Of a DNA stretch of 64,000 bases, positions 1-64,000 are shown piece after piece. A program made the position numbers and the translations under genes. The DNA lies in contig CANFHC010000001.1 in the NCBI GenBank assembly GCA_947446575.1, positions 1 to 64,000 of the forward strand, in the 5' to 3' direction. Source of the DNA: Bacteriovoracaceae bacterium (GTDB lineage: Bacteria > Bdellovibrionota > Bacteriovoracia > Bacteriovoracales > Bacteriovoracaceae). The notes beneath the pieces are model-generated. The model had not been told where the DNA came from. It saw only the letters and a list, made by a program, of their open reading frames with translations, and did no database searches. Numbering within the stretch: position 1 is the first letter of the stretch; each line of letters opens with the position of its first letter.

Positions 1-156
1 GCCGTGCCTATTTTTATCGCAGCCAATGTCACTGAGATTAATTTTTCAAAACCACCCCATATTCGAGTGGTCGGAATACCTGATGCCCTAGACGAGCTTT
101 TCATTCATACGTTCGCTGCTTACGAAAAGTCTTTCGTTGAGCCGTCTCAGAAATAA
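1..156 (+). CDS. 3' end of an unrecognised protein (cut by window edge)
   Basis: An open frame enters from the left edge and ends with TAA at 154-156, giving 51 residues that finish in EPSQK. The composition is that of a normal soluble protein (alternating hydrophobic and charged stretches, for example IRVVGIPDALDELF). I do not recognise the family. Its start lies outside the window, so length and role cannot be judged. The first repeat copy begins about 30 bases after the stop. Confidence 0.5.
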   Translation, partial: AVPIFIAANVTEINFSKPPHIRVVGIPDALDELFIHTFAAYEKSFVEPSQK

Positions 157-186
157 CTCACTATCTCTAAGTACGACCATAGGAAC

Positions 187-373
187 AATTAGAACACTAT
201 TCTACATTTTTGGAACTACTGAATTCCCCCCTTTAGAGAAAACAGACAATCGCTCCTGCTCATGTCTGCATACATCACATCCTGTGAATAAAGGAACGCC
301 TTGTGGCCACTCTGATAATTTTCTTGAGGGCACTTTTTAAAAAATCTGGTTAAAATGAAATGAACTTACTTAT
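187..373. repeat. 188-bp dispersed repeat, copy 1
   Basis: This stretch is nearly identical to 2335-2522 and, over its right 80 percent, to 7116-7264. The shared block starts at AATTAGAACACTATTC and ends at GAACTTACTTAT. It contains a C-run, a conserved segment around TCTGCATACATCACATCC and an A-run near the right end. No reading frame stays open in all copies, and I see no terminal inverted repeats. The right end runs directly into a histidine-kinase tail (376-519). It could be a miniature mobile element, the scar of a lost element, or a recombination substrate. Confidence 0.85.
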
Positions 374-375
374 TT

Positions 376-519
376 AAGAAAGAAATAGGAAAAGGAACAG
401 GACTAGGATTAAGTATTTGTAGCACCATAATTAAAAACCACAGTGGCAAGTTTTCACTTGAACCAGATACTGCCAATACCACTTTTTCTATTGAATTGCC
501 CTTTTTACAAAATAAATAA
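376..519 (+). pseudogene. C-terminal fragment of a sensor histidine kinase
   Basis: The frame from 376 to the TAA at 517-519 encodes about 47 residues containing GKGTGLGLSI, the G2 box of the HATPase_c ATP-binding domain, followed by the usual short kinase tail ending ELPFLQNK. Sensor, dimerisation domain, phospho-accepting His and N box are all absent: the sequence upstream is the 188-bp repeat. This is therefore the last strand of a kinase whose 5' part was deleted or replaced at the repeat junction. The match to the G2 box is clear; the type of sensor cannot be known. Confidence 0.8.
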
Positions 520-525
520 AAGCAG

Positions 526-705
526 GTGAAGTACTCGGATTTTGTAATACTTATAGTATCGATTTTAATTTTTCTTACTCACTCTCAATGCGACAACTTA
601 TATGACAGGCTACAGTTTGAGCGAAATGTACCACTTATTTTGACCGGTAAGACGCCTACAAGTTCTTTTGAAGGAAGAGTTCTTACCAAGGCCTTTAAAG
701 CCTAA
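526..705 (+). CDS. small secreted or membrane-anchored ORF, uncertain
   Basis: A GTG-initiated frame of 59 codons follows the kinase remnant by six bases. Residues 5-18 form a hydrophobic segment (DFVILIVSILIFLT) followed by HSQC, which could be a poor lipobox or signal peptide end. The remainder is polar. The stop overlaps the last bases of the convergent gene 702-2204 by four bases. There is only a weak purine stretch before the GTG. It may be a real small exported protein, an old second gene of the kinase operon, or chance. Confidence 0.3.
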   Translation: MKYSDFVILIVSILIFLTHSQCDNLYDRLQFERNVPLILTGKTPTSSFEGRVLTKAFKA

Positions 706-2204
706 GGATCCTTTTGGCATTTGCCTTTAGCGTGGGACCAAACAGCTCCAAGAACTGTGCTTTCATTTTCGTATTTAACACATTTTAATCCAACGTCACA
801 TGAATACTCAAATTCTCCGCTAGAGGTTCTCTCTCCATCTTCGTAGAGTGGACAGTTTTGTCCTTGTAAGCCGCGAAGATGACAAGCTCGAAATTTTTCG
901 TTACTACTTTCTTCTGAGCAACGGGCCACATTATTATTTTTTAGAACTGATATCAACTCATTATTAAACCAGTTTGAGCATTGATCATCCGTCGCACATT
1001 TTGTTTTTGGATGAGAAAAAGTAAGTCCTGCGACCATATTTTTCATCATGATATTTAATGAATCTTGAACGGTCATGGTGTTATTTAATTTAGCTTTTAA
1101 AAAATCATTATGGCAAAGTGCCGAAATATATTTAACAGACATACTTTTATTCGCTACAGATTCTGGTAATGCAATTCTTCTAGAAACTAGATTTACAGTA
1201 TTTGAAAATTCTTTAGTGATAGCAGCATCTTCTCCAACCCCCATGAATTTAAATCCTCCTGATCCTTTGTAATCAGTGACAAATTCAAGATTAGTAGAGC
1301 AGGTAAATGAAATATATCTTTTTTTAGCGATACCATTTTCAAGAATTATTTTTCCCGCACGATCACGTTTCCAGTAATCAAAATTACCATCATTCATGAG
1401 TACAGGAGACAGGCTATCAGCCATAATCTCGGCATTAGTTGAATACAGACGTTTAAAACTTATTGAAGGACCAGCTTCCACAGAAGCTCCAAGAAATTCA
1501 AATTTTACTTGTAACGAAATGTTAGCTTCAATTTTTGTAATTGTAGCCGTTTTGATCGCTTGGTGACTAGCAGAAACATATGGGCTGCTTGCTCGATCAG
1601 AAACTAAACTCGAGATCAGTTCTTCAGAAGACTTGTAATCTTGTCTTATGGAATCCTCGATTGATTCTTTTTTAGATTTCAAAGGGCCAACAATCATTTC
1701 TTGATCTTCATTATTTAGAAAAGTTGTTCGTTTAATGACTTCTTTTTTCATAACAGATTCAATCTTTTGCAATTGAACTTCTTCACTCGCGCCACCGGCA
1801 TCAATAGAATCCAAAGTTAAATTGGCCAAAGAAAGTAATTCATTTCTTAATTCAGGTGCAGCCAACTCAAGATCCTTTTCCATATTTGTTTTGATTTCTT
1901 CTCGAGCGAGTTCTGAACTCATTTTATTTTCAAGAGCTGCTTTATAAGCTTGGACCACTTGCATCCGGATTTTATCGGCTAAAAGATTTGTTTCTTTCTT
2001 TGCACGAGCATCAATTGATAGGCCCTTAGCTTCGTAGTTCAATTCTCTTTGATAAGCATCAAAGGCCAAGTTCGAAATTTTATTTTGTAATTTAAGTAGG
2101 GAATCTACACGCATTTGCTTTTGCTTAAAACTCACATCTGCATAACTACTAAAACTAGTAGCTGAGATGAAGACCGCTAAAACCAGTAAACGTGAATAAG
2201 ACAT
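702..2204 (-). CDS. secreted coiled-coil-rich orphan protein
   Basis: 500 residues with a clear Sec signal peptide (SYSRLLVLAVFISATSFSSYA, cut before DVSF). Residues 25-220 are rich in Lys, Glu and Ala with heptad-like spacing, suggesting an alpha-helical region. The C-terminal third carries about ten cysteines in a pattern consistent with disulfides (CHNDF, CATDDQCSNWF, CSEES, CHLRGLQGQNC, YSCDVGLKC), so the protein is likely folded in the periplasm or outside the cell. AAGGAG precedes ATG by five bases. I recognise no family. It stands alone between two repeat copies, which fits accessory DNA. Confidence 0.8.
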   Translation of the reverse strand: MSYSRLLVLAVFISATSFSSYADVSFKQKQMRVDSLLKLQNKISNLAFDAYQRELNYEAKGLSIDARAKKETNLLADKIRMQVVQAYKAALENKMSSELAREEIKTNMEKDLELAAPELRNELLSLANLTLDSIDAGGASEEVQLQKIESVMKKEVIKRTTFLNNEDQEMIVGPLKSKKESIEDSIRQDYKSSEELISSLVSDRASSPYVSASHQAIKTATITKIEANISLQVKFEFLGASVEAGPSISFKRLYSTNAEIMADSLSPVLMNDGNFDYWKRDRAGKIILENGIAKKRYISFTCSTNLEFVTDYKGSGGFKFMGVGEDAAITKEFSNTVNLVSRRIALPESVANKSMSVKYISALCHNDFLKAKLNNTMTVQDSLNIMMKNMVAGLTFSHPKTKCATDDQCSNWFNNELISVLKNNNVARCSEESSNEKFRACHLRGLQGQNCPLYEDGERTSSGEFEYSCDVGLKCVKYENESTVLGAVWSHAKGKCQKDP

Positions 2205-2334
2205 AAAAACTCCTTTTCTGGGGCAGTGTTAGTATATGGCTTTTCTTGGTCCGAAGGGCCTGCTGTGTAGATTTTACAGATAGGTAATAAGTACATATTT
2301 ACTGAGTCTTAGGTCGTTAAATGACTATAGTTGA

Positions 2335-2522
2335 AATTAGAACACTATTCTACTTTTTTGGAAATACTGAATTCCCCTCTTTAGAGAAACAGACAATCAC
2401 TCCTGCTTATGTCTGCATACATCACATCCTGTGAATAAAGGAACGCCTTGTGGCCACTCTGATAATTTTCTTGAGGGCACTTTTTAAAAAAATCTGGTTA
2501 TAATGAAATGAACTTACTTATA
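2335..2522. repeat. 188-bp dispersed repeat, copy 2
   Basis: This is the full-length second copy, in the same orientation as the others. It differs from copy 1 by scattered substitutions and by one or two bases in the C- and A-runs, so the copies are not freshly duplicated. The 130 bases to its left (2205-2334) are the upstream region of the secreted-protein gene and show nothing else. To its right is a short in-frame stretch with an internal stop (2524-2619) that may be another gene tail. Confidence 0.85.
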
Positions 2523-2523
2523 T

Positions 2524-2619
2524 AGTGATGTTTTAAAAAATGAACTGGAAACTTTTTCGCTTTAGTCGCCAAATATTTCGAAACTTTTCACAGACTGGCT
2601 GACTTCACTTAATGATTAA
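2524..2619 (+). pseudogene. possible 3' gene remnant beside repeat copy 2
   Basis: Reading on from the repeat, one frame gives SDVLKNELETFSL, a TAG, then SPNISKLFTDWLTSLND and TAA. The residue use looks protein-like on both sides of the TAG. With the kinase tail at copy 1 and the tail at copy 3, this makes a gene 3' end at the same side of each repeat copy. It is short and unrecognised, so chance is a real alternative. Confidence 0.25.
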
Positions 2620-5114
2620 TTTAATTTTTTTCTGTCTTTAAATTCACGCTCCCTTTGAGATCCGTCTGAAAGACCGTATTTCTCCAAAACACCAATGTGA
2701 CTGATAATATCACTGGTTAGATTTCCATTTTGATATAATATCAATTGCACATAACCCAATATTTTTTTCGATAACTCTTCTTTTCTTTCATAAAGCGCTT
2801 CAAAGCGCATCTCCCCCACCCCCAGCTCAATCAATGACGGAATAAGTTTTGCGGCCGACTGCGGAGTTGCATTAAACATCGTATTACGGCACTCCTGATC
2901 GGCCTTTATCTGATGATGATTTCCAAATTGATCTTTCAATTCCAGTCGGTGCTTTTCACAAGGCTTTCCACAATCTTTAAAACTCGATCCTTTGCTCATA
3001 AAGGCTGCAAACACACAATGTTCCATATGAAACGACGGCATATACTGGTGAGTGGTGACTTCAACTTTAGCTGCATCGGTATGGCGTATAAGATCCATTA
3101 ACTGAGCCGAACTCAAATCGTATGAAGCACAAAGTGTACTTAGTTTTTTATTGAAAAAATAATTGGCCGTCATTGAATTGGTAACATTTAAACTAAAGTC
3201 ACCGCGAAGTTCAAAATTTTTATCCTGAAAATAAGACACGGCTCCTAGATTGCGGCAAAGAACTATATCTGGATTTGCACGCTCGATAATTTTAAAATTG
3301 TAATACTCATTAGGTTTTAAAATTCGAGTCGTGGCAATTCCTACTTTTATACCTTTCGTTTTTAACAAGGCAACGGATTCAGCATAACCTTTACCAAATT
3401 CATAATCTAAATAAACAACACCGAGAGTGTCTCCCAGTTTTTCATAAAATTCCAGGAAGTCTGTGACCTGATCCATTTCCCTAAGCATGACGTTCAATCT
3501 AGTCTGTTCTTTACTTTGATGGGCCACAACCGGGTGGCTCGGCTCACCAATGACGATCGCCTCTCGTGCGACTCTTTTTTCCATTAACTTTTCAGTGAAT
3601 TCACGACGAACTTTTTTAAGAATTTTCTGGTGAATATAAAATGATTTTTTTGCAGTTAATGAAAACTCATCCAGGATGAAGCACGTTCCCCCCAGAGCTC
3701 CCAGTTCTTCAGACAGGGCCCATTTTGTTATCGGATTCGCTTTAGAAACTTCAACAATTTCGTCATCAGAGCTCTTCACCGTAACAATATTTTGTCCATC
3801 ACTCACTGTGACGACAAGCGGAGATCCGATAACGGCCTCAACTAAAATGCTGACGGGAATTCTTTTTTTTGAATTTTTATCGGTATAAGAAAGTGTTAAT
3901 TTTTTTTCAATAATTGCATCGTGATTAAAATAAACCAGAAAGCCATTTTGAATCGATGACAAATTAAATTCTTTACCAAAAGTCAGTTCGTAACTATTGT
4001 TATTAATTTTTCGAACACCGTAGAGATTTCCCCCTACTTCTGTTTTTTTCCCTAGAAGGGCCCCGGCAATTAACAAACCATCACCATTTTTTAAATGAGG
4101 GTAATTAACTTCAACTACAACGGATTTTGGTTTAATTTTAGTAACGATTCCAATTTCAACTCCCCGGTGAGCTCCAAATTTTCCATCAACTAATTTTTGA
4201 TGATCCACTCCATGAAGCCATCCGGAAAAAAATCCACGAGAATAAGTCAAACCCATCTCAGTTTTTGCTGAATCAATTTCTTTTTCTGATAAATTCGCCC
4301 CACCTATTGCGTGATCAATGGCCTCACGATAATTTTTAGCGGCCGATGCAACGTACTCGGGGGTCTTCAGCCTTCCTTCGACTTTGAAACTTTCAATTCC
4401 AATGTTTAGCAGCTCGGGAATCTCGGCTATACCGCAAAGGTCTTTTGGAGAAACGAGATATTTCACATCCCCTAGCTCACGCTTTTGTCCATCGACGATC
4501 ATTTCATATTCCAGACGACAGCTTTGGGCGCACTGGCCGCGGTTGGCACTTCGGCCGCCAATACTTTCAGATGTAAAACACTGCCCCGAATAAGCGACAC
4601 AGAGGGCACCGTGAACGAAGACTTCAAGCTCACATTCGGTTTTTTCTTTAATGGCACGCATTTCTGAAAGACTAACTTCTCTGCCTAAAACAAATCTTTT
4701 TATTTTTAAATCAGAAAGTAAACTCATGGCCTCGTGATTGGTGACTGTCATTTGAGTTGAGCCGTGAATGATCTGGTTTGGCGCCATTTCTCTCACCAGT
4801 TTTGCCAGCCCCACGTCCTGAACAATTAAAGCATCAGGCGCTAAAGGAAGTACTTCTTGCAATAGCTTAACGACGTCTTCGATCTCTTCTTGATAGATAA
4901 CAACGTTGAACGCGAGGTTGACTCTTACACCATATAAGTGACAGGTATCGATCATTTCTTTTAATTCTGTGACGGAAAAATCGGTGGTGCGGCCACGGGC
5001 ATTGAAGTGTGGCATCCCGACATAAATTGCATCTGCGCCATTGTGAATGGCGGCAAGGCACATATTCATGTTCCCAACTGGAAGAAGTAGTTCACTTTTT
5101 TGATTCTTAGACAT
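2616..5114 (-). CDS. U32-family protein (RlhA-like hydroxylase/peptidase family)
   Basis: 832 residues from ATG at 5114; an in-frame TTG at 5132 would add six residues, but neither start has a strong ribosome site. The N-terminal half is the U32 domain: SELLLPVGN, then the signature GGRSANRGQCAQSCRLEYE with its cysteines near residues 185-200. A DUF3656-like middle follows, and a second U32-like part has HCVFAAFMS, CGKPCEKHR and ECRNTMFN. Characterised relatives (E. coli RlhA and TrhP) use prephenate-dependent hydroxylation of rRNA or tRNA and probably bind an Fe-S cluster through these cysteines. The ~830-residue, two-module form is common outside enterobacteria. The RNA target here is inference. 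Confidence 0.9.
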   Translation of the reverse strand: MSKNQKSELLLPVGNMNMCLAAIHNGADAIYVGMPHFNARGRTTDFSVTELKEMIDTCHLYGVRVNLAFNVVIYQEEIEDVVKLLQEVLPLAPDALIVQDVGLAKLVREMAPNQIIHGSTQMTVTNHEAMSLLSDLKIKRFVLGREVSLSEMRAIKEKTECELEVFVHGALCVAYSGQCFTSESIGGRSANRGQCAQSCRLEYEMIVDGQKRELGDVKYLVSPKDLCGIAEIPELLNIGIESFKVEGRLKTPEYVASAAKNYREAIDHAIGGANLSEKEIDSAKTEMGLTYSRGFFSGWLHGVDHQKLVDGKFGAHRGVEIGIVTKIKPKSVVVEVNYPHLKNGDGLLIAGALLGKKTEVGGNLYGVRKINNNSYELTFGKEFNLSSIQNGFLVYFNHDAIIEKKLTLSYTDKNSKKRIPVSILVEAVIGSPLVVTVSDGQNIVTVKSSDDEIVEVSKANPITKWALSEELGALGGTCFILDEFSLTAKKSFYIHQKILKKVRREFTEKLMEKRVAREAIVIGEPSHPVVAHQSKEQTRLNVMLREMDQVTDFLEFYEKLGDTLGVVYLDYEFGKGYAESVALLKTKGIKVGIATTRILKPNEYYNFKIIERANPDIVLCRNLGAVSYFQDKNFELRGDFSLNVTNSMTANYFFNKKLSTLCASYDLSSAQLMDLIRHTDAAKVEVTTHQYMPSFHMEHCVFAAFMSKGSSFKDCGKPCEKHRLELKDQFGNHHQIKADQECRNTMFNATPQSAAKLIPSLIELGVGEMRFEALYERKEELSKKILGYVQLILYQNGNLTSDIISHIGVLEKYGLSDGSQREREFKDRKKLN

Positions 5115-5199
5115 AAACTTGTTGTAATTCAATTAACTCATTATGAGGAGCCTATAGGTAAAATTAGAGCACTAATTTTAAAACTTATCAATGCCTGGG

Positions 5200-5700
5200 T
5201 TAATTTTGTAAAAAAGCATCTTCGGTTTTTTTATCATCGATAATCACTTTTAGCACGTGATCTTGAGTTTCACTCCACTCTCCTTTAGTATTTTCACAAT
5301 TAACTTCTTTTCCACTTTTTGTTTTAAAAAGTACAATTCTCGGTTGAGCTAGCATATCAAAAACATGACAGACATGTTTTTCGTTTTCCCATGTGTGAGC
5401 GAATATATACATTTCATCTTTAGAAAGAGTAACCCGTGGCTTAAGCGAAAACTCAATATCGTTAATTTCTAATTCAGGTTGTCCCTTTATTTGGTAGAAT
5501 CCTTTCCAACCATAATCTTCAGATTCGTAAGTTGGACCTTCAACGTAAGTTCGTCCTTCGTAAAAAACCATCCCCAATCTTTTAGGGCCTTGTAGAACAC
5601 TTGTTACTTTAGATCTACCGCCATGCTTATTTGAATAAGCTTGTGTCCCCAATAAAAAGGGCATTATTGATAAGAGAAGAATTGCGGCATTGATTTTCAT
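5200..5700 (-). CDS. secreted orphan protein, 166 aa
   Basis: A signal peptide (MKINAAILLLSIMPFLLGTQA) is followed by a ~145-residue mature part rich in beta-type sequence, with two cysteines (HVCHVF and VNCENT) that could form a disulfide. No family is recognised. There is no ribosome binding site; instead TAAAAT lies exactly six bases upstream of ATG, as expected for a -10 element of a leaderless transcript. It is separated from the U32 gene by 85 bases. Confidence 0.75.
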   Translation of the reverse strand: MKINAAILLLSIMPFLLGTQAYSNKHGGRSKVTSVLQGPKRLGMVFYEGRTYVEGPTYESEDYGWKGFYQIKGQPELEINDIEFSLKPRVTLSKDEMYIFAHTWENEKHVCHVFDMLAQPRIVLFKTKSGKEVNCENTKGEWSETQDHVLKVIIDDKKTEDAFLQN

Positions 5701-5907
5701 TTGTTTATTTTAAAACACTTTTTTTAAAAATTAGTATTTAGTTTTGCTGAAACAAATTTTAATATTGATTGCAGGCAGATAGCTACTCAAATACCCTCCT
5801 TCGCGATGCCACTTTTTTGTGGATACCATTCATTCAAATACTGGCCCTAGGTGTTTGAAATAACTAATTCCCCTTATCAAAATAAAATAATCATTTACAA
5901 TAAAAGA

Positions 5908-6552
5908 ATGAATAAATTAATCCTTTCCCTTCTACTAATAACTTTAATATTACCCACTGTTTTTTCTGCTGAAAAAAATAATTTTGATTATATCGTTGGA
6001 GCTAAAGACAGCTCTATCGACATGCTGATTAAGGCTACCAAAATGCTAGAAGATGGAAAAATTTCAAAAGATAAATATATCGAGGTGGCAAAAGAAGTGA
6101 GTAAAATGGCAGAATACTCCAAAAAAACAGTGGCCGCTGCTCCTAAAAAAATAACTGATGAGCAATTAAAGAAACTAAACGAAGAAAGAGTTCAAAATAA
6201 ATTAAAACCAATTGATGATGTAGATCTTGTTGAAGAAACTATTCAAAATGAATTAGATCATAGAGTAGAAATTAATCTACAAAATAGGAAAGACAAAAAA
6301 CCTCCACTTCCCGCAATGCCAATAATGGAAAAACTTGGAGCCTTAAATTCAGATCGTGAGAGTAAAAGACAAAATAGCATTAAGAACTCTCAAAGTGCTG
6401 ATTCAATGGCCAACGAAGTCGCTGGTCGAAAAAGTGGTATTTTAGAAATTTATAAATCTTATAATAAAAAAATTGACGATAAAAAACTAGACGAACTTAC
6501 TAAAAGTGAAAAAACGTTAAGTGAAATTATAAAAGAAATGAATCAAAATTAA
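5908..6552 (+). CDS. secreted Lys/Glu-rich orphan protein
   Basis: The start at 5908 is chosen because it begins a proper signal peptide (MNKLILSLLLITLILPTVFSA, cut before EKNN); the in-frame ATG at 5851 would place 19 polar residues before it. The 214-residue product is highly charged and mostly helical in composition, without cysteines or recognisable domains. TACAAT (5896-5901) sits six bases before ATG with TTATCA 16 bases further upstream, and there is no ribosome site, so the transcript may be leaderless. The stop abuts the ygiQ remnant on the other strand. Confidence 0.7.
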   Translation: MNKLILSLLLITLILPTVFSAEKNNFDYIVGAKDSSIDMLIKATKMLEDGKISKDKYIEVAKEVSKMAEYSKKTVAAAPKKITDEQLKKLNEERVQNKLKPIDDVDLVEETIQNELDHRVEINLQNRKDKKPPLPAMPIMEKLGALNSDRESKRQNSIKNSQSADSMANEVAGRKSGILEIYKSYNKKIDDKKLDELTKSEKTLSEIIKEMNQN

Positions 6553-7117
6553 TCAAATAGCTCTTTAGTTAAATCAAATAATTTTTGCTTCGCTAAGTAA
6601 TTCTTAACAAAAGTTTTGTTATCAGGCTTATACCAGAAGAAAAAAGTTTTATGCTTTGTTTTATCATCAAGACTGATAGCAGTCTTAACTTCTTTAAGTG
6701 TATATGGATGATACCCAGAAAAATAAATTTCAGTGGCAACTGTCATTGGTGTTGGAGTGAAATCCTGAACCGGCTCTAGCCTATAACCAAATTTTTTAGT
6801 TTTAATTGCTAAACGAGCCAGGAGCAACTTTAAGCCGTCCGGAAATATGATGAGTGATTAACTGCTCTACATACTCTTCGTCTTTTTTTGGATCAAGAGA
6901 GCGCTCATTAAACATTAAATCGTAACGAAGCCCTGAGCTCACAAATGCTTTTTTTTTACTTTCGGATGAGCGGCTACCTCGCGATAGAGCTCAGTCATCT
7001 TTTGTGGATTAGCATCAAGATTTTTGCAAATCACCGGTTGCACACACGATGGAGCTGCACACTTGTCACATAAATCTTGATCTATTCCTTTCATCTGATA
7101 CATATTAGCGGAAGGCC
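6549..7117 (-). pseudogene. ygiQ: ygiQ (radical SAM protein) remnant, frameshifted and deleted
   Basis: Three pieces match the C-terminal half of the YgiQ family in order: GGPSANMYQMKG with CAAPSCVQPVIC (about 7117-6960); GLRYDLMFNERSLDP to HHISGRLKVAP (6947-6850); and RLEPVQDFTPTPMTVATEIYF to FFFWYKP (6827-6549). Piece 1 to 2 is broken by a frameshift in an A-run near 6951-6959. Between pieces 2 and 3 about 60 residues are missing and the frame changes. The whole N-terminus with the radical-SAM cysteines is gone, replaced by repeat copy 3 at a G-run inside GGP. The gene cannot make an active enzyme. Confidence 0.92.
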
Positions 7118-7264
7118 CCCCCTTTAGAGAAAACAGACAATCGCTCCTGCTCATGTCTGCATACATCACATCCTGTGAATTAAGGAGCGCCTTGTGGCCA
7201 CTCTGATAATTTTATTGAGGGAACTTTTAAAAAAATCTGGTTATAATGAAATGAACTTACTTAT
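7116..7264. repeat. 188-bp dispersed repeat, copy 3 (left-truncated)
   Basis: This copy aligns with the right ~149 bases of copies 1 and 2. Its left end stops at the C-run, which is also the GG of the GGP motif in the ygiQ remnant, so the junction falls in shared homopolymer. Its right end at CTTACTTAT runs into another 3' gene fragment (7268-7315). On the minus strand the repeat reads in frame into ygiQ, producing a chimeric 76-codon ORF that I regard as accidental. Confidence 0.85.
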
Positions 7265-7267
7265 TTA

Positions 7268-7315
7268 AATGCTGGTCAGTTAGTAACGGAATATTATTGG
7301 AAAATTAAACCATAA
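7268..7315 (+). pseudogene. 3' tail of a lost gene (NAGQLVTEYYWKIKP)
   Basis: Immediately right of repeat copy 3, one frame encodes NAGQLVTEYYWKIKP and TAA. It is followed after 25 bases by a terminator hairpin with a T-run (7341-7370). A short coding tail plus its terminator, with no 5' part, is what remains when the upstream portion of a gene is deleted. The family cannot be told from 15 residues. Confidence 0.45.
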
Positions 7316-7340
7316 TACCAAACTAGATTACCTAACTAAT

Positions 7341-7370
7341 AAAGAGCCTTTTTAGGCCCTTTATTTTTTT
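7341..7370 (+). terminator. rho-independent terminator
   Basis: AAAGAGCC (7341-7348) pairs with GGCCCTTT (7355-7362) with one mismatch, followed by ATTTTTTT. It serves the lost gene whose tail ends at 7315 and insulates the following operon. Confidence 0.7.
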
Positions 7371-7395
7371 AAAAGATAATTTAATATATTAGTCT

Positions 7396-7854
7396 ATGAC
7401 AAAATTAATATCAGAATGTATTTCAAGCGATACTTTTAACTCCGGATTTGGTTACAAAATTGTCGTTAGAAATGAAACCAGTCGCACCCAAATCGACAAG
7501 CCTGAATTAATCGCTATTAAAGAATTAAAGGAGAATGGAATCATTTTAGAAATGCCCAGTAACTCCTGTCAAAAAAGTCATAATTTAAGTCTCTTTTTTT
7601 TAAATCCAGAGACATTGCCAGCAAAAATAAAAATCCCAGATACTGGGCGATACAAAGAAGCTGTCATGGAAGTCATAACTAAAGTTGAGCATATAGAAGT
7701 TAATGAAAATAAAAAAAATACTATTTACGTTGAAATGACTTTTAGTCAAATCGATATTAAGCGCTGGAAAAAAATCATGGAACTCTATCATGCCAATCAA
7801 GAAAAAATAGATGGTATGCTACTTAATCAATTTCGTCGACGAGAAGAAGGATGA
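7396..7854 (+). CDS. PilZ-like small protein, family uncertain
   Basis: 152 residues, cytoplasmic, no signal peptide. The order of strands (YKIVVRNETSR, ENGIILEMPSN, HNLSLFFL) resembles a degenerate PilZ fold, in which an Arg-containing strand is followed by a short beta hairpin, but the c-di-GMP-binding residues (RxxxR and D/NxSxxG) are not evident. It overlaps the next gene by four bases (ATGA), so the two are translationally coupled and probably act together. TATATT lies five bases before ATG and there is no ribosome site, suggesting a leaderless start. PilZ membership is a weak inference. Confidence 0.6.
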   Translation: MTKLISECISSDTFNSGFGYKIVVRNETSRTQIDKPELIAIKELKENGIILEMPSNSCQKSHNLSLFFLNPETLPAKIKIPDTGRYKEAVMEVITKVEHIEVNENKKNTIYVEMTFSQIDIKRWKKIMELYHANQEKIDGMLLNQFRRREEG

Positions 7855-9188
7855 ACGATTATTTTGATCCAACCGATAAAACGAATAAAGCAATTTTAGA
7901 TTTTTTTGTGGGAAAAACTTGGCTCTTAGTAAATAGCAGTTCCTTAATAAGACATTCCATCAAAAAAACACTCTCTCAATTGGGAGCAAAAACCACTCAT
8001 TTATTAGATGCTAAAAACTTTGCTGAGGCCCTAGAAATAATTGAGACCAAAAAACCAAATTTTGTTATTTCTCATAGTACTATAAATGATGATAGTGCTA
8101 TTCTGCTGTATGAAGCACATTTAAATGTCTTTTCCAATCGATTGCAAAGTGGATTTTTTGTTAGCTCTGATGAAATATCTCAATCTGAAGTAGCCTGGGC
8201 ATTAGATTATGAAATGGATGGGATCATCGCTATGCCATTAAATGGAACTAGTATGTTTAGTACTTTTGTCAAAGCGGTGGAGAGAAAAGTAAATCCTTCT
8301 CCCTATTTACTAAAACTAGAGGAAGCTCGCGCCAAATATTTGGAAAGTAATTTTGCAGAAGCTATGAATCTATTTCAAGAAGCATCTAAACTAGATAAAA
8401 ATCCTTTCGAAAGCTTTTGTTATATGGGAATTATTTTATTAAAAAATGATCAAGTTTCAGAGGCCATCATCCTCTTTGAAGAATCTATTACATGTAACCC
8501 TCAATATTTTAAAGCGCTTAAAAAACTTAGTGAAATTTATGTCCAGGAAAAAAATTATAAAAAAGCTTATGATTTAAATCTTTTAATGGCACAAAAATAT
8601 CCAACATCTCCAGAGCGCATTCCCGATCTTATCCGATTATCCATTATTAATAAAAAATATGAAGATATTACTAACTACTTTAAACTTTTCCAGACTATTA
8701 ACAACCCTAATTTAAAAATTCAAAAATGTCTTTCTGCAGCACTTGCGATTTTAGGAAAATATTTTGCAAGTGTTCATGATACAGAAAAAGGGGTAGAAGC
8801 ACTGCTGTCAGCTTTCCAATTTTCCAATGGAAAATATGAAATTTTAAAAAGCATTACTCAAAGTTTTCATGAATTAAAAAAATCAGAAATATTATTAGAT
8901 TTATTTGAGAAAAAAGATCTCTCTGGATGGGCCAAAGAAGTTCAAATCCTCTACTTTCAAGCCCTGAATGATGCCTCTGCAGATGATAATAAGGTAATTC
9001 AGTGTGGTGAAAAACTCTTAAAAAATAATATTAAGGATATTAGTATTTACAAAGGATTAGTTGAAAGAAGTATTAATCTAAAAAGAGAATCTCGCTATAT
9101 TGAAAATTTAGTTTTAGAAGCTAATCGCACTTTTCCTGATACTATTGCAGACTTTGAAATAATTTTAAAAAAGCATGGGCTAGCGTAA
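7851..9188 (+). CDS. pseudo-receiver domain plus TPR protein
   Basis: 445 residues. Residues 20-145 have the spacing of a response-regulator receiver (KTWLLVNSSSLIRHSIKKTL, PNFVISHSTI, IIAMPLNGTSM), but the acidic pair is replaced by NS and the phospho-accepting Asp position by His, so phosphorylation is unlikely. From about residue 155 there are several tetratricopeptide units (YLESNFAEAMNLFQEASKLD and following). This looks like a signalling scaffold that binds partners. It is coupled by a four-base overlap to the 152-aa gene before it. The same receiver-TPR layout is known in deltaproteobacterial-type genomes; the role here is unknown. Confidence 0.8.
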   Translation: MNDYFDPTDKTNKAILDFFVGKTWLLVNSSSLIRHSIKKTLSQLGAKTTHLLDAKNFAEALEIIETKKPNFVISHSTINDDSAILLYEAHLNVFSNRLQSGFFVSSDEISQSEVAWALDYEMDGIIAMPLNGTSMFSTFVKAVERKVNPSPYLLKLEEARAKYLESNFAEAMNLFQEASKLDKNPFESFCYMGIILLKNDQVSEAIILFEESITCNPQYFKALKKLSEIYVQEKNYKKAYDLNLLMAQKYPTSPERIPDLIRLSIINKKYEDITNYFKLFQTINNPNLKIQKCLSAALAILGKYFASVHDTEKGVEALLSAFQFSNGKYEILKSITQSFHELKKSEILLDLFEKKDLSGWAKEVQILYFQALNDASADDNKVIQCGEKLLKNNIKDISIYKGLVERSINLKRESRYIENLVLEANRTFPDTIADFEIILKKHGLA

Positions 9189-9460
9189 TTTAGTTGAAGA
9201 AAGCGACTGATGGGGATGTTCGTTTAAAAAAATAAACTGCATGCTTGAGTTCATTTTTAATAATCGCTGTTTTTGTTCTTCGCAATCACTTCGGGAATAA
9301 AGCCGTGGGACAACATACAGTTTGGTTATTGCTTTTACAATAATTTCTGTTTTTTGCCATTGGTGAATTTGTAAAAAAGCATCATCTCCTAATAATAAAT
9401 TTTTTTCTGCAATTTTTACTTCTGGTAACCATGTATAAGTGGAATTGTGATGAGAGCTGC
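9180..9460 (-). pseudogene. nadD: nadD-like (nicotinate-nucleotide adenylyltransferase) remnant
   Basis: Read on the minus strand, an uninterrupted frame from about 9460 gives NSTYTWLPEVKI, LLLGDDAFLQIHQWQK, LYVVPRLYSR and finally SSTKLR followed by TAG at 9182-9180. LGxDAFxxxxxW, VVPR and SSTxxR are in the same order and spacing as the core of NadD, the enzyme that makes deamido-NAD. The N-terminal GGTFDPxHxGH nucleotide-binding motif is absent and the sequence stops just after SSTKLR, so the piece is truncated at both ends. It overlaps the last codons of the TPR gene. Confidence 0.7.
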
Positions 9461-9673
9461 CCCGGGGATAGGACGAATTAAAGCCATAGCTCTACAACTA
9501 ATTCGATTCGGGGACGCCCTTTTTAATTCAAGGACGGGCTATCGCCCACTTTCATTGTTCTTTTTTGATTTTTAAACGCCAAAATACTGTTGTGAAAAAT
9601 GCTCTTCTTATATAAAAATTTGGATATATTAGATTTATGGTTGCCTTCTTTTCTAACCAGCTTTTTTATTATC
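9461..9673. other. non-coding stretch with a GC-rich hairpin
   Basis: Between the nadD remnant and the next gene I see no convincing reading frame. The segment 9508-9548 is GC-richer than its surroundings, contains GGGGACGCCC and ends in a small hairpin GGGC-TATC-GCCC (9537-9548) followed by T-rich sequence. It may be an old mobile-element end or a weak terminator. Confidence 0.4.
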
Positions 9674-9955
9674 CTAAGCTTTTTTCTTTTTCCCCGCCCC
9701 TTTAGACTTCCTCCCCATCATCAAACTAAGCAAGAATCCACCAACAAATCCCCCCACTGTAAATTGCATGACGAACATAAATGATTCATCTAAGAAACCT
9801 TGCGAAAAGAATTTTGCAAATGAACCCACGAAGTAGCCTTTAGTCATTACATTTACCGGATCCAACTGCCCGATAAGAAAATAACTAGGTCGCAAATACA
9901 GACCTGTGAGGGTTGAAAGAATTGTGACGATAAGAATTATAAATATGCGCTTCAT
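9674..9955 (-). CDS. small two-helix membrane protein
   Basis: 93 residues with a hydrophobic segment at 3-20 and a second, glycine-rich one at about 61-82 (FVMQFTVGGFVGGFLLSLMM), ending in a strongly basic tail (GRKSKGAGKKKKA). The basic tail would lie in the cytoplasm. No family is recognised. GATACT lies six bases upstream of ATG, with no ribosome site, again the leaderless-type arrangement. Confidence 0.6.
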   Translation of the reverse strand: MKRIFIILIVTILSTLTGLYLRPSYFLIGQLDPVNVMTKGYFVGSFAKFFSQGFLDESFMFVMQFTVGGFVGGFLLSLMMGRKSKGAGKKKKA

Positions 9956-10022
9956 GCTATAAGTATCTCAAGCTCAGAAAAAAAAGCTACTCAAAAATAC
10001 ACTATCCTCCTATACTTTACTC

Positions 10023-10529
10023 ATGAAAAAATTAATCACTCTTTTTACTCTGGTATTACTTTCACTAAATGCTCACGCCGATAATGTGAAATACAAAACG
10101 CCTGCGATTAATGGAAAGCTCATTGCTAACAATATTGAAATGACGGACTGGCAAGCAGTCATGAGTTGTCATTTTAATTATCAAGGGGGAAGAAAAGAAT
10201 CTATTCGTTACCCTCAAACTTTTTTAACAAAAACTGAAGGCACGAATTACACTCTAAAAATTAAAGCTGGCTCTCTTAGTGAGTTCCTTCCGCACTGGGA
10301 TCTTTTGACTTGCGCTTACAAATTAATTTTAATCGGAAAAAATGCAACCACACATTCATTGGCCTTCGGTGAAATTTTTCTTATGGGAAAAGAATCAGGA
10401 GTCATGAGCGAAAGTGAATTGCAGTCTATGATGGATATTAATTATGTGACTAAAGTTCTTAATGAAAAAACAAAAGAACTCTCAGTTAGTTTTGGAAAAG
10501 ATGGCGGCATCGTAGAAGATAATAACTAA
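10023..10529 (+). CDS. secreted orphan protein, 168 aa
   Basis: A signal peptide (MKKLITLFTLVLLSLNAHA, cut before DNVK) is followed by a ~150-residue mature domain with two cysteines (SCHFNY and TCAYKL) in a beta-rich context. No family recognised. Its stop shares one base with the start of the next gene (TAATG), indicating a two-gene operon. TATACT at 10011-10016 ends six bases before ATG and there is no ribosome site. Confidence 0.75.
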   Translation: MKKLITLFTLVLLSLNAHADNVKYKTPAINGKLIANNIEMTDWQAVMSCHFNYQGGRKESIRYPQTFLTKTEGTNYTLKIKAGSLSEFLPHWDLLTCAYKLILIGKNATTHSLAFGEIFLMGKESGVMSESELQSMMDINYVTKVLNEKTKELSVSFGKDGGIVEDNN

Positions 10530-10978
10530 TGGCATTCTTAAAAGAAAAAAAACAGATTGCCGTGCTTTGCTTTCTTACTGATGTGGCCTTGTCAGTTTGG
10601 TCGTATTATGAAGTAACCAACTATGACGAGTTTTCAAAAACCATGAAGACCATGGTGGCTTCCCCTGATCTTCAATTGCAAATCTACCAATTACTGCTTC
10701 AAGCTCTCACTTTCACACTGCTGCTTTTTATCCTCTTTCATTTCGTGATTTATATATTATTTTGGAAAGACAAAAAATACGCCGTAAAATATGTCCGCAT
10801 GTATACCTTTATGGCCGCTCTTTCATGCTTGATAATGATCTTCAGTAAAATGTATGTTGGGATCATTCCATTCTTTATTTATGGGTTGTCGTTTAATCAA
10901 GTTAGTAAGATGACAAAAGCTTTGGCAGAAATGCAAACCCCGCCCCTATCAACCAAACCGCAATTGAAAAATAAGTAA
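10529..10978 (+). CDS. four-helix inner-membrane protein
   Basis: 149 residues with hydrophobic segments at about 10-25, 53-75, 87-106 and 108-125 and a polar C-terminus. It begins in the TAATG overlap with the secreted protein before it. No family recognised. Its last 77 bases overlap, tail to tail, the end of the MerT-like gene on the opposite strand (10902-11300), so the two genes share no terminator space. Confidence 0.7.
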   Translation: MAFLKEKKQIAVLCFLTDVALSVWSYYEVTNYDEFSKTMKTMVASPDLQLQIYQLLLQALTFTLLLFILFHFVIYILFWKDKKYAVKYVRMYTFMAALSCLIMIFSKMYVGIIPFFIYGLSFNQVSKMTKALAEMQTPPLSTKPQLKNK

Positions 10979-11300
10979 TTTTTTTAGACCAAACTCGACC
11001 GAAAGTGCACGCGCGTGCCAACTCTGGATCTATTGGACAAGGTAATTTGCGAGCTCGCCATTGCACAAAAGCACTCAAGGCCAGCATGAAAAATGATAGT
11101 GTAAAAATAAAATTCTTATGTTCCGAAACCCATATCAGCGCTGGAAAAGTAGATACTAATCCAACGAGAGTCGCTCCCATTCCAAGAGAGACAAGAAGTG
11201 CTGGGAGCGCACAACAAATTAAAGTACTAAATGAAGTAAATAAACTAAGAAAGGGAACGAAAATACTTTGATTACTTACGAGTGATTTTTTCAACGCCAT
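10902..11300 (-). CDS. MerT-like heavy-metal transport membrane protein
   Basis: 132 residues from ATG at 11300 (MALKKSLV); an upstream ATG at 11339 in the same frame would overlap MerP more deeply. The first membrane segment carries CCALPALLVSLGMGA, matching the paired cysteines of MerT-type mercuric transporters (CC followed by a small-residue-rich helix). Further hydrophobic segments and CPIDPELARAC follow. In MerT the cysteine pair accepts Hg(II) from periplasmic MerP. The gene overlaps the MerP-like gene by about 29 bases. No MerA reductase is nearby, so the substrate and fate of the metal are uncertain. Confidence 0.8.
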   Translation of the reverse strand: MALKKSLVSNQSIFVPFLSLFTSFSTLICCALPALLVSLGMGATLVGLVSTFPALIWVSEHKNFIFTLSFFMLALSAFVQWRARKLPCPIDPELARACTFGRVWSKKITYFSIAVWLIGAGFAFLPKLLSSY

Positions 11301-11547
11301 AACCAGCATCCTTAAGTAGGGCTTCAATTTTTTGATCATCTAGTTTTTGATTCTCATTAAATTCCAAATTCACTAAATGCATATCCAAATTGACGTTCAC
11401 ACTTTTTACAATTGGGTTTTCTTTGAATTTTTTAGTGATTCCTTGCGAACAAAAAGAACAAACCATACCTTTAACAGTTACTTCAACTTTTTCTCCAGCA
11501 TAAACACTCATGCTCCCTAGAGCTAAAATCAATATTAAAATATTCAT
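11272..11547 (-). CDS. MerP-like periplasmic HMA metal-binding protein
   Basis: 91 residues: signal peptide MNILILILALGSMSVYA, then a single heavy-metal-associated (HMA) domain with the GMVCSFC motif (MxCxxC variant) near residues 28-33 and the usual beta-alpha-beta-beta-alpha-beta length. It would bind a soft metal ion such as Hg, Cu, Cd or Zn in the periplasm and pass it to the MerT-like protein encoded next. AAGGAG lies upstream (about 11553-11558, read on the minus strand). Confidence 0.9.
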   Translation of the reverse strand: MNILILILALGSMSVYAGEKVEVTVKGMVCSFCSQGITKKFKENPIVKSVNVNLDMHLVNLEFNENQKLDDQKIEALLKDAGYGVEKITRK

Positions 11548-11558
11548 AAAATCTCCTT

Positions 11559-12203
11559 TTAAAAATGAATCATAAAATTAAACTGCGACTCCCCTTTCTG
11601 ACTTACTCCCAACTCAACAAGAACGTTGCGATAAAAAAGTCTAACAAAAGGTGTAAGCATAAAGCTGTCTTTATTTTTATTTTGTTTTATAGCTTCTAAA
11701 ATAAACCAGGAATTGAGTTCATTAAATTCTGCCAAATAAGGAGCAAATCCCATGCGAACCTTGGACATGTACAGATTGCTCGCGCGCTTTTTATAAGTCA
11801 TTAAAGCTTCTTCTCGAAAAGAAACATAATACTTTCGCGATTCCCAATCAGTTTCGAAAGCTAAAAAGGAAGTGTCTTTTAAAGAATGATTTACTTTTTC
11901 TCCCCCATGGCCCATTGATAAATAAACATTCGCCTGTGAATCGAGTTCATTCCAACGTTTAAGGAGAAAATTTAAGTGAGGTATATAAAAAGTCCGCTCA
12001 CCTTCTATTGTCTCAATCCGTTGATAGCGAGCAGATAATGAATAAGTTGACTCAAATGTATGAGTAAGCATCCAGTCACTCATCGATTGACTATTCCAAG
12101 TCATAATAGAGTTAGAGCCAGCATAGGCCACTGGGTGAGCATAGATTGAACTTGTAGTGCTCAAAAAGCCTATAACTACTAGGAATATTAACTTGGATAT
12201 CAC
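11559..12203 (-). CDS. secreted/outer-membrane protein of the Mer-like operon
   Basis: 214 residues starting with GTG at 12203, supported by GGGAGA seven bases upstream. A signal peptide (SKLIFLVVIGFLSTTSSIYA, cut before HPVAYA) is followed by alternating beta-strand-like segments with aromatic residues and a C-terminal Phe (FNFMIHF), features of a small outer-membrane barrel. It is the first gene of the operon with MerP- and MerT-like proteins, 11 bases before MerP. Its role in metal handling is inferred from this position alone; I do not recognise the family with certainty. Confidence 0.7.
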   Translation of the reverse strand: MISKLIFLVVIGFLSTTSSIYAHPVAYAGSNSIMTWNSQSMSDWMLTHTFESTYSLSARYQRIETIEGERTFYIPHLNFLLKRWNELDSQANVYLSMGHGGEKVNHSLKDTSFLAFETDWESRKYYVSFREEALMTYKKRASNLYMSKVRMGFAPYLAEFNELNSWFILEAIKQNKNKDSFMLTPFVRLFYRNVLVELGVSQKGESQFNFMIHF

Positions 12204-12217
12204 AATTTCTCCCTGCT

Positions 12218-12265
12218 ATGATACTTACCTTAGTCATACGTCACAAACGCAATATTTGTGACGTA
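12218..12265 (-). promoter_or_regulatory. Mer-like operon promoter with palindromic operator
   Basis: On the minus strand TTGTGA (12246-12241) and TATCAT (12223-12218) are separated by exactly 17 bases, a good sigma70-type promoter 15 bases from the GTG start. TTGTGA lies within a perfect 11-bp inverted repeat, TACGTCACAAA (12237-12247) and TTTGTGACGTA (12255-12265), spaced by seven bases. A repressor bound there would block the -35 element, as expected for metal-responsive control. The regulator is not identified. Confidence 0.65.
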
Positions 12266-12285
12266 TTCTCTTATGAGGAGTAGTT

Positions 12286-12372
12286 TGTCACTATCAGAAA
12301 AATTCCCCCGAAGAAACTTACAGCGCTTTTTGCGAACTCTATGCTTGCGATGAATATGACGATTACTTATCC
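12286..12372 (+). pseudogene. possible frameshifted divergent ORF next to the operator
   Basis: Downstream of the palindrome on the plus strand, GAGGAG precedes TTG, which opens MSLSEKF. A five-base C-run follows; in the adjacent frame the reading continues as PEETYSAFCELYACDEYDDYLSYPKFG up to the stop-end of the convergent gene at 12372. One extra C would explain the break. A divergent regulator sharing the operator is an attractive reading, but I recognise no DNA-binding motif and most of the gene would be missing. Confidence 0.3.
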
Positions 12373-13319
12373 TATCCAAAATTTGGAATAATAAAATTTG
12401 TTTCTCTCGGAACTGTCCAATCGGGAAGTTTTAAGTTTTTATCTTGTAAAACGTTTTGTCCTGCTAGCGCCAATAAAAATGAATCAAAGGCACGTGGGTT
12501 TTTAACTAAAATTTCAAGATCGTGATTATAAATAAAAATATCTAATTTCTGCTCTATTTTTTTTATGGCATCCAATCGCGCTTCAACGCCTAATTCAATA
12601 TCTGAGAGCATATCGACATCTTTTTTCAAGATAACTTTTGACCTAAGAAGTTCAATCAAAATAATTTGGGCGTTGGCCTCAAAGAGTTCAACGTGTTTAG
12701 GAAAATGCCGTTTAATATAACTAAACCTTGAGAGAATCATCAACGAAATATTTCCGAATGAATCAAAAGAAGTATTAAAAGTATCTAGTAATTGATCGTA
12801 ATAATATTTCCAAATCCAAAAATCTAAGGCGCGATTCCAATAGGGTAAAAAACCTTTTTTTAATCGGCGTTTAAAAGAGCGGCTTAAGAGATGATGAGAC
12901 GTTTCCTTTAAAAAAATATCTCGGTTATAAACGATTTCATCTGCTTTATTTCTTTCTTGCTCGTATTTTTTTGGATTTGTGCTGATCAGTTTTTGATCTT
13001 CATTTAATAGATTTTTAATTTTTTCACGAACCGTAACAACAACTGGCTTCGGGCAATGTCCAGCTCCTGGACATTCAATTTCACAATCTGCACAGGCAGC
13101 TTTTGAAAGTGGGAAATCCACAACTAATTGTTTCACCCCAAAATTGTGAATCCAAGCACGAATGGCCTCATCACTATCATTGGCCTCTTCATCTTTAACT
13201 GGCAGAAGAGATTTTAAAAACCATCGATGACTTTCAGGATAATATTCGATTAAACAGAAATAAAAATTATCATTTCTGCCACCTTTCATACTTAGACTAC
13301 CGATATTTTTAGTATCCAT
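12372..13319 (-). CDS. DUF429-like protein with RNase H-type fold (tentative)
   Basis: 315 residues, cytoplasmic. It opens with beta strands (GGRNDNFYFCLIEYY, WFLKSLLPV), has a conserved-looking acidic motif QLVVDFPLS near residue 90, a small cysteine cluster (CADCEIECPGAGHC) that could bind zinc, and a C-terminal AFDSFLLALAG. This order recalls DUF429 proteins, predicted RNase H-fold nucleases, but the assignment is weak. AAGGAAG lies upstream of ATG. It follows the GHMP kinase by 11 bases and is probably in its operon. Confidence 0.7.
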   Translation of the reverse strand: MDTKNIGSLSMKGGRNDNFYFCLIEYYPESHRWFLKSLLPVKDEEANDSDEAIRAWIHNFGVKQLVVDFPLSKAACADCEIECPGAGHCPKPVVVTVREKIKNLLNEDQKLISTNPKKYEQERNKADEIVYNRDIFLKETSHHLLSRSFKRRLKKGFLPYWNRALDFWIWKYYYDQLLDTFNTSFDSFGNISLMILSRFSYIKRHFPKHVELFEANAQIILIELLRSKVILKKDVDMLSDIELGVEARLDAIKKIEQKLDIFIYNHDLEILVKNPRAFDSFLLALAGQNVLQDKNLKLPDWTVPRETNFIIPNFG

Positions 13320-13330
13320 TGCCTTCTTCC

Positions 13331-14350
13331 TTAAAGAGGTTTTTCTACCACAAAATCGAGCTTCTTCATGTTGAATTTATCTATCAATGTCTCTATGAAT
13401 TTTTTATCTGTTGGATTATGAGTAAGTAGAAAACATCCTCCTCCACCCGCTCCACATATTTTCATTCCCAAATGGTCTCCGGCCGCTTTTAATTCTTTGT
13501 GCAGCTCTTGCATTCCTGGAGTGAGAATTCCTGGAAATAATTTTCTGCGCTCTTCGCCTTCCGCTGCAATTAATGGAATAAGAGCAGTGTAATTTTTTTC
13601 ATGGATAGTTCGAAGGGCCTCTGATGAGAGTTCTGCAATTCTTCCCATTCCAGCTCTTACCGCTTGATCTTTATTAAAAAAAGCTTTGTAAACTTCCCAA
13701 TTGTTTATTCCCGAAAGTCTCGTTTCTCCGCTATAAACGAGAGTTAAATGCGACTCTAAAACTTCTTTTAATTCGCTCGTGTAAAGTTGTTCAACAATGA
13801 CCTTACCTGGTTTTGCAAGTAGGCCCAAAACCCCTCCAAAAAGCGCAGGATAATAATCCTGATAACCAGCAGGACCACAATCAAGAATTCTTGCCTCTAA
13901 TGAATTTACTTTTTGAATAGCTTCAACACGATCAAATGATTCACCGATGTACTTTGATAGAGCAGAATAACATGTCACTCCCATTGCACTTGATCCACCA
14001 AGGCCTGCTCCAGCTGGAGAGCCCGATTCAAGCTCCAAACGAATTCCAGATTTCAAATCAAATAGATTTAAAATTTCAGCGATGAAAGTCAGGTTGCCAA
14101 AAAATCCACGGCGAAGATTTTCTTCTGTAAAATCAAGAGATTTAAATTTATCAGTAGAATTATAATCGCGAGAAATAATTTCTACGCCATCAAAATCAAT
14201 CGCAGTGACTTTTACTTTTGCTTTTAATGAAGTCGCTAAATTTAAAGTAACGACATTGGGTAAAATAACATTAATAGGATTAAGATCTAGAGTCCCCCCT
14301 AGTAAATCAACTCTTACTGATCCAACTGCAACGCTTTCCTTATTATTCAC
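13331..14350 (-). CDS. GHMP-family sugar/mevalonate-type kinase
   Basis: 339 residues from GTG at 14350, chosen because GGAG lies six bases upstream and the GTG overlaps the stop of hpt; longer in-frame ATG starts at 14389-14410 run inside hpt. Motif 1 is AVGSVRVDLLGGTLDL near the N-terminus, motif 2 (ATP loop) is GSPAGAGLGGSSAMG near residues 112-126, motif 3 is KICGAGGGGCFLLTH near 300. The family phosphorylates small hydroxyl substrates such as heptose 7-phosphate, galactose, fucose or mevalonate. LGGTLDL resembles heptose/fucose kinases, but the substrate is undetermined. Confidence 0.88.
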   Translation of the reverse strand: MNNKESVAVGSVRVDLLGGTLDLNPINVILPNVVTLNLATSLKAKVKVTAIDFDGVEIISRDYNSTDKFKSLDFTEENLRRGFFGNLTFIAEILNLFDLKSGIRLELESGSPAGAGLGGSSAMGVTCYSALSKYIGESFDRVEAIQKVNSLEARILDCGPAGYQDYYPALFGGVLGLLAKPGKVIVEQLYTSELKEVLESHLTLVYSGETRLSGINNWEVYKAFFNKDQAVRAGMGRIAELSSEALRTIHEKNYTALIPLIAAEGEERRKLFPGILTPGMQELHKELKAAGDHLGMKICGAGGGGCFLLTHNPTDKKFIETLIDKFNMKKLDFVVEKPL

Positions 14351-14870
14351 CGTAGACTCCGATATAAGGAAGTTCTCTATAGCGTCCATCAAAATCGAGT
14401 CCATAACCAATTACAAATTTATCTTCGATATCAAAACCGAGATAATCAACTGGAACCTCTACTTTCAAGCGCGCTCTTTTTAATAAAAGTGAACAAAGTT
14501 TTAAACTCGCCACATTTTTAAGCTTCATATGTTTTAGTAAAAAACTGATTGTTAAACCAGTATCGACAATATCTTCAACGAGAATTACGTTTTTTCCGAC
14601 GAGAGATTGTTTTACATCTAATCTAAAACTTACTTGTCCGGTACTTTCCGTACCTTCGTATGAGCTTAATGAAACTGTTTCGATTTGCACTGGAACTTTT
14701 ATTTGGCGAATAAGATCCGCACAGAAAATAAATGATCCATTTAAAACACAAACGAGAATAATTTCTTGATTTTCGTAATCGCGATTAATCTGGGCGGCGA
14801 GCTCACTAACTCGTGCCTGGATTTTTTCTTCTGAGATAAATACACCGATAGATTTTGAAGCCGTTGTCAT
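14343..14870 (-). CDS. hpt: hypoxanthine phosphoribosyltransferase
   Basis: 175 residues. The PRPP-binding motif VILVEDIVDTGLT is at about residues 93-105 and the N-terminal LNGSFIFCADL and C-terminal GFDIEDKFVIGYGLD segments match bacterial HPRT. The enzyme joins hypoxanthine or guanine to PRPP, giving IMP or GMP. ATG at 14870 is preferred over a GTG at 14882, which lacks a ribosome site. The stop overlaps the start of the GHMP kinase. With tdk just upstream it forms a salvage block suited to recycling exogenous purines and thymidine. Confidence 0.96.
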   Translation of the reverse strand: MTTASKSIGVFISEEKIQARVSELAAQINRDYENQEIILVCVLNGSFIFCADLIRQIKVPVQIETVSLSSYEGTESTGQVSFRLDVKQSLVGKNVILVEDIVDTGLTISFLLKHMKLKNVASLKLCSLLLKRARLKVEVPVDYLGFDIEDKFVIGYGLDFDGRYRELPYIGVYGE

Positions 14871-14913
14871 CCTAAATTCCACTGTCTTAGGGTTGATACT
14901 AGCTTCTAGTGTA

Positions 14914-15552
14914 CTATAAGTTTTGAGTTTTGGAACGCGAGTCGTTCAAATTTACGAAGAAAGCGAGTTGGTCTTGGTCTTCGCCGAAAAAATCAGCATG
15001 AGACCGGCAACGAGCTTCGTACAAATCAGTTTCGCCAACGAGTACCTGTGCACTTTCTTTGGGATTTTTTCTGAATGTTTTAGTAGCTGGTGCCCCACAA
15101 ACAGTACAAATGGCATGAATTTTATCTACGCTGTCAGCAATTGCCAAAAGTGAGGCCATTGGACCAAATGGCAATCCCTTAAAATCTTGATCGAGACCGG
15201 CCATTATGACTCGAACCCCGCGACGAGCAAGTTTCTCAACTACAATTGAAATGCTTTCATCAAAGAATTGCACTTCATCAATAGCAACAACGCGAGTTGA
15301 ATCAAAAACTTTTTGTAAAATTTCAACTGCACTATTGACAGGAGTTGCCGGTGTAGAAATTGAAGAATGAGACACGACTTCTGTTTCATGGTAACGATTA
15401 TCAATTGCCGGTTTGAAGATTTGAACTTTTTGGCGAGCAATCTGCGCTCTTTTCACTCGACGAATAAGTTCCTCAGTTTTTCCTGAAAACATGGGGCCAC
15501 AAACGACCTCAATACTTCCTGAAATACCAGGCATTGTCCCGAAAAGACCCAT
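14914..15552 (-). CDS. tdk: thymidine kinase
   Basis: 212 residues. P-loop GPMFSGKT near residue 20, the [11 protein letters not shown] Walker B-like motif with the catalytic Glu, and the zinc-ribbon cysteines CTVC and the later C-R-S-H segment identify type II thymidine kinase, which phosphorylates thymidine to dTMP. The start at 15552 is chosen because GGGGAGGAA lies just upstream; an in-frame start at 15576 would include the ribosome site in the coding region. It heads the tdk-hpt-GHMP kinase operon. Confidence 0.96.
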
Positions 15553-15612
15553 AGATTCCTCCCCAAAATGTCTCAAATCAAATATCTAAAACTGTGTGTG
15601 TCCTCGAATGAT

Positions 15613-15662
15613 GACATGGCCAAATCTGTCCGTAAACGAGACATGGCCTACTAATTCTGACA
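15613..15662. repeat. two 27-bp-period repeats, possible insertion-sequence end
   Basis: GACATGGCC occurs at 15613-15621 and 15640-15648, each followed by related AA-TCTG-C sequence. Read on the minus strand the segment begins TGTCAGAATTAG. Tandem short repeats after a TGT start are typical of IS21-type element ends, but only ~50 bases remain and there is no transposase nearby. It lies in the 105-base gap between tdk and the Yip1-like gene. Confidence 0.3.
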
Positions 15663-15681
15663 TTTTTTAAATTCAGGCGGG

Positions 15682-16287
15682 TTAGAGTAAAGTCAGAAGA
15701 AAAACAAAATAAGACGCGCTGAACACTGCAAAGAGAAACATGATAAATAGTGGAGTTATGAGCACTAATGATGCTTGCAAAGATGTAAAATCATATTTTC
15801 GCTTTAGGCCCTGAAACAAGAAATAATAAAGAGCGATATTACTAAGTAAATTTCCAACAATTGGTAAAACTAAAAAAAGATTGGCAGAAAAAGCTTTCGT
15901 TAAAATTTCGTCTGCTTTATCTTCTAAAAATTCATCTTCATAATCAAAAATATTTGCGTAAAATTTAAAACAGCCTTTCCAAAATTTATAAGCAAATTGA
16001 AAAAGAAAGGGATAAAAAATAACGGCAAACAAAGTTGTTAAAAGTGTGAGCTTTTGAAATTTAAAACTAAATGTATCGAGGATCATATGAGTAAAATCTT
16101 TTGATCCAGAAACGTAGCTATAACTTTTAACTCCAATATAAAGAGCAAAGACCGAATAAAAAGCATAAATCATATGCAACGCCCATGAGACTCCTAAGAG
16201 CTCGAGGTAAGAAAGCTTACGCTCCTGATTTGAGTTTTCATAAAAATGTTTGAAGGTATTAAAATAGAGCGATAAAGTTTCGTTCAT
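15682..16287 (-). CDS. Yip1-like multi-pass membrane protein
   Basis: 201 residues with about five hydrophobic helices (around 28-50, 78-102, 128-150, 160-180 and 182-200) and a cytoplasmic loop FYANIFDYEDEFLEDKADE. The layout is that of bacterial Yip1/YIF1-like proteins of unknown function. It starts six bases after the DUF4340 protein and is the last gene of the ABC operon, so it is probably an accessory factor of that system. The family call is tentative. Confidence 0.65.
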   Translation of the reverse strand: MNETLSLYFNTFKHFYENSNQERKLSYLELLGVSWALHMIYAFYSVFALYIGVKSYSYVSGSKDFTHMILDTFSFKFQKLTLLTTLFAVIFYPFLFQFAYKFWKGCFKFYANIFDYEDEFLEDKADEILTKAFSANLFLVLPIVGNLLSNIALYYFLFQGLKRKYDFTSLQASLVLITPLFIMFLFAVFSASYFVFLLTLL

Positions 16288-16293
16288 AAGATC

Positions 16294-17676
16294 CTACTCA
16301 AAATAATCAGCGCGTTTAATGCTAAAAGGCAGAGTTGCACCTACATAATGGTGAATTTTAATTTTTTGATCAATATCCACCAAGACCGCATCGTTGTCTT
16401 CAAGGATAACACTCAACGCCCTATTATCAAAACTGAGGCGCATAATATTTTTCTTGAGAATTTCACTAGGTTTTTCTGTCATCTCGGAGACATGATCCCC
16501 TTCCATTTTTAAAAAATCTAAAAGTTTTTTAAATTCGAGTGATCTAGGATGAATCTTAGAATTTGTTGATGTAACTTTAAAAAGTTCTTTATCACTAATC
16601 GTCACTTCATCGTTCTTATTATCGAAAAAACTAATTCCTAATTTAAATTCTCTATCTTGTGGAATAATTCTTTTATTCCAAAAATCCTGAACGTTTACGA
16701 AAAAATACCGAGCTTCTTCAGGCTTTAAAACATACAAGGATTTATCTAAACTGCTCATTAGAAAATATCCGTTTTGATCACCAAATTTTTTATATACGCT
16801 AAGAGTGATCTTGCGTCTTTGGCGATCGTTGATTTCAAACTGCGAAAGAATTTCACTGAGCGCACTTGGTTCATAAGGAGAAATAATTGTGCGCCCAGAT
16901 AAATTTGTAAGTGCCTTATGAAATGAAATCCAATTTTCTTCAAAATACCCTAAAGATTTCGGAGCAGCGGGAGTAGTAGAAGTGTCTTTAAAATTAATTG
17001 AGTATTTTTTATTTCTAAAAGTAGAAATGGTAATTTCATCAAAATTAATCGCCTTCTCATCAGTATAAAAATCTTTAAAAATGCGAGTATCGTAGAAATA
17101 AAGATTGGTTAACATGAAAATAATCTGCAATCTTTTAAACTTAGCATCTGAGCGCTGATAGTCTTTATCATTTTGATATACACCTGGGTCCGGGGAGTCA
17201 TCGCGTGCAATCACGATTTGAGTTTTTCCTTCTTTAGTCACTTCCATGTAAAAAGTTTGATCGAATTCTAACTTTTTTCCAAGTGAAAATGAAATTTCAC
17301 CTTTATCAAATAAAAAAGTGAGCTTCATAGCATCGTCAGGAATATAAAAAGATCTTCCGACTTTCGCTATGTCTTCAGGCTTTAAAAAAGTATTAACTTT
17401 TACCCCTGATAATATTTTAAAAAACTCAGCCAATCGAGCTGGAGCTAAAGGAAGCTGATTATCACGCGAATAATACAACTCACCTTTTTTCATTATATCT
17501 AATTTTAATCCCTTTACTCCTTGAAGCTCTCCTAATTTTTCTGCATTTAAAATTTCAGTTTTTTGAGATTCAAGCTTTTGAGCATTTAGATTTCCGCGCT
17601 CTTCAAAGAAATAAGTTACCCCAAGGGCCAGCACTAAAATTAAAAAAAGAAAAAGATTTTTATGTTTTTTGAACAT
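16294..17676 (-). CDS. DUF4340-domain protein of a Gld-type ABC operon
   Basis: 460 residues with one N-terminal membrane anchor (NLFLFLILVLALGVTYFFEE) and a large periplasmic part. The opening LESQKTEILNAEKLGELQGVKGLKLDIMKKGELYYSRDN and repeated beta-rich segments match DUF4340 proteins, which are usually encoded beside GldG-like components. It shares one base with the GldG-like gene (TAATG), so translation is coupled. The probable role is a periplasmic partner of the ABC complex. Confidence 0.85.
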   Translation of the reverse strand: MFKKHKNLFLFLILVLALGVTYFFEERGNLNAQKLESQKTEILNAEKLGELQGVKGLKLDIMKKGELYYSRDNQLPLAPARLAEFFKILSGVKVNTFLKPEDIAKVGRSFYIPDDAMKLTFLFDKGEISFSLGKKLEFDQTFYMEVTKEGKTQIVIARDDSPDPGVYQNDKDYQRSDAKFKRLQIIFMLTNLYFYDTRIFKDFYTDEKAINFDEITISTFRNKKYSINFKDTSTTPAAPKSLGYFEENWISFHKALTNLSGRTIISPYEPSALSEILSQFEINDRQRRKITLSVYKKFGDQNGYFLMSSLDKSLYVLKPEEARYFFVNVQDFWNKRIIPQDREFKLGISFFDNKNDEVTISDKELFKVTSTNSKIHPRSLEFKKLLDFLKMEGDHVSEMTEKPSEILKKNIMRLSFDNRALSVILEDNDAVLVDIDQKIKIHHYVGATLPFSIKRADYFE

Positions 17677-19205
17677 TATTTGTCTCTCTTACGGCGATAC
17701 ATATAAATACTCACTCCAAAAAGAATAAGTGGTGAAAATAAAACTGAGAAATAAAAGACTATCCCCATCTGTTGAGTAGAAATAAAAATGGGCTCACTTT
17801 GCACGATTGGCAAATCAAATGAAATCAATCGATCTTCATCAACTAACCAAGAAAGAGAATTCAAAAACAATGTATAATTCGTACCAAATTTTAAATAAGC
17901 ATTTAAGACAAATCCCGAATTCCCGAAAGCCACAATTTTATTGTGCTCACCTTCAAAGACAGCTGCAAGATTTCGAGGTCCTGGTAAATCGGTATTAGGA
18001 GTGTATTCAATCTTTTGACTGGCCACTTCTTTGATATTTGTTTCTCCCCAAGACATTGGAGCTTGTGAAGTTGAGGCCAGCATTGTGACATGCCCTTTTT
18101 CGATGCTCAATTGTTCAGGAATTTCTTCAATAGAAGACACCAATGGAAAAAAGACTTGCCCCTTAAATTTTTTGGTAATGGCATGATCACCATAAGATTC
18201 TATTAGCGGAATAGATCCTTCTGAGCCATTAACGAAACTTTTTCTATCGATAACTAAATCATTTTTTGTATTCAAGCGGAATCTTTTCAAAAGAGCTCGT
18301 AGACCTGTGTGCACATCTTGATTTAAATCGGGATCGATTGCGACCAGTAAATTTCCTTTCCTATCTAAAAATCGCTGAATAACTTTTAACTCACTCGCTT
18401 GAAGTGCCGTTTTCGGTCCCCAGAGAATAATGGTTTTTGCATCAAAGGGAATTTCTTGCGTTGAAAGTAAACTTAGAGGTCTCACATCCACCGCAGAGTT
18501 TTTCATTGCTTCAAAAATATATTTAAGTCCTTCATTTTCTACTGAATTTAAATCCCCTTCTCCGTGACCTTGAAGAAAATAAACGACTGGGTCACTGGCA
18601 CGAGAAATTTTAATTAATCCATTTGTGATGTTGAGTTCGTCTCGTTCTGTGACGTACTGGCGCTTGCCCTGATACTCAATGACAAGAGTTGCCGCATCAG
18701 TAATGTGATAATCTGCCACTAGGTCTGGTCGAATATCAATATCTACCTTTTCAATCGATATATTATTTTTTTCTGCACGGTAAAATTCAAAAAGTGGAAG
18801 CCATAACCCTGATTCCTGTTTTCTGGCAAAAAGTTTGAACTTTATTTCGCCTTTCATTTTTTTCAAAATGTTTTTACTTTGGTCACTCAAAGAATTCATT
18901 TTATAAGCAGAAAGATCGTGTTGGATTGGGTGCTTAAAGGCCCAGTAATTTATCACACCAAGAAGAGAGAAAACCAAAACGATAAAAACTAATGTTTCTG
19001 TGAGTTTTTTAAATTGATGACTTTGATAATAAATACTGAGCTTTTCTCTATTTAAATAAACCAATACCAAGGTCAGTGTCAGGTTAAAAATCGTAAGCCC
19101 TATATCGAGAGTTAAAGCATCTGGAATTGAAATCCAAACGGCAATTAAAACAAAATACAGAATAATATTTATCGCAGATAAAAGCAGGTTGTACCATTTT
19201 TTCAT
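17676..19205 (-). CDS. GldG-like ABC auxiliary protein
   Basis: 509 residues: three hydrophobic segments in the first 90 residues, a large periplasmic region, and a C-terminal membrane helix (GIVFYFSVLFSPLILFGVSIYMY) with a basic end. VVYFLQGHGEGDL near residue 210 and the following ABC_transp_aux (GATase-like) segment FLDRKGNLLVAIDPDL are characteristic of GldG-type proteins. In Bacteroidota GldA-GldF-GldG form an ABC complex linked to gliding. The start is three bases after the permease stop, so the genes are coupled. Confidence 0.88.
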   Translation of the reverse strand: MKKWYNLLLSAINIILYFVLIAVWISIPDALTLDIGLTIFNLTLTLVLVYLNREKLSIYYQSHQFKKLTETLVFIVLVFSLLGVINYWAFKHPIQHDLSAYKMNSLSDQSKNILKKMKGEIKFKLFARKQESGLWLPLFEFYRAEKNNISIEKVDIDIRPDLVADYHITDAATLVIEYQGKRQYVTERDELNITNGLIKISRASDPVVYFLQGHGEGDLNSVENEGLKYIFEAMKNSAVDVRPLSLLSTQEIPFDAKTIILWGPKTALQASELKVIQRFLDRKGNLLVAIDPDLNQDVHTGLRALLKRFRLNTKNDLVIDRKSFVNGSEGSIPLIESYGDHAITKKFKGQVFFPLVSSIEEIPEQLSIEKGHVTMLASTSQAPMSWGETNIKEVASQKIEYTPNTDLPGPRNLAAVFEGEHNKIVAFGNSGFVLNAYLKFGTNYTLFLNSLSWLVDEDRLISFDLPIVQSEPIFISTQQMGIVFYFSVLFSPLILFGVSIYMYRRKRDK

Positions 19206-19208
19206 AAT

Positions 19209-19949
19209 CTACCACTTTCTCGCTTGCAAAGACTTAAGCGTTAATAAGAAAAAGAATCCTAAATAACTAGCAAAATAAATAAAGCTGTAAGAGCGAAAAA
19301 GTCCTTTCGTAAATCCTTCATAATGAAAGGGCACTGTCATATATTGAACTAATAAACTGAAAATATAATTATTGCTGGCATTAACTGTGATGACTAAAAG
19401 CATTGAGCCCAAAATAATACAAAAAGTCAGTAAGCTTGCCACAATTTGATTGTCCGTTAGGCTTGAACAAAATAATCCCACACTAAGGTAGGCCATTACT
19501 GACAGGAGAACTCCTACGTAAGAACTTCCTACAACTCCCCAATCGCTATAGCCAGAGACCGCCAAGATAACTGGAAAAATAAATGTAAAGGAGATCATGA
19601 AAAAAACTAAGACCATATTAGAAATAAATTTTCCTAAGATGATTTGCATTTCACTTAATTGCGAACGAAGTAATAAATCGAGAGTCGATTGCTTTTTTTC
19701 TTCTGCAAAAGAGCGCATCGAGATCATGGGGCATAAAAAAACAAAAATAAAATTAATGTTCCCGAATATTGGTGTAATCACTGCTTGAGTCATACTGGCT
19801 GACGTCAATGTTTTTGCTTGCATGAGGTAGTTAAAAAACAACCATCCCATAATGGAACAAAAGAGCCCGGTTAAAATATAAATCAAGGGCGATAAAAACG
19901 CGTCCTTTAATTCTTTTTTTACTAATATATTTATTTTTCTAAAATACAT
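19209..19949 (-). CDS. ABC-2 type permease, GldF-like
   Basis: 246 residues with six hydrophobic helices (about 15-37, 55-78, 103-128, 137-160, 168-190, 215-238). The loop RSFAEEKKQSTLDLLLRSQLS is the conserved coupling segment of ABC-2 permeases of the GldF/NatB type. It lies between the ATPase and the GldG-like gene in the order expected for this complex. The transported substrate is unknown. Confidence 0.92.
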   Translation of the reverse strand: MYFRKINILVKKELKDAFLSPLIYILTGLFCSIMGWLFFNYLMQAKTLTSASMTQAVITPIFGNINFIFVFLCPMISMRSFAEEKKQSTLDLLLRSQLSEMQIILGKFISNMVLVFFMISFTFIFPVILAVSGYSDWGVVGSSYVGVLLSVMAYLSVGLFCSSLTDNQIVASLLTFCIILGSMLLVITVNASNNYIFSLLVQYMTVPFHYEGFTKGLFRSYSFIYFASYLGFFFLLTLKSLQARKW

Positions 19950-19963
19950 ATGCTCTCGTTATG

Positions 19964-20875
19964 TTAGTGGATCATTTGTTTAAATACTTCTTCTAATGAA
20001 AGGTCGTCTTCTTTAAATTCCAAAAGACCGATAGAATCTTCTGTGAGAAAACGCGCAATTTCGCGCTTTAGCGTTGAAGTCATATTGGCTTCAATTTTTA
20101 AAAGTATTTGTGATTTTTCAATATCTGGAGAAAACTCAATTGAAAGCAATTTAAATTTCGCCATCATTTCTTTCTTATTTTCTTCCGAAAATTTTTCAAC
20201 GTGAGCGCTGATTACCATTCTGGTCTTTAGACTTTTTAAAATTCCTTCTAAAGCTCCTGTTACAACTATTTTTCCATTATTAATTAAAGTGATGTCTGAA
20301 CATAAAAGTTCAACATCGTGCAATTGGTGAGTTGAAAATAAAATGGTATGATCTTTTTTTAATTTAGTTATGAGCTCTCTAATATCAGCGATGGCCACTG
20401 GATCAAGCCCTACTGTTGGTTCATCCAAAATAATAATTTCTGGATTATGAACAAGAGCTTGAGCAATTCCTACTCTTTGTTGATAGCCTTTTGAGAGATT
20501 GCCAATCAATCGCTCACGCACATGTAAGAGTCCGGTTTTTTCCATAACATCTGCAACAGCTTTTTTATTTTTCTGTGCTGGTGAATAGATATCAAAAACA
20601 AATTGCAAATAATCTTCAACCGACATCCCAGGATACACTGGTGGATGTTCGGGCAAAAAACCAACTTTTCCATTCACACTAAATGTTCCGCTAGATTCAG
20701 GAATTAGTCCGCTCAGGATTTTCATAGTAGTGGACTTTCCCGCTCCATTTGGACCAAGAAATCCATGAACACTTCCCTTTTTTACAGAAAAAGTAATTTC
20801 ATTTAAGGCCATTCGACCTGGATATAGTTTGGTTAAATTTTTTATATCAATTGCAATTTCTGCTTTATTTTCCAT
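19964..20875 (-). CDS. ABC transporter ATPase, GldA-like
   Basis: 303 residues from ATG at 20875 (MENKAEIAID), which follows GAGTGTGG; an in-frame start at 20929 adds an unconserved stretch. Walker A GPNGAGKST, signature NLSKGYQQRVG and Walker B IIILDEPTVGLDP are all intact, with a switch His in STHQLHD. A C-terminal extension of about 80 residues follows the nucleotide-binding domain, as in ABC-2-type ATPases. It is the first gene of a five-gene operon (15682-20875) and provides the energy for the permease. Confidence 0.95.
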   Translation of the reverse strand: MENKAEIAIDIKNLTKLYPGRMALNEITFSVKKGSVHGFLGPNGAGKSTTMKILSGLIPESSGTFSVNGKVGFLPEHPPVYPGMSVEDYLQFVFDIYSPAQKNKKAVADVMEKTGLLHVRERLIGNLSKGYQQRVGIAQALVHNPEIIILDEPTVGLDPVAIADIRELITKLKKDHTILFSTHQLHDVELLCSDITLINNGKIVVTGALEGILKSLKTRMVISAHVEKFSEENKKEMMAKFKLLSIEFSPDIEKSQILLKIEANMTSTLKREIARFLTEDSIGLLEFKEDDLSLEEVFKQMIH

Positions 20876-20989
20876 AGGACCACACTCTTTAATGCTATTT
20901 TCACTAAATCGTAGCAAAAGATACAGCAATTGAAAAAATTTTAGTATAACTTTAAAGGAAGACCAATAAAGAGACGAACAGACAGCAGC

Positions 20990-22003
20990 ATGAACATTAC
21001 TGAGCGCTTCAAATTAATGACCTCTAAAGCCGAAAATATCGTGATTAGCACACATATTTTTCCGGATGCCGATGGCATTGGTAGCGAGATCGCTCTTTGC
21101 CTGGCCATGCGCTCATTGGGAAAAAACGCCATCTGCGTAAATGAAGAACCCCTACTAGAGCGCTATAAATACTTAGACCCTCAAGATGTTGTCATTTCCC
21201 TTGCTGATTACCGCGCTTTTTATCCCGACGCAGAAGTTGACCTCTTTATCGTGACTGATACGAATTCCCTTGATCGCATTGGCGATGGTGTTAAAGAAAT
21301 TGCCAGCAAAGTTCCCAATTTACTTTTTATTGACCATCATCCTTGTTCTAAATCTGTAATGGCCAAACATTGTATTGATACTAATAAAGCAGCAACTGGT
21401 GAATTGGCCGGAGATCTTATCAAATCGATAGGCGTAGAACTCACAAGAGAAATGGCGCTTCCGCTTTATACAGCGGTTTTAATTGATACCAGTAGTTTTC
21501 GTTATCCAACTGTAACCGGTGACACTCATCGATTGATAGGATCGTTGATGGATACAGGTGTGCGACCTCCACACGCTTACAATATGATTTATGGAACAAA
21601 AAAAATAACGTTCATGAAGTTATTGGGAAAAGTGCTTGCGAGTGCTCAGACCACTAAAGATGAAAAGATCGCATGGCTCACTCTCACAGAAGACATGCTG
21701 GAAAAATTTCATGTCGATACTGAAGATACTCACGCTTTTATCAATCATCTTTTAGTTTTAGATAATATAAAAGTTGCGGCCATGTTTAAACAAATAGGCG
21801 ATCAAATCAAAGTTTCACTGCGTTCTGTGGGGAATATCGATGTTGGTGTGATGGCGAAGGCCCTAGGCGGCGGTGGTCACGATCATTCAGCGGCCGCTGT
21901 TATTGAAGGAAATCTTGAGTCAGTTGTGAAATCGACTATTGAAAAATTACAAGTTCTGCTAGAAAGTGCTGAAGCATTAGCAGAGAAAAATTCTATTATC
22001 TAA
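20990..22003 (+). CDS. nrnA: DHH-family phosphoesterase (NrnA-type)
   Basis: 337 residues. Motifs in order: STHIFPDADGIGSE (motif I), IVTDTNSLDRIG (II), LFIDHHPCS (DHH, III), then a DHHA1 domain with GGGGHDHSAAA near residue 300. This is the NrnA layout: the enzyme degrades nanoRNA and pAp, feeding nucleotide recycling. Length is normal for the family. The gene is divergent from the ABC operon, with about 110 bases between the chosen starts. Confidence 0.92.
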   Translation: MNITERFKLMTSKAENIVISTHIFPDADGIGSEIALCLAMRSLGKNAICVNEEPLLERYKYLDPQDVVISLADYRAFYPDAEVDLFIVTDTNSLDRIGDGVKEIASKVPNLLFIDHHPCSKSVMAKHCIDTNKAATGELAGDLIKSIGVELTREMALPLYTAVLIDTSSFRYPTVTGDTHRLIGSLMDTGVRPPHAYNMIYGTKKITFMKLLGKVLASAQTTKDEKIAWLTLTEDMLEKFHVDTEDTHAFINHLLVLDNIKVAAMFKQIGDQIKVSLRSVGNIDVGVMAKALGGGGHDHSAAAVIEGNLESVVKSTIEKLQVLLESAEALAEKNSII

Positions 22004-22464
22004 TTCCCATTTAAAATTTTATCCAAAGCTTCACGCTCACGGCTATTAAAGTTAAAAGCTCCTCTAGAGATAACTGATTTTAATTTTTCTTGCGTATTTG
22101 GATCTTTGGGATCATTTAATTTCACGTCACTCAATAGAAGGTGTGCATCTTTCACACTATCGCTTTCTTCTGGCCCTTCAGTCACCTGTGCCGCTGCAAT
22201 TGGCGGGGCAACAATTTTTGGAGCAGGAGGAGTATCTGTATTTAAATATCCAGAACCCAATTGTTGAGAATTTTGCTGAAGAACTTTTGACTTCGCAGTA
22301 TTAGATGTTTCAACGTGTGCCGCCAGTTTTTCTCTGACTTCATTCTCACTAATCTCTTTTTTTTCTGGAAGTGTGGCGTGTTTGCGAGCGCGAGGGCCGC
22401 GCTGCTTTGATGCAGCACCTGATTCGCTTATGGCTTTCGTTTCTGGCGCATTGAAGATTTTCAT
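22000..22464 (-). CDS. disordered orphan protein, 154 aa
   Basis: A low-complexity protein rich in Ala, Pro, Lys and Glu with no signal peptide or membrane segment. A basic N-terminal part (SKQRGPRARKHATLPEKKE) precedes a Pro-rich stretch (PPAPKIVAPPIAAA) and a more ordered C-terminus (LLLSDVKLNDP to NSREREALDKILNGN). No family recognised. Its end overlaps the stop of nrnA by four bases on the opposite strand. Confidence 0.65.
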   Translation of the reverse strand: MKIFNAPETKAISESGAASKQRGPRARKHATLPEKKEISENEVREKLAAHVETSNTAKSKVLQQNSQQLGSGYLNTDTPPAPKIVAPPIAAAQVTEGPEESDSVKDAHLLLSDVKLNDPKDPNTQEKLKSVISRGAFNFNSREREALDKILNGN

Positions 22465-22541
22465 AGATTAGTCCCCGCTATCTCTATTACAATCATAGCA
22501 GAGAAATTCACAAATTTTTATCGGGCAAGGAAAGCACTCTA

Positions 22542-23201
22542 ATGACTGACTTAAAAACTCTACTACAATCTCATGATGCCGTTATTTTTGATATGGATGG
22601 AACCATCGTCAATACTGAACCACTTCATGCTCGAGCAGCTGTCATAGTTTTAAAAAAATTGGGTTACGATATAGACCTAGAAGCTTGCCTCGATCAATTT
22701 TACGGTATGACTGATACAGCAGTCCTAAAATTGACTTGTCCTACTTTAAGCGATGATGAAATAACAAAAGCGATCGCAGAAAAAAATGAACACTTAGTTG
22801 AAATTTTTCAAAATCTAGCAGATCACGAAAAAAGTAATTATATCACTCCCGGTCTTTTTGCTTTTTTAGATTTTTTAAAACAAGAAAAAAAATCTATCGC
22901 GGTAGTAAGTGCGAGCGAAGATATTATTGTTGAAAAAACGCTTGAATGTTTTTCCATTAATACTTATATCGATATAAAAATGGGCAGAGATCAAACCATA
23001 CTAACAAAGCCTCATCCAGAGCCATATTTAGAAGGAATGAAGAGACTAAAAACCCACCCCCTAAAAACATTAATTTTCGAAGACTCTCCAACAGGTTTAC
23101 AATCGGCCATCGCCAGTGGAGCAAATGTTATACGCATTACAGGGTTTGCTCATTCTGATGAAGTACTACATACCAAAGAAATAAAAAACTTTTTATTTTA
23201 A
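22542..23201 (+). CDS. HAD-superfamily hydrolase, phosphatase/mutase type
   Basis: 219 residues. Motif I FDMDGTIVNTEP contains the nucleophile and acid Asp residues; SASED is motif II; the Lys of TKPHPEPY and the FEDSPTGLQSA motif complete the set. The cap lies between motifs I and II (subclass I), as in beta-phosphoglucomutase and sugar phosphatases. AAGGAAAG is upstream of ATG. The substrate cannot be inferred from context. Confidence 0.9.
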   Translation: MTDLKTLLQSHDAVIFDMDGTIVNTEPLHARAAVIVLKKLGYDIDLEACLDQFYGMTDTAVLKLTCPTLSDDEITKAIAEKNEHLVEIFQNLADHEKSNYITPGLFAFLDFLKQEKKSIAVVSASEDIIVEKTLECFSINTYIDIKMGRDQTILTKPHPEPYLEGMKRLKTHPLKTLIFEDSPTGLQSAIASGANVIRITGFAHSDEVLHTKEIKNFLF

Positions 23202-23318
23202 TTCTATACAAGTCATTGAGATATCAATCAAGAATCTGCCTCTGATAAGGCAACGCTTCTTGACCTAAAAAATCATTTAATACAATCTTGTGCCTTAAAT
23301 TTTATTGAGGAGACAACC

Positions 23319-24506
23319 ATGACTAAGATGCTTTTAGTAGCTCTATGCTTACTAAGCTTTGGAGTAAACGCTGAAACAAAAGTTAATTTTTCAGGAGATG
23401 CTTACGTACGCGGATATTTTCTAAACGGAACTGGCCCCGATCACACACAAGCATTCAATCAATTTTTTCGTTTAAATGTTGATGCAAAACCAGATGAGCA
23501 TCTAACTTTAAAAACGGGTTTAATGCTTTCAGGAAATACTTGGGAAGGAGATAAACACCACACTAATGCTATCAACTCAACAGTTGATAACGACGGCGGT
23601 GGCGGTGATACAACTAGACTTGATCACGCAGTGATTGAATACAATAAAAATGGATGGATCACTTCAGCTGGTCGTCATGCAGTTTCAACTCCAGGAAATT
23701 TCTTAACAAGTGACGATAGAAGAGATCGTATTCAAGTTTTAAAGTTTTTTGCTAACTACGATGTTTTAGCTTTCGCTTATGACAAAAGAGCAGAAGGGTC
23801 ACTATCTCAAGGAAAAGATGATCTAGATATGTACTCAGTTAGTTATTACGGATCATATAAAGAATTTAAGTATGCTTTGCAAACTGGTTATTGGATCTCA
23901 AAAAGATACGATGCTACTACAACTGGTCTTGAAGCACTTAACTTAGATAATATTAAACAAATCTCTCCACAACTTTCAACCAAAGTAGCGGGTATTGATT
24001 TGGATTTTTACTACACTCTTCTTTTTGGTGGACAAGCTTATTACAAAAATGACCATCACGCTTTCGCTCTTAAACTTGCTAAAGACCTAGACATCGTTCG
24101 CGTTGAATACGAATCAGTCTTAACAAAAAATGGTGGTTTAATTGCAAGTGGGTTCGATACATTAAGTCCAATCATCAACAACTCACCTGATCACCACCAA
24201 TCTTCAATCAAATTAAAAACAATTGGTCTAGGTATTGGTAGAGCAGCTGCAGATGAATACTCACATATGGTAAGAGTTTCTAAAGCTATCAATGAAGAAC
24301 TTTCAGTTTCACTTAACGGTGGGGTTGCAAAACTTTACACATGGGCCGTTACTGAAGCAGCATCTAAAATTGAAAAAGATACTGTATTAGGAGCTACTTC
24401 AAAGTATGCATTTTCTAAGAATTTAAACTTAGAAGCAGCATACGGTAAATTTTTCGGAGACAATAAAGACCATGCTGGTAGTTTAACTCTGAACGCTAAT
24501 TTCTAG
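23319..24506 (+). CDS. outer-membrane porin-like beta-barrel
   Basis: 395 residues: signal peptide MTKMLLVALCLLSFGVNA (before ETKVN), then alternating short strands and turns and a final aromatic residue in TLNANF, as the Bam complex expects. The segment YNKNGWITSAGRHAVSTPGNFLTSDDRRDRIQ resembles porins of the alginate-export/OprD-like type. TTGACC (23260) and TACAAT (23281) lie 15 bases apart upstream and GAGGAGA precedes ATG. Frequent use of preferred codons suggests strong expression. The exact porin family is uncertain. Confidence 0.82.
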   Translation: MTKMLLVALCLLSFGVNAETKVNFSGDAYVRGYFLNGTGPDHTQAFNQFFRLNVDAKPDEHLTLKTGLMLSGNTWEGDKHHTNAINSTVDNDGGGGDTTRLDHAVIEYNKNGWITSAGRHAVSTPGNFLTSDDRRDRIQVLKFFANYDVLAFAYDKRAEGSLSQGKDDLDMYSVSYYGSYKEFKYALQTGYWISKRYDATTTGLEALNLDNIKQISPQLSTKVAGIDLDFYYTLLFGGQAYYKNDHHAFALKLAKDLDIVRVEYESVLTKNGGLIASGFDTLSPIINNSPDHHQSSIKLKTIGLGIGRAAADEYSHMVRVSKAINEELSVSLNGGVAKLYTWAVTEAASKIEKDTVLGATSKYAFSKNLNLEAAYGKFFGDNKDHAGSLTLNANF

Positions 24507-24540
24507 TACTTCGCACTCAATTTTCTCGTAATCACAATAA

Positions 24541-24571
24541 TAGTGGGCACTTTCATAAAACGTGCCCACTA
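24541..24571 (+). terminator. hairpin after the porin-like gene
   Basis: TAGTGGGCAC (24541-24550) pairs with GTGCCCACTA (24562-24571), a 10-bp perfect stem with an 11-base loop, 35 bases after the stop. There is no T-run directly after it, so it may stabilise the 3' end rather than terminate. Confidence 0.6.
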
Positions 24572-24736
24572 CTTAACTCTTTGAAACTCTTCAAACGCTT
24601 GCCTTCCTTGATCGTACTCAAAAAAGCAATTAATCTGTTTAACGATTGAAACGTTTGCAAGTTTTCTGTGGTACGTACGCTCAAGTTGAAACACAGTTGT
24701 TAAGAAACATTTGCGACAAAATTTTTAGGAATTGCT

Positions 24737-25378
24737 ATGAAGAATGTCTTCACGAAAACAAAAGTTCTTTTACTGTCTTCTGTACTAGCTCTAGGTCTTT
24801 TCTCAACTTCATGTGGTAATGGCTCAAGCGCTTCCAACATCCAGATTCCTGGAGTAGCAAATTCAGCTATTACATTGAATAATGATTCAGTTTTGATCTC
24901 ATTTGTTTTTTCTGCTATTCAACTAGACGGTGGACTTCGTTACAACATTCCAAAGTATCCAAATTCTTATTTAGAGATCTCTCCTGACCTTCAATCTGCA
25001 GGAACTCTAATGTCAATAAGCATCGCTATTAAAGACGTTGCTAACGTTGGCCTTCAAAACCTTGACCCACAATCTCTTCCAGGTGGACGCGCTCTTCCAG
25101 GTGTAGCAAGTGGACGTTTACCAGCAGTTGCTTTCACAATTACAAAATTTAAAGGGATGAGCTTTTATGTAGGACCAAAATTATTTGGTGTATTCATTCC
25201 ACTTAACAATCTTGGAATTGGTAACTCAATCATCACAGCTAGATATTATGTAACTAGCACAAGAGTTGGTAATATTTCTCTAGTAGGTCAAGATGCAAAC
25301 GGAGAAAACTCAGGTCTTCTTTTAATGCTAGACCTAAGTAGTACAACTGCTCAAAAAACACTCGCAAAAGCAATCTAA
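24737..25378 (+). CDS. lipoprotein of unknown function
   Basis: 213 residues with a lipoprotein signal peptide: KVLLLSSVLALGLFSTSCG places the lipidated Cys near residue 26. The mature part is beta-rich, without further cysteines, and opens with a Ser/Asn-rich linker (NGSSASN). Codon choice resembles the porin gene, hinting at strong expression. AGGAATT precedes ATG. It is followed by a strong terminator. The family is not recognised. Confidence 0.82.
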   Translation: MKNVFTKTKVLLLSSVLALGLFSTSCGNGSSASNIQIPGVANSAITLNNDSVLISFVFSAIQLDGGLRYNIPKYPNSYLEISPDLQSAGTLMSISIAIKDVANVGLQNLDPQSLPGGRALPGVASGRLPAVAFTITKFKGMSFYVGPKLFGVFIPLNNLGIGNSIITARYYVTSTRVGNISLVGQDANGENSGLLLMLDLSSTTAQKTLAKAI

Positions 25379-25416
25379 TCTAGCAAATAAGCTTTCATTC
25401 CCGCCTTCTATAAACT

Positions 25417-25447
25417 GCCCCGGTGTTCATCCGGGGCTTTTTATTTT
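25417..25447 (+). terminator. rho-independent terminator after the lipoprotein gene
   Basis: GCCCCGG (25417-25423) pairs with CCGGGGC (25431-25437) over a seven-base loop, followed by TTTTTATTTT. This is a strong stem with a good T tail. Confidence 0.9.
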
Positions 25448-25467
25448 CATGGAGCCTGGAGCTGCTG

Positions 25468-27084
25468 CTATTTTTTAGCTGTCTTTCTCATTAAAATAAT
25501 TTGCCAGTGATTTTGAGTTGAGGCATCGTTGCGAAGTTCGATAAAAACGGCCCGGTCTTTTTTCTCGATGTCGTTGTTGACGAAAAATTTTTGTCCTAAA
25601 ACCGTCGTAATATTATAAAGGCCCTGATGATTTTCTGTATCAATTAGGTATTTCAAAAAGATAAGTCCTACTGGAGCCTCTGCACTTCCCAAATTATCAT
25701 ATGACTTCATATCATTTAAGGCTGATCTCGTTTGGAATTTTTTAATTGGTCCAGCCAAATCAGAAATCATTTGCGGAGTGAATTCAAAATCATCGCGAAA
25801 CATTTCCATGTTAATAGATAAACTTTCTAATTTTTTATCCTCAAGCTCCAAAAGTTTTCCTTCAAACTCAGAAATCTTAGGTTTTGGAGGCTCAATAATT
25901 TCCATCTTCACCGGCTCAGGCTTTGGAGCTGCAACAGCTTTTGCCACCACAACGGCTACAGGCTTAGGCTTTGGTTTAGGACGAGGAATAATAACAACCT
26001 TAGTCTCAACCTTAGGAGGTTTGAGGGCAGCTAAAAAGTCACTCAACCCCTTCATATCGAATTCTTTTAGAGCACCAGGCAAATAGAGCTCACCTTGCAA
26101 GAAGCGACTATTATTTCTTACTAAATAAGAATGTATCAATGGAAATTGTCTGTTAAGATTTGCGTATCGACTTTCTTTAGGTGTAAAAATTTTTACATAA
26201 CGATGGAGACACTCTTCTCCCATTCCACTGTGGTTGATTAAATTAAAAGCATTAGAAACTTGAATCAACTCAGTCGCTTTCTCTGCGTAAGACACTCCAT
26301 ACAAGCTGTCTTTTTCCGAACAAAGATTTTGCATCAGCTCGCGGTCATCTTTACAAACAGAACCTAGAGCTACTTTTAAATCATCAAGCGATAATGTCCG
26401 GCAATTTTTCTTCTCACTCAAGCACCAATCGTGCAAGCGTGCATGAATCGGATCAAACGTCAGTGAAGTCGAGCGATGAAAATTATCTAACCAATCAGCC
26501 AATTCTTTTTTGCTAAAAGGAATCACGTTAGTTTTAGAAATTTCGTTAACGAATTTTCCATAAACTCTTTCGTGAAACTTTTTCATGTCGCCAGTCTGTG
26601 GCTTACAATTACCAAAGATATCTTCAAAAGCAAGTGAGCAAATATTTTTATCACCGCCAAGCTCTCTAACTGTTTTGTAATTTAATTTCAATGATTCAAA
26701 AAGATAGCTTATTGAAAGAAGTCTATAGAGATAACGGATGTAATCGATATTTTCTCCCAACGTAGCGTCTGGGCAATTAGATTTATCGATAATTTTTTTG
26801 AACCAAAAGTCATGAAGATCTGTTGCATTTTCTTGAATTTGACTATTGATATAGTGATTAGTAAATTGATCATCCAATAACCACAATTCCCCCGTTTGAT
26901 CACTAAAACTAGCTCTCGCATCTAGCGGGCCATGATAATTCGAGGTCCGCTGTTCACCTAAAAAGAGATCCTGATAGTAACGATCAAGAGATTCATTTTC
27001 AGAAATATCTTTGTTTGCTTTTGCTATCGAAACTAATGGCAAAAGCAAACAAAGAAAAATAAATGTAACTGTTAGTTTTTTCAT
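25468..27084 (-). CDS. secreted protein with Pro/Lys-rich linker
   Basis: 538 residues: signal peptide KKLTVTFIFLCLLLPLVSIAKA, an N-terminal alpha-helical domain with about ten cysteines (e.g. CSLAFEDIFGNC, CLSEKKNC, LCSEKD), a linker near 360-400 of the type PRPKPKPKPVAVVVAKAVAAP, and a small C-terminal domain (GLIFLKYLIDTENHQGLYN). Such linkers commonly span the periplasm or cell wall. It begins four bases after the dctM stop, so it may be the last gene of the TRAP operon, but nothing else ties it to transport. No family recognised. Confidence 0.75.
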   Translation of the reverse strand: MKKLTVTFIFLCLLLPLVSIAKANKDISENESLDRYYQDLFLGEQRTSNYHGPLDARASFSDQTGELWLLDDQFTNHYINSQIQENATDLHDFWFKKIIDKSNCPDATLGENIDYIRYLYRLLSISYLFESLKLNYKTVRELGGDKNICSLAFEDIFGNCKPQTGDMKKFHERVYGKFVNEISKTNVIPFSKKELADWLDNFHRSTSLTFDPIHARLHDWCLSEKKNCRTLSLDDLKVALGSVCKDDRELMQNLCSEKDSLYGVSYAEKATELIQVSNAFNLINHSGMGEECLHRYVKIFTPKESRYANLNRQFPLIHSYLVRNNSRFLQGELYLPGALKEFDMKGLSDFLAALKPPKVETKVVIIPRPKPKPKPVAVVVAKAVAAPKPEPVKMEIIEPPKPKISEFEGKLLELEDKKLESLSINMEMFRDDFEFTPQMISDLAGPIKKFQTRSALNDMKSYDNLGSAEAPVGLIFLKYLIDTENHQGLYNITTVLGQKFFVNNDIEKKDRAVFIELRNDASTQNHWQIILMRKTAKK

Positions 27085-27088
27085 TTAA

Positions 27089-28351
27089 TTAATTAAACCA
27101 AAATAAGCTCATGCTCGGAATATATGTAATAAGCACTAGTGCAATTACTAGTAAAACTAAAAATGGAATCGAAGCGCTGTAAAGGTCAGTAATCGGTTTT
27201 TTAAAGCGATTGCTGGCAATAAACAAATTGATCCCAACTGGTGGATGCAAATATCCAATTTCTAAATTCGTTAAAAAGATAACAGCCAAGTGAACTGGAT
27301 CTACACCAAAATCGTGAGCCACTGGAATAATAAGTGGAACAACGACAATTATGGCGCTGAAAATATCCATCACACACCCGACGACTAATAAAAAGATATT
27401 CAGGAAAAACAAAAATGAATATTTATTAGTTAAGTATGTCTTCATTAAAGCAAAAATTTTCATTGGCACATCTTCATCAACCATAAAATTGGTAAACGCC
27501 AGAGCACAGCAAAGAACTAATAGAATCCCACTCACTAAACTCATCGTCTCGATCGAAACGCGTGGAATATCTTTAAATAGGTCTAAATCTTTATAGACAA
27601 AAACTTCGATGAAAAAGATATAAAGTGCAGTAAAGGCAGCAGCTTCTGTAACAGTAACAAATCCCCCGTAGATCCCAACTAAAACAGCTACGGGAAGAAT
27701 CGCTTCTAACCAAGATTCTTTTAAAGCAGCAATAAAATTTTTCAAAACAAATTTTTTGCGCACATCTCTTTTAGGGCTGTTGTAAATTGACCAACAAGAA
27801 AGAATGAAAATAATCAAAAAGCCTGGCACAATCCCTGCTTTAAAAAGTTTATCAATATCAACTTTTGCCATTAGTCCGTAAAGAATAATGGGAAGAGATG
27901 GAGGAAATAAAAGTCCTAACGATCCTGAAGCAGTGATAGCACCTAAAGTATATTTTTCTGAATAACCTTCTTTGATTAATATCGGATAAATAACTCCACC
28001 TAAAGCGATAATCGTTACTCCAGAAGCTCCAGTAAACGCTGTAAAGAATGCACAAACAATTAGCGTCACAATGGAAATACCACCAGGAAGCCAACCCAAT
28101 CCCGTTTCTGCTAACTTCATTAATCTTTTTGGTGAATTACTTTCTGCCATCAAGTAACCGGCAAAGGTAAAAAGAGGAATAGTCATTAAAGTAGGAGCAG
28201 AAGATATGCGATACATCTCTTGAGCAACTGCTGATACTTCTACACCGGAAAAAGTAAAAGCCACTAAAGCGGCTAGGGCCATAATGATAAAAAGTGGAAC
28301 ACCAATGCTTGCTAATAAACATATTGCCAGTGTGGCAAGCCAACCCATCAT
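27089..28351 (-). CDS. dctM: TRAP transporter large permease (DctM)
   Basis: 420 residues with about twelve hydrophobic helices. IPLFTFAGYLMAES, FFTAFTGASGVTIIALGG and LHPPVGINLFIAS are family landmarks of DctM, the Na+-coupled translocating subunit of tripartite TRAP transporters, which import organic acids or related solutes. It overlaps dctQ by four bases (ATGA). The transporter is completed by DctQ and the DctP-type binding protein upstream. Confidence 0.95.
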   Translation of the reverse strand: MMGWLATLAICLLASIGVPLFIIMALAALVAFTFSGVEVSAVAQEMYRISSAPTLMTIPLFTFAGYLMAESNSPKRLMKLAETGLGWLPGGISIVTLIVCAFFTAFTGASGVTIIALGGVIYPILIKEGYSEKYTLGAITASGSLGLLFPPSLPIILYGLMAKVDIDKLFKAGIVPGFLIIFILSCWSIYNSPKRDVRKKFVLKNFIAALKESWLEAILPVAVLVGIYGGFVTVTEAAAFTALYIFFIEVFVYKDLDLFKDIPRVSIETMSLVSGILLVLCCALAFTNFMVDEDVPMKIFALMKTYLTNKYSFLFFLNIFLLVVGCVMDIFSAIIVVVPLIIPVAHDFGVDPVHLAVIFLTNLEIGYLHPPVGINLFIASNRFKKPITDLYSASIPFLVLLVIALVLITYIPSMSLFWFN

Positions 28352-28851
28352 AGCTCACCCACTTTTTGTTTAACATCAAAGCTCAACAAAAAAAGAGTGA
28401 AAAATCGAATCGTAATAAGAGTAATCCCTGCGGGAATCATAGCGACTAAAAAACCACTTTTAATTCCCCAGAATTCTATTTTCGAAAATTCCATCTCAAC
28501 TTTAGTAAAATCTAATCCAGACTTCACCAGCCAGATCAGAACAATCCCTGAAGATAAAAGAATAATTCTATTCACTATCACTTTTGCATGAGCATACCCT
28601 TTAACTTCTAAAAATTTGCTGATCAAATCGATGCCGATATGATTTCCTCTTCCCGTTGCAACGACCCCTCCTAAAAATGTACCCAAAAGTACAAGATGTC
28701 GTACAAAAGGATCAATCCATGAAAGATTAATTTGAAACCAACGAAGCACGATGCTCAGAGAGCTGCAAACAAGTATCGATAGAATACTGGCCACTAAAAG
28801 AGTTGAGGAGAATTTTTCAACCGCCCAATCAATTTTTCTTATGACACCCAT
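28348..28851 (-). CDS. dctQ: TRAP transporter small permease (DctQ)
   Basis: 167 residues with four hydrophobic helices and the conserved loop RHLVLLGTFLGGVVATGRGNHIGID, in which the G-R-G-x-H-I segment is diagnostic of DctQ. It stabilises the DctM permease. It starts 15 bases after the binding-protein gene and overlaps dctM by four bases. Confidence 0.93.
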   Translation of the reverse strand: MGVIRKIDWAVEKFSSTLLVASILSILVCSSLSIVLRWFQINLSWIDPFVRHLVLLGTFLGGVVATGRGNHIGIDLISKFLEVKGYAHAKVIVNRIILLSSGIVLIWLVKSGLDFTKVEMEFSKIEFWGIKSGFLVAMIPAGITLITIRFFTLFLLSFDVKQKVGEL

Positions 28852-28866
28852 GGTGTGACTCCTTCT

Positions 28867-29844
28867 TTACTTATTTTTTGCTAACTCAGCATCTAATTTT
28901 TTTAAAGCTTCATCAGAAAAAAGTGTTCCTTTCAATTTTTTAACAATTTCCAGACGGTAACCTTGAGCCACTTTAATATCGGCATCAGAGAATTTAATAA
29001 ATTCAATTTTCTGAGCTTTCATGCTGGCAAAAGCATCATTATTATCTTTTGAATTTGTCGTATTGATTTCAGCTTCATATTTTTTTGAAATATCAGAAAC
29101 AATTTTTTGATCTGCTGGAGCGATTTTTGACCAAGCACCATCAGTAATCACAAAAGCACCAATAGAGTATGAAATTGGGAAATCCACAACATATTTTACT
29201 TTTGTGTTCCACTGTAAAGAAATGATTCCAATTCCTGGAGCGTAAGCAGCATCAATTACACCTGTTGTAAGAGAAGAAAGAACATCTGGAAGAGCAAGAG
29301 GCACTCCGATTAATTTCATCGCTTCAAACATCGTATTAACCATAGGATCTCCTTCCCACGACCAAATCTTTAATGTTTTAATATTATCTAAGCTCTGAAC
29401 TTTTTTCTGAGAAACTAAATAAATTTGTCCCACTTCAAAAGTAGCTAGGCTTTTAAATTTATTTTTTTCAAAATTCTGATTAAAAAATGGAGTGAGTGCT
29501 TGCAATGTCTTTAACGCTTTATCACGATTATTGTTAAACGTATAAGGAATTTCCATTACGCGGACATCACCATTAATGTCACCCAATGTTTTCCCTGTAA
29601 AAATTCCACCTTGAAGTTGTCCAATGCGAATTTTCCTTAGAACATCTTGTTCATCGCCTTGAGAGCCTCCGTAATAAACTTTTATTTCAACATTGCCTTT
29701 AGTTGCATCTTTAATTTCGCCCGTCATTTTTTTAATAATCTTCGCCCATCCCGTTCCTTCTGGAACGAGCACTCCAACTTTGATTGGAGCAGCCATAACA
29801 TTCAGCGAGCATAGAAGTGAGAGAGCGATTAAACTTTTTTTCAT
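28867..29844 (-). CDS. dctP: TRAP substrate-binding protein (DctP family)
   Basis: 325 residues: signal peptide KKSLIALSLLCSLNVMA, then a DctP fold. VYYGGSQGDEQDVLRKIRIGQLQGG and IKTLKIWSWEGDPMVNTMFEAMKLIGVPLALPD are family-typical, with the conserved Arg of substrate carboxylate binding usually in the first of these regions. This protein delivers ligand to DctQM. AAGGAAT precedes ATG. The presence of TatT just upstream marks this as a TPAT-type (TPR-associated) TRAP system; the ligand is unknown. Confidence 0.93.
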   Translation of the reverse strand: MKKSLIALSLLCSLNVMAAPIKVGVLVPEGTGWAKIIKKMTGEIKDATKGNVEIKVYYGGSQGDEQDVLRKIRIGQLQGGIFTGKTLGDINGDVRVMEIPYTFNNNRDKALKTLQALTPFFNQNFEKNKFKSLATFEVGQIYLVSQKKVQSLDNIKTLKIWSWEGDPMVNTMFEAMKLIGVPLALPDVLSSLTTGVIDAAYAPGIGIISLQWNTKVKYVVDFPISYSIGAFVITDGAWSKIAPADQKIVSDISKKYEAEINTTNSKDNNDAFASMKAQKIEFIKFSDADIKVAQGYRLEIVKKLKGTLFSDEALKKLDAELAKNK

Positions 29845-29854
29845 TTTTTATTCC

Positions 29855-30835
29855 TTAAAAAAATTGCTTTTGATATTTATTCATTAATTCATATCGTTTG
29901 AGAGAAAGTGTCTGGTAAAAACGCATATGAGGTTCTCTGCTCCAAGAATTTTCTTTCACGGTAGGATCAGCAGTATAGACATGGAACGAATTAAAATCGG
30001 CCTCGCGGTCTTTTAAAAATTCTAATTGTATTTGAAAACCTTCTTTGTCATTTTGAGGAATTAAATAATATTGCACATAGCTTGTTCTGATAAGCCAATT
30101 ATGTGGATGATTTTCTATCGCACGCATGAAAATCTCTTTTCCTTTGTCGGGATTTCCGCCTAACATTTTTGGGCGACCTGCTTCGTAGGCACCATAAAAA
30201 ATATCACACATTCCATAATTGATTGCTGGATCTTTCATGCAAACCCAATCGAACATTGATTTAGCAACTGGCAGTTGAGCAACGAGTGAAATATTATCTT
30301 TTTGCAGATTAATAATGGCAGCAAGAGATTGTGCTGTAAAAAGTACTAAATCTAAATCTTTTTTATCAGAGCTTAATTTTTTTTCTAATAAATGTGCAAT
30401 TCCTTGTGGCTCATTCATTTTAGAAAGCAAATCAGAAAGCTCAATATTATGTAGTTTTAAATAGCGAAGACCAAAATTCAGAGCACGAGTATAATTAAAA
30501 AGTGCTTGGGATTTCCCCGTTTCACTTTTTAATTCTCCCCACTCTTCATTAAGCATATCTGTTTCGTTTACAGCAAAAGCAAGACCAGCGTACCCTTTTG
30601 TTAGTGTCACTAAAATATTTTGATCTTCTGGAACTTCTGAAAGCAGCCCTTCCATCAAAATCAAGTTACCGGGCAAACCACTTCTCAAAACATCGAAGTT
30701 TGATGTCGCAAAGGCTTCTTCGCTAGCGCTATAGAGCAGCCCCGAAGAGGTACTCACGGCCATTTTATTAAAAGAACAAGAAGATAGTGCGATAGTGATA
30801 AGCACTAGGACAAAGAGTGGGCAGGGCCTCTGCAT
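29855..30835 (-). CDS. TatT-type TPR lipoprotein of TRAP operon
   Basis: 326 residues with a lipobox (LITIALSSCS, Cys near residue 20) and then helical repeats without strict TPR consensus. FDVLRSGLPGNLILMEGLLSEVPEDQNIL and PKMLGGNPDKGKEIFMRAIENHP match the TRAP-associated T component (TatT) characterised in Treponema pallidum, which forms a complex with its binding protein TatP. It would lie in the periplasm, tethered to a membrane. It is first in the tatT-dctP-dctQ-dctM order; AAGGAAGC precedes ATG. Confidence 0.9.
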   Translation of the reverse strand: MQRPCPLFVLVLITIALSSCSFNKMAVSTSSGLLYSASEEAFATSNFDVLRSGLPGNLILMEGLLSEVPEDQNILVTLTKGYAGLAFAVNETDMLNEEWGELKSETGKSQALFNYTRALNFGLRYLKLHNIELSDLLSKMNEPQGIAHLLEKKLSSDKKDLDLVLFTAQSLAAIINLQKDNISLVAQLPVAKSMFDWVCMKDPAINYGMCDIFYGAYEAGRPKMLGGNPDKGKEIFMRAIENHPHNWLIRTSYVQYYLIPQNDKEGFQIQLEFLKDREADFNSFHVYTADPTVKENSWSREPHMRFYQTLSLKRYELMNKYQKQFF

Positions 30836-30946
30836 AACAGCTTCCTTGATAGGATAGAATTTACATACATAAAGATTTAGGATGCCCTACATTTCAATGA
30901 TTTACAACGAGGGAGATGTAGTCAAGTTTTGCCTCTTCCCCTCCAG

Positions 30947-30975
30947 TGGAAAAAAGAGCACACTCGTGCTATAAT
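30947..30975 (+). promoter_or_regulatory. sigma70-type promoter for the 65-aa ORF
   Basis: TGGAAA (30947-30952) and a perfect TATAAT (30970-30975) are 17 bases apart. A transcript would start near 30982, leaving a leader of about 200 bases before the small ORF at 31189. Confidence 0.6.
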
Positions 30976-30984
30976 TTACTTAAG

Positions 30985-31188
30985 ATTTTAATATTCATAA
31001 CCGATATGACTTAGCAATTCACTCGGAAATGAATCTAAAGGAGAAGGTATTGAAGACTACTTTAAAAAACTGGTAGCAATTCTTTCAAACCGCATGCACT
31101 GAGAAAGCGTCTCACTGTTAGCTTGGTTGAAAAGGTTGCCCAAAAAGGCTCAAGAAACCTAACAACGAATTTAACAATGAGGATGACT
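30985..31188 (+). promoter_or_regulatory. long, possibly structured 5' leader
   Basis: The leader contains several local pairings: TGAGA/TCTCA around a five-base loop near 31100, and GTTAG/CTAAC (about 31117 and 31161) enclosing GGTTGCC-CAAAAA-GGC. AAAGGAGAAGG near 31038 precedes a TTG that opens an eight-codon ORF (MKTTLKNW). It may be a regulatory leader or a leader-peptide system. It does not match a riboswitch class that I know. Confidence 0.35.
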
Positions 31189-31386
31189 ATGACCACAGAG
31201 AATCAAAACACGTTATTGCCTAAAACAGAAATCACTAATTCATCAGCTAATCACAACACACGTATGTCTTCTTCTACTAAGCTAGAAGAAAACAAAGGGA
31301 ACGTACTTAAGCCATTAAGCTTAAGACCGAACCGTTCGGTGAAAAAGAATTCAAGTTTAAAACCACTTGGATTAAGAAGCCGATAA
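31189..31386 (+). CDS. small basic protein with KPLxLR repeats
   Basis: 65 residues from ATG at 31189, chosen because GAGGA is six bases upstream; longer in-frame starts exist at 31123. The product is polar and basic, rich in Ser, Asn, Lys and Thr, and ends with two related motifs, LKPLSLRP and LKPLGLRSR. It has no signal peptide. Its own promoter and long leader make it more credible than other short frames. It ends six bases before the stop of the convergent yggU gene. Confidence 0.55.
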   Translation: MTTENQNTLLPKTEITNSSANHNTRMSSSTKLEENKGNVLKPLSLRPNRSVKKNSSLKPLGLRSR

Positions 31387-31392
31387 GACCTG

Positions 31393-31749
31393 TTAGAGAT
31401 TTGCTAATTTTGTCTCAAAATAATGAACATCTTTGTTTGCGGTGATTTCCATCAATATTTTTATTCGTTTAATTTTTGATTTATCACCGCGAACTATTTC
31501 GACCTGAGATTTAGAAACTCCCATCACCTCTGCCACTTTCAAAATTATTGCTTCATTGGCTTCCCCATCGACTGGCTTAGCCCGCGTTTGTATTGTTATT
31601 GCTCCATCACTTCCCACCGAAACTTTATCGACTTTGGCTGCAGGTTTTGCTGTAACATTAAATTCAAAAATAATGGCTTTTGAATTTTGCTCGATAATGT
31701 TAAAACTGAGTTTTTTATTTTTTAGAATTTGAATGAGCAAAGAAATCAA
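31393..31749 (-). CDS. DUF167/YggU family protein
   Basis: 118 residues. The family core is clear: VTAKPAAKVDKVS, ITIQTRAKPVDGEANEAII and GVSKSQVEIVRGDKSKIKRIKI match the DUF167 (YggU) fold, whose role is unknown. It overlaps the preceding maf gene by four bases (ATGA). Confidence 0.9.
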   Translation of the reverse strand: MISLLIQILKNKKLSFNIIEQNSKAIIFEFNVTAKPAAKVDKVSVGSDGAITIQTRAKPVDGEANEAIILKVAEVMGVSKSQVEIVRGDKSKIKRIKILMEITANKDVHYFETKLANL

Positions 31750-32369
31750 AATGACTTTCTCCAGTCATCCCCTAAAATAATTTTTAGTTCACTAACAATT
31801 TTATCTAAAGGAAAACCAACAACGTTAGAATAGCTTCCATTAACTCTAGAAATAAATGTGAGACTTGGACCTTGAATCCCATAAGCCCCGGCTTTATCTA
31901 ATGAGTCTCCTGTAGCAATATAAGCATCCATCAAATCGGTAGTGATTTCATTAAATGTCACTTCAGTGGAATCAAAAAATAAATGTTCCCGAACTTTTTT
32001 TGTCGTTGGATCAAGAAAAAGAAAACTAACTCCAGTTACAACTTGATGAGTTCTATCTGAGAGCTCTGACAATATGACTCTAGCTTCATCGCGATCTTTA
32101 GGCTTATTGTATATTTTCCCCTCGAGAACGACGATAGTATCGGAAGAGATAACAAAAGGTGAATTCATATCTCCCAAAGTATCAAAGACGGCATGAGCCT
32201 TTTGAGAAGCTAAATCAACCGCGACATTTGTTGGCTCTTCTTCATTAGAAATTTCTGCCAGATCAGCAGTTTTAATGACAAAAGGAATATTAATCCAAGA
32301 AAGAAGTTCTTTTCTTCTTGGACTTTGGCTTCCTAAAACTAAGGTAAATTTATTTTTATCTAATTCCAT
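31746..32369 (-). CDS. maf: Maf-family nucleotide pyrophosphatase
   Basis: 207 residues. LGSQSPRRKELL at the N-terminus, VISSDTIVVLEGKIYNKP and DKAGAYGIQG are the three Maf signatures. Maf enzymes hydrolyse dTTP, UTP and modified nucleotides to monophosphates, acting as house-cleaning enzymes and in some bacteria affecting septation. The start overlaps the end of the FecR-domain gene by 14 bases, so the three genes 31393-33762 form a tight operon. Confidence 0.95.
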   Translation of the reverse strand: MELDKNKFTLVLGSQSPRRKELLSWINIPFVIKTADLAEISNEEEPTNVAVDLASQKAHAVFDTLGDMNSPFVISSDTIVVLEGKIYNKPKDRDEARVILSELSDRTHQVVTGVSFLFLDPTTKKVREHLFFDSTEVTFNEITTDLMDAYIATGDSLDKAGAYGIQGPSLTFISRVNGSYSNVVGFPLDKIVSELKIILGDDWRKSF

Positions 32370-33762
32370 GCATGCGCTTCCAAAGTGCTTTAGTTGTAGA
32401 GTTTAAAGTATCTCCGGTTTCTTTTTCATCGGTATAAGCTTCATAAGAATAATACTTATCAAGCGCTTTGATAAAGAAATAATTTCCATATCCCATAGTT
32501 TTAATAGAATCTCCACGCTCTTTTAAACGATCTGCAAAATGAGTTGAGACTAACAAGTTAGTCGTCTCGATTCTTCTAAAATATTCTTTGAGAAAATCCA
32601 AACGCAATTCTAAATCTGCTTTATTTCCTTCTTCGTCTTTGAGTTTTCCCCAAAGACGATAGCCATCTACTTGAGCTAAAACTTTGGGATCATATTTTTC
32701 TCGAAAACAAAAGTTTGAATATTTTTGTATTAATAATTCTCTTGCCACTAATAGACTTGGAATTCTTTTCGTTATGAACTCTCCCATTGTTAACCAGTAG
32801 AGATTCTCTTGTCCTGTGACTAAGCTTCTCCCTTTATCATCTATAGTTAACCACTTGTCAGATTCAATTTTCGATAAATCTTTATTTTCAAATCCGCGCA
32901 TTTGTACGAAAGTGTCTACTTCAGGTGTATCACTTTTCAACCCTAAAAATGTTGGTGAACGTTTTTTAAAAAATGTTTCTCCTCCTAACAAACTTACAAT
33001 TTCAACACTGGGATCATAGCCCATAACGGTCACGTTCGGCATGACGATAAAAGCAAAAGTTGGCTTACCGTGAATCATTTTATTATTTTCTTCAATTAAA
33101 TTATTTAAGTTTTTATATTGATTAAGCGTGGTTGATTTTTCTTCCACCATTTCTAATAAATCATCTTCTAAGTATTTTTTTCTATCGGGAATAGGTTGAG
33201 CTTCATATAAAGCAAGCGGATTAAAAAGCACGTCTGTCTCTCGGCCATTGTATTCAAGGAAGGTGGAAGTGCTTCGAGAAAGCCATAAAACATTTCCCGT
33301 GTTCACACGAGCATTGAGAAAATTCTCTTTAACTCCAATATTGAGTTCATTAAAATTAATTGATGATTCTGGAGATAACCGCACCATAGTTCCGTCAAAT
33401 AAAAAAATCCAAGCAAAACTTTCGCCAATGGTTTGAACTTCATCCCCTTCATAAATTGCTGTGCGAAAACTAGGATTAAAAAAACCTGTCCCACGATCAA
33501 TTCGGCAATTGCCTACACATTGGAAAAATCGCCCTACTACTTCACGGTTATTTCTCTCTCGTACAATAGTCTCCCACTCCGGAATCTCATCCTTTTCATC
33601 AGCTTGGTCTTTCCAATCCTTAAGCGAAAAAATGGTTTTGAAATTCACTTCCCCCCATTTCGTTGCACTTTGTTTTTGATCCTTAAAAAGCATTACGCTC
33701 TCTTCCGCCGTGCCCAAGGACACGAGAAACGGTAAAAGTAGGATAAGAAGATATGTTTTCAT
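32356..33762 (-). CDS. secreted FecR-domain protein
   Basis: 468 residues: signal peptide KTYLLILLLPFLVSLGTA, then at about 95-210 a FecR-like fold (TAIYEGDEVQTIGESFAWIFLFDGTMVRLSPES), which in secreted proteins is a beta-helical periplasmic module. Two close cysteines (CVGNC near 80) and a long helical C-terminal part follow. It is not accompanied by a sigma factor, so classical FecR signalling is unlikely. Its linkage to maf and yggU is by overlap only. Confidence 0.82.
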   Translation of the reverse strand: MKTYLLILLLPFLVSLGTAEESVMLFKDQKQSATKWGEVNFKTIFSLKDWKDQADEKDEIPEWETIVRERNNREVVGRFFQCVGNCRIDRGTGFFNPSFRTAIYEGDEVQTIGESFAWIFLFDGTMVRLSPESSINFNELNIGVKENFLNARVNTGNVLWLSRSTSTFLEYNGRETDVLFNPLALYEAQPIPDRKKYLEDDLLEMVEEKSTTLNQYKNLNNLIEENNKMIHGKPTFAFIVMPNVTVMGYDPSVEIVSLLGGETFFKKRSPTFLGLKSDTPEVDTFVQMRGFENKDLSKIESDKWLTIDDKGRSLVTGQENLYWLTMGEFITKRIPSLLVARELLIQKYSNFCFREKYDPKVLAQVDGYRLWGKLKDEEGNKADLELRLDFLKEYFRRIETTNLLVSTHFADRLKERGDSIKTMGYGNYFFIKALDKYYSYEAYTDEKETGDTLNSTTKALWKRMHGIR

Positions 33763-33867
33763 ACCAACTTATTCGGTAAAGCAGCTCGAGAAGTGAAGCT
33801 TCACTCTATTCAACTCTAGGCTTCAGTGCTAAAATTTCCCCTTGAGATAACCAAGAAGGAGCACGGC

Positions 33868-36800
33868 GTGACAAATGTTCACAATACCGAAGTAAATGAA
33901 TCAGAAACTACCTCGTTTTCGTTTGTCAAAAGCGAACACAAAATTTTAGAATTTTGGAAGAAAGAGAATATTTTTCAAAAAACTCTAGAAAATACTAAAG
34001 GCAAAAAGCCATATATTTTTTATGACGGGCCTCCGTTTGCGACAGGTCTTCCTCACCATGGTCACCTACTTGCCTCAACCCTAAAAGATATCGTTCCAAG
34101 ATACTTCACGATGAAAGGTCGTTACGTAGAAAGACGTTTTGGTTGGGACTGCCACGGTCTTCCAATTGAAAATGAGATCGATAAAAAATTAGGAATGTCT
34201 GCTCAAGATGCTGTTAAAGAATTTGGCGTCAAAGGCTACAACGACCAATGCCGTGCCATCGTTCAACGTTACACTAGTGAATGGGAAAAAACGATTACCA
34301 GAATCGGCCGTTGGGTTGATTTCAAAAATGATTACAAAACAATGGATCCGGAATTCATGGAGTCAGTTTGGTGGGTCATCAGCGAGCTGTGGAGAAAAGA
34401 TTATATTTATCAAGGAACGAAAGTTGTTCCTTTTTCAACTGCGCTTGGGACTGTTCTTTCCAACTTTGAAGCCACTTCAAACTACCAGGACGTACAAGAT
34501 CCAGCAGTGACAGTTCTCTTCAAAGTAAAAGATCAAGATTATTATATCGCTGCATGGACGACAACTCCATGGACACTTCCATCAAACCTCGCTCTATGTA
34601 TGGGGCCGGAAATCGAATACGTTAAAATTAAGGATGTTGATAAAGATATCAAGTTCATCATCGCAAAAGACAGAGTTGAAGCTTATTCAAAAAAAAGAAA
34701 TTTTGAAGTTTTATCAACGCACACTGGTGCTGACTTTAAAGGCACTCGTTATGAACCACTTTTTTCTTATTTCAAAAAAGACGCTGACGTTGGAGCATTC
34801 GTTGTCTTAAACGATAGTTATGTTACAACCACAGATGGTACTGGTATAGTTCATATCGCTCCTGCTTTTGGAGAAGATGATAATAGAATTATGAAAGATT
34901 CTGGCATTCCTGCGATTGAATGCCCAGTAGATGATGCTGGAAAATTTACGAGTGAAGTTTCTGACTTCGCAGGCATTCATGTAAAGACAGCAGATAAAGA
35001 CATCATTAAAAAACTAAAAGACGAAGGTCATCTTTATGATCAGGGTGTTCTCGTTCATAGTTACCCATTTTGCCCTCGTACGAATACTCCTTTGATCTAT
35101 AAATCAATTCCATCTTGGTATGTGAATGTTGAAAAAATCAAAGACCGTTTATTAAAATCAAACTCTCAAATCAACTGGACTCCAGCGCATATCCAAGAAG
35201 GCCGTTTTGGAAAATGGCTTGAAGGCGCGCGCGATTGGGCAATCTCTAGAAACAGAATCTGGGGTACACCGATTCCTATTTGGATCAACGACAAAACAGA
35301 TAACAGAATTTGTATTGGTTCAATTGAAGAGCTATATAAATACTCTGGTACAAAAGTCACTGACCTTCATAAGGAAAGTGTAGATGATTTAACTTTTCAA
35401 ATAACTGGCGAAGAAGGCACTTACAGAAGAATTCCAGAAGTACTAGATTGCTGGTTTGAATCTGGTTCAATGCCGTACGCTCAACTACATTACCCATTCG
35501 AAAATAAGGCCATGTTTGAGCAAGGCTACCCTGCTGAGTTTATCGCTGAAGGTCTCGATCAGACTCGCGGATGGTTTTATACTCTGACTGTTTTATCAAC
35601 TGCACTTTTTGATAAGCCCGCTTTTAAAAACGTTATCGTTAACGGTCTCGTTATGGCCGAAGATGGTAAAAAAATGTCAAAGAGTTTAAAAAACTACACT
35701 CCACCAGATGATCTCATGGAAACGTTCGGTGCAGATGCTTTGAGACTTTATTTAATCAACTCTGGATTAGTTAAAGGTGAAGAGCAGCGTTTCGTCGATA
35801 GTGGTGTAAAAGATATGGTAAGAAAAGTTCTTCTTCCATGGCAGAACTCATTTAAGTTTTTTCAAACTTATGCTGAAGTAGACGGCTGGTCCCCAGTTAA
35901 AAACTTTAAAACTTCTGATAATATCGTAGACCGTTGGCTGCTTTCAAATCTTCAAACATTAAAGAAAAATATCGCTAATGAAATGGAAGTCTACCACCTA
36001 TACAATGTTGTACCAGCACTCTTTACTTTCATAGAAGATTTAACGAATTGGTATATCAGATTAAACCGTGCTCGTTTTTGGGGTGATGGCTTAACAGATG
36101 ATAAATGTGCTGCATACTCGACTCTCTACACTGCTCTAAGAGAGCTCACAATTTCAATGGCACCATTCTCACCATTTTTCTCTGAATACGTTTTTCAAGA
36201 GCTAAGAAAAATGAATCCAGCTGAACCAGAATCAGTGCATCTTTGTGATTATCCACTTCCAAATGAATTCCTAATCAACAGCGATTTGGAAGTTGCCGTT
36301 GGAAGAATGCAACAAATTATTCTGCTTGGAAGACAAAAAAGAAATCAAGTATCTATAAAAGTTAAAACTCCACTTAAGAGATTAACGATTATCCATAAAG
36401 ACGAAAAACTTTTAGCAGAAATTAAAAAACTCTCTGACTATATTCAAGCAGAACTCAATATTAAAAATATTGAATTCGATACAGCTGAAGATAAATATAT
36501 CACTCTCTATGCCAAACCAAATCTTCCACTTCTTGGAAAAAAGCTTGGAAAAGACATGGGGAAATATAAAGCTCTCATTGAAAAACTAGAAGCAAAAGAG
36601 CTGACTGAACTTGAAACAGCTGGCTCCCTTACTCTTGATGGAATTGTCTTTTCCCCAGAGGAAATTTTAATCTTTAGAGAAGCAAAGGCCGGAGCTGAAT
36701 CAATGAGTAATCGTTTTATCTCAATTGATATTGACACTAAACCAGATCAAGATCTTTTAGATGAAGGTGTTGCTCGTGAGATGGTCAGCTTTATTCAAAA

Positions 36801-37011
36801 GTCTCGAAAAGATTTAAATTTCAATGTAAGTGACCGCATAAGTATTACATTTTGCGCGAGTGATAATCTGGCCAGTATTGCGACTAAATTTAAAGATTAT
36901 ATTACGGGAGAGACTCTTGCTGTAGCCATAGTGCAAACGAGTGCTAAACAAGAACTAGAACTCTCTCTAGATGAAGACGGCAAATTTTCAATAAGCCTTA
37001 AAAAAGCATAA
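33868..37011 (+). CDS. ileS: isoleucyl-tRNA synthetase, eukaryotic-type
   Basis: 1047 residues from GTG at 33868, preferred over ATG at 33826 because GGAG lies six bases before the GTG. YDGPPFATGLPHHGHLLAST contains the HIGH-type motif (HHGH, residues 63-66), an editing domain follows with WTTTPWTLPSN, and GKKMSKSLKNYTPP is the KMSKS loop near residue 603. FDGPPFATGLPHYGH-like sequence, the long anticodon-binding C-terminus and the absence of the CxxC zinc tail mark the type 2 (eukaryote-like) IleRS, which is typically less sensitive to mupirocin. The drug statement is family knowledge, not shown here. Confidence 0.97.
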   Translation: MTNVHNTEVNESETTSFSFVKSEHKILEFWKKENIFQKTLENTKGKKPYIFYDGPPFATGLPHHGHLLASTLKDIVPRYFTMKGRYVERRFGWDCHGLPIENEIDKKLGMSAQDAVKEFGVKGYNDQCRAIVQRYTSEWEKTITRIGRWVDFKNDYKTMDPEFMESVWWVISELWRKDYIYQGTKVVPFSTALGTVLSNFEATSNYQDVQDPAVTVLFKVKDQDYYIAAWTTTPWTLPSNLALCMGPEIEYVKIKDVDKDIKFIIAKDRVEAYSKKRNFEVLSTHTGADFKGTRYEPLFSYFKKDADVGAFVVLNDSYVTTTDGTGIVHIAPAFGEDDNRIMKDSGIPAIECPVDDAGKFTSEVSDFAGIHVKTADKDIIKKLKDEGHLYDQGVLVHSYPFCPRTNTPLIYKSIPSWYVNVEKIKDRLLKSNSQINWTPAHIQEGRFGKWLEGARDWAISRNRIWGTPIPIWINDKTDNRICIGSIEELYKYSGTKVTDLHKESVDDLTFQITGEEGTYRRIPEVLDCWFESGSMPYAQLHYPFENKAMFEQGYPAEFIAEGLDQTRGWFYTLTVLSTALFDKPAFKNVIVNGLVMAEDGKKMSKSLKNYTPPDDLMETFGADALRLYLINSGLVKGEEQRFVDSGVKDMVRKVLLPWQNSFKFFQTYAEVDGWSPVKNFKTSDNIVDRWLLSNLQTLKKNIANEMEVYHLYNVVPALFTFIEDLTNWYIRLNRARFWGDGLTDDKCAAYSTLYTALRELTISMAPFSPFFSEYVFQELRKMNPAEPESVHLCDYPLPNEFLINSDLEVAVGRMQQIILLGRQKRNQVSIKVKTPLKRLTIIHKDEKLLAEIKKLSDYIQAELNIKNIEFDTAEDKYITLYAKPNLPLLGKKLGKDMGKYKALIEKLEAKELTELETAGSLTLDGIVFSPEEILIFREAKAGAESMSNRFISIDIDTKPDQDLLDEGVAREMVSFIQKSRKDLNFNVSDRISITFCASDNLASIATKFKDYITGETLAVAIVQTSAKQELELSLDEDGKFSISLKKA

Positions 37012-37013
37012 AA

Positions 37014-37038
37014 AAAAGGCCCGCTTAAAGCGGGCCTT
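37014..37038. terminator. bidirectional terminator between ileS and 37064-37516
   Basis: AAGGCCCGC (37016-37024) pairs with GCGGGCCTT (37030-37038) over TTAAA. The A-run on its left gives a strong T tail for the minus-strand gene; on the plus strand the tail is TATATTT. It separates two convergent genes. Confidence 0.88.
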
Positions 37039-37063
37039 ATATTTAAAAAAGACTTTTTTAAAC

Positions 37064-37516
37064 TTAAAGATCAACAATACATTCAGCAATTTCAGTATTT
37101 GCTTCAGTATTCACTACTACGGAATAAGAAACGACAACGTATTGCTTCTTATCTCCTGTACTCACAGTTCTTATAATACTTTCTACATAGCTCATATCAT
37201 CTGATCCAATTAGATTGCGATCTGTGAGAACGAATTCTCTTTTGCAATTACGATCTTCTTTATTGCAATAAGATGAACGATATAGAGAATCTTCTTCAAT
37301 TAATTTTGTTAAATCAGAGTTCCCGACAACAACTCGTATTTGAATATCTTTTTTAGGATAATTTACTTCGGCTACAGATACAGTACATGCTGTACCTTGA
37401 TCGTTTACGCCTGAATAATAACCAATTGGAAGATATGAAGTAAATTTATCAACAGCGTTTGAAGCATAAGAGCTTACGCTTGCAAATGTTAAGGCTAAAA
37501 CCAAAAGAAATTTCAT
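37064..37516 (-). CDS. secreted orphan protein with four to five cysteines
   Basis: 150 residues: signal peptide KFLLVLALTFASVSSYA, then a beta-rich mature domain with CTVSVAE, SSYCNKEDRNCKREF and a final CIVDL. The cysteine spacing suggests disulfides. AGGGGGTTCC precedes ATG. No family recognised. Confidence 0.75.
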   Translation of the reverse strand: MKFLLVLALTFASVSSYASNAVDKFTSYLPIGYYSGVNDQGTACTVSVAEVNYPKKDIQIRVVVGNSDLTKLIEEDSLYRSSYCNKEDRNCKREFVLTDRNLIGSDDMSYVESIIRTVSTGDKKQYVVVSYSVVVNTEANTEIAECIVDL

Positions 37517-37586
37517 AGGAACCCCCTAAAAATAGATGCCCTACCCTATCAAGAGGCGGCGCTCCATGTAAAGGGGATGACACTTA

Positions 37587-37985
37587 TTACAGGCTCAAAA
37601 ACTTAAGGTCTTCCTTACTCGAAATCACCAGAATCTTTTTAACATTGTGATTTTTTAAGACTTCACGAACCTCTTGCTCTAATGATGGATCTGTAATGAG
37701 AATGATAGACTCAAGATTGCCTTTAATTGGGATTACTACGTCTTTTAAAAAAGACTTTGAAAGCTCTCTTAATTCTAGTAACCCTTGATTAATTACCTTT
37801 GAAGGGCGATACCCTTCCCCCATTAACGTTTTCACTAATTTTAACTTTTCGACGTCCACATCGCTATAAACTCTCTCGCCCTTTTCATCGCGAAGAGGTC
37901 TCGGAAATGAATAACGACGCTCCCACATACGAAGGAGGTACTTACTAATTCCAGTTTCTTTTTCAACAACATTGATCGGGAACAT
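37587..37985 (-). CDS. truncated LitR/CarH-type MerR regulator
   Basis: 132 residues. The first 75 match the MerR-type helix-turn-helix of the LitR/CarH family: INVVEKETGISKYLLRMWERRYSFPRP, then RVYSDVDVEKLKLVKTLMGEGYRPSKV. Full-length LitR/CarH proteins are about 300 residues and carry an adenosylcobalamin-binding light-sensing domain. Here only about 57 residues follow the HTH and no ExxDxH cobalamin motif is seen, so light sensing is probably lost. The adjacent remnants of an FAD oxidoreductase and a cyclopropane synthase are usual members of LitR loci. Confidence 0.8.
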   Translation of the reverse strand: MFPINVVEKETGISKYLLRMWERRYSFPRPLRDEKGERVYSDVDVEKLKLVKTLMGEGYRPSKVINQGLLELRELSKSFLKDVVIPIKGNLESIILITDPSLEQEVREVLKNHNVKKILVISSKEDLKFLSL

Positions 37986-38009
37986 TTTTTACCACCATTT
38001 TAAAAGTAA

Positions 38010-38226
38010 TTATGCTTTTACATTTTTCTCAAATAACACTTGAACGACATCGATTTTTGTATTAAAAATTCCATTCCAGCGCTTAAGTGTTTCTGCATAA
38101 TCCAAACCAAATTCTAAATAATCAACAATGGAGAAATTGTTTTTTTCAGCGTGGTATTGAATCATTATTTAAGAGCCAAGCAGCACTTAGACCAGAAATA
38201 CCAGAGCCAATTATTGCAATTTTCAT
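38010..38226 (-). pseudogene. fused stump: FAD oxidoreductase start + cyclopropane synthase end
   Basis: ATG at 38226, with AGAGGATA upstream, opens MKIAIIGSGISGLSAAWLLNN, the FAD-binding GxGxxG start of an amine-oxidase-like protein, then hits a stop. In the next frame, from about 38150, YHAEKNNFSIVDYLEFG, LDYAETLKRWNGIF and DVVQVLFEKNVKA match the C-terminal region of cyclopropane-fatty-acyl-phospholipid synthase. In intact LitR clusters these two genes are neighbours with DUF1365 between them. A deletion of the oxidoreductase body, the middle gene and the synthase N-terminus explains the fusion. Neither protein can be functional. Confidence 0.8.
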
Positions 38227-38348
38227 TCTTTATCCTCTATAATTTTATATCACTCGATAACAACAGAACGACTAAGACAGTGCCTTGACGTTTTCAGCGT
38301 CTAAGGGCCGTCCATCACCAAAAGGAAAAAATTCTCTTATAATAAATT

Positions 38349-39794
38349 ATGGATTTAGAATACTTAGTTATAGGCGCAGGCATGGCAGGCTTGAGCTTTA
38401 CAGCATTATTAGAAAAAAAATTACTGGGGACCAATTCCAAAATTGCGCTCCTTGAGGCCCACTCAATAGTTGGTGGCTGTGCTTCTTATTTTGAGCGCGA
38501 TGGATTTCTTTTTGATGCTGGTGCTACAACACTCTCCGGTCTCTCCCCCAACCAGCCACTAGATAGACTCATTAAAGAACTCGATTTAAAATTAAATTTA
38601 ATTAAAATTGATCCAGGAATTACTTTTGTTTTTCCCCAAAAAAAAGTTCAGCGATTTTCGGACAATCAAAAATGGATAGAAGAATTAAATATTAAATTTC
38701 CCAATATATCACATAACAAAATCTGGGAAATCATAGCACAAATCAATCTGTTGGGATGGAACCTTTCTAGCGATGTCAAATCTCTTCCCTTGAGATCATT
38801 TAAGGATTCTCTATCTCTAATGCATTTCAAAAATATAAAACATATTAAAAAAATTCCCTTGCTGTTTAGAAGTGTTGAATCTCATTTGCGACTGCAAGAC
38901 ATATTGGATAGTGAATACCAGGCACTCTTTAATGAGTTACTTTTTATCACTTCTCAAAATGATATTCATGAAACCCCAATGCTCGTTGGAGCTATGGGAT
39001 TGTCTTACCCCTCTGATACTTATTATGCCATTGGCGGAATGAAAGCCTTTTGTGATGCTTTAAAAGAAAAATGTTCTCGTATTTTATTACGCCATAAAGT
39101 TTTAGAAATAAAAAAAATTACTGGCGGATTTTTGGTAAAAACCAATAAGGGCGATTTTACGACAAAAAAAATAATCTCAACTCTTCCTAGTTGGAATAAC
39201 GAATTGTTAATGAATAAAAGTTCCGTTGAAAAAAAGAAAAATGAAATAGCTGCATGCTGGAGTGCTTTTACTCTTTATTTCACTATTCCCAAAAATAACA
39301 ACAGAGAAGGATTGTATTTCCAAGTTCACTGCCCTCCTATCCCCATTTGCAAGACAAAATCTTTTTTTGTTTCTTTATCCCATCCAAATGACCCACGAAG
39401 TTCAAACGAAAGACAAACTGTAACAATTTCATGTCACACAAAACCAGATTTATTTTTAAATTTAAAGGCTGACGAATACAAACATAAAAAACAAGAGATA
39501 GAAAATTTCATTTTAGATTATTTTTGCAAAAATTTTGAATTAGATATTAATCAACTTGCGAATATCCACTCGGGAAGTCCAAAAACTTTTATCCGCTACA
39601 CAAATCGATTAAATGGCTTGGTTGGAGGAATCCCACACTCTATTCTTAGAAATCCTTTCTCATATGTCATTGAACATTCACTAGGAAAAGATTTTTATCA
39701 AATCGGTGATACTCAATTTCCAGGACAAGGAATTGCAGCCGTGGTTCTTGGAGCACAAAACTTAATCGAGCATCTTGTTTCGGAATATCCTTAA
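38349..39794 (+). CDS. carotenoid desaturase/isomerase-like FAD oxidoreductase
   Basis: 481 residues. LVIGAGMAGLSFTALLEKK with the later KIALLEAH is the FAD-binding Rossmann motif, VGGCASYFERDGFLFDAGATTLSG is the phytoene desaturase-type second signature, and GDTQFPGQGIAAVVLGA near the C-terminus is the matching terminal motif. CrtI, CrtISO and related enzymes dehydrogenate or isomerise carotenoids. No other crt genes are in the window. TATAAT (38338-38343) ends five bases before ATG, with no ribosome site, as in a leaderless gene. Confidence 0.85.
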   Translation: MDLEYLVIGAGMAGLSFTALLEKKLLGTNSKIALLEAHSIVGGCASYFERDGFLFDAGATTLSGLSPNQPLDRLIKELDLKLNLIKIDPGITFVFPQKKVQRFSDNQKWIEELNIKFPNISHNKIWEIIAQINLLGWNLSSDVKSLPLRSFKDSLSLMHFKNIKHIKKIPLLFRSVESHLRLQDILDSEYQALFNELLFITSQNDIHETPMLVGAMGLSYPSDTYYAIGGMKAFCDALKEKCSRILLRHKVLEIKKITGGFLVKTNKGDFTTKKIISTLPSWNNELLMNKSSVEKKKNEIAACWSAFTLYFTIPKNNNREGLYFQVHCPPIPICKTKSFFVSLSHPNDPRSSNERQTVTISCHTKPDLFLNLKADEYKHKKQEIENFILDYFCKNFELDINQLANIHSGSPKTFIRYTNRLNGLVGGIPHSILRNPFSYVIEHSLGKDFYQIGDTQFPGQGIAAVVLGAQNLIEHLVSEYP

Positions 39795-39862
39795 AATTAA
39801 AAATACTCTCACTTGTTCGAACTAAATTAATTTAAGCCATATCTAGTTCTGCACACCATTGT

Positions 39863-41458
39863 TTAATATTCTTGCGGGAAAATTTCGTATTGTTCGATAT
39901 GGTAATTATTTTCAGATCGAATCTGAATTGATTTACCATGGGCCTCTTCTAGCGTTTCAATAAGATCAAAATCTTCACTCGTGAGCGTTGCAGTTACTTC
40001 AGGGTGAGCGTAAATAAAAACTTTCGTCCCTTTTGCTTTTGCAAGAATCTTATTGAGTTCGCGTATAAGTTCATAACAGACAGTCAGAGTTGATTTCACT
40101 CGACCAGTTCCTTCACAATAAGGACACGGCTCACACATAATGCGAGATAAAGTGTCGCGCGTACGTTTTCTGGTCATTTCAACTAAACCTAAACCAGAAA
40201 TTGGAAGAACATTGGTTTTTGCTCTATCTTTTTTCAACGCTTCTAATAAAGCATTATAAACAGTAATGCGGTTTTCTTCTTTTTCCATATCGATAAAATC
40301 GATAATAATAATCCCACCACAATTTCTTAGACGAAGTTGGTAGGCAATTTCTTTAACTGCTTCTAAATTTGTTTTTAGAATTGTCTCTTCGAAAGTTTTT
40401 CTACCAATATATTTACCAGTATTAACATCGACAGAAACTAAAGCTTCAGTTTGATCAATATTTAATGAGCCACCAGACTTTAAAAAGACTTTATTATCTA
40501 TGGCGCGCTCAACTTCTAAGTCAATTCCAAATTTTTCAAAAATAGCAACAGAATCATCACCGTAAAATTTAAATTTTCCTTTCATTGTAGGAAGAAATTT
40601 TTGGACAAATTTTTCAGCTTCTTTTAAATTTTCTTTTGAATCTAAAATGATCTCATCAACATCTTCATCAGTAATATCGCGAAGAACTCTGTGAATGAAA
40701 CTTAAATCTTGGTGGATAACATAAGGAGCTTTTCCTGTGAGAGATCCTTTTTGAACATCTTTCCAGATCTTCACTAGCATATTGTAGTCAAACTTTAATG
40801 TTTTATATGACTGTCCTTCAGCAACAGTTCTAGCAATAACACCTGTTCCATCTGGGCGAATTGTTTCTAAAATTTCTTTTAAACGTTCACGCTCTTTCTC
40901 ACTTTCAATTCTGCGCGAAACCCCCGTGTGTTCAATGAAAGGCATGAACACAATATGTCTTCCAGCGAAAGTAATATGTCTTGTGACCCTCGGCCCTTTC
41001 GTAGAAATTGGTTCTTTTGCCACCTGAACTAATATCTCATCACCTTCTTTTAAAAAAGATTCGATACTAATGTCTGGTCTAAAGCGCATGTTCACAGCTT
41101 CTGACAATGTTGAGAGTTCATCTGGAATGACTTCTCCCATTCTTTGGCTTTCTGCTAGTGAACGACGGCTTTTTTCGGCCATGTCTCGCTGCTCTTCAAT
41201 AGTTGGAATATAAGCATCGTCCACGTAAAGAAACGCTGCTTTTTCATATCCAATATCTACGAAAGCAGATTGCATCCCAGGAAGAACGCGTACGACTTTT
41301 CCTTTATAGATATCTCCTACAAAAGGAAAATCTACTTTAGTTTCTTCAGGTTTGTGATCGTGAGAGCGCTCCATGAGAAAGTCGAGTATTTCGCCATTCT
41401 CTATAAGCGCCGCCCGACACTCATTGAGCGTCTGGTTGATAATTAATTGTTTAGCCAT
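39863..41458 (-). CDS. rng: ribonuclease G/E
   Basis: 531 residues. An S1 domain (VGDIYKGKVVRVLPGMQSAFVDIGYEKAAFLYVDD) at about 45-125 is followed by the catalytic core: VSVDVNTGKYIGRK and GGIIIIDFIDMEKEENR carry the metal-binding aspartates, and CEPCPYCEGTGRV is the zinc-link CxxC. The length and lack of a C-terminal degradosome scaffold fit RNase G, which matures 16S rRNA and degrades mRNA. It is monocistronic. Confidence 0.95.
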   Translation of the reverse strand: MAKQLIINQTLNECRAALIENGEILDFLMERSHDHKPEETKVDFPFVGDIYKGKVVRVLPGMQSAFVDIGYEKAAFLYVDDAYIPTIEEQRDMAEKSRRSLAESQRMGEVIPDELSTLSEAVNMRFRPDISIESFLKEGDEILVQVAKEPISTKGPRVTRHITFAGRHIVFMPFIEHTGVSRRIESEKERERLKEILETIRPDGTGVIARTVAEGQSYKTLKFDYNMLVKIWKDVQKGSLTGKAPYVIHQDLSFIHRVLRDITDEDVDEIILDSKENLKEAEKFVQKFLPTMKGKFKFYGDDSVAIFEKFGIDLEVERAIDNKVFLKSGGSLNIDQTEALVSVDVNTGKYIGRKTFEETILKTNLEAVKEIAYQLRLRNCGGIIIIDFIDMEKEENRITVYNALLEALKKDRAKTNVLPISGLGLVEMTRKRTRDTLSRIMCEPCPYCEGTGRVKSTLTVCYELIRELNKILAKAKGTKVFIYAHPEVTATLTSEDFDLIETLEEAHGKSIQIRSENNYHIEQYEIFPQEY

Positions 41459-41575
41459 AATAATCCTTTAAAGTGTAATCACTTCAGAGTTTATCAAAGC
41501 TTAATCAAGACGTAAAAATAGTATTGAAATGGCGCTACTTGCCTTAATAGTGGAGCGATACAGTTCAGTATTGAC

Positions 41576-42031
41576 TTAAAAACTGAAATTATAGCCAAGG
41601 CTCGGTTGTTTAAAATAGTCTTGAGCAATTTTGACGTTCGTGAAATCGTGGCGAGAAAGTGTCACAAATTTATCTGAATTAAGTGGAACTTCAATTTTTG
41701 CTTGAGTCATAGTTGAAGTAGAGCGGGCTGCGGCCCCCATAATAACTACTCCAACACCAATAATTATCCCTACTGCCCCACCGATAGAAACGTTTTTCCA
41801 ATGATCAGAAGGTGTTTGTACAAAAGATAAAGTAGAAAGACCTAAAACAGCTCCGACAGCCCCTGAGGTCAATACGATTGAAAAATCTCTAATTGAGTCA
41901 TCCATAAGAGTCGCACTTTCATCTGCCGAAGATGTTCCTCCACCTGCAGCAAAAGCAGGACCAGAAATCGAAAGTGCCAGAGATAAAATAAAAAACGAAA
42001 AATATTTTTTAAGGCCCATCATTTTGCTCAA
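41576..42031 (-). CDS. secreted/membrane protein with glycine-rich helices
   Basis: 151 residues: a signal peptide (YFSFFILSLALSISGPAFA, before AGGG), a linker, and two Gly/Ala-rich hydrophobic segments (TSGAVGAVLGLSTLSFV and GGAVGIIIGVGVVIMGAAA) like glycine-zipper helices. The C-terminus is polar. No family recognised. It is divergent from deoA, with about 85 bases between starts. Confidence 0.65.
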   Translation of the reverse strand: MSKMMGLKKYFSFFILSLALSISGPAFAAGGGTSSADESATLMDDSIRDFSIVLTSGAVGAVLGLSTLSFVQTPSDHWKNVSIGGAVGIIIGVGVVIMGAAARSTSTMTQAKIEVPLNSDKFVTLSRHDFTNVKIAQDYFKQPSLGYNFSF

Positions 42032-42115
42032 TCTCGCGTTAATTTGATTTTTGAATATCTTTTGAATACACTGACTCTCTTATATAATTCTCAGCTAATA
42101 AAAAGAGCCTTATTC

Positions 42116-43465
42116 ATGAAAAATACTTTCTCTGCATATAGTATTATACAAAAGAAACGAGATAAAGAAAAACTTACGAAAGAAGAAATCACCTGGTTCA
42201 TTGAAGGATTAACAAAAGGTGAAATCGCTGATTATCAAATGAGTGCTCTCCTCATGGCAATTTATCTCAATGGCTTTGATAAAGATGAAACCGTTGCATT
42301 GACCGATGCCATGCTTTACTCAGGTAAAGTTCTCAACTTTCCAGAACAATATTTTATCGACAAACATTCTACTGGTGGCGTTGGCGATAAAGCGTCTTTC
42401 ATCCTTGCTCCTATTGCCGCAGCATGCGGAGTCAAAGTTCCAATGATCGCGGGTCGAGGCCTTGGTCACACAGGTGGAACAGTCGATAAAATTGAAGCGA
42501 TCAAAGGATTTAAAACAGATATTACACTAGCTGAATTTGAATCTCTCCTTCATGAACGTGGATTAGTTTTAATTGGGCAAACAAGTGAGATCGCACCTGC
42601 TGATAAAAAAATCTATGCGCTTCGAGATGTAACTGCAACGATAGAATCAATTCCTTTAATTACTGCTTCTATTATGAGTAAAAAATTAGCAGAAGGAGCT
42701 AAAGGAATTGTCATGGATATTAAAACCGGCAACGGTGCATTCATGGCCAAACTAAGTGACGCGAAAAAATTAGCAGAAAGCATTCGTCAGACAGGTTTGC
42801 GTTTCAATAAAAACATGATGACGATGATTACTGATATGTCTGAGCCATTAGGAAGTGCGATTGGTAATTCACTGGAAATTATCGAGAGCATTGAGACCTT
42901 AAAAAATAAAGGTCCTGCTGATTTAACAGAACTTTCTTTAGCGCTTGCTGGAGGAATGATTTATTTAGCAGGTCTTAGTAAGACTCATAAAGATGGAATT
43001 GCAAAAGCAAAAGCTGCTTTGGACTCAGGAGCTGCTTTAGAAAAATTCCGCGAGCTCATCATTCATCAAGGTGGAGACGCAAGAGTTATTGATGACTACT
43101 CTCTTCTTCCTCATACAACTTCAACTTACAAAATTCTTGCAACTAAAAATGGTTTCTTAACAAAAATGGATTGCAAATCCCTAGGTATGCACTGCGTACA
43201 ATTAGGAGGAGGAAGACAAAAAACGACTGACGCCATTGACTTCGCCGTGGGCCTAATGATGGAAAAAAAGATTGGAGATAAGATAAAAAAAGGTGAAGCA
43301 CTCGTTACTATTCATTGCCATGCCAATCAAATGAAACTTGCCGCTGAATTAGGAGTAATGATTGCGAAAAAAGATATCACTATCACTGCAACCAAACCTC
43401 GCGCGAAAAAGAAATTAATTATTGAAGTGCAGACTAAATTTGCACCAAAAAAAAATAAGAGATAA
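42116..43465 (+). CDS. deoA: thymidine/pyrimidine-nucleoside phosphorylase
   Basis: 449 residues from ATG at 42116 (MKNTFSAYSII), chosen over 42044 because AAAAAGAG lies upstream and the extra N-terminus is unlike the family. KHSTGGVGDKASFILAPIAA, the signature GRGLGHTGGTVDKIEAI and the C-terminal barrel-sandwich domain are intact. The enzyme splits thymidine (and often uridine) with phosphate, releasing the base and (deoxy)ribose 1-phosphate. First gene of a deoA-punA-cdd salvage operon. Confidence 0.95.
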   Translation: MKNTFSAYSIIQKKRDKEKLTKEEITWFIEGLTKGEIADYQMSALLMAIYLNGFDKDETVALTDAMLYSGKVLNFPEQYFIDKHSTGGVGDKASFILAPIAAACGVKVPMIAGRGLGHTGGTVDKIEAIKGFKTDITLAEFESLLHERGLVLIGQTSEIAPADKKIYALRDVTATIESIPLITASIMSKKLAEGAKGIVMDIKTGNGAFMAKLSDAKKLAESIRQTGLRFNKNMMTMITDMSEPLGSAIGNSLEIIESIETLKNKGPADLTELSLALAGGMIYLAGLSKTHKDGIAKAKAALDSGAALEKFRELIIHQGGDARVIDDYSLLPHTTSTYKILATKNGFLTKMDCKSLGMHCVQLGGGRQKTTDAIDFAVGLMMEKKIGDKIKKGEALVTIHCHANQMKLAAELGVMIAKKDITITATKPRAKKKLIIEVQTKFAPKKNKR

Positions 43466-43467
43466 TC

Positions 43468-44289
43468 ATGTACGAAAAATTAGGTAAAGCTGCTCAATAC
43501 ATTCAATCAATCAAAGTCACAAAACCCAAAGTTGGCGTAGTCTTAGGTTCTGGTCTTGGAGTGTTCGTCGATCAAATCGAAGATAAAACAATTATTCCTT
43601 ACAGTGAAATTCCTTACTTTAAAAAAACAACTGTTGAAGGTCATGAAGGCCGTTTAATTCTGGGAAAAGTGAAAGGTGTAGAAGTTGCAGTTCTTCAAGG
43701 ACGTTTTCATGCCTATGAGGGTCTTCCTATGGATGAAGTTGTTTTTCCCGTGAGACTTCTCTCCATTCTTGACATTAGTACACTCGTGTTAACTAACGCC
43801 GCTGGTGGAGTTAATTTAAATTTTAAACCTGGTGATTTAGTCATCATCAATGATCATATAAATCTTATGGGACGAAATCCCTTAATAGGTCCCAACAATA
43901 ATGAGATGGGCCCGCGTTTTCCTGATATGACCCACGCTTATAATCCAGAGCTAGTTTCAATCATGAAGGAAGTTTCTAAAAGTTTAGCTCATGTTATTCA
44001 CGAAGGTGTATATGCTGGAGTTTTAGGACCGACATATGAAACACCATCGGAAATAAAAATGATCCGCATCTTAGGTGGAGATATGGTGGGAATGAGTACA
44101 GTACCAGAAGCCATTGCTGCAAATCATTTAGGATTGAAAGTTTGTGGAATTAGTTGCATTACCAATATGGGGGCAGGAATTGTCAATCAAACTCTTAAAC
44201 ACGAAGATATCAAACATGAAGCGATGAAAGCCATGAATCACTTCACTGCTCTTTTAAATGGCTCAATTGAAAAATTTGGAAAAATGTAA
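43468..44289 (+). CDS. punA: purine nucleoside phosphorylase
   Basis: 273 residues of the trimeric PNP type. VGVVLGSGLGVF, VEGHEGRLILGKVKG, VLTNAAGGVNLNFKPGDLV with the phosphate-site residues, and GPTYETPSEIKMIR are diagnostic. It phosphorolyses inosine and guanosine or their deoxy forms, giving hypoxanthine or guanine for the hpt product elsewhere in the window. It starts two bases after deoA and two bases before cdd. Confidence 0.96.
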   Translation: MYEKLGKAAQYIQSIKVTKPKVGVVLGSGLGVFVDQIEDKTIIPYSEIPYFKKTTVEGHEGRLILGKVKGVEVAVLQGRFHAYEGLPMDEVVFPVRLLSILDISTLVLTNAAGGVNLNFKPGDLVIINDHINLMGRNPLIGPNNNEMGPRFPDMTHAYNPELVSIMKEVSKSLAHVIHEGVYAGVLGPTYETPSEIKMIRILGGDMVGMSTVPEAIAANHLGLKVCGISCITNMGAGIVNQTLKHEDIKHEAMKAMNHFTALLNGSIEKFGKM

Positions 44290-44291
44290 TT

Positions 44292-44684
44292 ATGGAAACA
44301 TCAAAATTAAAAACATTAGCTCTTGAAGCTTCAAAAAATGCGTATTCTCCTTACTCGAAAGCCATGGTTGGTTGTGCGCTAGAAACGAGTGATGGATCAA
44401 TCTACACTGGATGCAATATTGAAAACGCAAGCTATGGCGGAACAATCTGCGCTGAACGTGTGGCCATTATGAAAGCTGTTTCAGATAAAAAAATGAAATT
44501 AAAAAAAGTTTACGTCTATACTAAAGAAGGATGGCCTCCTTGTGGATTATGCCGTCAGGTAATGAGCGAATTTGCAGCTCCTGATTTAGAGGTTATTATT
44601 GGTGATGAATCGGGAAAAGAAGTTAAAATGAAATTTTCTGATTTAATGCCTCTATCATTTACTCCAGAACACTTGCAAAAATAG
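44292..44684 (+). CDS. cdd: cytidine deaminase
   Basis: 130 residues. NIENASYGGTICAERVAI holds the catalytic CAE (zinc Cys and acid-base Glu) and PPCGLCRQ holds the other two zinc cysteines of the homotetrameric type. It converts cytidine and deoxycytidine to uridine and deoxyuridine, which the phosphorylase upstream can cleave. Last gene of the salvage operon, followed by a terminator. Confidence 0.97.
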   Translation: METSKLKTLALEASKNAYSPYSKAMVGCALETSDGSIYTGCNIENASYGGTICAERVAIMKAVSDKKMKLKKVYVYTKEGWPPCGLCRQVMSEFAAPDLEVIIGDESGKEVKMKFSDLMPLSFTPEHLQK

Positions 44685-44685
44685 C

Positions 44686-44716
44686 AAAAAACGGCCTGCA
44701 ATGCTGGCCGTTTTTT
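44686..44716. terminator. bidirectional terminator after cdd
   Basis: CGGCC (44692-44696) pairs with GGCCG (44706-44710), flanked by an A-run on the left and a T-run on the right that also pair. It ends both the salvage operon and the convergent L,D-transpeptidase gene, whose stop lies at its right edge. Confidence 0.9.
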
Positions 44717-45959
44717 AATCGATTTGACCAGATGATGCTTCATCTATTCCCATAAATTTTCTATAAATTCGATCTTTCAATGAATCTTTTCTTTTTCCTG
44801 CATCTAAACATTCTTGATATTTTTTCTTATCAGATGAAAGTGATCCATTCATTACTTTGGCATCACATTCATTTTTGCGACGAATGTTTTGCTCTTTCAT
44901 TTGGTCCCCTGTTTCATAATTAAAAACCTGGTAATAATCATCGTCTTTTTGGTCAACAAGCAATTCAGTTGGAGCTTCTAAATTTTCTTTATAAACCATT
45001 TGAACTAAATTATCTCTATCGTAAATAAAAAATGGACTAGTCACACTTCCAGAATTCAAAATAGATTTAAAAATTTTATTTCGCTTTGTCGACGGGTGGT
45101 CTGCTGGATCTTCTGTTCTATAACGAACACTCACAGGAGTTTGCAAGGCAGATCCGTTCATAATCAAATCATGGAAGGCCATTAAATCACCTTCACGCAA
45201 TCTCATACAACCGTGAGAGTCAAATCCTCTAACAAATGAATCATTAATTTCAATATGAAATCCAATCGCAGTTGAATCAGTCGTTAAGTCCGATCCTTTT
45301 AAAATACGAATAAATGGTTTTCCTGCAAAATAACGAGGCTTCTCTCTTTTAGTGATAACTGCTCTTTGGTCAATAAACCCGTTTTGAAATCGTGGAGTAA
45401 CGAGGGATGTGCTTCCTTCATTCATGACTCCTTCGTCAAAAGCTCCAACACCTATTGGGAAAATTATTTTCACATCTTTCATTAGGTCTTCAATAATGAC
45501 CTTTCTATCAACAAGGCCAACTTTTACTTGGAACATCATTTCCTTAAGAGGCATAATTTCTTCTTTAAGAATTGAAAGATCAACAAGCTTTGTAGCTCCT
45601 ACGTCATAAGAAACAGAAAACTTTTCAAAATAATAATTTTGATCTTTATATTTTACAAATCCGACTAAGTTTAATTTCACTCTATTGCCACTGATATCTG
45701 GCAATCGATTCAAAAACACATCGTGCAAAACTTCAACTTGATTTTGATTAAAAAAAGCTTCAGGACTTTTTATAAGATTGGCTGCAAGGGTAGCTAGACC
45801 TGGAATAAGAGACGGAAAACTAGCTGCTAAATCATTTAAGCGAACTCCAATAATTTTGTTTTTAGCATCAGCTGGGATAACTAAGTCGGAAGCCTGGGCA
45901 ATATTAAATATTAGAAATAACCCCAGACCTGACGATAAAATAAATCGTTTACTAGACAT
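44715..45959 (-). CDS. L,D-transpeptidase (YkuD family), periplasmic
   Basis: 414 residues with a signal peptide (SKRFILSSGLGLFLIFNIAQA). The catalytic motif SHGCMRL is in RGFDSHGCMRLREGD near residue 255, preceded by the family His in IGFHIEIND. YkuD enzymes form 3-3 cross-links or attach or alter other peptidoglycan partners. A predator-like genome often carries several such genes to edit its own or prey wall; that role here is inference. The protein is longer than simple YkuD enzymes owing to N-terminal (~180 aa) and C-terminal extensions. Confidence 0.92.
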   Translation of the reverse strand: MSSKRFILSSGLGLFLIFNIAQASDLVIPADAKNKIIGVRLNDLAASFPSLIPGLATLAANLIKSPEAFFNQNQVEVLHDVFLNRLPDISGNRVKLNLVGFVKYKDQNYYFEKFSVSYDVGATKLVDLSILKEEIMPLKEMMFQVKVGLVDRKVIIEDLMKDVKIIFPIGVGAFDEGVMNEGSTSLVTPRFQNGFIDQRAVITKREKPRYFAGKPFIRILKGSDLTTDSTAIGFHIEINDSFVRGFDSHGCMRLREGDLMAFHDLIMNGSALQTPVSVRYRTEDPADHPSTKRNKIFKSILNSGSVTSPFFIYDRDNLVQMVYKENLEAPTELLVDQKDDDYYQVFNYETGDQMKEQNIRRKNECDAKVMNGSLSSDKKKYQECLDAGKRKDSLKDRIYRKFMGIDEASSGQID

Positions 45960-46098
45960 GCGCTCTCCTGAAAATTACTTTTTTGAAAAGTTAACAAAAG
46001 AAAATCGTTTAGATTATTAAAATCAGAGCGAGTGTATTTTTTACAGACAATGCTTTATCTTGAATCCGTTCTCAAAGTTTATCTGATAAAAGAGTTGA

Positions 46099-46689
46099 AT
46101 GTTAAACTTGTTAAAGGCTATAAATTTTAAAGAAAGTATCTCCGTCACACTGATTCTTTTTTCAGTCATTGATATATTAGGCTCAATTCCTTTTATCTTA
46201 GATGTCAAAAAGAAATATTTAAAAATAGAGAGTGCCAAGATAACTTTAGTTTCAGGAATTCTTCTTTTTGCTTTTCTCTTTATCGGCGAATCTATTTTGA
46301 AACTCTTTGGCGTGGACGTTCAGTCATTTGCTGTGGCGGGAGGACTCATTATGTTCTTCCTTGGTCTTGAAATGCTTTTAGATATAACCATTTTCAAACA
46401 TGATACTCACACTCAATTGAGCTCCCCTATTGTCCCTTTGGCTTTTCCTTTGATTGCAGGTGCCGGCTCAATGACAACTCTAATTTCACTTAATGCTGAA
46501 TACGAAAAAGTGAATATTATTTTTGGTATTCTTTTAAATTTACTGGTCGTTTACTTCGTTTTAAAAAGTTCAAATTTCATCGATAAGAGCTTAGGTGTTA
46601 CTGGTAGCATAATCCTAAGAAAATTCTTTGGAACAATCTTGCTCGCTATGGCGATTCGTTTAATCAAAACAAATATTATCGGTATTTAA
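46099..46689 (+). CDS. MarC-family integral membrane protein
   Basis: 196 residues with six hydrophobic helices. FSVIDILGSIPFIL at the start, AFPLIAGAGSMTTLISL in the middle and FGTILLAMAIRLI at the end are MarC-family landmarks. The function of the family is not established, despite its name. ATG has a modest AAGAG upstream. A strong hairpin terminator follows. Confidence 0.9.
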   Translation: MLNLLKAINFKESISVTLILFSVIDILGSIPFILDVKKKYLKIESAKITLVSGILLFAFLFIGESILKLFGVDVQSFAVAGGLIMFFLGLEMLLDITIFKHDTHTQLSSPIVPLAFPLIAGAGSMTTLISLNAEYEKVNIIFGILLNLLVVYFVLKSSNFIDKSLGVTGSIILRKFFGTILLAMAIRLIKTNIIGI

Positions 46690-46701
46690 AAATTAGGCAA
46701 A

Positions 46702-46726
46702 AAAAAGACCACAATGTGGTCTTTTT
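46702..46726. terminator. terminator between marC-like gene and tRNA-Val
   Basis: AAAAAGACCAC pairs with GTGGTCTTTTT over AAT, giving an 11-bp stem in which both flanks provide A/T runs. It can terminate MarC and the tRNA coming from the other strand. Confidence 0.88.
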
Positions 46727-46747
46727 AATAATTTATTTGAATAAAAA

Positions 46748-46823
46748 TGGTGGGAGTTGAGGGGTTCGAACCCCCGACATCTACCTTGTAAGGGTAGCGC
46801 TCTACCAACTGAGCTAAACTCCC
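46748..46823 (-). tRNA. tRNA-Val (anticodon TAC)
   Basis: A 76-base cloverleaf: acceptor stem GGGAGTT/AACTCCC, D arm GCTC-AGTTGGTA-GAGC, anticodon arm CTACC-CTTACAA-GGTAG with anticodon TAC, a five-base variable loop, T arm with TTCGAAC and an encoded CCA end. All positions are standard for tRNA-Val. Confidence 0.97.
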
Positions 46824-46937
46824 ATTTCAATTCTCAAGTGCTGTAAAAGATAGTTAAATCTTATAAGTCTGTCAATTGAAAAAAAGGGCTAAATTAAAAC
46901 TTTCAAGGTTTTGCAAGTTGCATTAACTCACTAATGT

Positions 46938-49229
46938 CTACAGGTGAGTGAAATAGCTTTGGATTTGTTGGACTACTTCCACATAGGTTAATTTATTATA
47001 CTTTATTTTTAACTCATCAAAAACCTCAACAAGTGAAATCGCACCAAGTTGCTTTTGATCAGAATTATCATTTTTTTCAAGGCAGACAAGATAGCGGGTC
47101 ACAAAATCTTCAATGGCAACGAAGGCCATGCACACTGGAGAAGCTGTAATACTCAATGATTCAGAAAAGCCCTTTCCTGATTTAATTCCATGGTGTTCTC
47201 TTACAAAATTCGTCAACTCTTTTGGAGCTTTGATAATATTTTCTAAAATAGTAGCCGCACTGTCAGCATGAGAGAATATAAGATTTTTTTCATCTTCGCT
47301 TAAATTTGAGCTCTCTGCAAAATAACGATGATGAATTTTGATTAGCCGATCACTCTTTAGACATAAATCATGAAAGAGCGATAGGTAGATAATCTTATTT
47401 TTTGTATGTTCCTTGCTCCATAGAAATTTATCATAAATCTGTAAGAATATAAAACATGTTAAGTGTAAATGAGTATACCCGTAAGTGAGTTTATTGTTTT
47501 TTATGCTTAATCGAAAGTCGTTAATTCCACTTTCTGTATTCATTAAAATATCAATTGATTTAACAAGTACTTTGATAATTTCAATATTGTACTTATCGAA
47601 TGAAGAATTTTTAAAAACTTCCAGCAGAATTTCAAAACTATCTGAGTTAAGTTTCATGCGCTCTGGGAAACTTAGGTTTGGATTTTTAAATCGTTCCAGA
47701 AATAAGTTATTTAAAAAAGCATTAGCCTTACTTGCTTCTTCTGAATTGATATAAAGCTCTTTTCCACATCGAACCAAAACTCTTTCTAGGTCTTTGGCAC
47801 TCAACTTCATATCAGGCTGAAATTTTTTAATGTATTCAAAACCGTCAGATTTTTTTATTCTCGCATAGGCTGAAAAATCAAGCGTTGTCTCAGCAAGATT
47901 CATAAAATAAATAATACTAATCGAATGGTATTCAACAGTCGTTGCTTTTATATCTGCAGCAATGGCCCCCTGAGGTTTTTGTAATCCTGGGAGCTTAAAA
48001 ACCGTCGTCTTCTCATTTTCATTTTCTTCATGTTCTGCTTCCGCCAGTTTTGCTTGCTTTTTCCCCGCTTCAGCTCGCTCTTTGGCTATCATTGCAATTT
48101 GTTCTTTGCTTTTTTCTATTTTCGCGCGCGCCTCGATCTCTTTTCTTTTTTCATTCTCTAGTTGCTCTCTTTCTTTTTCGGCTTTTTCTTGCTCAAATCT
48201 TTCCTTTTCCAATCTATCTTTTTCAGCCTTTTCTCTGGCAACTTTGGCAATTCTCTCTTTTCCTCTTTCTATTCTTTCGCGCGCTTCCTGTTCTCTTATT
48301 CGTTCTTTTTCTAATCGTTCTTTCTCTTTTGCCAGCTGTTCTTTTTCTTTTTCTAATCTTTCTTTTTCTTTTAAGAGCATCTCTTTTTCTTTTAAGAGCA
48401 ACTCTTTTTCTAATCTTTCTTTATCTGCTATTTCTTTTAATAATCTTTCTTTTTCTAATCTTTCCTTTTCAGCTTTTTCTTTTTCAAGCTTTTCTTTTTC
48501 AACCTTCTCTTTTGCCAATCTTTCTTTTTCATTTTTTTCGGCTTCAATTTTTTCTTTTTCAATTTTTTCTTTTTCTAATCTTTCTTTGTCAGCTTTTTCT
48601 TTTTCAAGTTTTTCTTGCTCTAGTTTTTCCTGTCTTGCCTTTCCTCTTTGAATCCGCTCTTCAATTGCTCTTTTCTTTTCTTCTTTTTCTCTCTCTAAAC
48701 GCACTTTTTCCGCTTCTTCACGTGCTTTTCTATGTTGTTCCGCTATCTCTTTTTCAAACCGCTCTCTTTCTTCAGCCTCTGCTTGTAATCTTAGTTCTCG
48801 TTCTCTATCTGCTCTTTCTTTTTCAATCCGCTCCCGTTCCATCGCCTCTTCTTCGACTAAGATATTTCTCTCTTCTTTTCCTAGTAAAAATCCAATATAG
48901 TCGATAATTTTTTGATAAGTTGGATTCTCACCAATTGCAATGGCTTTGGGATAGTTTGTGGTCTTCTCTCCTAAAATAACTAAATCTATTTCTTTACTTA
49001 AGTCTTCTTTATTTGCAATTAACCAATCACCCAATTTTTGTGCTACAGGATCTTTTCCAATAACATCATTACATAAAATAAGTTCCATATCGGGTAAGAT
49101 TTGTAAAATAGAGATCGCATCGGCCGATGACGGCTTAACGATGACTTCAACGCCATACTTCGAGGAAATTTTCCCCTGAAGAATTTTGGAGAGCTCTTTG
49201 TCATTCAAGACAACTAATAATTGAGACAT
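46938..49229 (-). CDS. pseudo-receiver / long KE coiled-coil / HD-domain protein
   Basis: 763 residues in three parts. Residues 1-120 resemble a receiver fold (SQLLVVLNDKELSKILQGKI, MELILCNDVIG). Residues about 122-405 are almost entirely Glu, Lys, Arg with Leu, Ile, Ala in heptad order, a single long coiled coil of roughly 280 residues. From about 430 on is a helical part with an HD-GYP-like core: YLSLFHDLC, FSHADSAATILENI and REHHGIKSGKGF, where HHGIKSGKG stands at the place of HHExxDGxGYP. Whether it still cleaves c-di-GMP is unclear because the GYP is altered. Confidence 0.85.
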   Translation of the reverse strand: MSQLLVVLNDKELSKILQGKISSKYGVEVIVKPSSADAISILQILPDMELILCNDVIGKDPVAQKLGDWLIANKEDLSKEIDLVILGEKTTNYPKAIAIGENPTYQKIIDYIGFLLGKEERNILVEEEAMERERIEKERADRERELRLQAEAEERERFEKEIAEQHRKAREEAEKVRLEREKEEKKRAIEERIQRGKARQEKLEQEKLEKEKADKERLEKEKIEKEKIEAEKNEKERLAKEKVEKEKLEKEKAEKERLEKERLLKEIADKERLEKELLLKEKEMLLKEKERLEKEKEQLAKEKERLEKERIREQEARERIERGKERIAKVAREKAEKDRLEKERFEQEKAEKEREQLENEKRKEIEARAKIEKSKEQIAMIAKERAEAGKKQAKLAEAEHEENENEKTTVFKLPGLQKPQGAIAADIKATTVEYHSISIIYFMNLAETTLDFSAYARIKKSDGFEYIKKFQPDMKLSAKDLERVLVRCGKELYINSEEASKANAFLNNLFLERFKNPNLSFPERMKLNSDSFEILLEVFKNSSFDKYNIEIIKVLVKSIDILMNTESGINDFRLSIKNNKLTYGYTHLHLTCFIFLQIYDKFLWSKEHTKNKIIYLSLFHDLCLKSDRLIKIHHRYFAESSNLSEDEKNLIFSHADSAATILENIIKAPKELTNFVREHHGIKSGKGFSESLSITASPVCMAFVAIEDFVTRYLVCLEKNDNSDQKQLGAISLVEVFDELKIKYNKLTYVEVVQQIQSYFTHL

Positions 49230-49290
49230 ATTTTATAATCGGTAAGTATTAATTAAACGTTAACTACGAAGTATTTTGGTCAAGAAATAA

Positions 49291-49321
49291 AAAAGGCCCC
49301 AATAAAGGGGCCTCTTTTTTA
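49291..49321 (-). terminator. terminator after lon
   Basis: On the minus strand AGGCCCC pairs with GGGGCCT over a six-base loop (49295-49301 with 49108-type arm at 49308-49314), followed by TTTTTATTTC. It lies 22 bases after the lon stop and separates lon from the HD-domain gene. Confidence 0.88.
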
Positions 49322-49342
49322 TTAAACTTGTTTTAAAGTAAT

Positions 49343-51757
49343 TTAGTTTGCTACTTCCATACCGCGGTCTCCGTCGACCACTGTAAGAGTAGGCGACACC
49401 ACCTGCATAAATTTCTCAGGTTGGTTAAGATCAAGCGCAAATCTTAAAACTTGTTCTACATGCTCACATGCATGAATTGATAATCCTTCTTGAATTTCTT
49501 CAGGGATATCGGCTAAGTCTTTTAAGTTCTTCGCTGGTATCAATACAGTTTTTACACCTGCGTGTTTAGCTGCAAGAAGTTTCTCTTTTAATCCACCAAT
49601 CGGAAGGACGCGCCCTCTGATTGTTACCTCTCCAGTCATTGCCACGTTCTGGTGAACTGCAATTCCTGTGATCGCACTCGTTAGAGCAGTTACCATAGTC
49701 ACCCCCGCAGATGGGCCATCTTTTGGAGTTGCTCCTTCTGGTACGTGGATATGGATATCATTTTTGTTATACCATTCAGCAGAAATCCCCAAACGAGCTG
49801 AGATTGATCTGACGTAACTTAAAGCAGCTTTCGCTGACTCTTGCATTACTTCACCAAGTTTCCCAGTAATTTGGATTTTTCCGTTTCCTTCAACAGTCAC
49901 AACTTCAATATGAAGAAGCTCACCACCAACACTCGTCCAAGCTAAACCATTAACTAATCCTACTTGAGCGCCTGTTTCAATATCTGTGCTGTCAAAACGA
50001 CGAGGGCCTAGATATTTTGGAAGTTGCTTACTAGTTACGTTGAATTTTTTTCCAGCCGCTACTTCTTTTGTTACTACTTCAGTTGCAATTTTTCTCACTA
50101 CAGTGTTTAGTTGACGTTCGAACTCACGAACACCTGCTTCTTTCGACCATCCACGAACGATATCCATCATACAAGTGTCGCCGATTTGCACTTCGTGATC
50201 AACAAGACCATTGGCCTTCACTGCTTTTTTCAGTAAGTATCTTTTTCCAATCTCAAGTTTTTCCTGTGGTGTGTATCCAGACAAGTGGATAATTTCCATA
50301 CGGTCTCTTAATGGACCTGGGATTCTTGATAAATCGTTAGCTGTCATTACGAACATAACTTTCGATAGATCGTATTCAACTTCGATATAGTGATCAGAGA
50401 AAGATTTATTTTGCTCAGGATCCAAAACTTCTAGCATTGCAGAAGCAGGATCGCCTCGCATATCAGAAGACATTTTATCTATCTCATCTAGAAGGATAAG
50501 AGGATTTGATGTTCCCGCTTTTTTAAGCGCCATCATAATCTTCCCAGGCATCGCTCCTACATAAGTTCTTCTGTGTCCGCGGATTTCCGATTCATCACGA
50601 ACTCCACCAAGCGCAATTCTTTGGAATGATCTTCCTAAAGATTCAGCAAGCGATTTCGCAATAGATGTTTTACCAACACCTGGAGGTCCTGAAAGACAAA
50701 GTATAGTTCCTTTACCTTCTTCTTTAAGAAGTGAACGTACTGCTAAATACTCTATGATTCTCTCTTTTACGTCTTTCATTCCGTAGTGGTGATCATCAAG
50801 AATTTCTTTAGCATGTGGAACTGAATTATTATCAGTTGTGTATTCATCCCAAGGAAGTGAGAGCATCCAATCAATATAGTTTCTAACGACAGCAGACTCT
50901 GCTGACATTGGAGACATTGATTTTAATTTCTTTAATTCCTTAGTTGTTTTTTCACGAGCTTCATCTGGCATTTTTTTGGCTAGCAAACGTTCTTCCATTT
51001 CCTGGATATCGGTTTTGCCATCATCTTTTTGCCCTAATTCTTTTTGAATCGCATTCATCTGCTCATTCAAATAGTATTCTTTCTGTGACTTTTCCATTTG
51101 CGTTTTGACACGTGTACGGATTCGTCTTTCAACGTTGATGATTTCGATTTCACCCTGCATTTTTTCAAGGAGAAGCTCTAATCTTCTTCCAACTTCAACG
51201 GCTTCAAGAATTTCTTGCTTCTCTGAAATTTTCATTGTCAGGTGAGCAACCATAATATCAGCTAGGCGAGAAGGATCAGTAATTGAAGAAATACTCATTA
51301 GAAGTTCAGGAGGAATTCTCTTATTAAGCTTCACATACTGTTCAAAGATTCCTTTGATGCTTCTGATTGTAGCTTCTAGAGTGACTGGATCCTTTGTTTC
51401 CGATGAGCATTTTTCAACTTCCGCGAAATAGCCTTCTGGGCCAGATTCGAAAGTTTTCAATCGCGCGCGGTATTTTCCTTCGATCAAAACTTTTACAGTA
51501 TTGTCTGGGAGTCTTAGCATCTGGATGATGTTTACAACTACACCGACTTCGTAAATGTCTTCACGATCTGGATTTAATACACTCGCATCTCTTTGAGTGA
51601 CCAGGAAAATTTCATTGTTGTTTCTTTGAGCTTCTTCAAGCGCAGAGATGGATTTTTCTCTTCCCACGAATAGAGGTACAACCATATGCGGGAAAATAAT
51701 CATGTCCCTAAGTGGTAGTAATGGGAACTTTTTAGACTCTGACCAGGCTTGCGACAT
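49343..51757 (-). CDS. lon: ATP-dependent protease Lon
   Basis: 804 residues. The N-terminal LON domain (FPLLPLRDMIIFPHMVVPLFVGREKS) leads to an AAA+ module with GPPGVGKTS (Walker A near 356) and LILLDEIDKM (Walker B), then the protease domain with KDGPSAGVT containing the catalytic Ser near 680 and the Lys ~43 residues later. Length and motifs are normal. AGGAGG lies upstream of ATG. Lon degrades misfolded and regulatory proteins. It sits next to, but transcriptionally apart from, clpX and clpP. Confidence 0.98.
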   Translation of the reverse strand: MSQAWSESKKFPLLPLRDMIIFPHMVVPLFVGREKSISALEEAQRNNNEIFLVTQRDASVLNPDREDIYEVGVVVNIIQMLRLPDNTVKVLIEGKYRARLKTFESGPEGYFAEVEKCSSETKDPVTLEATIRSIKGIFEQYVKLNKRIPPELLMSISSITDPSRLADIMVAHLTMKISEKQEILEAVEVGRRLELLLEKMQGEIEIINVERRIRTRVKTQMEKSQKEYYLNEQMNAIQKELGQKDDGKTDIQEMEERLLAKKMPDEAREKTTKELKKLKSMSPMSAESAVVRNYIDWMLSLPWDEYTTDNNSVPHAKEILDDHHYGMKDVKERIIEYLAVRSLLKEEGKGTILCLSGPPGVGKTSIAKSLAESLGRSFQRIALGGVRDESEIRGHRRTYVGAMPGKIMMALKKAGTSNPLILLDEIDKMSSDMRGDPASAMLEVLDPEQNKSFSDHYIEVEYDLSKVMFVMTANDLSRIPGPLRDRMEIIHLSGYTPQEKLEIGKRYLLKKAVKANGLVDHEVQIGDTCMMDIVRGWSKEAGVREFERQLNTVVRKIATEVVTKEVAAGKKFNVTSKQLPKYLGPRRFDSTDIETGAQVGLVNGLAWTSVGGELLHIEVVTVEGNGKIQITGKLGEVMQESAKAALSYVRSISARLGISAEWYNKNDIHIHVPEGATPKDGPSAGVTMVTALTSAITGIAVHQNVAMTGEVTIRGRVLPIGGLKEKLLAAKHAGVKTVLIPAKNLKDLADIPEEIQEGLSIHACEHVEQVLRFALDLNQPEKFMQVVSPTLTVVDGDRGMEVAN

Positions 51758-52112
51758 AGTACCTCCTGCACTATTAGTTACGTCTTCTCTGCCCTCTGGA
51801 TGTCACTTCTTGACTTCCGCAAGGATTCGAAGGGTCTATTAAAATGATGACATGAAAATTACTGAAGTTGCAAAAAAAAAGATAAGGCATTAATTGCTTT
51901 TTTATCAAAATAAACAAAGGCTTGTTATTTATAGAGTAAGCGTTACCCACCTAAGTTGCAGTTTTATTTGATACCTCTGCATAGGGGCAACTTGTAAGGA
52001 AGAGTTAGTTGAAATTTTTTCAGACTTCTATACCCGAGTAAAAAGCACGCATTAAATACATAGCATACCCATTGAAAAAACGAAGCGCTTGAACGAACAA
52101 TTTTAATTGGAA
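51758..52112. other. 355-base gap between lon and clpX with a hairpin
   Basis: The lon promoter should lie in the first ~100 bases. Further on, AAGTTGC (51953-51959) pairs with GCAACTT (51987-51993) around 27 bases, and AGGAAGAG just after it precedes a TTG that opens a ten-codon frame (MKFFQTSIPE, stop near 52042). This looks like the leader and first codons of a lost plus-strand gene, but could be chance. I see nothing else coding here. Confidence 0.35.
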
Positions 52113-52146
52113 TAAAAAAAGGCCGCAAAATTGCGACCCTTTTTTT
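52113..52146 (-). terminator. terminator after clpX
   Basis: Read on the minus strand, GGTCGCAA pairs with TTGCGGCC with one internal mismatch, and a run of seven T follows. A-rich and T-rich flanks on both sides could allow termination in both directions. It lies 20 bases from the clpX stop. Confidence 0.85.
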
Positions 52147-52165
52147 AAAAAAATTTTATTTTTAA

Positions 52166-53479
52166 TTAAGCTGACTCTATATTCTTTTTAGCCACACTCG
52201 CAGTCACTGCAGCTGCTGGAGCAAATGATTTACGAGGTCCTTCAACAACTTTTGGAGATCCTTTTCCAGTGACAGATTCTAAAGTCACAATGACTTTACA
52301 AACTTTTTCATTAGAAGGAACTTCATACATTACATCTAGCATCGACTGTTCCAGAATCGCGCGAAGTCCGCGTGCTCCTGTTCTTCTATCGAGTGCCTGA
52401 CGAGCAACTTCTTTTAGTGCAGCTGGTTCGAACTCAAGTTCAATTCCTTCGTACTCAAAAAGTTTTGCGTATTGTTTTGTTAGCGCATTTTTTGGTTCAG
52501 TTAAAATCGAAACCAAGGCTGCTTCATCTAATTCAGACAACATTGCATTGACTGGTAAACGTCCAATGAACTCTGGGATAAGACCGAATTTTGAAAGATC
52601 TTCTGGCTCAATCCCACCAAGTTTTTCAATTACAGATTGCTCAGCTTCCGTCTTCTCAGAGATTAATCCCATTGGTCTTTTTGTCATTCTCTTTTCGATA
52701 ATTTTGTCCAGACCTACGAAAGCTCCTGCACAAATGAAAAGAATATTTTTTGTATCAACTTGAATAAATTCTTGCTGAGGATGCTTGCGTCCCCCCTTTG
52801 GTGGAACTGAAGCAATCGTTCCTTCAACGATTTTCAGAAGAGCTTGCTGAACACCTTCACCAGAAACGTCTCGAGTGATCGATGGGTTTTCAGACTTACG
52901 TGCGATCTTATCGATCTCGTCAATGTAAACGATCCCGCGTTGAGCGCGTTCTACATCGAAGTCACAGTTTTGCAGAAGATTAAGAATGATATTCTCAACG
53001 TCTTCTCCAACATATCCTGCTTCAGTCAATGAAGTAGCATCAGCAATCGCAAATGGAACATTCAAAAATTTTGCTAACGATTGAGCAATCAAAGTTTTCC
53101 CTGATCCAGTTGGACCCGCGAGAAGAATATTTGATTTCGCCAATTCAACAACGTCGGTCTTTCTTGGATCACCGGACTTGTGTGAAATTCTCTTATAATG
53201 ATTATGAACAGCAACAGAGATAATTTTTTTAGCTCTATCTTGTCCAATTACATAATTATCCAAGTGAGCTTTAATCTCATGAGGCTTTGGAACATTATCA
53301 ACAACTGATTTTGTATTACTCTTTTGTGAGTCTTCAAAAATAATATCGTTACAAAGTTCAATACACTCATCACAGATATAACATCCAGGACCTGCGATTA
53401 ATTTTTTAACTTCCTTCTGTGATTTCCCACAAAAGTTACAGTGAAGAGCACTTCCGAAATTTGATTTTTCTTTTGTCAT
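52166..53479 (-). CDS. clpX: ClpX ATPase/unfoldase
   Basis: 437 residues from ATG at 53479, which has GAAGGAAC upstream; an in-frame ATG at 53503 would overlap the clpP-proximal spacer. The zinc-binding domain is [19 protein letters not shown] and CDEC; Walker A is GPTGSGKT, Walker [11 protein letters not shown], and the ClpP-docking loop follows later. ClpX unfolds substrates and feeds ClpP. It is 35 bases downstream of clpP, in the usual clpP-clpX order. Confidence 0.98.
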
Positions 53480-53514
53480 TTTATTCGTTCCTTCAATAAT
53501 CAACTGACGCTAAA

Positions 53515-54135
53515 TTATTTTTTTAATTTGTTTCCACTTCTATCAATAACTAAATCGATCAACCCCAACTCAATGGCCTTAACTGGGTTAAGGTAATTAT
53601 CGCGATCAGTTTCTTTAATGATTTTATCCATCGTCATTCCAGAACTAGAATGTCTGATGTAAATTTCATTCAACTGAACTTTCAAATCTTGAATCTCGTT
53701 GGCCTGAATTTGAATATCACTTGCCTGCCCACGAGCTCCACCAAGAGGTTGATGGATCATAATGCGCGAATGCGGTAGCGAATGTCTATGCCCAGCCGCA
53801 CCTGCAGTTAGAAGCAGAGATCCCATTGAAGCCGCCATACCTACACAATACGTGTACACCGGGCATGAAATGTGTTGCATGATATCGTAGATCCCAAGAC
53901 CTGCGTACACAGATCCACCTGGACTATTAATGTAAAAATGAATTGGAGCTTCAGCATCTGATTGCTCTAAAAACATCATTTGTGCCATAATTAAATTGGC
54001 CACAGTATCGTTAACTTCCGTCCCCAAAAAAACAATTCTATCGAGTAGAAGGCGGGAATAAATGTCGTATTGTCTCTCTCCACGAGCTGTTTGCTCAATA
54101 ACGATCGGATTTGGGATATAAGCTTTAACGTCCAT
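53515..54135 (-). CDS. clpP: ClpP protease subunit
   Basis: 206 residues. The catalytic triad is visible: Ser in GMAASMGS, His in [11 protein letters not shown], Asp in [28 protein letters not shown] opens the fold as usual. GGAG lies seven bases before ATG. ClpP forms the tetradecameric proteolytic chamber served by ClpX. The upstream 230 bases to the peroxiredoxin gene hold divergent promoters. Confidence 0.98.
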
Positions 54136-54316
54136 TCTTTTTCTCCAGAAGTAATTAGGATTAAGTTATTAAGTCTTTATAGAATTCTTTTTCTAGTCGG
54201 CTATAAGTTATTAAATCTTTAACTAAAATGAGCAAAAACATGAGTTTTTTAAGAATTCATAAGTCTGCGTTATGTTAAGGAATTTGTCTTGATCTTAAAT
54301 CCCTTTCGTCCTAAAG

Positions 54317-54344
54317 TTACATGGTTCGTTGAGTATTATATAAA
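54317..54344 (+). promoter_or_regulatory. putative promoter of the peroxiredoxin gene
   Basis: TTACAT (54317-54322) and TATAAA (54339-54344) lie 16 bases apart, with the start codon 22 bases after. AAAGAGGATTT supplies the ribosome site. No OxyR- or PerR-like box was recognised. Confidence 0.4.
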
Positions 54345-54365
54345 ACTTATTTTCAAAGAGGATTT

Positions 54366-54953
54366 ATGTCTAGATTAGTCGGTAACCCAGCTCCTGATTT
54401 TACAACTGACGCCGTAGTAAATGGCGAAATCAAATCAATTTCTTTACACAAAGACTTTGCAGGAAAATGGAAAGTTCTTTATTTCTACCCACTAGATTTT
54501 ACTTTTGTTTGCCCTACTGAAATTACGGCATTCGAAGACAGCCTAGCAAAATTCAAAGAATTAAACTGTGAAGTTATTGGATGTTCAGTTGATTCTGCCT
54601 TCTCTCACCTTGCTTGGACTCAAATGGAGCGCAATAAAGGTGGATTAGGGAAAATGCACCACCCTCTAGCTGCCGACCTTTCAAAGTCAATTGCACGCTC
54701 ATATGAAGTTCTTGCTGGAGAAGCCGTTGCTCTTCGCGGAGTTTTCGTTATTGACGATAAAAACATCGTTCAAACTGCTACAGTTAACAATCTTTCAGTT
54801 GGAAGAAACGTTGAAGAAGTTCTTCGTACTGTTGAAGCTTACCAATACACAGCTAAGCACGGAGAAGTTTGTCCTGCTGGTTGGACTAAAGGTGCTGCTA
54901 CAATGAAGGCTGATCCAAAAGGATCTCAAGAGTATTTCAATAAGTTAAAATAA
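54366..54953 (+). CDS. 2-Cys peroxiredoxin (AhpC/Prx1 type)
   Basis: 195 residues. The peroxidatic Cys is in YPLDFTFVCPTEITAFED near residue 51 and the resolving Cys in GEVCPAGW near 167. The C-terminal YF-type helix is present (EYFNKLK), as in typical 2-Cys enzymes that reduce hydrogen peroxide and organic peroxides. No AhpF is nearby, so thioredoxin probably recycles it. It has its own promoter and terminator. Confidence 0.96.
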   Translation: MSRLVGNPAPDFTTDAVVNGEIKSISLHKDFAGKWKVLYFYPLDFTFVCPTEITAFEDSLAKFKELNCEVIGCSVDSAFSHLAWTQMERNKGGLGKMHHPLAADLSKSIARSYEVLAGEAVALRGVFVIDDKNIVQTATVNNLSVGRNVEEVLRTVEAYQYTAKHGEVCPAGWTKGAATMKADPKGSQEYFNKLK

Positions 54954-54975
54954 TCTTTTTCTCCCTATATTACGT

Positions 54976-55005
54976 AAAAAAAGCCGCTTAATAGCGGCTT
55001 TTTTT
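54976..55005 (+). terminator. terminator after peroxiredoxin gene
   Basis: AGCCGCT (54982-54988) pairs with AGCGGCT (54993-54999), flanked by an A-run and a run of seven T. Strong on the plus strand. Confidence 0.92.
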
Positions 55006-55126
55006 ATTTAATTTTCACGTAGTTCTGCGGACCGCCAAAGTAATTTTTACACCGCCTATAAAGTTTGATTGAAAAGTCGTGCTCCCTAGAGGATAGTGCC
55101 AAAAATCTTTGGGGGAAGGCAAACTT

Positions 55127-55408
55127 ATGAATACTGAGAGCGAAAATCTAGTCAGTCTAGATCAATGGAAAAATCAAAAACGAGACAATAGTTTCTCTGA
55201 TTACCTAAAGGTGTTGAGCTTTAATGATCTTATGAGTGAGTCTAACGAACTTATGAATCAATTAAAAAAAAGCGAAGCCGAAGCCGATCTTTTCTCAAAA
55301 ACACGCGTGATCATGAATGAGTTCACTCACCGCTTAGAAAGAGAGTCTAGGCACCTGGCTGACTCTGTTAAAGACCTTAAAAAGCAAATCGAAGACAAAC
55401 TTCACTAA
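55127..55408 (+). CDS. small coiled-coil protein, 93 aa
   Basis: Start at 55127 is chosen because GGGGGAAGG is just upstream; an in-frame ATG at 55109 lies inside that ribosome site. The cytoplasmic product is highly charged with heptad-like Leu spacing (LMSESNELMNQLKKSEAEADL, HRLERESRHLADSVKDLKKQIEDKL). No family recognised. A terminator follows at once, so it is a single-gene unit. Confidence 0.7.
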   Translation: MNTESENLVSLDQWKNQKRDNSFSDYLKVLSFNDLMSESNELMNQLKKSEAEADLFSKTRVIMNEFTHRLERESRHLADSVKDLKKQIEDKLH

Positions 55409-55409
55409 A

Positions 55410-55450
55410 AAATTTCACCAGGCCTAAAAGCCTGGTGAAAAAATTCTTTT
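55410..55450. terminator. bidirectional terminator
   Basis: TTTCACCAGGC (55413-55423) pairs perfectly with GCCTGGTGAAA (55430-55440). An A-run before it gives a T tail for the PilZ gene on the minus strand, and ATTCTTTT follows on the plus strand. Confidence 0.88.
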
Positions 55451-55464
55451 ACCCAACATTTTAA

Positions 55465-56040
55465 TTATAAACTCTCTAGCGACTGATAATCATGCAAAAC
55501 TTTAGCTCTTAAAAGCGGAATTTTCATTCTGCGATCGTATCCTAGAATATGAGCAACTGTTCTCAAAAGTTCCAACTGCTCAGTGCGATTGCCAAGTGAT
55601 TCAAACAAACTCAAAAGATAAATGGTATTTTTAGCAAACGTTTCTACGTAGTGAAACACGGCTATTTTAAATTCTGTTGTAGGATTAAAAAACTCGCAGC
55701 CAATAAAGTTAACAAAAATTTTATCGACGTTACTCTGCCCTTCAAAAGTTCGAACCATTCGCCCTTTTGTTTTAATAATGGTGCGTGGGAACTCTTCAAG
55801 GTTGATAACTTTTAGTTGATCAATGGTCATCGTTTGCAAGCGAGGAAAATGAATGAGGCCAATGGCCAAGGGAAGTGAATTGATTTCGGGAATATGAGGA
55901 AGATCGGATAAAAGAATTCCCCCTTCCGAAATATTTAAAATGCGCGCTTTAAAAACATGCTCCCCATCAACATACAGACAAACTGATTTGAGGGGGGCAC
56001 GTAAGTATTTTCTTTGTAACCGTGGATCGTTTTTTATCAT
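55465..56040 (-). CDS. PilZ-domain protein
   Basis: 191 residues from ATG at 56040, one base after the PhoH stop; a longer frame from 56088 would lie inside phoH. QRKYLRAPLKS (RxxxR-like) followed by ARILNISEGGILLSD (N-x-S-x-x-G) is the c-di-GMP-binding PilZ motif pair. A helical C-terminal half (FHYVETFAKNTIYLLSLFESLGNR) is of unknown role. The tight coupling suggests co-expression with the PIN-PhoH protein. c-di-GMP binding is predicted from the motif only. Confidence 0.85.
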   Translation of the reverse strand: MIKNDPRLQRKYLRAPLKSVCLYVDGEHVFKARILNISEGGILLSDLPHIPEINSLPLAIGLIHFPRLQTMTIDQLKVINLEEFPRTIIKTKGRMVRTFEGQSNVDKIFVNFIGCEFFNPTTEFKIAVFHYVETFAKNTIYLLSLFESLGNRTEQLELLRTVAHILGYDRRMKIPLLRAKVLHDYQSLESL

Positions 56041-56041
56041 T

Positions 56042-57364
56042 CTATAATAACTTCGAAGCGACTTCTGATAATGGAGATCGCTCACCAATTCTTAAAGTTG
56101 TGTGACCAATAATATCCTCAGTCTTTAAACGCTCTACAACGTAAGCTAATCCGTTATTTGTTTCATCTAAGTATGGACTGTCGATCTGTTGGCAATCTCC
56201 TGTTAAAACAATTTTTGTTCCTTCACCAGCGCGAGTCACAATCGTTTTTACTTCGTGTGGAGATAAGTTTTGAGCCTCGTCAACAATCAGGTATTGACCT
56301 GGAATTGAGCGACCACGAATATAAGTTAGGGGTTCAATATGTAGCATCCCCTGATTAATTAATTCTTCGTAAGAAGTTCCCGCTTGTTTTCTATTTTGGT
56401 TGAATAAAAAATCCATGTTGTCAAAAATCGGCTGCATCCAAGGAGCAAGTTTTTCATTTACATCCCCTGGTAAAAATCCCAGATCGCGTCCCATAGGTTG
56501 AATTGGACGAGAAACAAGTAGTCTTGAATATTTTCCTTGAGCAATCGCTTTTTCTAAACCAGCTGCAATCGCTAAAAGAGTTTTTCCTGTTCCTGCTTTA
56601 CCAACGAGAGAAACAAGAGCGATCTCGTCGTTTAATAAAGCATCAAGAGCAAATTGTTGTTCGACGTTCTTTGGATAAATTCCCCAAATACCTTCGCGAA
56701 GTGAAATAAGAGGAACAACTCCTTTTTTCCCTTGGTGATAACGACCAAGAAGTCTTCTTCTTGGATTATGGAATTCTTGCAGAATAAAATATTCATTGGC
56801 AAAAATACCTTGTTGCTCGTCTTCATCAAGTGCCAAGAAACGGTTAGCCTCATATTCTTTTAATCTCTCGCCTGAAACTTCAAAAGTTCTTTGTCCTGAA
56901 TAAAGTTCATCAAGAGTGACATCGACTTGTCCGTAATCTTCAGCAGGAACACCTAAAATATCTGCCTTTAAACGAAGGTTGATATCTTTAGTGACTAAAA
57001 GAACATCTTCGCCTTTTTGTTTTAAACTTAAAGCAGAAGAAAGAATTAAATTGTCATTAATCGTTACATCAATCGGAAGATTTTTTGTATCAACATAAAG
57101 ATCAACAGAAATGATGAGTGTTCCACCACTTTCTAAAACTACACCTTGGGCTAGAGAGCCTTGGGCCCTAAGATCGTCTATATAACGAGAAAAATTTCTA
57201 GCGTTACGACCATTTTCGTTTTGGTCTTTTTTGAAACGGTCGATCTCTTCAATTACGATCAATGGAATAAAGACTGTGTTTTTTCCAAATTTTCTAAAAG
57301 CTGTTGGGTCAAAGAGAAGAACGTTGGTGTCCAGGACAAAAGTCTTTTTCAACAAAACCTCCAT
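56042..57364 (-). CDS. PIN-domain PhoH-family ATPase/ribonuclease
   Basis: 440 residues. The N-terminal PIN domain (FVLDTNVLLFDPTAF, VIEEIDRFK with the acidic active-site residues) is followed by a PhoH ATPase with GKAGTGKTLLA (Walker A) and YLIVDEAQNLSP (Walker B). PhoH2-type PIN-PhoH proteins act as ATP-dependent, sequence-biased RNases and helicases. Length and order are normal for this fusion. It is coupled to the PilZ gene downstream. Confidence 0.93.
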   Translation of the reverse strand: MEVLLKKTFVLDTNVLLFDPTAFRKFGKNTVFIPLIVIEEIDRFKKDQNENGRNARNFSRYIDDLRAQGSLAQGVVLESGGTLIISVDLYVDTKNLPIDVTINDNLILSSALSLKQKGEDVLLVTKDINLRLKADILGVPAEDYGQVDVTLDELYSGQRTFEVSGERLKEYEANRFLALDEDEQQGIFANEYFILQEFHNPRRRLLGRYHQGKKGVVPLISLREGIWGIYPKNVEQQFALDALLNDEIALVSLVGKAGTGKTLLAIAAGLEKAIAQGKYSRLLVSRPIQPMGRDLGFLPGDVNEKLAPWMQPIFDNMDFLFNQNRKQAGTSYEELINQGMLHIEPLTYIRGRSIPGQYLIVDEAQNLSPHEVKTIVTRAGEGTKIVLTGDCQQIDSPYLDETNNGLAYVVERLKTEDIIGHTTLRIGERSPLSEVASKLL

Positions 57365-57437
57365 GGCATTTACTGACTAAATCGGTCAATTATTTACATA
57401 CATCATATATGATATGCCTTAGGAAAATTGTAAAGAA

Positions 57438-58595
57438 CTAGAGATCAATTGAAAAGTCGAAAAGACTTACATAGAGAATGAATCTTTTAGCTTCTTGCTC
57501 GCGATAGTGAGAACCCATTTCCACACCATAGAATCCAGTGGTAATTTTGATTGGCCATAATTTAACAGTTGCACCATAAGAGAGATATCCTTCACTCCAT
57601 CCCGCATGGACAGTAAGCATCGGAATTGAGAGTTCTGTTCCCAAATGAAATTTGCGAGAAAAATCAATACTCGTATTCATTGGATGAATATCGGCTGAAA
57701 GTGTGTAATCGAAAATTCCAAAATCTTGCTTGTAAGCAACTCCAGAATTAATCAACATATCTTGCTTTGGAACTTCTCCAGTACCTTCTGTTTTATTAAA
57801 TCTTGTCGAACCAATATCTAAAATAGAAAGTCCTGCCGTGAGAGTAGAAAATCCAGAGGAAGCCGTGTATTCAGCACCCACATCATAACCCCAAGCATCT
57901 CCTTTGGAGTACCCCAGAGCATCTTTGAGTGAATTAATATCAGTATTACCAGAATTAATTTTGTTCAAGATAGTCGTTCCAAATAAATCAAACTGATCTT
58001 GAATCCCCTGCCTGTTCATGTGCTTGACTGCAAAACCAAGTGCTAATCGATTACCGGCACTCGTTTGGGCCTTTGATCCTTTTACAGATTTAGAAGTAAA
58101 GGCACCCGAACCAATATTATGAGCAAAACCCATAACAAAACCACGGTCATAACGATAATTCACGTCAAGTTCTGGATTGGTGGCATTTCTTAAAACAAAA
58201 CTCGATTTATTATTAGCAAAAAGAGTAAATGCAAAATGTGCCATTTTTAAAGTTGGAAAAATCCCGGCCTGTAAATAGATAGGCAAATCCATTATTCGAT
58301 TAGCGATTTGTGGAGCTGCTCCAGCTCCTGAAGGAAAATTTTTAAATCGATCTAATTCTGACAAAGCATCAGTTAATCCAAAACTAGGATCAAGCAAGGT
58401 AAAGGATACTCCATTATTTCGACCAAGGACTGCTGGATTATAAAATAAACTAAACTCGTCATCGGCAATAGCGGTATAAGCATCTCCCATTAAAAGAGCG
58501 CGTGGACTTCTTGCGATGTAAGCTACTTCTTGAGCATCAACTTTTATATTATAAAAAAGACTTATAAATATTAATCCCAACATCTTTTTTATCAT
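57438..58595 (-). CDS. outer-membrane barrel of PorV/FadL-like type
   Basis: 385 residues: signal peptide ending KVDAQE, then SPRALLMGDAYTAIADDEFSLFYNPAVLGR, the characteristic N-terminal segment of PorV/UPF0164/FadL-related barrels. Amphipathic strands run to the end (RFILYVSLFDFSIDL). Such barrels act as hydrophobic-solute channels or, in Bacteroidota, as secretion shuttles. It overlaps the preceding lipoprotein gene by four bases (ATGA), so the two are probably partners. Confidence 0.85.
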   Translation of the reverse strand: MIKKMLGLIFISLFYNIKVDAQEVAYIARSPRALLMGDAYTAIADDEFSLFYNPAVLGRNNGVSFTLLDPSFGLTDALSELDRFKNFPSGAGAAPQIANRIMDLPIYLQAGIFPTLKMAHFAFTLFANNKSSFVLRNATNPELDVNYRYDRGFVMGFAHNIGSGAFTSKSVKGSKAQTSAGNRLALGFAVKHMNRQGIQDQFDLFGTTILNKINSGNTDINSLKDALGYSKGDAWGYDVGAEYTASSGFSTLTAGLSILDIGSTRFNKTEGTGEVPKQDMLINSGVAYKQDFGIFDYTLSADIHPMNTSIDFSRKFHLGTELSIPMLTVHAGWSEGYLSYGATVKLWPIKITTGFYGVEMGSHYREQEAKRFILYVSLFDFSIDL

Positions 58596-59566
58596 TGAAT
58601 CAGCGCCTCGAAAATCATTGCAAAGTACGATTCAACAGTGGCAACAGTAATAGCCGGATCATTTTCACAATTGTATTGGCTTGTTACAATCGCAACTGCA
58701 CCAATCGCTGGATAGGCTATGACCATGTCTGATTTTAAATCAGTTATAGTCGCCGTTAAAGAAGAAATTGTTGCAAGGTCTCCTCCGCCAGCGGAAGCGA
58801 CGACACTCGGTAAGATATCGAGAATACCATTTACTAAAACAATTCCCTGGCAAAGCCTTGTTCGTCTCAACGCTACTGATATTAGGGATGAATCTAATTG
58901 CGGATGAGATGAATTTATCACCTTACAAGCGCCCGGCATTCCCCCTAAGGCAGTTTGAATACCCCCTGGCGTATTTGAATAATCAGTAAAACAATTATTC
59001 GATCCACTTCCAGAGCCTTTAACACCAGTTGTTCCTGCATCCGCATAAATTTCCATGTATTTTCCCAACTGAGCAAACATCATAAAAAGTATTTGTGAAT
59101 TAAGATCTGCTGCTTGATTGGCAGTAAAATATTTTGCTCGTTCAACAGAAGTTGGTTCAGTTGATGTTGAAAATCCTCCAGCATACAAAAGAACATCTAT
59201 TCCTGTTTGCAGATCTTTGAAGTTAGAATCATTCGCTAAACTTCCTGAAACAGCTAACTGAGAAGTTGTATATTTGGTTGCTCCTCCCAGTGGAGCAGGT
59301 GTTGCAGAAATCCCAATATCAGAAGCAAAAAAAGTGACTACTGAAAATTTAGCTCGGCATGCATAGGCTGAAGCTAGAGTTTTTAAATAATGAGCATCAT
59401 GGACCTGGCGCCCATTGGCCTCTAAGATATCAATGGCCTCCTGACAGTTTCCTTTGCTTAAAGAAATATTCGCGCTTAAAACGGCAGACATAGTTTTTTC
59501 GTCCGCTGTTTTTCCACAAGAAAAAAGCAAATTTAATGAAAGAAAAAAAACTAAACATTTAAGCAT
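58592..59566 (-). CDS. lipoprotein partner of the PorV-like barrel
   Basis: 324 residues with lipobox LNLLFSCGK (Cys near residue 17). The first 90 residues have a TPR-like pair (SLSKGNCQEAIDILEANGRQVHDAHYLKTLASAYACRAKF). The remaining Gly/Ser/Thr-rich region has several cysteines (NNCFTDYS, GACKVIN, RLCQGIV, YNCENDP). Coupled by a four-base overlap with the barrel. The function is unknown; a role in assembly or secretion is inference from pairing. Confidence 0.8.
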   Translation of the reverse strand: MLKCLVFFLSLNLLFSCGKTADEKTMSAVLSANISLSKGNCQEAIDILEANGRQVHDAHYLKTLASAYACRAKFSVVTFFASDIGISATPAPLGGATKYTTSQLAVSGSLANDSNFKDLQTGIDVLLYAGGFSTSTEPTSVERAKYFTANQAADLNSQILFMMFAQLGKYMEIYADAGTTGVKGSGSGSNNCFTDYSNTPGGIQTALGGMPGACKVINSSHPQLDSSLISVALRRTRLCQGIVLVNGILDILPSVVASAGGGDLATISSLTATITDLKSDMVIAYPAIGAVAIVTSQYNCENDPAITVATVESYFAMIFEALIQ

Positions 59567-59649
59567 AGGAAAAGGACTCCTTCTCTCTATTATGCCTATA
59601 GATTTTAACCTTGGTATAAGGGGAAAATTCCCCCTAGCAAGTGATTTGC

Positions 59650-60891
59650 TTAAGCGTCTTTATGAGGTATTGCACTCAGGAATTGAACTATCTTATCCAT
59701 TGCTTCAGAAAAGGCTTCCTTGTGCAAAACGAGACTCAAGCGAGCGGAATTAGTCATACCGAAATCTGTTCCTGGAACAATAACCACACCCAGCTCATTC
59801 AACATATCTTCACATATCTGAACAGAATAGTCAGTTTTGTCCTTGCGATTTTCGGCATACCTCTCAAATACTGGAGTCTGAGAAAAGTCGATCATATAAT
59901 AAAAAGCAGAGACTGGCTGATACCAGCACTTCATCATATGTGCTTCTTTTAATTTTTCTTTAATGACATTAGCGTTATCGCGCAAGTGATTTTTTACTGG
60001 AACTAAAAACTGCGATGAACTTGAAAAATCATAATTCATCATGGCCCTTTGAACCAAAGAATTTGCACTTGATGTAAGCTGTCCTTGGAGATTTTCAATT
60101 CCTTTTAAAATATTTTTGGGCCCTACACAATAACCAATTCTCAGCCCTGTGCTGGCGAATGCTTTGGAAATTCCATCGACTATAATTGTGCGCTTTAAAA
60201 GTTCCGGATGTTTCTGATAAAAATAAGTAGGTCTTGGATCATAATAACAAACTTCAAAATAAATTTCATCACTGATGACACTTACGTGAGGGTTCTCTAA
60301 AAGTAGTTCTGCAAATTCTTGCATCCACTCATCTGAATAATGAATTCCAGCTGGGTTGTTGGGACTATTGATTATAATTGCTTTAGTTTTTTCTGAAATA
60401 GCTTTTCTGATCTCTGCAAGCGGCGGAGTAAAAACATCGAAGATATTCGAAGTCACAATGACAGGAATTCCTCGGCAAAATTTAATCATTTCAGGATAAG
60501 AAATCCAGTAAGGAGCGATGATAATAACTTCATCACCTGGGTCAATTATCGCGCCTAAAATATTTGAGATAGAATGTTTCGCTCCATTAGAAATGACACA
60601 ATCAAATTCTTCATCAAGACTTTTGAAATTAATCTCGCGAGTAGTTTCGATGTGCTCTATTATTTTTTTTCTTAGATCAACAAATCCTGCAACAGGACTG
60701 TATTGATAAGATTTTAAAAAATCTAATTCAGATCTTACAGCATCGATAAAAGCTTGAGGTGGTCTAAATGGAAGTTGTCCAGCGGTAAGATTGTAAACTT
60801 GTTTGCCAGATTCAGCGAGCTCCATAGCTTTTGAATTAAGCTTCAACGTTACACTCTCTGCCATACCTTTGACTCGTGAGCTTAGCTCCAT
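59650..60891 (-). CDS. class I/II aminotransferase (aspartate-type)
   Basis: 413 residues of fold type I. SPNNPAGIHYS, VISDEIYFEV and DGISKAFASTGLRIGY (PLP-binding Lys) are the family landmarks; QYSPVAGFVDLRKKI fits subgroup I-gamma/beta aspartate aminotransferases. The substrate amino acid is not determined. GGGAGAAAG precedes ATG. It is 46 bases downstream of rsmD. Confidence 0.92.
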   Translation of the reverse strand: MELSSRVKGMAESVTLKLNSKAMELAESGKQVYNLTAGQLPFRPPQAFIDAVRSELDFLKSYQYSPVAGFVDLRKKIIEHIETTREINFKSLDEEFDCVISNGAKHSISNILGAIIDPGDEVIIIAPYWISYPEMIKFCRGIPVIVTSNIFDVFTPPLAEIRKAISEKTKAIIINSPNNPAGIHYSDEWMQEFAELLLENPHVSVISDEIYFEVCYYDPRPTYFYQKHPELLKRTIIVDGISKAFASTGLRIGYCVGPKNILKGIENLQGQLTSSANSLVQRAMMNYDFSSSSQFLVPVKNHLRDNANVIKEKLKEAHMMKCWYQPVSAFYYMIDFSQTPVFERYAENRKDKTDYSVQICEDMLNELGVVIVPGTDFGMTNSARLSLVLHKEAFSEAMDKIVQFLSAIPHKDA

Positions 60892-60937
60892 ACTTTCTCC
60901 CGCATGATTTTAGTCTTAGTTATTATTTCATTAAATT

Positions 60938-61543
60938 TTAAGATTGTGGAAAAATTGTCACGTAGATATAGTTTTCACCTTGTTCAAAAATCTTTTCGGC
61001 CGATAATCCAAGTTCGCTCCAGGTCGAATGTGGAAGTCCTTTTTTAGGATCAGATTCAATCCAAAGTTGACCAAAATACCAAGACTCTTCAGTGAGGAAT
61101 TTGATGATATTAAAATATATATCTTTAATCGAATAAGGCGGATCGAGAAAAATAATGGTTTCTTTCTTTGCTTCATCATCAAATTTTTCATAAATACTTC
61201 GGAAGTGTTTAATGAATTTTTCAGCTGTTGTATGGCTACAAACGATGCGCCCGCTTGTTTTGTGCTGGTTTTTAACGATAAAATTCTCGCGATTTTCGTC
61301 AAGAGTTTTTAGAACATGCTTACTTACTTCATTCAAGTAAACGAGATCCGCACCTCTTGACCAAGCCTCAAACCCCATTGCACCAGAACCTGAACATAAA
61401 TCAACAAATACAGCTCCATCGAGCTGTTGATAATAGTCATATATCCTTCGTCTTAACATTACAGAAGTTGGACGGATGGTATCACCCTTGGGAACTGAAA
61501 GAAATTGGCCTCGAGCAAATCCTCCAAGGATTTTTATACTCAC
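60938..61543 (-). CDS. rsmD: 16S rRNA m2G966 methyltransferase
   Basis: 201 residues from GTG at 61543, with GGAGAGG upstream. IKILGGFARGQFLSVPKGDTIRPTS is the usual RsmD start, VFVDLCSGSGAMGFEAWSRGA the AdoMet site, and IIFLDPPYSI the catalytic DPPY motif. The enzyme methylates G966 of 16S rRNA. It lies 21 bases downstream of the 193-aa gene. Confidence 0.95.
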   Translation of the reverse strand: MSIKILGGFARGQFLSVPKGDTIRPTSVMLRRRIYDYYQQLDGAVFVDLCSGSGAMGFEAWSRGADLVYLNEVSKHVLKTLDENRENFIVKNQHKTSGRIVCSHTTAEKFIKHFRSIYEKFDDEAKKETIIFLDPPYSIKDIYFNIIKFLTEESWYFGQLWIESDPKKGLPHSTWSELGLSAEKIFEQGENYIYVTIFPQS

Positions 61544-61564
61544 TAACCTCTCCTAAAAAAAGAG

Positions 61565-62146
61565 TTACGCTGATTTCTTTTTAGAGGTAGGAGCTGAAGA
61601 CGTCAAAGGAATTGTAAAGCTCACGCCGTTTTCCATTTTAACAATGCATCCAACTTCTTGGTTAATAGAAAGTTCAACTCCATTCATTGTGACAACTAAA
61701 CCGTTAACTGGATCGATTGTTAATTTCGCACTTTCATCGCCGATTTTAAAACCGAGATCCAAATTCATTTGACCATGGGCCTTAAATGAAATCTCTGAAC
61801 TCGATGTATTCTCTGTAGAAGGTTTTAGTTCTGGTTCTAATTTTTTTTCAAAAGTTAATACTGCTGCCGGAGTCTCTACAACAGGAGCTGCACTCGTTGT
61901 TTGGATCATTTCTATTTCGTGATCAATTTCATCTTGAAGATTTGCTTTCTTTACTGGAGCAATTATAGGATCAGTGCCCATCATTGGTTCACCTTCTAAT
62001 TCTTTTTCTAAATTTTCGATTTCAGATATGATATCTTGCAATTCTGCTTCATTGAAATTGCTTTCAATTTCAGTTACTGCTGTATCTTCCGTAGACATGT
62101 CCACATCATTTAAAATTTCGTCCACTTCATCAAAAATATCACTCAT
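61565..62146 (-). CDS. acidic orphan protein with C-terminal beta domain
   Basis: 193 residues from ATG at 62146 (MSDIFDEVDEIL), preceded by AGGGGC; an in-frame ATG at 62167 is less likely. The N-terminal two-thirds is acidic and probably disordered with helical pieces (EAELQDIISEIENLEKELEG). The last ~75 residues form a compact beta-type unit (LTIDPVNGLVVTMNGVELSINQEVGCIVKMENGVSFTIPL). No family recognised. Upstream of rsmD in the same operon. Confidence 0.7.
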   Translation of the reverse strand: MSDIFDEVDEILNDVDMSTEDTAVTEIESNFNEAELQDIISEIENLEKELEGEPMMGTDPIIAPVKKANLQDEIDHEIEMIQTTSAAPVVETPAAVLTFEKKLEPELKPSTENTSSSEISFKAHGQMNLDLGFKIGDESAKLTIDPVNGLVVTMNGVELSINQEVGCIVKMENGVSFTIPLTSSAPTSKKKSA

Positions 62147-62378
62147 AAAAGCCCCTAGTTTAGACACGGGAAGTCGAAAAGCTTTGAGCCTTTCTCTTCA
62201 ACCTATCGACGACGCGTGGACAATTCTTTAGTGGTTTCTTATTTTCTAATAATTACTGATACTTGAAGCGAAAAAAAGTGCAATTTTTGCGTTTTTTTAA
62301 GTGACTTCGCGATGGCCGTACGTCACTATTTTATCCTCATTAACTTATAGTTTTAGTTGGTCTTTTAAGGATTAAAAG

Positions 62379-64000
62379 TTGGATCATTTCGGCAATAGCA
62401 AACCTAAATTTTGGGGAAGCGGCGACAATGGCAGTGCTCTCACTATTTCATCAGCGGAATTCGCAGCAGATGAGACTAGTGCTGTAGAGCAAGTTTTCGC
62501 ACGCCCATTTAATCCCTCAGAATTTTTTATTCCAGGATGGAAAGGTGAAGGCTTAATCACAGCTTCTGCTATCGTTATTAAAAATTCTCTAAACAATCTC
62601 TCTATCGATGCATTAGCGTTGTTTAAAAAATCTTGCTCAACAAATAAATCGATGAAGCTTCAAACCTATAATGAGTTTATGCATTTTGCTGATTATGCAA
62701 AACTCGACAAATCACTTCTCGGCCAACAAAATGATTTCTGGCTGCACATGCAAGATGAGACTTCTCCTCTGAAAAAACATTTAGATGACTTCGTAAAAAT
62801 TCATTGTTTCAGGGCTGTCGCTATTTATCTTTTTAGAATTAAATTTATCTTGGATCTAGGCAAAGAACAAAACCTTGCCATGACAGAAGATATTCTTTTA
62901 AACCCACTGTCGTTCTTAGGGAAAATCTTTAAAAAAGATAGCTCTACCGAATTGATGTGCGAGTCCCTGCAAATCAATCAATTTAGCTGGTACCGTCCAT
63001 CAAGTGAATATAAAGAGTCGCTATTAAAACTTAAAGACGCTTTTGAGAACATCACTCTGACCGAATTAATTAAACTCATCTCAACTCCTAAAGATGACCA
63101 AATTTATTCCATTAGAAATTATTCTCATTCTCTTTCTCATTTATCTTTTGGTCTATTGGTAAATGAACTTTTAATAAAACTTCCAACTTGGTTAAACCCT
63201 AGTAGCAAATCCAAAACTCTAAACTCTCAAAAAGTTTGCTTGTTGCCAAAAACAATCAATACGCGCTTTATTGGAAACCATGTCTCTTCTTTTGCACTTT
63301 CTCATTGGTTAGCTCAAGAAACGAATATCAAAATATCCCAATGGAATAATTTAATTTGCCCAGAATTTGAAGGATTAGAATTCATCGACGGACAATTCTT
63401 AAAGATATGTCAGGAATTGCAATTTTTGAGTTTCTTAACTCGAGTTGCGGTTGAACATAAATATGAAATAATCCCATTTATTTGCAAAATTATGCGTGAG
63501 AAGTATCACAACAACAGCGATGAATCAGGTGGATCGCAAGTTTCTTTGTTTAATCTAGGAAATCTAGTTAATACTGAAACTCTCTATCATCGCATAGTGC
63601 TTAACTTAACAGATTTACCTAAAAACAACCCCCATCACTTTTTAGTGCAACAAATTCTTGGTCAGTCTGATAAATTAAAAAAAGATGGAATGATTTTTGT
63701 ATTCACCAATCAAAAGCTTTTTGTTCCTAGCCAAAGTGATCGAGTTGAACAACTCTTGAAAGATTTTAAAGTTGAAGCTTGTTTTAACTTAGAGGAACTT
63801 AAGGGCAAAGGAGAAATTGCTCACTTTATTTACGTACTAACAAAAAGAGCTGCTGCGCCTAAAAGCAATAAGCATCTTTTTGAAATGAACAAGACAATAA
63901 AAGAATCATGTCTTTCATTTGAATTTAAAGGAGTGCTGTCGCGCTTTAATAAATTTAATAAACTCGTTGAAGAGCTTCAACATTTTACTCGTCATAAAAA
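62379..64000 (+). CDS. large protein open at right edge, methylase-like C-terminal part
   Basis: An uninterrupted frame of 540 codons begins with TTG at 62379 (AAGGA eight bases upstream) and runs off the window. The start reads MDHFGNSKPKFWGSGDNG. It has no signal peptide. The part near codons 410-490 (TLYHRIVLNLTDLPKNNPHH, LKKDGMIFVFTN, VEQLLKDFKVEACFNLEELKGKGEIAHFIYVL) resembles the end of N-6 DNA methylases, in which a strand ending in an FT-x-N-type segment is followed by a discussion of the inhibitory loop; no NPPY or AdoMet motif was seen, so the family is doubtful. Confidence 0.75.
   Translation, partial: MDHFGNSKPKFWGSGDNGSALTISSAEFAADETSAVEQVFARPFNPSEFFIPGWKGEGLITASAIVIKNSLNNLSIDALALFKKSCSTNKSMKLQTYNEFMHFADYAKLDKSLLGQQNDFWLHMQDETSPLKKHLDDFVKIHCFRAVAIYLFRIKFILDLGKEQNLAMTEDILLNPLSFLGKIFKKDSSTELMCESLQINQFSWYRPSSEYKESLLKLKDAFENITLTELIKLISTPKDDQIYSIRNYSHSLSHLSFGLLVNELLIKLPTWLNPSSKSKTLNSQKVCLLPKTINTRFIGNHVSSFALSHWLAQETNIKISQWNNLICPEFEGLEFIDGQFLKICQELQFLSFLTRVAVEHKYEIIPFICKIMREKYHNNSDESGGSQVSLFNLGNLVNTETLYHRIVLNLTDLPKNNPHHFLVQQILGQSDKLKKDGMIFVFTNQKLFVPSQSDRVEQLLKDFKVEACFNLEELKGKGEIAHFIYVLTKRAAAPKSNKHLFEMNKTIKESCLSFEFKGVLSRFNKFNKLVEELQHFTRHK

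Follow-up and report, generated by a model that had tools for sequence, protein, structure and literature searches.

Elements of the ISCR group are important carriers of resistance genes. No ISCR transposition had reportedly been demonstrated, and the reported size of the ISCR oriIS region is 232 bp (PMC6218425). IS801, a member of the IS91 family in Pseudomonas syringae, gives rise to right-end miniatures of 229, 360, and 679 nt, which represented 26% of the IS801 insertions and were shown experimentally to form by early termination (PMC3189936). These IS801 miniatures were present in the open-access literature, in which neither a genus-wide IS91/ISCR miniature family nor a report of an IS91 element in Bacteriovorax was found.

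The repeat family described here was observed in a window of 64,000 nucleotides (the whole stretch of DNA analyzed), corresponding to the start of contig C1 of a Bacteriovoracaceae MAG of 3.39 Mb in 71 contigs (G000). Like the IS801 miniatures, the copies look like short ori-end fragments of an IS91-family element devoid of inverted repeats, with partial copies near rearranged genes. They differ from them by an inner end whose position is homologous between several species, and by the fact that the miniatures outnumber the full elements in the genus, whereas those of IS801 were observed mostly with a trap assay and are seldom found in genomes. The likeness to ISCR1 and the ISCR group lies in a transposase 37% identical, an origin approximately 230–260 bp downstream with the motif TTCCTATA, and the lack of inverted repeats. 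In contrast to that group, the genus element is chromosomal in Bacteriovoracaceae, was seen with no resistance cargo, exists mostly as solo-origin miniatures, and has its own target preference (GAC/AAC or GGGT). With MITEs, REPINs, and BOX-type repeats, the family shares a short, dispersed, and non-autonomous nature and the existence of an optional module (module B), but it has no inverted repeats and is tied to an IS91-type transposase rather than to a DDE or REP-type one. A classical MITE was rejected on the absence of terminal inverted repeats. The element is of a known kind, and what is unusual is its genus-wide miniature form.

Copies in the window and anatomy of the unit

The preliminary description reported three direct copies of the repeat. 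All three were recovered, in direct orientation and with pairwise identities of 93–96% in the window comparison, and at the settings used the window contained no inverted repeat pair. The total rose to five copies, all on the + strand, as profile searches with profiles built in this analysis added those at positions 5150–5199 and 9468–9615. Copy 1 (175–378) is a miniature with the structure of a solo-oriIS element, its outer (ori) end lying at 175–183 and its inner TTTAAG at 373–378. Copy 2 (2323–2526) is 95% identical to copy 1 across 191 bp. The partial copy at 5150–5199 consists of the ori end only and belongs to a subfamily with the body ..CTTATCAATGCCTGGG. Copy 3 (7117–7268) lacks the left 55 bp approximately and is joined to a ygiQ fragment through a CCCCCC microhomology. 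The fifth copy (9468–9615) is full-length, is preceded by CGGGG, and corresponds to a diverged subfamily recently amplified in the relative G007. The boundaries first described for the three copies proved slightly too narrow: the left end is GAC[TC]ATAGG and the right end is TTATTTAAG, with copy 3 being left-truncated. Elsewhere in the window, a tract of 15-bp-period repeats of the Lys/Glu-rich coding type (48142–48674) showed no relation to the family.

When read in the same direction as the window copies, the unit starts with the outer end GAC[TC]ATAGG-N3-AATTAGA, followed by an A/T-rich stretch closing in a C-tract, module B (50 bp, optional), a hairpin 3' of this module, and the inner end ..AATGAAATGAACTTACTTATTTAAG. 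The two ends differ in sequence and no terminal inverted repeats were found, in line with the dispersed family without such repeats that had been announced. Two independently shortened copies, in G004 and on C26, carry internal deletions and retain both ends. Module B is a separate small palindromic repeat (ACAGACAATCGCTCCTGC..ATACATCACATCCTGTGAATAA), found at 243–291 in copy 1, 2389–2437 in copy 2, and 7133–7181 in copy 3; some copies on C49, on C53, and in relatives do not possess it. Parts of module B (CATACATCACATCCTGTGAATAA) were found alone in the relatives G002, G005, G012, and G013. The stems of the hairpin vary with the subfamily (CGCC-TTC-GGCG, AGCC-TGAC-GGCT, GGGC-TATC-GCCC, and others), the paired bases of the GCC-loop-GGC structure being exchanged between subfamilies. 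Stems of at least four pairs were present in 23 of 42 copies compared to 16% of shuffles, and the ori-proximal hairpin was weakly above shuffles. Folding of whole copies was no better than that of shuffles; a structured RNA, for which Rfam gave no match save a weak and unrelated one to a CRISPR repeat, was rejected. In two copies, the inner end has grown into a (CTTA)n run (L037:14355–14380 on C11 and L039:14940–14965 on C13), possibly by replication slippage at the element end.

Distribution and orientation of the copies in the genus

The search of the genome and its relatives that had been suggested at the outset returned many clustered copies, the family being present in 8 of 14 genomes of this Bacteriovorax-like genus, with 75 copies at E<=1e-5 across these eight. 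The G000 MAG contains at least 14 copies, and clusters of copies or parts of them were observed on C1, C11, C13, C26, C37, C49, and C53, as well as elsewhere. The left-end pattern matched 13 times in this genome and the right-end pattern 9 times, against 0 for both reversed-pattern controls, so that the family stands far above chance. When compared with 84,980 species genomes, the left-end pattern matched only in Bacteriovorax-type MAGs, the named ones being MAGs of Bacteriovorax and Bacteriovoracaceae. No match was found in the plasmid DNA and viral contigs searched with the repeat. Many copies are partial and degraded, and several lie within ordinary intergenic DNA. Copies are found on either side of genes and in both orientations; together with the lack of a consensus match in copy 1, this led us to reject a promoter or terminator element. 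The possibility of a composite A-[genes]-D element on C37 was also abandoned, the intervening genes being ordinary.

Neighboring copies on one contig pointed in the same direction in 20 of 22 pairs, with a spacing of 1–3 kb, and the orientation was uniform on 12 of the 14 multi-copy contigs. In G000, the bias toward one replication strand was striking (16 of 17 copies), and orientation followed the GC skew. An explanation by the replication strand was rejected, the counts at the contig level across species being 14 versus 13. It is possible that the co-orientation results from local duplication or from rolling-circle tandem events.

Two observations concern the assembly itself. Many contigs of the G000 MAG terminate at or near repeat copies. 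The ends C37:1–149 and C70:1–149 show an exact inverted overlap of 149 bp, and the two contigs are therefore probably neighbors.

Link to an IS91/ISCR-type transposase

A domain search identified the IS91-type transposase domain Y2_Tnp in 5 of the 14 genus genomes. At four loci (one in G012, one in G005, and two in G002), the repeat directly adjoins the 3' side of a transposase gene of the IS91/ISCR family, and the order and relative orientation of the repeat and the gene are constant in G012, in G005, and at the two close loci of G002. Between G005 and G012, the DNA homology runs unbroken from the outer end of the repeat to the transposase start (69% over 1585 bp). This continuity and the 3' position indicate that the repeat is one end of an insertion sequence. 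The intact G012 protein contains the zinc-binding domain Zn_Tnp_IS91 (PF14319) and Y2_Tnp (PF04986), and the G000 protein encoded on C49 contains PF04986 with the HUH motif NVHFH. Among NCBIfam models, both are nearest to ISCR_clade_Ia, yet below the cut-off of that model, for which an E value of 4e-85 was obtained, and ISCR1 is the nearest named plasmid relative of the transposase, at the 37% identity given above.

In the ISCR1 record, the origin is situated approximately 230 bp past the transposase (..ATACTTCCTATACCCC / ACTTCCTATACCC). The outer end of the genus element, read in the direction of the transposase, is ..GTTCCTATAGTC and is located approximately 260 bp past the gene. The two have TTCCTATA in common, exact in the G000 subfamily and in the form CCTATR in others. 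The outer end thus has both the place and the motif expected for oriIS. We consider it likely that the repeat descends from a rolling-circle insertion sequence of the ISCR/IS91 family that resides in the genus, as a miniature form of its oriIS end that has no transposase.

The only transposase gene of the window's genome (C49:11100–12473) is an open frame. The ori end that adjoins it is related, degenerate, and of another subfamily, and a miniature lies nearby, approximately 2.1 kb off. In G004, G006, G007, and G009, whose assemblies are incomplete, miniatures were present and no transposase was detected. An IS200/IS605 or REP/RAYT derivative was discarded, the single weak Y1_Tnp match being on C58, a contig on which no repeat was found.

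Miniatures, their proposed formation, and broken genes

Most copies are solo-origin units of approximately 145–200 bp that stop at an internal point (..TTATTTAAG), and this inner end is homologous across several species and subfamilies. Past the inner TTTAAG-like point, the full elements of G012, G005, and G002 continue into the 3' region of the transposase. The conservation across subfamilies suggests that the inner end is a signal with a putative ter function. In the relative G007, a 145-bp core is present eight times at different sites without a single mismatch between the copies. GGGT precedes all eight, and their flanks are otherwise unrelated. Eight mismatch-free copies in unlike flanks point to recent movement in the short form. 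Over the whole set, the bases before the outer end were GAC in 19 of 42 copies and AAC in 6 of 42, and these bases may be part of the target or of the element end. The outer end itself is sharp, and the short target favored beside it is mostly GAC/AAC, or GGGT in one subfamily. Defined ends, which the preliminary description had named as counting against its own reading, were found for the left end and in the recently moved G007 relatives.

No target-site duplication was seen in the flanks, and a clean empty site was sought and not obtained. Joining the flanks restored no credible gene; in a joined frame of 336 aa at G007:C47, the end of an integrase turned out to run into an unrelated gene. 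The ter end of the full element had no fixed place: upstream of the transposase start, homology broke off after 44 nt in one pair, while in another subfamily it extended for approximately 110 nt. One pair of copies hinted at a terIS with AAC as its last bases, which a different subfamily did not confirm. At L224:2529–2786 (C21 of G007), a miniature abuts the body of a second subfamily without its outer end; this arrangement corresponds to a nested or tandem event and could reveal the exact cut sites.

The copies might also be dead remnants, left when full-length insertion sequences were truncated by deletions after they had inserted. Many are indeed partial and degraded, one G002 copy is plainly an internally deleted element in which the ori end is followed by a transposase remnant, and most genomic IS801 fragments were judged to be products of reorganization (PMC3189936). 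However, the point at which the miniatures stop is homologous across several species and subfamilies, and the identical G007 copies, both flanks of which differ, need movement in the short form. We regard an origin as dead remnants as unlikely.

We propose the following scheme for the formation of miniatures from the oriIS end. The transposase would act in trans and nick at the outer end, and one strand would be transferred to the target. Transfer would halt early at the inner TTTAAG-like site and leave copies of 145–200 bp, by analogy with IS801. Broken genes would arise later, where copies of the same orientation recombine with each other or at their C-tracts. It is conceivable, and offered here as a tentative idea, that the genus ISCR-like element has a conserved early stop approximately 150 bp from its origin that makes it a built-in miniature generator, with rolling-circle miniatures that exceed the full element in number and persistence and form co-oriented arrays.

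The copies had initially been seen as gene-deletion junctions. Copies do lie at broken genes, in related species too, but the rearrangements are mostly secondary. Immediately after copy 1, a 47-aa histidine-kinase 3' tail (379–519, + strand) shares 86% identity with the terminal part of an intact kinase on C37 (13131–14879), the homology beginning right after TTTAAG. The ygiQ remnant to the left of copy 3 (6549–7122, - strand) is equally real: it is a decayed, 5'-truncated copy with an internal deletion, 93% identical over the fragment to the intact gene in the C6:70243–70413 region. The left edge of copy 3 is not an element end; it is a microhomology join within the repeat, at a run of six C's also present in ygiQ. 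The view that all right ends run into gene 3' tails held for copy 1; several copies are in intergenic DNA, and the short frame beside copy 2 and the 15-residue tail beside copy 3 matched no gene. In G012 (C30), the repeat lies between a kinase remnant on the left and an IS3 transposase remnant on the right, and in G007 the ends of IstB and integrase genes, named from their translated sequences, meet unrelated genes; these G007 junctions are perhaps partly artifacts, since perfect repeats can lead to wrong joins in short-read assemblies. Remnants of IS66 and IS3 transposases also lie beside miniatures in G012 and G005 (L140:1872–2174, L146:784–1209, and L143:3474–3716), which suggests that these regions gather dead mobile DNA.

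The preliminary description had proposed a deletion-promoting element, a relic of a lost element, or a repeat used in recombination. The mobile-element origin is retained, while a stand-alone deletion promoter is not. The truncated genes at copies 1 and 3, in G012, and in G007 would fit an element that actively promotes gene deletions. However, both identifiable broken genes have intact paralogues in the window's genome, so that no unique gene was deleted there, the ygiQ junction is a simple C-tract microhomology, ordinary recombination between repeats is enough, and the G007 junctions carry the reservation made above. Such an activity is very improbable; the broken genes fit recombination between co-oriented copies together with microhomology events, and no dedicated deletion activity is needed. 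An integron-like recombination site, evoked by the array of clustered, co-oriented copies 1–3 kb apart with one or few genes between them, can practically be set aside: no integron integrase exceeded the family cut-off in the genome, all 14 control genomes giving a similar weak match, the sequence is not a palindromic attC, and the repeat is continuous with an IS91-type transposase.

The identity of the repeat explains the scrambled gene fragments without a new deletion machine, and a miniature ISCR-like family would account for a large share of the gene fragments that clutter these genomes. This genus, whose ISCR-like origins have apparently moved recently as short copies, would be a natural system for the study of start, stop, and miniature formation.

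Follow-up and report, generated by a model that had tools for sequence, protein, structure and literature searches.

The window analysed here is a 64,000-nucleotide stretch of DNA from a member of the Bacteriovoracaceae, a family that includes predatory bacteria. On its minus strand, a gene for a 132-residue MerR-type regulator (37587-37985) is preceded by a stump of about 217 bp (38010-38226) that joins pieces of two other genes, and the next gene downstream (37064-37516) encodes a small protein of 150 residues with a signal-peptide-like start. Divergently from the stump, on the plus strand, runs an intact gene for a 481-residue, CrtD-like FAD-dependent oxidoreductase (38349-39794). The 122 bp between this gene and the stump contain a predicted operator (38276-38312) between two predicted -10 boxes. 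An earlier note on this DNA had described the locus as a decayed light-response (LitR-type) module. Comparison with 13 other genomes of the genus retains much of that description and changes its central point, the state of the regulator.

The regulator consists of a helix-turn-helix (HTH) region, residues 1 to about 75, and a variable tail of 45-55 residues. Pfam assigns MerR_1 (E = 3.9e-13), the best of 14 NCBIfam models is CarH (E = 6.2e-17, residues 3-71 only), and a profile search of the PDB ranks the CarH entries 3whp and 5c8d first (E about 6e-16, residues 2-70), followed by 2jml at 2.6e-10 and then by 6.8e-8. In an AlphaFold model the HTH superposes on CarH 5c8f with Z 12.5 over 73 residues (rmsd 2.1), compared with Z 10.2 for CueR. 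The protein has, in other words, a MerR HTH closest to those of CarH and LitR. Confidence in the model is high only for the HTH, as pLDDT is below 50 at residues 81-91 and block means are 57-76 beyond, and structure-comparison rows hardly extend past residue 81. No B12-binding family (PF02310 or PF02607) was found in this regulator or in either of the two congener copies examined, and the protein ends at residue 132, so that the C-terminal B12-binding domains and ExH-x2-G motif of LitR/CarH class I are missing. The tail was also considered as a leftover LitR cobalamin domain, a candidate rejected after profile comparison with the C-terminus of a longer paralogue gave a probability of 0.9%. Pfam, NCBIfam and PDB profiles thus uphold the claim of a LitR/CarH-type HTH without a cobalamin domain. 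In the phrase "light-blind repressor", light-blind is plausible for a protein with no sensor domain, and the repressor sign is something that we only infer.

Sequence comparison shows the stump to be a genuine scar of a deletion. In its 5' part (38161-38226, minus strand), the FAD oxidoreductase gene of a lost operon survives as its first 22 codons, reading MKIAIIGSGISGLSAAWLLNND, after which the frame is lost; the 3' part (38010-38165, minus strand) is the end of a cyclopropane synthase-like (CFA) gene that retains the original C-terminus but lies in a different frame from the FAD start. The 51-residue frame 38165-38010 matches positions 200-248 of the Pfam family CMAS (E = 3e-5). The FAD piece aligns to the FAD starts of operons in genomes G003, G006, G009, and G010 with scores of 90-98, where the best shuffle reaches 41. 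For the CFA piece, alignment to the corresponding tails in G003, G006, and G009 gives 104-122, highest for G009, and G010 gives 89 (best shuffle 55). The CFA tail of the scar has also lost about 32 residues in a second deletion, which keeps the frame and falls ahead of the true C-terminus.

Intact counterparts show what has been lost. The gene order in G003 and G006 is FAD (418 residues), DUF1365 (about 252), CFA (about 395) and then the short regulator, with families assigned by Pfam on G003; G010 has the same order up to a contig end that cuts the FAD gene. Gene sets of light and stress regulons elsewhere may share this FAD-DUF1365-CFA order. In G010 the CrtD-like gene begins upstream of the FAD gene and points away from it, so that the window has the layout of G010 minus three enzymes. 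Nowhere in the window are the three genes intact, only the scar being left, and DUF1365 has no match in the whole of the window's own genome (G000). The alignments therefore confirm the description of the stump as the first residues of a FAD oxidoreductase fused out of frame to a cyclopropane synthase end, and the description of these genes as partners in a LitR-type cluster also holds.

Related arrangements occur elsewhere in the genus. A paralogous FAD-DUF1365-CFA operon, here called B, is found with further small genes, and not beside the short regulator, in G002, G007, G008, and G011 (L112:2348-5566, L113:2336-5545, L114:3180-6407, L116:3016-6237); its proteins are 42-50% identical to those of the A-type operon described above, and the scar aligns more weakly to the B operons of G007 and G011 (62-91). 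G012 encodes an in-frame FAD::CFA fusion of 335 residues with DUF1365 gone (L070:7791-8798). Because pN of the fusion fragments (0.098 and 0.108) is near that of the G012 regulator (0.077) and the G012 branch in an IleS tree is long, the fusion may be either a second, independent and recent deletion or an assembly error. In G004, the divergent promoter and the short regulator are separated by a short-chain dehydrogenase-like gene (L072:3-1151), which sits as though it had replaced the lost enzymes under that promoter.

The CrtD-like gene has orthologues in 12 of 13 congeners. It matches TIGR02733 at E = 2.9e-60, in keeping with its description as an intact, divergent, carotenoid-desaturase-like gene, but at 204.4 bits it falls short of the 549.7-bit cut-off for CrtD. 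A search for phytoene synthase gave no match in the window's own genome (95.5% complete), nor in 13 of the 14 genus genomes including it, the exception being G012. Given the low score and the missing synthase, the carotenoid role is unsupported and the gene is probably not carotenogenic. On the other side of the locus, the small protein has no family match in Pfam or NCBIfam. A relative of it follows the regulator in seven of the nine genomes where regulator and flank are complete, the window included (not in G001 or G010). An intrinsic terminator is predicted after it, at 37038-37016, and none between it and the regulator; the small protein possibly belongs to the regulator's transcription unit.

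The earlier note had suggested looking upstream of 38349 for a LitR operator. The sequence there contains a predicted operator (38276-38312) of four half-sites, GAC-11-GAC-12-GTC-11-GTC, that is, half-site repeats with the 11-bp spacing of LitR/CarH operators at a candidate target promoter. The only match to TWGACR-N5-TWGACR in the window's own genome is at the long paralogue, and a backwards control also has one; since this did not suffice for the window site, a four-half-site test was tried, in which arrays with 4/4 or 3/4 half-sites and a middle spacing of 10-12 were scored. The operator is the sole array of 3/4 or better in the 64-kb window (20 block shuffles averaged 1.4 at 3/4 and 0.0 at 4/4) and the sole 4/4 site in its 3.39-Mb genome. 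Over 14 genus genomes the 4/4 pattern has five sites, four at a regulator promoter and the fifth inside a G004 gene, versus three in the backwards control. Arrays occur at nine of eleven regulator or operon promoters (4/4 in G000, G001, G003, and G012; 3/4 in G006, G007, G009, G010, and G011). At the regulator promoters of G004 and G008 no array of 3/4 or better was found, G004 keeping only the proximal half-site pair. Arrays were likewise found at none of nine promoters of CrtD-like genes located elsewhere, none of ten long-MerR promoters (a set that excludes G003, G007, and G008) and none of four B-operon promoters. Among 474 distinct upstream regions, 13 carry an array: ten at the regulator module, including one antisense frame over the same site, two at the epimerase gene that diverges from the long paralogue, and one at L075. 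G009 has an A-type operon without the short regulator (L115:3091-6292) that retains a 3/4 operator and the 25-bp spacing described below; either the long paralogue uses this operator or the regulator was lost recently.

The predicted -10 box of the scar-regulator unit, TATAAA (38244-38249, minus strand), is preceded by TGA, making it an extended -10, and lies 25 bp from the proximal half-site. The predicted box of the CrtD-like gene, TATAAT (38338-38343, plus strand), is 24 bp away from the opposite end of the operator. On the regulator side the distance is exactly 25 bp in eight of nine array promoters, a count that omits G008 and G004, at four or more matches of six; the ninth, G010, matches at three of six. 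G004, picked up by pattern, also has the 25-bp spacing and is included among the ten promoters considered below. The sequence between half-site and -10 is little conserved, and TG stands ahead of the -10 in eight of the ten. On the side of the CrtD-like gene, 24 bp separate the array from the -10 in G000 (TATAAT), G010 (TAAAAT), and G007 (TAATAT). With the same array 24-25 bp from a -10 on both sides, one predicted operator seems to serve two divergent promoters. Searching the 14 genomes for a half-site, 25 bp, and TATAAW gave 11 sites, seven of them at regulator units (G000, G001, G003, G004, G006, G007, and G012); three of the remaining four overlap long open frames and one, in G003, does not. 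As the backwards control gave eight sites against these 11, prediction of a whole regulon was dropped.

We regard the regulator as probably a repressor or autorepressor, by analogy with known family members, which repress, and because the site abuts the -35 position. The fixed distance in the lack of a good -35 would also fit activation, the regulator sitting upstream of an extended -10 and recruiting RNA polymerase to both promoters. No match to TTGACA of four in six was seen at 16-18 bp in the nine promoters or at spacers of 13-18 in the ten, which together with the 25- and 24-bp distances speaks for such a role. However, an extended -10 can function without a -35, a weak -35-like hexamer does occur at a 20-bp spacer in four of the ten promoters, and CarH, LitR, and PmlR2 are described as repressors (PMC9758184, PMC8156234). 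An activator is a rather unlikely reading.

About equally doubtful is the proposal that the operator mainly serves the long LitR-family paralogue, with the short protein competing or modulating. The paralogue lies on contig C2, where its neighbours are a photolyase and a DUF1731 epimerase. The HTHs of the long and short proteins align over 84 columns, the long paralogue's own promoter carries TAGACA-N5-TAGACG in six of ten cases, and TAGACR lies near the start of the CrtD-like gene in G002, G009, and G013, which have no short regulator. Against this, the four-half-site array is at the short-regulator and operon promoters and absent from the long one, and eight of nine array promoters, all except that of G009, come from genomes with the short regulator. 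More generally, TAGACR occurs at eight of nine promoters of CrtD-like genes located elsewhere (0 of 1000 shuffles as good, with kinship ignored; 40 of 347 upstream regions of all kinds hold one); for the B operon as a target the figures are two of four promoters and 46 of 1000 shuffles as good. Since promoters of both the long paralogue and the CrtD-like genes carry TAGAC half-sites, there is, as read from these motifs, a LitR-type network in the genus. Across the long paralogue at L074:8364-9317 and its orthologues, the D/E-x-H-x-x-G motif is missing from 12 of 13 congener rows (there is no row for G005); G010 retains it, as does the out-group G023. B12 light sensing may therefore be lost from most of the predicted network. 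BLUF photoreceptors were found in none of the 14 genus genomes. By analogy with class II LitR, which acts through an HTH-contacting LOV partner, a partner protein could bring light input to the short regulator.

Searches of 57 whole genomes, the window's own included, found full-length partners of the regulator in eight of 13 congeners, or nine with a contig-cut copy in G004. Identity to the window copy is 57-72%, with G010 at 49%, and an alignment of nine regulators keeps a single length and end. The best match in the 43 genomes outside the genus is only 35% identical and falls inside a 334-residue frame, the long MerR of G023. A genome-collection scan with two peptide patterns found at least eight loci, all from Bacteriovoracaceae or Bacteriovorax. 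In the IleS tree (midpoint root; 5 of 11 inner branches strongly supported; second G002 piece left out; G004, G012, and G013 rows partial), the short regulator is present on both sides of the genus, in G000, G003, G006, G008, G011, and G012 and in G001, G004, G007, and G010, and absent from G002, G005, G009, and G013. For this reason the short regulator would most simply be ancestral in the genus. Comparisons of the window copy with nine others give pN of 0.21-0.37 and pS of 0.65-0.92; omega is computable for two pairs only, 0.18 and 0.09, rough values given that most synonymous sites are saturated. Constraint on the tail is weaker, with pN of 0.29-0.51 in the eight pairs having it. From end to end the regulator aligns with a separate family of short MerR proteins that accompanies the operon in G003, G006, and G010, an outcome that the earlier note had named as counting against its reading; "decayed" fits the enzymes only, and the regulator is complete for its family. 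The pN/pS constraint and the kept operator argue against an inert gene, which the conserved frame, operator, -10 boxes and spacing also make unlikely. That the regulator is a recently truncated LitR, its cobalamin domain lost with the enzymes and the rest now inert or a by-product, is very improbable: the enzymes are indeed deleted and there is no B12 domain, but the same length and end recur in eight congeners with a whole copy, three of them beside the operon, frame and HTH are constrained, and operator and promoter geometry are kept.

Our preferred explanation, which we hold to be probable from comparative sequence evidence, is that the locus is a remnant LitR-type module in which a sensor-less regulator still controls the CrtD-like gene and itself through the predicted operator after deletion of the enzymes. 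The ancestral layout would have had one operator between two divergent units, the CrtD-like gene and FAD-DUF1365-CFA-regulator, with a regulator that combined a LitR/CarH HTH with no cobalamin sensor as far back as the genus. Sequence comparison shows that in this genome a deletion of about 3 kb took all but a small part of FAD, together with DUF1365 and most of CFA, with a small second deletion besides, leaving operator, both promoters, regulator, and CrtD-like gene intact. Two dimers of the regulator presumably occupy the four half-sites and would thereby set how strongly the two divergent promoters, one of them the regulator's own, are used. B12 light sensing by the short regulator itself would be impossible; signals might reach it through dosage, a partner protein binding the HTH, or competition with the long paralogue, whose promoter carries half-sites related to those of the operator. 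The explanation is weakened by G008, which lacks the array, by G004, which has the proximal pair only, and by the nine array-free promoters of CrtD-like genes located elsewhere.

A broader reading is a genus-wide turn from a B12 light switch to a light-blind one, with a short, sensor-less LitR on a symmetric operator of four CarH-type half-sites, flanked by two divergent extended -10 promoters, the cobalt-ligating histidine motif of the long paralogue lost in 12 of 13, and regulator and operator outliving the operon in several lineages; we advance it tentatively, as possible at somewhat less than even chances. What had been labelled decayed would be better called an intact switch with deleted enzymes. 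A family of light-response repressors may thus shed its sensor yet remain in service, and the readable operator leads to testable predictions. Within one Bacteriovoracaceae genus there is a natural series from intact operon through partial scars to regulator alone, with regulators outliving their neighbours. The mostly open-access literature consulted yielded no description of a short sensor-less LitR in Bacteriovoracaceae or of the predicted operator.

Among known systems, the window regulator shares its HTH with class I LitR/CarH, the AdoB12 light-sensing repressors exemplified by Thermus thermophilus CarH and Myxococcus xanthus CarH and CarA, but unlike them it has neither the four-helix bundle nor the Rossmann cobalamin domain. 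CarH operators are described as half-sites at 11-bp spacing with a TnnACA repeat (PMC9304148, PMC8156234), and most half-sites in the window read TnnAC(A/G); the CarH repeats are all in tandem, whereas in the window two direct repeats face two. HiNmlR (PDB 5d8c, 5e01), according to its entry titles a short sensor-less MerR protein on promoter DNA, resembles the window regulator in that respect but fits its model less well than CarH does (Z 7.9, 26% identity over 82 residues), and its site is palindromic by title. The lost operon resembles light and stress regulons with a cyclopropane-synthase-like methyltransferase, the difference being that all three enzymes are gone from the window: VC1122, a CFA of Vibrio cholerae, is reported as blue-light induced (PMC5241685), the furan fatty acid genes ufaM, ufaD, and ufaO are placed in light or oxidative-stress regulon sets (PMC7380195), and the Pseudomonas LitR regulon is described as including UfaM and a photolyase (PMC9758184). 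Class II LitR proteins (Pseudomonas PplR and PmlR2) combine, like the window regulator, a LitR HTH with the absence of B12 sensing. They keep a B12-binding_2-type domain, which the window regulator lacks, and work with a LOV partner described as touching the HTH, on published Pseudomonas sites of the form TGTACA-N12-TGTACA (PMC9758184). LitR classes IV and V, given in the same source as having no B12 domain (PMC9758184), may be the nearest published kind.
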